Shown here: in pieces, positions 1 through 15,170 of the stretch | How positions within the stretch are numbered: the first letter of the stretch is position 1 | Layout: each line of letters begins with the position of its first letter | Position numbers and translations under genes: made by a program | From: Deltaproteobacteria bacterium | GTDB lineage: Bacteria; Desulfobacterota; JADFXK01 | Direction of reading: 5' to 3' | DNA: 15,170 nucleotides | Assembly (NCBI GenBank): GCA_015233285.1 | Contig: JADFYA010000021.1 | Coordinates: forward strand, 3,707-18,876 | Notes under the pieces: model-generated | What the model was told of the DNA's origin: nothing | Databases searched by the model: none | Seen by the model: only the letters and a program-made list of their open reading frames with translations

Positions 1-1293
1 ATCGGAGGCGGACTGGCCGGGTGTGAAGCGGCCTGGCGGGCAGCCGAGGCCGATACCAGGGTGACTCTGGTCGAAATGAAGCCTCACCAATATTCACCCG
101 CCCACCATTCGCCGTTATTGGCCGAACTGGTTTGCAGTAATTCCTTTCGGGCCGGTAATGTGGAGAATGCCGTAGGCTTGTTGAAAGAAGAAATGCGGTG
201 TCTCAACTCTATCATCATGGCCGTGGCGCTGGAGACGGCTGTGCCCGCGGGGCGGTCTTTGGCCGTGGACCGGGAAAGATTTGCGGCTGAGGTGACCGGC
301 CGAATCTCTCGGCATAAAAATATTCAGGTAATCAGCCAAGAGGTTCGCCACCTGCCCCAAGAGGGTACTACCGTTCTGGCTACCGGGCCGCTCACTTCAG
401 ATGCCCTGGCTGAAGACATGGAAAGGCTGTTGGGCGAAGAGCACCTCCACTTCTACGATGCCATCGCTCCTCTGGTTACCTTGGAATCTATTGATTTTAG
501 CCGGGCATTTTATGCTTCGCGCTATGAACCGGATGAAGGGGATTACATCAACTGCCCCATGACCAGGGAAGAGTATGAAGTCTTTTTTCAGGCTTTGACC
601 ACGGCCCAGCAGGTACCGCTAAAGCCATTTGAAACACCCAGGTTTTTTGAAGGTTGTTTGCCCGTGGAGGTGATGGCCGAACGGGGGTTTCAGACTCTTC
701 TCTTTGGCCCCATGAAACCGGTGGGGCTGATTGACCCGACTACGGGACAGAGGCCCTTCGCCGTAGTTCAATTGCGGAAGGATAATACTGAGGGCACTAT
801 CTACAATATGGTCGGATTCCAGACCAAGCTGGCCTATGGAGAGCAAGAGCGGGTTTTTAGATTGATTCCGGGCTTGCAGCAGGCCGAATTTGTCCGGCTG
901 GGCAGCATTCATCGCAATACCTTTATCAATGGGCCGCGGGTACTGACTCCTTATGTCCAATTCGCGCGGGCGGAACATGTTTTTGTGGCCGGTCAGATCA
1001 GCGGTGTGGAAGGATATGTGGAGTCTGCGGCCATGGGGTTGTTATGTGGGATTAATGCCGCCCGGCTGGCCCATGGTCAAGCATTAGCCGCTCCGCCCCG
1101 GACCACGGCGCTGGGTTCTCTTGTCGCCCACATTACGGCCTCAGCCAGTCGGGATTTTCAACCGATGAACGTCAATTTCGGCCTTTTTCCGCCTCTGGAA
1201 GGCCGTGTCGCCAAGAAAGAACGGGGGGCCGCCTATGCCCGGCGGGCCCTGGCCGACCTGGACAAATGGATTAAGGAAGGATTAATGGGCTGA
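1..1293 (+). CDS. trmFO: TrmFO, folate/FAD-dependent tRNA uridine-54 C5-methyltransferase (5' end cut by window)
   Basis: Makes the m5U54 (ribothymidine) of tRNA T-loops in the cytoplasm, using methylene-tetrahydrofolate and reduced FAD. The reading frame is open from base 1, beginning with the FAD-binding glycine motif [12 protein letters not shown], so only about ten N-terminal residues are missing; the 430 codons seen match the usual family length of about 440. Family hallmarks visible are [10 protein letters not shown] near the N-terminus, the YINCPM segment holding the catalytic-region cysteine, [15 protein letters not shown], and the C-terminal [17 protein letters not shown] block that closes the FAD site. 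The first ATG/GTG inside the window is not the start, because homology runs upstream of it. The stop is TGA at 1291. A thiamine-binding gene follows 86 bases later on the same strand. Nothing in the visible part looks damaged. Confidence 0.95.
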
Positions 1294-1379
1294 AGGCTTT
1301 TTTCGAGTTACGGACCAGAACCATATTCATGGTCGGTAACGATAAACCCGCAACCCGAAATACGGTAAGGAAATTAATC

Positions 1380-1685
1380 ATGGCTATTGCATTTGTGAGT
1401 GTCGTGCCATTGGGCACTGAGTCGACCAGTTTGAGTCATTATGTGGCCAAGGTGACCAGCGTGTTGAACAAAGAAACCTCGGTCACCACCACTCTGACCG
1501 GAATGGGGACCATCATCGAAGGCGAGTTGGCCGATATCCTGGCGGTGGTTCAGAAGATTCACGAAGTCCCTTTCTCCGAAGGGGCGCATCGGGTCATGAC
1601 GAACATAAATATCGACGACCGGCGGGACAAAAAATCTTCGGCCCAGGCCAAGGTGGCCTCGGTCAAGGCTAAGTTGGGGGAATAG
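1380..1685 (+). CDS. MTH1187/YkoF-family thiamine-binding protein
   Basis: A 101-residue protein of the MTH1187 (DUF77) family, small ferredoxin-fold proteins that form tetramers; several members bind thiamine or a pyrimidine precursor. Seen: the N-terminal strand AIAFVSVVPLGTE, then SLSHYVAKV, the TGMGTIIEGE segment and a C-terminal RRDKKSSAQAKVASV helix, in the order usual for the family. I chose the ATG at 1380 because a TAAGGA ribosome binding site lies just upstream and the homology begins there; an in-frame ATG at 1329 would add 17 residues unlike the family. It sits 86 bases after trmFO on the same strand, so co-transcription is possible but not shown. The exact ligand is not inferable. 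Confidence 0.85.
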   Translation: MAIAFVSVVPLGTESTSLSHYVAKVTSVLNKETSVTTTLTGMGTIIEGELADILAVVQKIHEVPFSEGAHRVMTNINIDDRRDKKSSAQAKVASVKAKLGE

Positions 1686-1831
1686 CCCAACCTGAGTCCG
1701 GGAACGGTTTTTGGCTGTACGATAATTACGGCATACCGCCTTTATCGGCTAATCATTAATCCCGACATGTCATCTTTTCTACCCCGGTCCATAGCACCGC
1801 GGATAGATAGGACTTTTCCCAAAGTTCGGGC

Positions 1832-3235
1832 ATGGTTCTTATGGCGACAGAGCCCCAAAAGCACTACTTTCCGTTGCTCCTGTTGGCGCTGACCATCTGC
1901 CTTTTTCCTATCCCAAAGTTGATCCCTTTACCCCTGGTGGCCAACGGCAATTTGATGGTCGCCGTAACCGGTTTGGGGATAGTTCTCCACTCCTGGTTGG
2001 TGGTCGGCCGGAACAACGCGGGGGACGGCTGGTTGGCAGTTCTGGTTAAGCCGGTCCTGACCCCGGTTGGTTGGTGCGTTTCGATTTTTGTGTTGCTGAC
2101 CTGTGGTTATCTTATCTACTCGGTTCATCATCTCTGGTCAACGACGAAAGACCCCGGCCTGGTGGCCATGATCATCAAACTCTGGTTAGTCTTCCTGACC
2201 GGGGCGGCTCTGTACTACCTGCCGGTATTGATCATCCGGTCTGTGGTCGATCTGCGCTGGGTGGTGGCAGCCATGGCGTCTGCGCTGGTCTTTTATCTTG
2301 TGTATATCCCTTCGGTCATCTATTCCGGGTGGACAGCGGGGACGGTCAAAAGCCTGGCGGATGTTTATCAGGTCATCGGCATCCCGGATACATTGTTCAA
2401 GCGGATTCTCCTGGAGTCGGTCGGGAACGTAAACACCATCGCGGCCATCGCTGCTCTGATCACCTCATTCGGCCTGGGCTTTGTTGCATACAACGGACTT
2501 AGGCCGCGGTGTCTGATGCCTCTGATCACCTTTGGGTTGTTCATCTGTGTGGTCATGAGCGCCCGGGCGGCCGTCCTGTCCATCCTGGCCGCCATCCTGA
2601 CTTTGGGCTGGTTACGGCTGTCCACTTCACAGAAGGGTTTGAGGAAAAAACACCTCTGGCTGATCTTGATACTCTTGATAGCCGGCGGCGGTTATTTGCT
2701 TCCCTCCGGGCTAAACTTGTTTCAGGCCAAACCAAACCTGGAATTTCAAGGCGGGGGACGGCTCATCGTCTGGAAACCCTACTTAAAACAATGTCTCCAC
2801 CGTCCCTGGGGCCACGGTTTTGGGGCGGATCAATACAAGTCCTTGCTGCTGGGCGAAGACCGGATCCCGGAGATGAATACTCCGCTGGTGCTCAAACACA
2901 CCTCGCATAATACCTACCTCAGTCTGTTTTTTGAAGGCGGCGTTTTACTTCCGGCCCTCTACCTGGCAGTGATGGGGCTGACTCTGCACAACGCTTACCG
3001 GATATTTAAGAACACCGACTCAGTCCCGGCCAGGTCCCTGGCCGCGGCCACGATGCTGGGCCTGGTCTCAGGCCTGGTCACCTCATTTTTCGGTACCCAT
3101 TATACCTTTCCCAGTTTTATGGGTTATATGTGGCTGCTTGTGGCGCTCGGCGATATCCTGGCCAATCTCGCCGGTCCGAGAAGTTCAATGCCGCGTCATA
3201 CTGAGGCAAGCCCCCCGATATGCTCAGTCGCCTAA
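1832..3235 (+). CDS. O-antigen ligase/polymerase family membrane protein (Wzy/WaaL-like)
   Basis: A 467-residue inner-membrane protein with about ten to twelve hydrophobic segments, the first at residues 13-33. It has the Wzy_C/O-antigen ligase pattern: VVMSARAAVLS (about 240-250), then a large loop starting GGGRLIVWKPYLKQC (about 307-321, with R310) and GHGFGADQY, then KHTSHNTYLSLFFEGG (about 355-370), whose His residues correspond to the conserved catalytic-loop His of WaaL-type proteins. Such proteins polymerise polysaccharide repeat units or transfer them to lipid A-core or protein; the sequence does not tell which. ATGs at 1832 and 1841 are both possible, and neither has a strong Shine-Dalgarno. 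There are no other glycan genes nearby in the window, so it is an isolated ligase, but it lies within 7 kb of an exosortase, and exosortase loci often adjoin exopolysaccharide genes. Confidence 0.85.
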   Translation: MVLMATEPQKHYFPLLLLALTICLFPIPKLIPLPLVANGNLMVAVTGLGIVLHSWLVVGRNNAGDGWLAVLVKPVLTPVGWCVSIFVLLTCGYLIYSVHHLWSTTKDPGLVAMIIKLWLVFLTGAALYYLPVLIIRSVVDLRWVVAAMASALVFYLVYIPSVIYSGWTAGTVKSLADVYQVIGIPDTLFKRILLESVGNVNTIAAIAALITSFGLGFVAYNGLRPRCLMPLITFGLFICVVMSARAAVLSILAAILTLGWLRLSTSQKGLRKKHLWLILILLIAGGGYLLPSGLNLFQAKPNLEFQGGGRLIVWKPYLKQCLHRPWGHGFGADQYKSLLLGEDRIPEMNTPLVLKHTSHNTYLSLFFEGGVLLPALYLAVMGLTLHNAYRIFKNTDSVPARSLAAATMLGLVSGLVTSFFGTHYTFPSFMGYMWLLVALGDILANLAGPRSSMPRHTEASPPICSVA

Positions 3236-3305
3236 CTCAACGGCATTACGGGAGCATGATTATAGATGGCCGGCCCCCGCGCACCTCGGCCGCGGCTGGA
3301 CCCGG

Positions 3306-4199
3306 TTAATTCTTGGATCTTCTAAGGGTTTGGATGAATTCGTCCAGGTTATTGACCAGGGCGCTGGCTTTGAGCAGGGCCTTCAACCCGGGTAAGTCAT
3401 CTAACTCGTTGGTGGCATCAATGACTTCCCGGGGTACCTGCCCAAAACGGGCTTCCAAAATTTCGATGATGTCTTCGCGGGCGATTCGTAACGACCCACG
3501 CTGGTCGCCCAAGTTAATCAGTTGTTGCCCCGCAACAGTATCAGTTATGTCAAGATTTAACATGGCTGTAACCTCCTCTATAGACAGGTGACGAAATCTA
3601 TTGAGCAAAATTAAGGCCAGGAGGTCAATCTGGGTGAGAGATTGCTTCTGAGGATAAAGCTCCCGGATCAGGTTGCCCCAACCGAGCACCTTCCAGCTTA
3701 ATTCATTTTTGGGCATATTCTTTGGGAGCGTATAAGGAACCAACGCCACCAGCCGGGGATCAAGAGTCAGCAGTTGTTCTTCGGTATAATTTTCCAAGAC
3801 GATCTCTTTGAACTTTCCCCGCAACTGATATTGACCCGTACTGTCGGAAATGTCGAGAGGTAAGGCGGAGCCGGCAAAAGAATGCTCGGTAAAGATGATA
3901 GCCGGAAGAATGGCCGGCACCTTCTTCTCCTGACTGCAAAAAAGAGCGACCGTAGCCGCCAACCGGTACCGGATGAGAGGATCATGATACCCTTGAAACT
4001 CCATGATCACGGTATCACCAAGGCCGGTCAAAGGAATCGCCACCATATCGGGAGAGACCCTTTTGGCCTTCAGAGTGTCGGCGTGAAAGTGATATCCATC
4101 CACCGTCGCCACTCCCACCAGCTTCAAAATGGCCTGGCCGGCAGCCTTGACCAGTTGATAAAATGCCTCGTCAGAACCACGATTACCAGATTTAACCAT
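3306..4199 (-). CDS. Rpn/DUF2887-like PD-(D/E)XK nuclease-family protein
   Basis: A 297-residue protein resembling the Rpn/DUF2887/DUF4351 group (recombination-promoting nuclease or 'putative transposase' proteins common in cyanobacteria and deltaproteobacteria). The N-terminus starts DEAFYQLVKAAGQAILKLVG, followed by a PD-(D/E)XK-like core: SPDMVAIPL (D51) and, after a short gap, IMEFQGYHDPLIRYRLA (E67, Q69), the usual ExQ form of the motif. The C-terminal half ends in IIEILEARFGQVPREVIDATNELDDLPGL, which resembles the helical DUF4351 module. The start has an AGGAAAA site about eight bases upstream. It converges with the O-antigen ligase gene (70 bases between stops), and no clear terminator was seen there. 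These genes are often mobile and repeated in a genome. Nuclease activity is inferred from the fold, not shown. Confidence 0.75.
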   Translation of the reverse strand: MVKSGNRGSDEAFYQLVKAAGQAILKLVGVATVDGYHFHADTLKAKRVSPDMVAIPLTGLGDTVIMEFQGYHDPLIRYRLAATVALFCSQEKKVPAILPAIIFTEHSFAGSALPLDISDSTGQYQLRGKFKEIVLENYTEEQLLTLDPRLVALVPYTLPKNMPKNELSWKVLGWGNLIRELYPQKQSLTQIDLLALILLNRFRHLSIEEVTAMLNLDITDTVAGQQLINLGDQRGSLRIAREDIIEILEARFGQVPREVIDATNELDDLPGLKALLKASALVNNLDEFIQTLRRSKN

Positions 4200-4316
4200 T
4201 GATTTTTCCTGGGATAATATTTTATTGGTAGTATGCCGTTCCTGCTTCCCAAGTCAAGATGACCTGCCGACCAACAATGAAAATACCCGCGGCCTCCCCC
4301 TTTCTCCGTCTCAGCC

Positions 4317-4354
4317 AAATAAAAGGCCCCATGGTTTCAGTGTACCATAGGGCC
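4317..4354 (-). terminator. Rho-independent terminator after the ice-binding-like IPTL-CTERM gene
   Basis: On the minus strand an 11-bp stem with one mismatch (GGCCC-t-ATGGT pairing with ACCAT-g-GGGCC) and a short loop is followed by TTTTATTT. It begins about 43 bases after the stop codon. The stem is homologous to the one at 6424-6456, but the ATGGT/ACCAT arm there is GTGGT/ACCAC, a paired change that keeps the stem, which supports selection on the hairpin. Confidence 0.8.
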
Positions 4355-4396
4355 GGGTGATTCTGCAATCGTTAATCAGCCTTCATATTCGAGCCG

Positions 4397-5695
4397 TTAT
4401 GCTTCCCCTCGTTGGCGGCGGCGGAGATAATAGCCCGCAGTGACGGCCAATAAGACGAAGATGATCATGCCCCACTCGTTTAAGGTGGGAATAGACGGAT
4501 TGAGAATGAACACAGCAGTTACGGTTTGATTAGAGTTGACTGTCAGGACCAGGGGGTTGGCCGTAGAGGTTCCTGTCGGCAACGTCCAGGATTTGAAGAC
4601 ATATCCGGCCGCTCCGGTTGCAGATAACCATACTCGTGTACCTGCCGTATATTGTTTGGAACATGTGCCGGGGCAGCTAATACCGCTTCCGTATACGGTT
4701 CCGGCATTGGTGGGAGAATTAACCACCGTCAAAGTATAATTAACCGGCGTCGGAGTCGGCGTCGGAGTCGGAGGCACTGGAGTCGCCGTTGGAGTTCCAG
4801 GACCCGGCGTCGGAGTGGGAGTCGGTGTCGGAGTGGGCGTCGGTGTTGGAGTCCCAGGACCCGGAGTCGGTGTTGGAGTGGGCGTCGGAGTGGGCGTCGG
4901 CGTTGGTGTCACGGGAGGGTTAATTGAATTGGCAATCAATGTTACCGCTTTCTGTGATAACGCTCTACCATTCAATGATGCACCGGTATTCATAGTTATC
5001 GCATTTTTAGCAAGTATAATTCCTTCCACATGTGCGGTCGCTTGGATTGCTACACCAACACCTCCGGCAACCTGCCAGATAATATTTTTGGCCTGTGCGC
5101 CACCAGTTAAGATGACGTTCTTGGCGGTGGCCACGATGAGATTTCCAGCTATCTGAAAAATCCAGACACTATTAGGACCACCATTTAGAGTAACATCCGA
5201 CGATATCAAAACGTTAGAACTCCATTTATAGAGGCCGGGAGCAATAGTCATTCCTCCTATTTGTCCAGCGCCCAACTCGGTAGCATCCGGCAATGTTCGT
5301 CCCGCAGCGTCAGTGTATGCAGTTTCCATGTCGCTAACTGCCGTAGTTAGGTTAGCAGGAGTTGGAGGCGCATAGTCGGCTGCGTATACCTTGCCAACCA
5401 CCTGTGGTGATGTCGCAAATTGATTCGAAGCATCAAGTGTTAATCCAAATCCGGTTATGGCTGTCCCGGTAATTGGGCTAACTCCAATATCTCCCGTAAT
5501 CAGAGTGGCTCCCGTGGTTGAGATTCCTGATTCAGCTAGAATCGCATAACTGCCAGCCGAACCAAGGTTTACCGGCAATTGAGCTGCTGTCTTACTGGTA
5601 AGCATCTTTTCGCTGTCGGCATTTGCCGTACTAACCTGAACCGCGGCAAAGACACAAACCCAGGCCAGGATCAGGAACAACCTTCTCATTTTCAT
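4397..5695 (-). CDS. Secreted DUF3494 ice-binding-like protein with IPTL-CTERM sorting tail
   Basis: A 432-residue surface or exported protein. Residues 1-27 are a Sec signal peptide (MKMRR, hydrophobic core, cleavage near ANADS). Residues about 43-260 are a DUF3494 ice-binding-like beta-solenoid (LGSAGSYAILAESGIS, TGDIGVSPITG, GLYKWSSNVLIS). Then come a Thr-Pro linker (about 265-318, with two GPG breaks), a bacterial repeat/InlB_B-like domain (YTLTVVNSPTNAGTVYGSG, paired cysteines in CPGTCSK), and residues 402-432: IPTLNEWG, one membrane span and RRRQRGEA. That last part is the IPTL-CTERM signal recognised by exosortase H. AGGAGG lies five to six bases before the first ATG. DUF3494 proteins bind ice in some species but many act as adhesins, and the role here is open. 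The last 110 residues nearly match those of the gene at 6499-7815. Confidence 0.88.
   Translation of the reverse strand: MKMRRLFLILAWVCVFAAVQVSTANADSEKMLTSKTAAQLPVNLGSAGSYAILAESGISTTGATLITGDIGVSPITGTAITGFGLTLDASNQFATSPQVVGKVYAADYAPPTPANLTTAVSDMETAYTDAAGRTLPDATELGAGQIGGMTIAPGLYKWSSNVLISSDVTLNGGPNSVWIFQIAGNLIVATAKNVILTGGAQAKNIIWQVAGGVGVAIQATAHVEGIILAKNAITMNTGASLNGRALSQKAVTLIANSINPPVTPTPTPTPTPTPTPTPGPGTPTPTPTPTPTPTPTPGPGTPTATPVPPTPTPTPTPVNYTLTVVNSPTNAGTVYGSGISCPGTCSKQYTAGTRVWLSATGAAGYVFKSWTLPTGTSTANPLVLTVNSNQTVTAVFILNPSIPTLNEWGMIIFVLLAVTAGYYLRRRQRGEA
4746..4910 (-). repeat. Thr-Pro (TP) codon repeat tract of the ice-binding-like protein
   Basis: Short tandem repeat of six-base units (ACTCCG/ACGCCG types on the minus strand) coding alternating Thr and Pro, interrupted by two Gly-Pro-Gly stretches. 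It forms a stiff linker between the solenoid and the repeat domain. Unit number could vary by slippage or unequal recombination with the similar tracts at 6846-7030 and 8570-8673. Confidence 0.85.
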
Positions 5696-5700
5696 TGGAT

Positions 5701-5880
5701 CCTCCTTGTAATTATCTGTCCATCATAAAGAATTAGCTCAAGACCCTTTCGCTCTACCTGAGAGGAGGCGAAAACGTCTGCGTTTTTCAGACCCCAAAAC
5801 GGCCAAAGCCGTGTACATGAGCGTCGTTCTAACTTTTCATTAACCCCGGACTAAAGCCGACCTAACCTCTGCTTACCGGA
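5701..5880 (-). promoter_or_regulatory. Possibly structured 5' leader of the ice-binding-like gene
   Basis: On the minus strand, read towards the start codon, there are three short perfect inverted repeats in succession: ACGGC/GCCGT (5799-5812, followed by TTTT), AAAACG/CGTTTT (5771-5786), and TTTCGC/GCGAAA (5747-5773), then AGGAGG before the ATG. Arms of the last two overlap, so they could be mutually exclusive. I compared it by eye with the c-di-GMP riboswitch pattern and found no match. Structure is seen; function is a guess. Confidence 0.25.
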
Positions 5881-6013
5881 AAAAAAGTTTCCCACTCAAC
5901 CAGTCCTCCATTAATTTCCATCATAAAAGCTGTATCTAAAAAATCAAGCACAGGGTATCAATTTCAGCAATCGTAATTTTGATTTGGATGTGTTATGTGC
6001 GTGGTGCCCAATA
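5881..6013. other. AT-rich intergenic stretch, nothing recognised
   Basis: The part of the 5696-6214 gap between the structured leader and the inverted-repeat element. I see no ORF with a ribosome binding site, no tRNA and no clear sigma-54 or sigma-70 promoter pair that could be called with confidence. A promoter for the minus-strand gene must lie here or in the leader. Confidence 0.3.
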
Positions 6014-6090
6014 TGTATCATCCTGTATTTTAATGATTTTTTATTAAATACAAGACGGCCCCATTTTTTTTGAAAAAATAGGATGATGCA
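6014..6090. repeat. 77-bp AT-rich element with 11-bp terminal inverted repeats
   Basis: Ends are TGTATCATCCT and AGGATGATGCA, which pair at 10 of 11 positions. Inside the left part is a second inverted repeat, TGTATTTTAAT/ATTAAATACA (6024-6052), with one bulge. The whole could fold into a branched hairpin. It could be a MITE-like or IS-end remnant, or a transcript-end structure. It carries no coding sequence. Confidence 0.4.
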
Positions 6091-6214
6091 ATGTAATTAA
6101 CTTGTTTCCGAGGAGAAAAAGATGGATGAACTTAGAATAGATTCAAAGATGTCCTGAGATGTATTGGTCAACCTCTCTTTGATGTCTAGTTCGACGGCGC
6201 GGGGGTAGCTGTGG

Positions 6215-6410
6215 CGCCTGGTTCGGCCTATCTCCGGCCTATTCTTCCAGTTTTCCATTCCATCAAGACCAGGGCCGAGAAGGGCAGGGCGACCATGGGG
6301 AATTTTAACAGCCATATGGGGGGGTCAGACGAAATATCTCGATCAGGGTAATTAAGGCAATAAAATGGGCGAAGATGAGGAACATCCCGATCAGGCCGCC
6401 CCTCGTCTCC
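6215..6410 (-). pseudogene. Frameshifted fragment copy of the exosortase 3' end
   Basis: The minus strand matches the end of the exosortase gene (about 8712-8890). Translated, it reads GGLIGMFLIFAHFIALITLIEIFRLTPP, then needs a one-base shift at a run of seven C (plus-strand G at 6318-6324) to continue as IWLLKFPMVALPFSALVLMEWKTGRIGRR and a TAG stop. The stretch around VALPFSALVLMEW is identical at DNA level over about 40 bases. There is no start codon and no 5' part, so it is not functional. It lies directly downstream of the terminator of the gene at 6499-7815, and the TAG may preserve the original C-terminus of the exosortase. Confidence 0.8.
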
Positions 6411-6423
6411 ATCTCAGCCAAAT

Positions 6424-6456
6424 AAAAGGCCCCGTGGTTTTGGTTACCACAGGGCC
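6424..6456 (-). terminator. Rho-independent terminator after the second IPTL-CTERM gene
   Basis: On the minus strand the stem GGCCC-t-GTGGT pairs with ACCAC-g-GGGCC (one mismatch) and is followed by TTTTATTT, about 43 bases after the stop codon. It is homologous in sequence and position to the terminator at 4317-4354, with a compensatory base-pair change. Confidence 0.8.
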
Positions 6457-6498
6457 GGGTGATTCTGCAATTGTTAATCAGCCTTCATATTTGAGCTG

Positions 6499-7815
6499 TT
6501 ATGCTTCTCCGCGTTGGCGGCGGCGGAGATAATACCCTGCAGTGACAGCTAATAGGACAAAGATGATCATGCCCCACTCGTTTAAGGTGGGAATAGACGG
6601 GCTGGGAACGTAAACAGCGGTTACAGTTTGGTTAGAGTTGACTGTCAGGGTCAACGGGTTAGCAGTAGAGTTACCTGTGGGCAAAGTCCAGTTTTGGAAT
6701 ACATATCCGGATCCTCCGGCCGCGGTTAACGTTACTGAAGTACCTGCCGCATATGTTTTGGAGCATGTGCTGGGGCAAGTGATGCCGTTCCCTGATACGG
6801 TTCCAGCATTAGCGGGAGAATTAACCACCGACAAGGTGTATATGACCGGCGTCGGAGTCGGAGTTGGTGTATTCGTCGGCGTCGGAGTCGGAGTCGGCGT
6901 ATTCGTCGGCGTCGGTGTGGGCGTCGGTGTGGGCGTCGGTGTGGGCGTCGGCGTATTCGTCGGTGTCGGTGTTGGAGTGGGCGTATTCGTCGGTGTCGGG
7001 GTGTTGGTCGGAGTAGGAGTCGGCGGAGTAGTGACGGTGACATTGACTGTCACGTCACCTGAATTTAAAGCGCTGTTTCCGTCAACATTGACGCCTACCG
7101 CCTGGTAAGTGAATGTGTCCGGGCCCACGTAACCAGTCGTGGGAGTGTATCTTAACGTATTGCCGCTGGTCGTCAAGGTGCCGTGAGAAGGAGCGACGGA
7201 ACCTCTGATAATTCCAGTTACGCAGCCATACACAGCGCCTGCTCTCGGACCCCTCCCAGCATTGTCACCGGTGGAACACCCAGTGATGCTGCCCGTCGGA
7301 ACAGTCACCAGGGTCGGGGTATTTCCCGTAGCTGTCATAGTCGTCGTGGCCGAAATCACGTTGAGCGAGACGATCAGGTCAGTCGGGCCGCCCGGTCTGG
7401 CTGTGCCACCAGCTGAACCAGCTCCGCCGGCCGAATTCCAACATGTCGTCACATGAATGGTGAATGCATCGGTGCCCGTAAAATTTGGCGTTGGGGGTGT
7501 GTAGACGTAATTGATACTTGACCCACTCACAGTGCCGGTTAAGGTTCCACCTTCCTGGGTGGGGATGTTCAAACTGGTATCGTTGGCAGGATTATTGTTG
7601 TAACAATCCGCGTCGGCCGTGAATACTCCGGCTCCCCCATTAACAATCAAAAAGCCTACCCCTTCTTGAGGCTGACAAAAAAGAGGGTCGCCTGGATTGC
7701 TCGTAACCCCACGGGGAGTGAGGCGGTTGTCCGCATCGGCATAAGATTCAATAAAGCCGGTCGTAACGATCAGAGCCAACATCGAGGCAAGAATCAATAA
7801 TCGTCTTCTTTTCAT
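6499..7815 (-). CDS. Secreted cadherin/Ig-like-domain protein with IPTL-CTERM sorting tail
   Basis: A 438-residue exported protein. Residues 1-27 are a signal peptide (MKRRRLL, hydrophobic core, cut near SYADA). Two cadherin/Big-like domains follow: about 35-150, with NIPTQEGGTLTGTVSGSSINYVYTPPTPNFTGTDAFTIHV in overlapping form, and about 155-258, with GTLTTSGNTLRYTPTTG and GPDTFTYQA. Then come a Thr-Pro-Asn linker (about 259-325), a bacterial repeat domain with CPSTCSK, and residues 408-438 as IPTLNEWG, membrane span, RRRQRGEA. GAGGGGAC lies just upstream of the ATG. The N-terminal half is unrelated to that of the gene at 4397, while the C-terminal 110 residues are almost the same: different heads on one sorting module. 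Likely role: surface adhesin or structural protein processed by the exosortase encoded upstream on the same strand. Six cysteines in the head could form disulphides. Confidence 0.87.
   Translation of the reverse strand: MKRRRLLILASMLALIVTTGFIESYADADNRLTPRGVTSNPGDPLFCQPQEGVGFLIVNGGAGVFTADADCYNNNPANDTSLNIPTQEGGTLTGTVSGSSINYVYTPPTPNFTGTDAFTIHVTTCWNSAGGAGSAGGTARPGGPTDLIVSLNVISATTTMTATGNTPTLVTVPTGSITGCSTGDNAGRGPRAGAVYGCVTGIIRGSVAPSHGTLTTSGNTLRYTPTTGYVGPDTFTYQAVGVNVDGNSALNSGDVTVNVTVTTPPTPTPTNTPTPTNTPTPTPTPTNTPTPTPTPTPTPTPTPTNTPTPTPTPTNTPTPTPTPVIYTLSVVNSPANAGTVSGNGITCPSTCSKTYAAGTSVTLTAAGGSGYVFQNWTLPTGNSTANPLTLTVNSNQTVTAVYVPSPSIPTLNEWGMIIFVLLAVTAGYYLRRRQRGEA
6846..7030 (-). repeat. Thr-Pro/Asn-Thr-Pro codon repeat tract
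   Basis: Tandem six-base units coding TPTP, with AATACG units giving NTP at intervals, on the minus strand. Same role and origin as the tract at 4746-4910, but punctuated by Asn rather than Gly-Pro-Gly. The plus strand of this tract gives a spurious Gly-Val open frame. Confidence 0.85.
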
Positions 7816-7890
7816 TATGTCCCCTCTTTCGGTTTACACTACATTTAAGTTGCTTGACACCACAGAACTGCGCGGAGTCAAAAAATAATA

Positions 7891-7907
7891 AAGATATGAC
7901 ATATCTT
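7891..7907. promoter_or_regulatory. Perfect 17-bp palindrome, candidate operator
   Basis: AAGATATGACATATCTT is an exact inverted repeat with 8-bp arms around one central base. It lies about 75-90 bases upstream of the ATG at 7815, a usual place for a dimeric regulator to bind. No known regulator consensus was recognised. Confidence 0.35.
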
Positions 7908-7985
7908 ACATGCATGATAATAATGTTCCGGAAGCACGCCCTTTCAGCCCGTCGCCGATTCCGCCGCTGGGGCGTCAGGATGTCG

Positions 7986-8045
7986 TTGCAGTTTATAACA
8001 CGTTGCAGTTTATAACAAAATTTGCAGTTTATAACAAAATTTGCT
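7986..8045. repeat. Three tandem direct repeats TTGCAGTTTATAACA
   Basis: Exact 15-base copies at 7986-8000, 8003-8017 and 8022-8036, spaced 17 and 19 bases apart. The last two belong to a perfect 19-base unit ending AAAATTTGC, and a fourth partial copy begins at 8041. The arrangement resembles iterons or a cooperative regulator site. It lies 170-230 bases upstream of the IPTL-CTERM gene at 7815, near the IS remnant. Confidence 0.8.
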
Positions 8046-8358
8046 TTACCTAAATCGTATGAGTCGGCCTTACTGTTAGGAAGCCAGCATTGGTTTCTTA
8101 GATTTTTGACTTTTTATGCCATGTTGTTGAAAAAAATGTCAACAGTTTTTTTCTGTACGGGATAAAAAGTGGAATGATGATCTCTGTCCGGGACAAAAGG
8201 TGAGAGTTGGCATGGATAAGTTTTGCTGATTAGCTAGTTATCGATTACAAGCGTCTTCACGTTATGTATTTTTTATATATTATCTAAATATATAGGCTAT
8301 ACTTTATAATAAAATCATCCTGTTGTGTGCTATCACTCTATATCATGAAGGTAGCGCT
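8046..8358. other. AT-rich region with probable IS-end sequence
   Basis: This stretch is clearly richer in A+T than its flanks. It contains an imperfect direct repeat, CTGTACGGGATAAAAAGT (8153-8170) and CTGTCCGGGACAAAAGGT (8184-8201), 15 of 18 positions identical, 31 bases apart. I infer this is the left end of the element whose transposase fragment starts at 8359. No gene was found in it. Confidence 0.4.
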
Positions 8359-8574
8359 ATGAAAGAGATTAAGAGGTTAGAATCTACCTTTAAGGACTGC
8401 CTTGGTTGGCAAGCGCAAAGAATTAGCTTTTTGACGCAATTCCTCATCGCTGTGATTAAAGCCAGGACCGTTAATTTGGCCGAAATTTCCGACTGGACTT
8501 TGGACAAAATATCCATGGCATTCCTTCTTTTTATATCACGCAGATTAGTTTTGCAAGAAGCTCAAGGTGTATAG
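8359..8574 (+). pseudogene. Truncated IS4-type transposase, N-terminal fragment
   Basis: A 71-codon frame starting MKEIKRLESTFKDCLGW, then RISFLTQFLIAVIKARTVNLAEI. This is the characteristic N-terminus of IS4-family transposases (tryptophan, then a hydrophobic helix ending in KxRTVNLxE). AAGG precedes the ATG by about nine bases. The DDE catalytic core, normally some 300 further residues, is missing: the transposase similarity fades before 8555 and the DNA passes into the remnant of a Thr-Pro repeat gene at about 8561. The element is therefore a dead left-end fragment. It is the only plus-strand gene remnant in the sorting island and explains the AT-rich patch around it. Confidence 0.7.
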
Positions 8575-8673
8575 GGTTGGCGTCGGTGTCGGATAGGACG
8601 TATTCGTCGGCGTCGGATAGGCCGTCGAGGTGTTGATTGGTGTCTGAGTGGGCGTCGGTGTAGGAGTCGCAAC
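8545..8673 (-). pseudogene. Remnant of a third Thr-Pro linker/repeat-domain (IPTL-CTERM type) gene
   Basis: Minus-strand frame VATPTPTPTQTPINTSTAYP, then TPTNTSYPTPTPTLYTLS, after which the frame leaves the family and stops. It matches the linker plus the first residues (YTLSV) of the bacterial repeat domain in the two intact genes. The DNA CAAGGTGTATA at 8564-8574 is shared exactly with the equivalent point of the gene at 6499-7815. The break at about 8561 is where the IS fragment begins. The N-terminal head and the IPTL tail are both gone. The same bases are also read, in another frame, as the tail of the exosortase. Confidence 0.7.
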
Positions 8674-10136
8674 GTTCCGGTATGTTTTAGTCGAACCGAT
8701 GTCGGCTCGATCCGGCCCATTCTTCCGGCTGGCCATTCCATCAAGACCAGGGCCGAGAAGGGCAGGGCGACCATGAGGGATTTCAGTAGCCATACGGGGG
8801 GCGTCAGGTGCCATATCTCGGTCAGGGCGATGAGGGCCGCGAAATGGGTGAAGATGAGGAACATCCCGATCAGGCTGCCCCATATCTTATCCCTCCAGGA
8901 GAACCGGGGTGAGGACCACCACAGGGTCAGCCAGAAAAAGGTGTGAAATTCGACCATCCGGGAGACGCAGGAATAGGGGTCATAGGTCAGGCTCGCGGTC
9001 CCGTTGATTCTCGACATCAGTAGCGGAATGACTGTGTGAAGGGTGACCCATCTGCTTAACCAGGCCACCCCGCAGGCAGCCACCCCGGCCAGGAGCAACC
9101 GCGGGATTTGCCTCCGGTAACTAGTGACACAACTTAGGGAACATCTTTTGTATGTAACTAGAGCCAGTAACCCGGCCATCAGGACGCAGGTCCCAAAGAA
9201 ATGGCGGAAGATGCCCTGGTCGGTGCCGGTGTGGTGAAAAGAGAGGGCAATGACAACTGTCCGACTCAGGAAATGAGCATAATACACCCCAAAAAAACCC
9301 ACTACCAGCCACACCCATTTGAACCGCCACCTGGCCGGCCAGGCAAAGATCGCGGCCATAACAATGATCACCACCGGACCCGACAGACACTTCTGATTCA
9401 ACTCGATGGACAGGGAGGCCACCCGCAGCGTCAAATCCTTCGCGGACGTCTCGGCCACAAAGGACAGCAGCCAGGCAGCATGGTTAACGATCACCTGATG
9501 AAACCAGGCGCCTAAGTCGCTCTCCCCGAATAATCTGTAGGCCAGGCTGCTCAAAATGAACCCGGCGCAGAACAGCACCAGAATCTCAATCAGACGCCGT
9601 CTCGGGGCCGCCATGGCCGGACCGGTCCCCCTCTTGCCCCACCCGGCCCAGTATAAAAACAACCCCAAGGCCCCGGTAATAATCAGGGCCTGACCGGCCA
9701 GCGTATGCCAGAACCACAGGCTGTCGGTAATCCGGGACGAGGCCAGGACAATCATGGAAGAGCGCAGGATGTTGAGGCAGAAGATTAGCCCGATGCCGGA
9801 GACCAGGCCATAGAGGCGGATGGTCCAGGCCGGTAAAAAAGCCAGGGCGGCTGCAGCATACAAGAAAATAACCATGGACCCGGCACAGGACCCAGCCACC
9901 TCGAAATAGGCCGTGGCCGTGGCGATGGTGCTGCCCGTCAAGACGGTCGGAACGCCCGCCAAAGACAGCAGAACGTGGGTGGCCCAGGCTGTCCCTTCGG
10001 CCAGATGACCCAGAACATGCCGGTCGAACCAGGCCGTCTGGTCAATAAAATAAAACCCGGCCGACATCAGACAAAACAAGATTGCTTGTTTGATGAATTC
10101 GGTATCAACAGGTCTGTTATTGGCTTGAGATGTCAT
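8562..10136 (-). CDS. xrtH: Multi-module exosortase (XrtH-like) with two complete Cys-Arg-His signatures
   Basis: A 524-residue polytopic inner-membrane protein. Exosortases are transpeptidase-like cysteine proteases that cut C-terminal sorting tails and pass the protein on to the surface. Module 1 has VAGSCAGS (C84), CLNILRSSMIVL (R125) and WFWHTLAG (H144), the classic triad. Module 2 has NQKCLSGP (C250), FLSRTVVIAL (R292) and FRHFFGTC (H312) with the same spacing: Cys-Arg 41 and 42, Arg-His 19 and 20. A third region (about 345-470) keeps DPYSCVSRM (C390), but His431 stands where Arg is expected and the His is absent. Residues 476-524 are an Arg/His/Pro tail read out of frame from a Thr-Pro repeat remnant, so the native end is near 475. 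Exosortase family is certain from motifs; class H is inferred from the two IPTL-CTERM genes beside it. The third region might correspond to the separate XrtH-associated membrane protein of other genomes. The start at 10136 has only a weak GGGG site. Confidence 0.85.
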   Translation of the reverse strand: MTSQANNRPVDTEFIKQAILFCLMSAGFYFIDQTAWFDRHVLGHLAEGTAWATHVLLSLAGVPTVLTGSTIATATAYFEVAGSCAGSMVIFLYAAAALAFLPAWTIRLYGLVSGIGLIFCLNILRSSMIVLASSRITDSLWFWHTLAGQALIITGALGLFLYWAGWGKRGTGPAMAAPRRRLIEILVLFCAGFILSSLAYRLFGESDLGAWFHQVIVNHAAWLLSFVAETSAKDLTLRVASLSIELNQKCLSGPVVIIVMAAIFAWPARWRFKWVWLVVGFFGVYYAHFLSRTVVIALSFHHTGTDQGIFRHFFGTCVLMAGLLALVTYKRCSLSCVTSYRRQIPRLLLAGVAACGVAWLSRWVTLHTVIPLLMSRINGTASLTYDPYSCVSRMVEFHTFFWLTLWWSSPRFSWRDKIWGSLIGMFLIFTHFAALIALTEIWHLTPPVWLLKSLMVALPFSALVLMEWPAGRMGRIEPTSVRLKHTGTLRLLHRRPLRHQSTPRRPIRRRRIRPIRHRRQPYTP

Positions 10137-10160
10137 CCCCGTGCACTGGTCCGGTTTGAA

Positions 10161-10199
10161 GGAGAATGTTACGGAATAATAAGTTGCCGTCAGTTCTCC
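10161..10199 (-). promoter_or_regulatory. Imperfect 39-bp inverted repeat in the exosortase leader
   Basis: GGAGAA at 10161 pairs with TTCTCC at 10194, with an inner ACGG/CCGT pair, leaving an AT-rich loop. It lies 25-63 bases upstream of the exosortase ATG and could be a leader hairpin or a protein-binding site. There is no T-run, so it is not a typical terminator. Confidence 0.3.
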
Positions 10200-10337
10200 G
10201 TACCATAATCTGCGACTGAATCCAAGCGGCTTGTTTATGCCCGAAGCAAATACTAAGGATTCGGGAAGATCTGATTTTTTTACTGCCCTGTTGATCTATC
10301 CACGTCAGACAATCGCAGTACTGTTATCCGCCATCTG

Positions 10338-12698
10338 TTAATCGCAGCAAAGTTTGTCCAGCCAGTTGAATAACTGTGGTTTTATGTTGTTTTCCAGGTC
10401 ATTGAATTTTGTCTGGGCCTCATTCTTTTTCTCACTCTTTTTGAGCGTGATAATGGTAACGAAGGCCTCATGGGCTTTCTGATGATACTCGTTGACTTTT
10501 TGATAGGCCGGATGATTCGCGAGTGTCTTCATTTCACCATGAAACTGTTGGCCAAAGGCGCAGTTGAGATGCGTTGGAACCTCTTCCGGATGTAAATCGA
10601 TATATCCGTCCATGAACGCTTCCAACTTGGAAACCCAATCTAAATGAGCAGTTTTCACTTTCTCTATTCTAAACCGCAGCGGAGTGACCTTCAGGCAGGA
10701 TAACTGCCCGGACAGGCCTTCTTCACCGGATAAAAGCCGGATTTCGCCGGATTGGCGTTTTGTCCGATGTCCGCCGAAGGTAACGGTAAACATATTTTCC
10801 TTTACCTTCGAACTGGCGCCTTCAATTTCCTGGAGCATGACGACACTTCCATGGATATGGTCCAGGATGCTGTTTGCATTTGTGGCCACGCTACTCACAT
10901 TCTGAGACATTTCACTCGTTGTTACCGTTTGCTCCTCCACCGCGGTGGCAATGGTCGCGACCATGGCCATAACATCTTGGATTACTTTCTGGATATCGGC
11001 AACCCGTTCAATCACACGGTCGGTGGCCTGTTGGAGCTGCTCCACCTTATTTCGGATCACGTCGGTCGACGTCGATGATTGCCGGGCCAGTTCTTTCACT
11101 TCATTGGCCACTACGGCGAACCCTTTCCCTGATTCTCCGGCCCGGGCGGCTTCAATGGTGGCATTGAGGGCCAAAAGTTTCGTTTGATCGGCAATTTCGT
11201 TAATGGCTTCAAGGACAGACCCAATCTCTTCCGATGCTCTTTTGAGCACATCTGTTTCTTGGTGAACGCTTTCCACATTCTTGGTTGCTTGTTCGGTGAT
11301 TGTCCTTCCTTGCTCCGTATTTTGGGCAATTTCACGAACCGTAGCATCCATTTCCTCCATGCCGGCCGCGATGGTATTGACATTTTCGGTCACTCTTCTG
11401 ATCTCTTCGGCCACAGCTTCAATATTGTGCCGGCCTTTTTCCGTCAATTTACTTACATGAACCGTATGTTCGAGAGTATCTTGGGCGGCTTTCAGGTTTC
11501 CGTCGGACAATGATGCCAGAGAAATAGAGAACTCCCCGATGGTATCGGCATTGGCGCCAATTTTGCGAATCATGAGTTCCTGTTTTGATGCAAAGAGGTT
11601 GAAATAATTCGATAGGAGTCCCATTTCATCACGATTGGGCACCTCTAATCGTTCCATTAAATTCCCTTCACCTTCCGCAATATCTTTTAGTGCGTTCATA
11701 ACCTTTTTTACCCGCCGGATCACGATCCGCATGATGACAATCCAGGTGACAAAAATAAGGACAACGCAGTTTCCGGCTGTCATGACAATGATCGCCGTGA
11801 TAAGTTTGTCAACGCCGGTGTAGATTTCCACGGTTGGGGCGGTCACGACAAAAATGGATTCAATCGGTTGTAATGGCGAATCGGACTGGAATGTCATTCG
11901 TTCAACAGCCGCAATCTTGTGGATACCTTCAAAAGTGTACTCCACAAAGTCACTTTCTTGTGTCCGCAGAATGGTTTTACCAAAGTCGAAATCGGCTATG
12001 GTGGTTTTCATAATATGTTTTTGATCGGGGTGAGAAACGATTAATCCATTTTTATTGATGATATACGCATATCCCGTGTTGCCGATCTTGAAGGCGTTCA
12101 GATACTCGTCGAATTGAAATCGGACGACGGCCCAGAGCACCGCTTCACGGGTACCCTCCACTTGTACCGGACAGGCAATGATGAATACAGGCTCATCTCC
12201 ATCACCTTTTAGAATAGGGGATACGGATACTTTTCCATCGAGAGCCGTTTTGTAGTAGGCTCGCATGCTGTCGTTTTGAAAACTGAGGGAATCATTTTTG
12301 GATGTAGTAGACGTTGCAAGAAGTTTGTCGTCTTTAATAAGATCAATCCGGGCATATTGGCTCTTGCCTTTTTGGGCCGTCCCGGCGGCGAGTTCAGCCA
12401 GCATTTTGTTGCCGTCCGGGGTATTTTCTTTTTTCTGGATGGCCGTCCGGATTCGGACGGAACGACTCCAATCTTCCACTTGCTGAACCATTCTATTGTT
12501 CCATCTCCGGAGTTGATCAGTACCGAGGTGGCAGATTTGGACGATCTTGCTTCTCTCCTTTTCTTTAAGTAGCCCCAGAAACGAAGAATAGAGAATAACA
12601 GAAGAAATGATCATCCCCATGGATGTTATAGCCACAATCGGAATCACGATCTTTATCCAGAGACTCAGGTTCCTCAACTTCGTAAATCGTTCTGTCAT
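10338..12698 (-). CDS. Methyl-accepting chemotaxis protein, dCache-HAMP-MCP-CZB
   Basis: A chemoreceptor of 786 residues. Numbering from the ATG at 12704: TM1 17-42, periplasmic double-Cache-like sensor 45-295 (DKLLATST and [17 protein letters not shown] are Cache-type strands), TM2 300-328, HAMP about 329-378, and a long coiled-coil signalling domain 430-640 whose hairpin tip reads [20 protein letters not shown]. The C-terminal CZB (chemoreceptor zinc-binding) domain spans about 683-785, with candidate ligands H687, C715, H741 and H745. The tip contacts CheA/CheW; CZB domains sense zinc or oxidants. No CheR-docking pentapeptide is present. I prefer the ATG at 12698: AAGGAA is six bases upstream of it but abuts the ATG at 12704. 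No other chemotaxis gene is in view. The receptor is unrelated in function to its neighbours as far as can be seen. Confidence 0.92.
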
Positions 12699-12704
12699 GT
12701 ACAT

Positions 12705-13048
12705 TCCTTTCTTCTACGTCCGGCCATAGGCCTGGGTAGCCTCGATGAGAACAATAAGTGCAGAGGGGTCAGTGGTTGCGGAGTATCCGTATAATCTTTT
12801 GAATCAGTTTGGCTTATAGAGGACGTGTATCACATGTTCCCCATCATGTCATGTGAAAATTTTCTCACGGGACAAATAATATAGAGGATAAACCACTAAA
12901 CCATACGGATAAAATAGGAATCCTTCCTAAAAAAGACATTTTTGTATGTTAGTAGCTAAGGATATGATATTAGGTTGAGGATATCGTGCGGCGCTTGCAA
13001 TGGTGGGTGGACAACCGAAAAGGGGTGAGGCGTTGAATCCAAGGGGAA
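12705..13048. other. Intergenic region between ruvB and the chemoreceptor gene
   Basis: A 344-base gap with no convincing gene. It holds a small perfect hairpin (TAGGAA/TTCCTA, 12915-12929) between A- and T-runs that could weakly terminate ruvB on the minus strand, and a 9-bp inverted repeat TATCCGTAT/ATACGGATA with arms at 12784 and 12903. I looked for a sigma-28 (FliA) promoter for the chemoreceptor and did not find one. Confidence 0.35.
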
Positions 13049-14080
13049 TCATCCCGGCCCGAAAAGGCTGTTTTGGTAGGAACAAGGCGCGGTCCGGCCA
13101 AAGTATGCATAGGCGATTTGAGTCAGCACCCGGCCTCTGGGGGTTCTTTTGATAAAGCCGCACTGGATCAAGAACGGTTCATAGACTTCCTCGATCGTGT
13201 CACGGTCTTCGCTGACCGCGGTGGCCACCGTGTCCAGTCCGACCGGGCCGCCTTCGAACTTGTCCATAATCGTTAAGAGGATGTGCCGGTCCATTTTGTC
13301 AAAACCAGATTCGTCCACCTCGAGCATGGTCAACCCACCGGCCGCCACTTTTCGAGTGATGATCCCATCGGCCATGACCTCGGCGAAGTCACGCACCCGG
13401 CGCAACAGGCGGTTGGCGATCCGAGGGGTGCCACGGGATCTGCGGGCGATTTCTTCGGCTCCGTCGTCGGTCAATTTAATCTTAAGAACTTGGGCCGACC
13501 GGAGTAAGATCGTTTTCAGCTCGCCGGGTTTATAAAACTCCACCCGCAGCACGACCCCGAACCGGTCTCGCAAAGGCGCAGTGAGCATCCCGGCCCGGGT
13601 GGTGGCCCCGACCAGAGTAAACCGGGGAAGGTCGATCCGGATGGACCTGGCCGCCGGTCCCTGGCCGATGATAATATCTAATTTGAAGTCCTCCATGGCG
13701 GGATACATAATCTCTTCCACCACGTGGTTAAGGCGGTGAATTTCATCAATAAACAAAATGTCGTGAGCTTTGAGATTGGTCAGGATGGCGGCCAGATCAC
13801 CGGGCCGTTCCAACACCGGGCCGGAGGTCGATCGAATGTCCACACCCAGTTCATTGGCCATGATATAGGCCAACGTGGTCTTGCCCAACCCCGGATGGCC
13901 GTGAAACAAGACATGATCCAGGGGTTCGGACCGCATCTTGGCGGCTTGAATAAAAACCCTCAGGTTGGTCTTGACCTCATCCTGACCGATGTATTCATCT
14001 AGTTTGGACGGACGCAATCCGGGTTCGAGGCCTGCTTCTTCGTCCTGTTTCTCCGGTTCCACCAACCGTTCTTGATCCAT
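13049..14080 (-). CDS. ruvB: Holliday junction branch-migration ATPase RuvB
   Basis: The 343-residue motor that, as hexamers on either side of RuvA, drives branch migration of Holliday junctions for RuvC resolution. Visible motifs: [16 protein letters not shown] at the start of the AAA+ domain (about 22-37), Walker [10 protein letters not shown] (61-69), Walker B IDEIHRLN (111-118), sensor 1 GATTRAG (158-164), the arginine-finger segment APLRDRFG (168-175), then the [15 protein letters not shown] sensor-2 helix and the C-terminal winged helix with [10 protein letters not shown]. Length is normal. The only oddity is His at the third Walker A position (GHPG for the usual GPPG). ruvA and ruvC, often upstream, are not adjacent here: the upstream same-strand gene is a small exported protein 119 bases away. 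Confidence 0.97.
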
Positions 14081-14142
14081 TTTTCACCGATACTGTAAAA
14101 ATGTGAGTATGATTAATTAATTATATTGAAACACTCTACCCC

Positions 14143-14174
14143 TCAGGTTGGCCGTGAATCAGGTTGGCCGTGAA
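14143..14174. repeat. Perfect tandem duplication of 16 bp
   Basis: TCAGGTTGGCCGTGAA occurs twice in direct succession (14143-14158 and 14159-14174) in the gap upstream of ruvB, 25 bases past the stop of the small exported protein gene. It is probably a slippage product. Confidence 0.9.
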
Positions 14175-14199
14175 GACGTTCGGTTCAATTCTCCTCCGG

Positions 14200-14538
14200 T
14201 TAGTTGACCTTCGCCTTCTTCTGGTTGTGCTTTTTCTTGTAAATCCGAGCACTGGCCTTGTTCTGTTCACGTTGAAGTTTGGCTCTTTCTTTGTTGGTCA
14301 GTTTGCCGTCGGCCTTCATTCTGGACTCGGTTTGCTTGATCCGGGCCTGTTCTCTTTCTAATTTGCCGGCTTCCTTCGGCGTCAACTCACCACTTTTTAC
14401 TCCCTGGTCAATTCTTTTCTCCTGGTTTTTCTCTCTCCACTTGATGACCGGGTCATCGGTGGGTCCGGCAAAGGAGTTGCCCAGCAGGAATAACAAAATA
14501 GCACTGGCCGCAAGCATGGTTGTCCCGAACTTCTTCAT
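14200..14538 (-). CDS. Small exported Lys/Glu-rich protein with internal repeat
   Basis: A 112-residue protein from the ATG at 14538. AGGAGG overlaps the alternative ATG at 14544, leaving six bases before the 14538 ATG, which I therefore prefer. Residues 1-24 are a signal peptide ending NSFAG. The mature part is charged and helical, with a repeated unit: SGELTPKEAGKLEREQARI, then ADGKLTNKERAKLQREQNKA, recalling half EF-hands (DGxLTxxE) without full loops. The C-terminus is strongly basic (KKKHNQKKAKVN). I recognise the type (short periplasmic LTxxExxKLxxEQ proteins of unknown role, seen in many proteobacteria) but not a named function. No partner gene is evident. Confidence 0.7.
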   Translation of the reverse strand: MKKFGTTMLAASAILLFLLGNSFAGPTDDPVIKWREKNQEKRIDQGVKSGELTPKEAGKLEREQARIKQTESRMKADGKLTNKERAKLQREQNKASARIYKKKHNQKKAKVN

Positions 14539-14609
14539 CGTCATCCTCCTTGTCAGGTTTAGTGTGGGGCGTGCATTTGACTGAACGGTTTACCGAAGAT
14601 CTAACAGCT

Positions 14610-14627
14610 AACTCAACCGGTTAAGTT
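14610..14627. promoter_or_regulatory. 18-bp near-perfect palindrome, candidate operator
   Basis: AACTCAACCGGTTAAGTT has 9-bp arms with a single mismatch. It lies 70-90 bases upstream of the small exported protein's ATG and downstream of the HEPN stop, a suitable position for a dimeric regulator. No known consensus was recognised. Confidence 0.3.
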
Positions 14628-14656
14628 AATTGGAGGGCCGTGTTGCCAATCAGTAT

Positions 14657-15094
14657 TCATTCCGGTGACCGGGATGGGAACTCGGTGATTTTTAAGAGAG
14701 TCTCCATATCAGTTGCAAAGCATTCAGCTTTTTCCAGAAGTTCCTGGACCAGGTCCGGTTCGAACGGGACTGTGGGTTGATAATTTACTTGCTGCATATT
14801 GTGGAACACCCAATCGAGAAAAGGACCCCAGGCGGGATTAACGCGCCCTGTTTTTATTATCTCCCGCTGAAATGCCAACTGCAGGGCAGAATCTTTATGG
14901 AATATTTTACCTTCTTTCACGAAAACGGCGGTGACGGCACTAAAACAGGCAAAGTAGATATCTTGCACGGCTTTCGACATCCGGTTATGTTGCCGGTTGG
15001 TCACGGCGGACTCAAGAGCCCGGCGGGCTTTGGCCAGCCAGTGGTTGGTGAAGATATCTTGATCCCTGGACCATTCCTGGGCCTGGTCGTTCAT
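14657..15094 (-). CDS. HEPN-domain protein (UPF0332-like), probable MNT/HEPN pair member
   Basis: A 145-residue, all-helical protein. It has the HEPN/UPF0332 layout: WLAKARRALESAV (first helix), AVQDIYFACFSAVTAVFVKEG (second helix, in place of the usual RAYYAMFYAAEALLL), IFHKDSALQLAFQREIIKTG, then FLDWVFHNMQQVNYQP and a last helix EPDLVQELLEKAECFATDMETLL. HEPN proteins paired with a minimal nucleotidyltransferase (MNT) form toxin-antitoxin modules in which the HEPN part is usually an RNase and the MNT part neutralises it. The start is fixed by a 4-base ATGA overlap with the upstream frame. No clear Rx4-6H RNase motif is visible, so it may be an inactive or non-nuclease member. Confidence 0.75.
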   Translation of the reverse strand: MNDQAQEWSRDQDIFTNHWLAKARRALESAVTNRQHNRMSKAVQDIYFACFSAVTAVFVKEGKIFHKDSALQLAFQREIIKTGRVNPAWGPFLDWVFHNMQQVNYQPTVPFEPDLVQELLEKAECFATDMETLLKITEFPSRSPE

Positions 15095-15170
15095 GCGGCC
15101 GGTACCCCGTCTCGTAGGATTTCTCTATAAATTGCAGTGTGCCTAAAGGCTCCGGTCGTCCAGTCCGCCA
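15091..15170 (-). CDS. C-terminal end of a probable MNT-type nucleotidyltransferase (cut by window)
   Basis: Twenty-five codons and a TGA stop are visible, reading ADWTTGAFRHTAIYREILRDGVPAA. The REILRDGVP ending resembles the last helix and strand of minimal nucleotidyltransferases (typically R-x-ILREGV). Its stop overlaps the HEPN ATG (ATGA), the usual arrangement of MNT/HEPN operons. The GSxxxGxxxxxSD catalytic motif would lie outside the window, so the call rests on context and a short ending. Confidence 0.5.
   Translation of the reverse strand, partial: ADWTTGAFRHTAIYREILRDGVPAA

Follow-up and report, generated by a model that had tools for sequence, protein, structure and literature searches.

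Does a single exosortase chain hold two catalytic sites at this locus? The original prediction, made on positions 8712..10136 of the window (the whole stretch of 15,170 nucleotides analysed here), described an exosortase with two complete Cys-Arg-His sets in tandem, followed by a third, degenerate module. We found C84, R125 and H144, as well as C250, R292 and H312, at the positions claimed, with spacings of 41+19 and 42+20 residues, respectively. The coordinates were also correct, with the amendment that the frame lies on the minus strand; the plus strand of 8712–10136 has many stops in frame. By ORF analysis, the gene is a single open frame of 524 amino acids, in which residues 1–475 constitute the part conserved among relatives. 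The tri-modular exosortase gene is real, and these 475 residues make it a member of a conserved family. The region of the remaining tail encodes ATPTPTPTQTP...YTLS in an alternative frame. The tail is present in locus L001 as well, where the match runs over residues 1–524; the end of the gene in locus L002 is different and shorter. The features are collected in Table 1.

Table 1. Positions of the exosortase gene, its parts and the associated features in the window
Feature	Coordinates	Strand	Basis
Tri-modular exosortase gene	8562..10136	-	524 codons plus stop; ORF calls, family alignments
Module 1 (residues 1–172), predicted canonical exosortase	9621..10136	-	TIGR04178 and PF09721 scores; invariant triad
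Module 1 triad codons	C84 9885-9887; R125 9762-9764; H144 9705-9707	-	
Module 2 (residues 173–338), predicted second exosortase module without conserved triad His	9123..9620	-	Models, profile comparison, alignment
Module 2 residue codons	H219 9480-9482; C250 9387-9389; R292 9261-9263; H312 9201-9203	-	
Module 3 (residues 339–475), four-helix domain that may be of the XrtH-partner (XrtH_assoc) type	8712..9122	-	Profile match, hydropathy layout
Non-homologous tail (residues 476–524 plus stop)	8562..8711	-	Proline/threonine-repeat DNA of substrate-gene type, read out of frame
Leftover duplicate of the exosortase gene 3' end	6233..6402	-	84% identical to 8711-8881 (171 bases); self-comparison and L002
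Probable substrate 1, surface protein with Pro/Thr linker, InlB-B repeat and IPTL-CTERM signal	6499..7815	-	TIGR04174 25.6 bits, cut-off 20.5
Probable substrate 2, ice-binding-like protein with IPTL-CTERM signal	4397..5695	-	TIGR04174 26.4 bits; PF11999 E 1e-74

We looked for relatives with the same architecture and observed them on many contigs, in several genera and in three families. Full-length three-part members are present in 15 genomes of one phylum. They were found in 9 of the 22 genomes in the order of G143 (any match, 13/22), in G001 and G005, and in 4 of the 46 genomes in the family of G287, where the gene also occurs in two pieces ∼1.8 kb apart (G434) and as a fragment at a contig end (G247). 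The class of G287 (85 genomes) yielded no additional full-length member. At E 1e-6, 40 of 395 genomes drawn from the phylum had a match, and for more than half of the 40 the protein hit was an XrtH-like one that stands alone or has a single module. A protein search with residues 200–474 of P0002 returned at least 23 clusters; among the matches listed, 22 are 450–494 amino acids long (P0019 is marked partial) and P0023 has 278. For two clusters, the name given at source is archaeosortase/exosortase family protein. When P0001 or a 4-row alignment served as the query, protein searches recovered only the query itself among the 7996 candidates sharing most words, and a 12-row profile gave no relative among solved structures at E up to 1.

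Residue conservation was scored on a 38-row alignment made up of 15 rows from the window and loci and 23 protein clusters; some of the proteins are identical, and 29 representatives remain below 90% identity. The ω values for five chosen pairs were 0.07–0.17 for module 1, 0.10–0.21 for module 2 and 0.20–0.25 for module 3, one value being not computable. All three modules are under purifying selection, and the constraint on module 2 is nearly equal to that on module 1. The recurrence of the architecture across contigs and families, together with this selection, bears out the proposal of a genuine multi-module exosortase.

Residues 1–170 scored above the curated cut-offs of both TIGR04178 (43.3 bits; cut-off 23) and PF09721 (45.7 bits; cut-off 25.7). 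In local-mode profile–profile comparisons, module 1 matched the standalone XrtH proteins with 99.7%; the sets used in these comparisons (15 standalone XrtH proteins; 8 type A partners, 5 type B partners and 4 or 2 fused ends) are a selection. C84, R125 and H144 are invariant in all the 37 rows having residues there, the remaining row being gapped, and the His is followed, four positions on, by the Gly of a GQ. By these comparisons, module 1 is an exosortase of the XrtH-like kind whose Cys-Arg-His triad is invariant, and the complete set claimed for it holds.

Module 2 gave weaker matches. Residues 171–338 alone matched XrtY (29.5 bits, E 6e-7) and XrtH (22.6 bits, E 9e-5), both below the cut-offs, and scored 15.1 bits against the superfamily model TIGR04178 (cut-off 23); module 2 alone had no PF09721 match. 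In local-mode profile comparisons, it matched the 15 standalone XrtH proteins with 96.9%, and this figure was 97.5% after the addition of the fused N-termini and 98.2% after the further addition of module 1; the comparison in global mode gave 98.9%. The probability for module 1 against module 2 was 96.1% (94.9% in the other local-mode run). Reversed-profile controls for the module 2 pairs gave 0.1–0.3%. By the profile comparisons and the below-cut-off model matches, module 2 is a true second exosortase module, homologous to exosortases, as had been anticipated for this stretch.

The second catalytic set, on the other hand, was only partly upheld. C250 and R292 are invariant (38/38 rows), but position 312 is Asn in 35 rows, His in 2 and Ser in 1, so that 36 of the 38 rows are without the second His. 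His312 is present only in the window and in its near relative L002, and two complete triads are ruled out as a feature of the family. The residue at 312 (His or Asn) is also placed three residues ahead of the following Gly, compared to four in module 1; cluster P0015 has, besides the Asn, a His four residues before the same Gly. The second complete triad is thus a local coincidence, confined to two sequences and out of register. Measured against the Cys-Arg-His signature (with Arg as third residue in ArtA), module 2 lacks a conserved His as its third residue. What the family shares is a Cys-Arg module that lacks the usual His but has another one, His219, which is invariant in 38/38 rows.

Module 3 had been described as a third, degenerate module marked by Cys390 and His431. 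Each of these residues occurs in 2 of the 38 rows; a conserved signature is ruled out, and they are no family feature. None of the exosortase models matched module 3, and its local-mode profile probabilities against exosortases or modules 1 and 2 were 0.1–2.8%. Residues 339–475 also gave no match to NF041730 (XrtH_assoc; cut-off 35 bits) at E up to 1. The best profile match of module 3 was to one set of XrtH partners, type B plus four fused C-termini, with 63%, against 11% when two fused ends were used; type B alone gave 8%, fused ends alone 6.5%, all partners 7% and type A alone 0.7%. As the match varies with the partner set, module 3 can be called partner-like only with reserve. Single module 3 sequences scored within the control range (best 15.6 bits versus 15.4 for the best among the controls not recognised as partners), a rough range only, since the 47 control proteins included family fragments, other exosortases or partners. 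Among other candidates for module 3, CidA/LrgA (15.5 bits; cut-off 112) and YniB (18.8 bits; cut-off 27) were rejected as sub-cut-off matches.

We compared the hydropathy of the modules as well. The main hydrophobic segments are centred at residues 22, 93, 124 and 152 in module 1, at 195, 259 and 318 in module 2 (the third of its four segments was not detected) and at 353, 399, 430 and 459 in module 3. This four-segment layout is alike in the modules, XrtH and the partners, with one segment of module 2, and one of some partner sets, being sub-threshold. It fits a common fold of the modules, XrtH and the partners, and is no proof of one.

We next consider the relation of the fusion to XrtH. The XrtH model TIGR04177 matched all the 15 family members scanned, with 45.1 bits in the window and 62, 66 and 71 bits in three other fusions. 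In the 21 fusion genomes none of the fusions exceeded the cut-off of 86 bits. The search picked up the fusion in 18 of these genomes and nothing in the fragment-only G247, G154 and G162; the one further match was G001:C421, with 18 bits. Thus, none of these fusion genomes is known to have a standalone XrtH. A separate XrtH_assoc gene (NF041730) was found in 0/21 fusion genomes and in 12 of 20 others, including all six standalone-XrtH genomes of the family f49. NF041730 missed partners adjoining XrtH in G108, G356 and G004, and absence by this model is no proof; the contrast is therefore strongest inside f49. From this distribution, the three-part fusion seems to take the place of two separate genes, XrtH and its partner. 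The XrtH_assoc match is on another contig than the standalone XrtH in G202, and about 0.75 Mb from it in G342; enzyme and partner can thus be encoded apart. In G414 (L075:114-1810), an exosortase, XrtH_assoc and a second exosortase are three consecutive genes, and the search of this genome for IPTL-CTERM at E 0.01 came up empty. At L014, L059, L116 and L117, an XrtH-like exosortase of one module is joined to a partner-like domain at its C-terminus, without module 2; the L116 protein has an additional C-terminal region, reaching 605 amino acids.

Both the IPTL-CTERM genes of the window are downstream of the exosortase gene on the same strand. Probable substrate 1 also matched PF18998 (E 1e-11), and the IPTL-CTERM model PF18203 just below its cut-off (19.8 versus 20.8). 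IPTL-CTERM proteins over the cut-off were present in 16 of the 21 fusion genomes. In f49, they were found in 5/6 fusion, 5/6 standalone-XrtH and 2/34 genomes with neither (fusion versus neither, Fisher p 0.0002, G247 being counted on a fragment); the exceptions were G415 (fusion) and G414 (standalone XrtH). In the order of G143, the difference was weak: 9/13 genomes with the fusion (fragments counted) versus 2/9 without it (Fisher p 0.08). Both p values overstate the association because the genomes are related. The counts were 3 in G001, 1 in G005 and 5 in G004, which has two standalone XrtH genes. G423 has 27 matches, 26 over the cut-off, and the fusion is its only XrtH-like match; this genome is suited to a study of substrates, with a listed contamination of 8%. 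The tails at selected loci of fusion genomes look canonical, for example IPTLNEWGMI ahead of a hydrophobic stretch and then basic residues. Proteins of this kind can be among the major ones at the surface: the S-layer protein identified in Methylomirabilis lanthanidiphila has a predicted IPTL-CTERM domain (PMC8671808).

The explanation that we favour, and consider reasonably probable, is that one chain replaces XrtH and its partner and adds a non-canonical exosortase unit, module 1 being catalytic, module 2 a pseudo-enzyme and module 3 the counterpart of the partner. The strict retention of Cys250 and Arg292 argues against it, as this exceeds the needs of a purely structural module. This retention, the equal invariance of His219 and the closeness of the ω values of modules 2 and 1 would rather favour a second working site in module 2, built from Cys250, Arg292 and His219 (or the Asn at 312), the two sites acting in series or on different substrates. 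The third residue does vary in the superfamily: a passage of a review calls Cys173, Arg214 and Arg253 of archaeosortase A critical, the third triad residue there being Arg (PMC9263693). We nevertheless consider such a rewired site, the main rival view of module 2, unlikely, as a His at 312 is missing in most rows, and His219 precedes the Cys by 31 residues, belongs to a different predicted segment and aligns with no His of the XrtH profile. A narrower version makes module 2 chemically distinct, with a Cys250/Arg292/His219 site in series with module 1 and with cleavage and re-attachment split between the sites, so that module 2 might accept the cut protein or hold the acceptor; this appears to us quite improbable.

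The internal triplication suggested originally, by which all three modules would descend from one exosortase and module 3 would be a copy without catalytic residues, draws on the similar layout of the main hydrophobic segments. It is also favoured by one partner set (type B plus fused ends), which matched exosortases with 74% when XrtH plus fused N-termini were used, and with 46%, 11% and 4% for other exosortase sets; the XrtH partner protein may be a very diverged exosortase-like protein. Against this stand the low direct profile matches of module 3 to exosortases and the lack of conservation of Cys390 and His431. In a 49-row tree, modules 1 and 2 were each set apart by a branch of their own (support 100/99 and 100/100, respectively), and module 1 grouped not with module 2 but with five XrtH-like proteins, four of which are exosortase–partner fusions (88/85), leaving module 2 outside on its own long branch; this tree was midpoint-rooted for drawing only, and the program warned of long branches. 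We regard the triplication as doubtful. One might suspect that separate genes were joined by an assembly error or a frameshift, since the assemblies of the relatives consist of several contigs and three have metagenome-assembled in the title, but the same junctions recur in many contigs that differ in source and family, the linkers are alignable and purifying selection acts throughout. The many independent assemblies rule it out, and we give an artefactual join practically no credence.

In the favoured explanation, one chain in place of XrtH and its partner, the substrates would be Sec-exported and held by their C-terminal helix. Cys84 of module 1, aided by Arg125 and His144, would then attack the IPTL-CTERM signal as a nucleophile and remove it, and the cut surface protein would be passed to an acceptor in the envelope. 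Module 2 is most likely non-cutting, a probable pseudo-enzyme that would pair with module 1 in the membrane, and it probably binds either the helix of the signal or the acceptor. Module 3 probably corresponds to the XrtH-associated membrane protein, here built into the chain, and may help to assemble the complex or keep it stable. To our knowledge, the hand-over of a cut substrate from an exosortase to its acceptor, as well as the role of the partner protein, is poorly known. A transpeptidase role of exosortases is still given as a suggestion in a 2025 paper (PMC11980579). In the natural fusion, three parts occur in a set stoichiometry: an active exosortase, a sister module whose site is conserved though altered, and what may be a partner domain. 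Their division of labour is testable by single changes in one polypeptide. For the genomes with a separate partner, the fusion suggests, as a guess, that exosortases act as hetero-complexes with related, non-catalytic units.

Exosortases, the XrtH/IPTL-CTERM pair and XrtH_assoc are already known; what appears new is the chain with two exosortase modules. The fusion resembles XrtH (TIGR04177, cognate of IPTL-CTERM) in the catalytic residues of module 1 and in the IPTL-CTERM genes of the same genome, which in the window are near the gene. It differs from XrtH in being one 475-residue chain with a predicted second exosortase module and a third domain, and in scoring below the XrtH cut-off. Module 3 is similar to XrtH_assoc in helix layout, in its position after an exosortase and by the weak profile link; unlike XrtH_assoc, it is fused, has a shorter stretch between the first two segments and has no NF041730 match. 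Of the NCBIfam models, XrtY (NF046083) scores highest on module 2 of the window taken by itself, yet module 2 is far under the cut-off of 160 bits, and XrtY is modelled as a single module of 168 positions. P0005 in L026, which we take to be an exosortase E fused to a CAAX-type protease, similarly has an extra domain on an exosortase, but the added domain would be a protease and not a second exosortase. None of the NCBIfam or Pfam models matched by the family describes a chain that has two exosortase modules, and among the matches listed from the open-access literature we found no paper describing a fused or double exosortase.

The neighbourhood also carries traces of local duplication. In L002, sequence matching window 5719–6402 comes directly after the exosortase gene. 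From this layout and the repeat of the 3' end (Table 1), the segment with probable substrate 1 seems to have arrived by local duplication. The two IPTL-CTERM genes are 79% identical in their 3' halves (window 4291–4903 versus 6394–7002), indicating a local substrate-gene duplication as well. L003:6007-6580 (G001:C177) holds a second, decayed copy of the exosortase gene, in which the parts matching window 9929–10121 and 8711–9088 adjoin, most of modules 1 and 2 being absent. Finally, an O-antigen ligase-like protein (Wzy_C) is encoded near the sorting genes, at window 1832–3235 on the plus strand.
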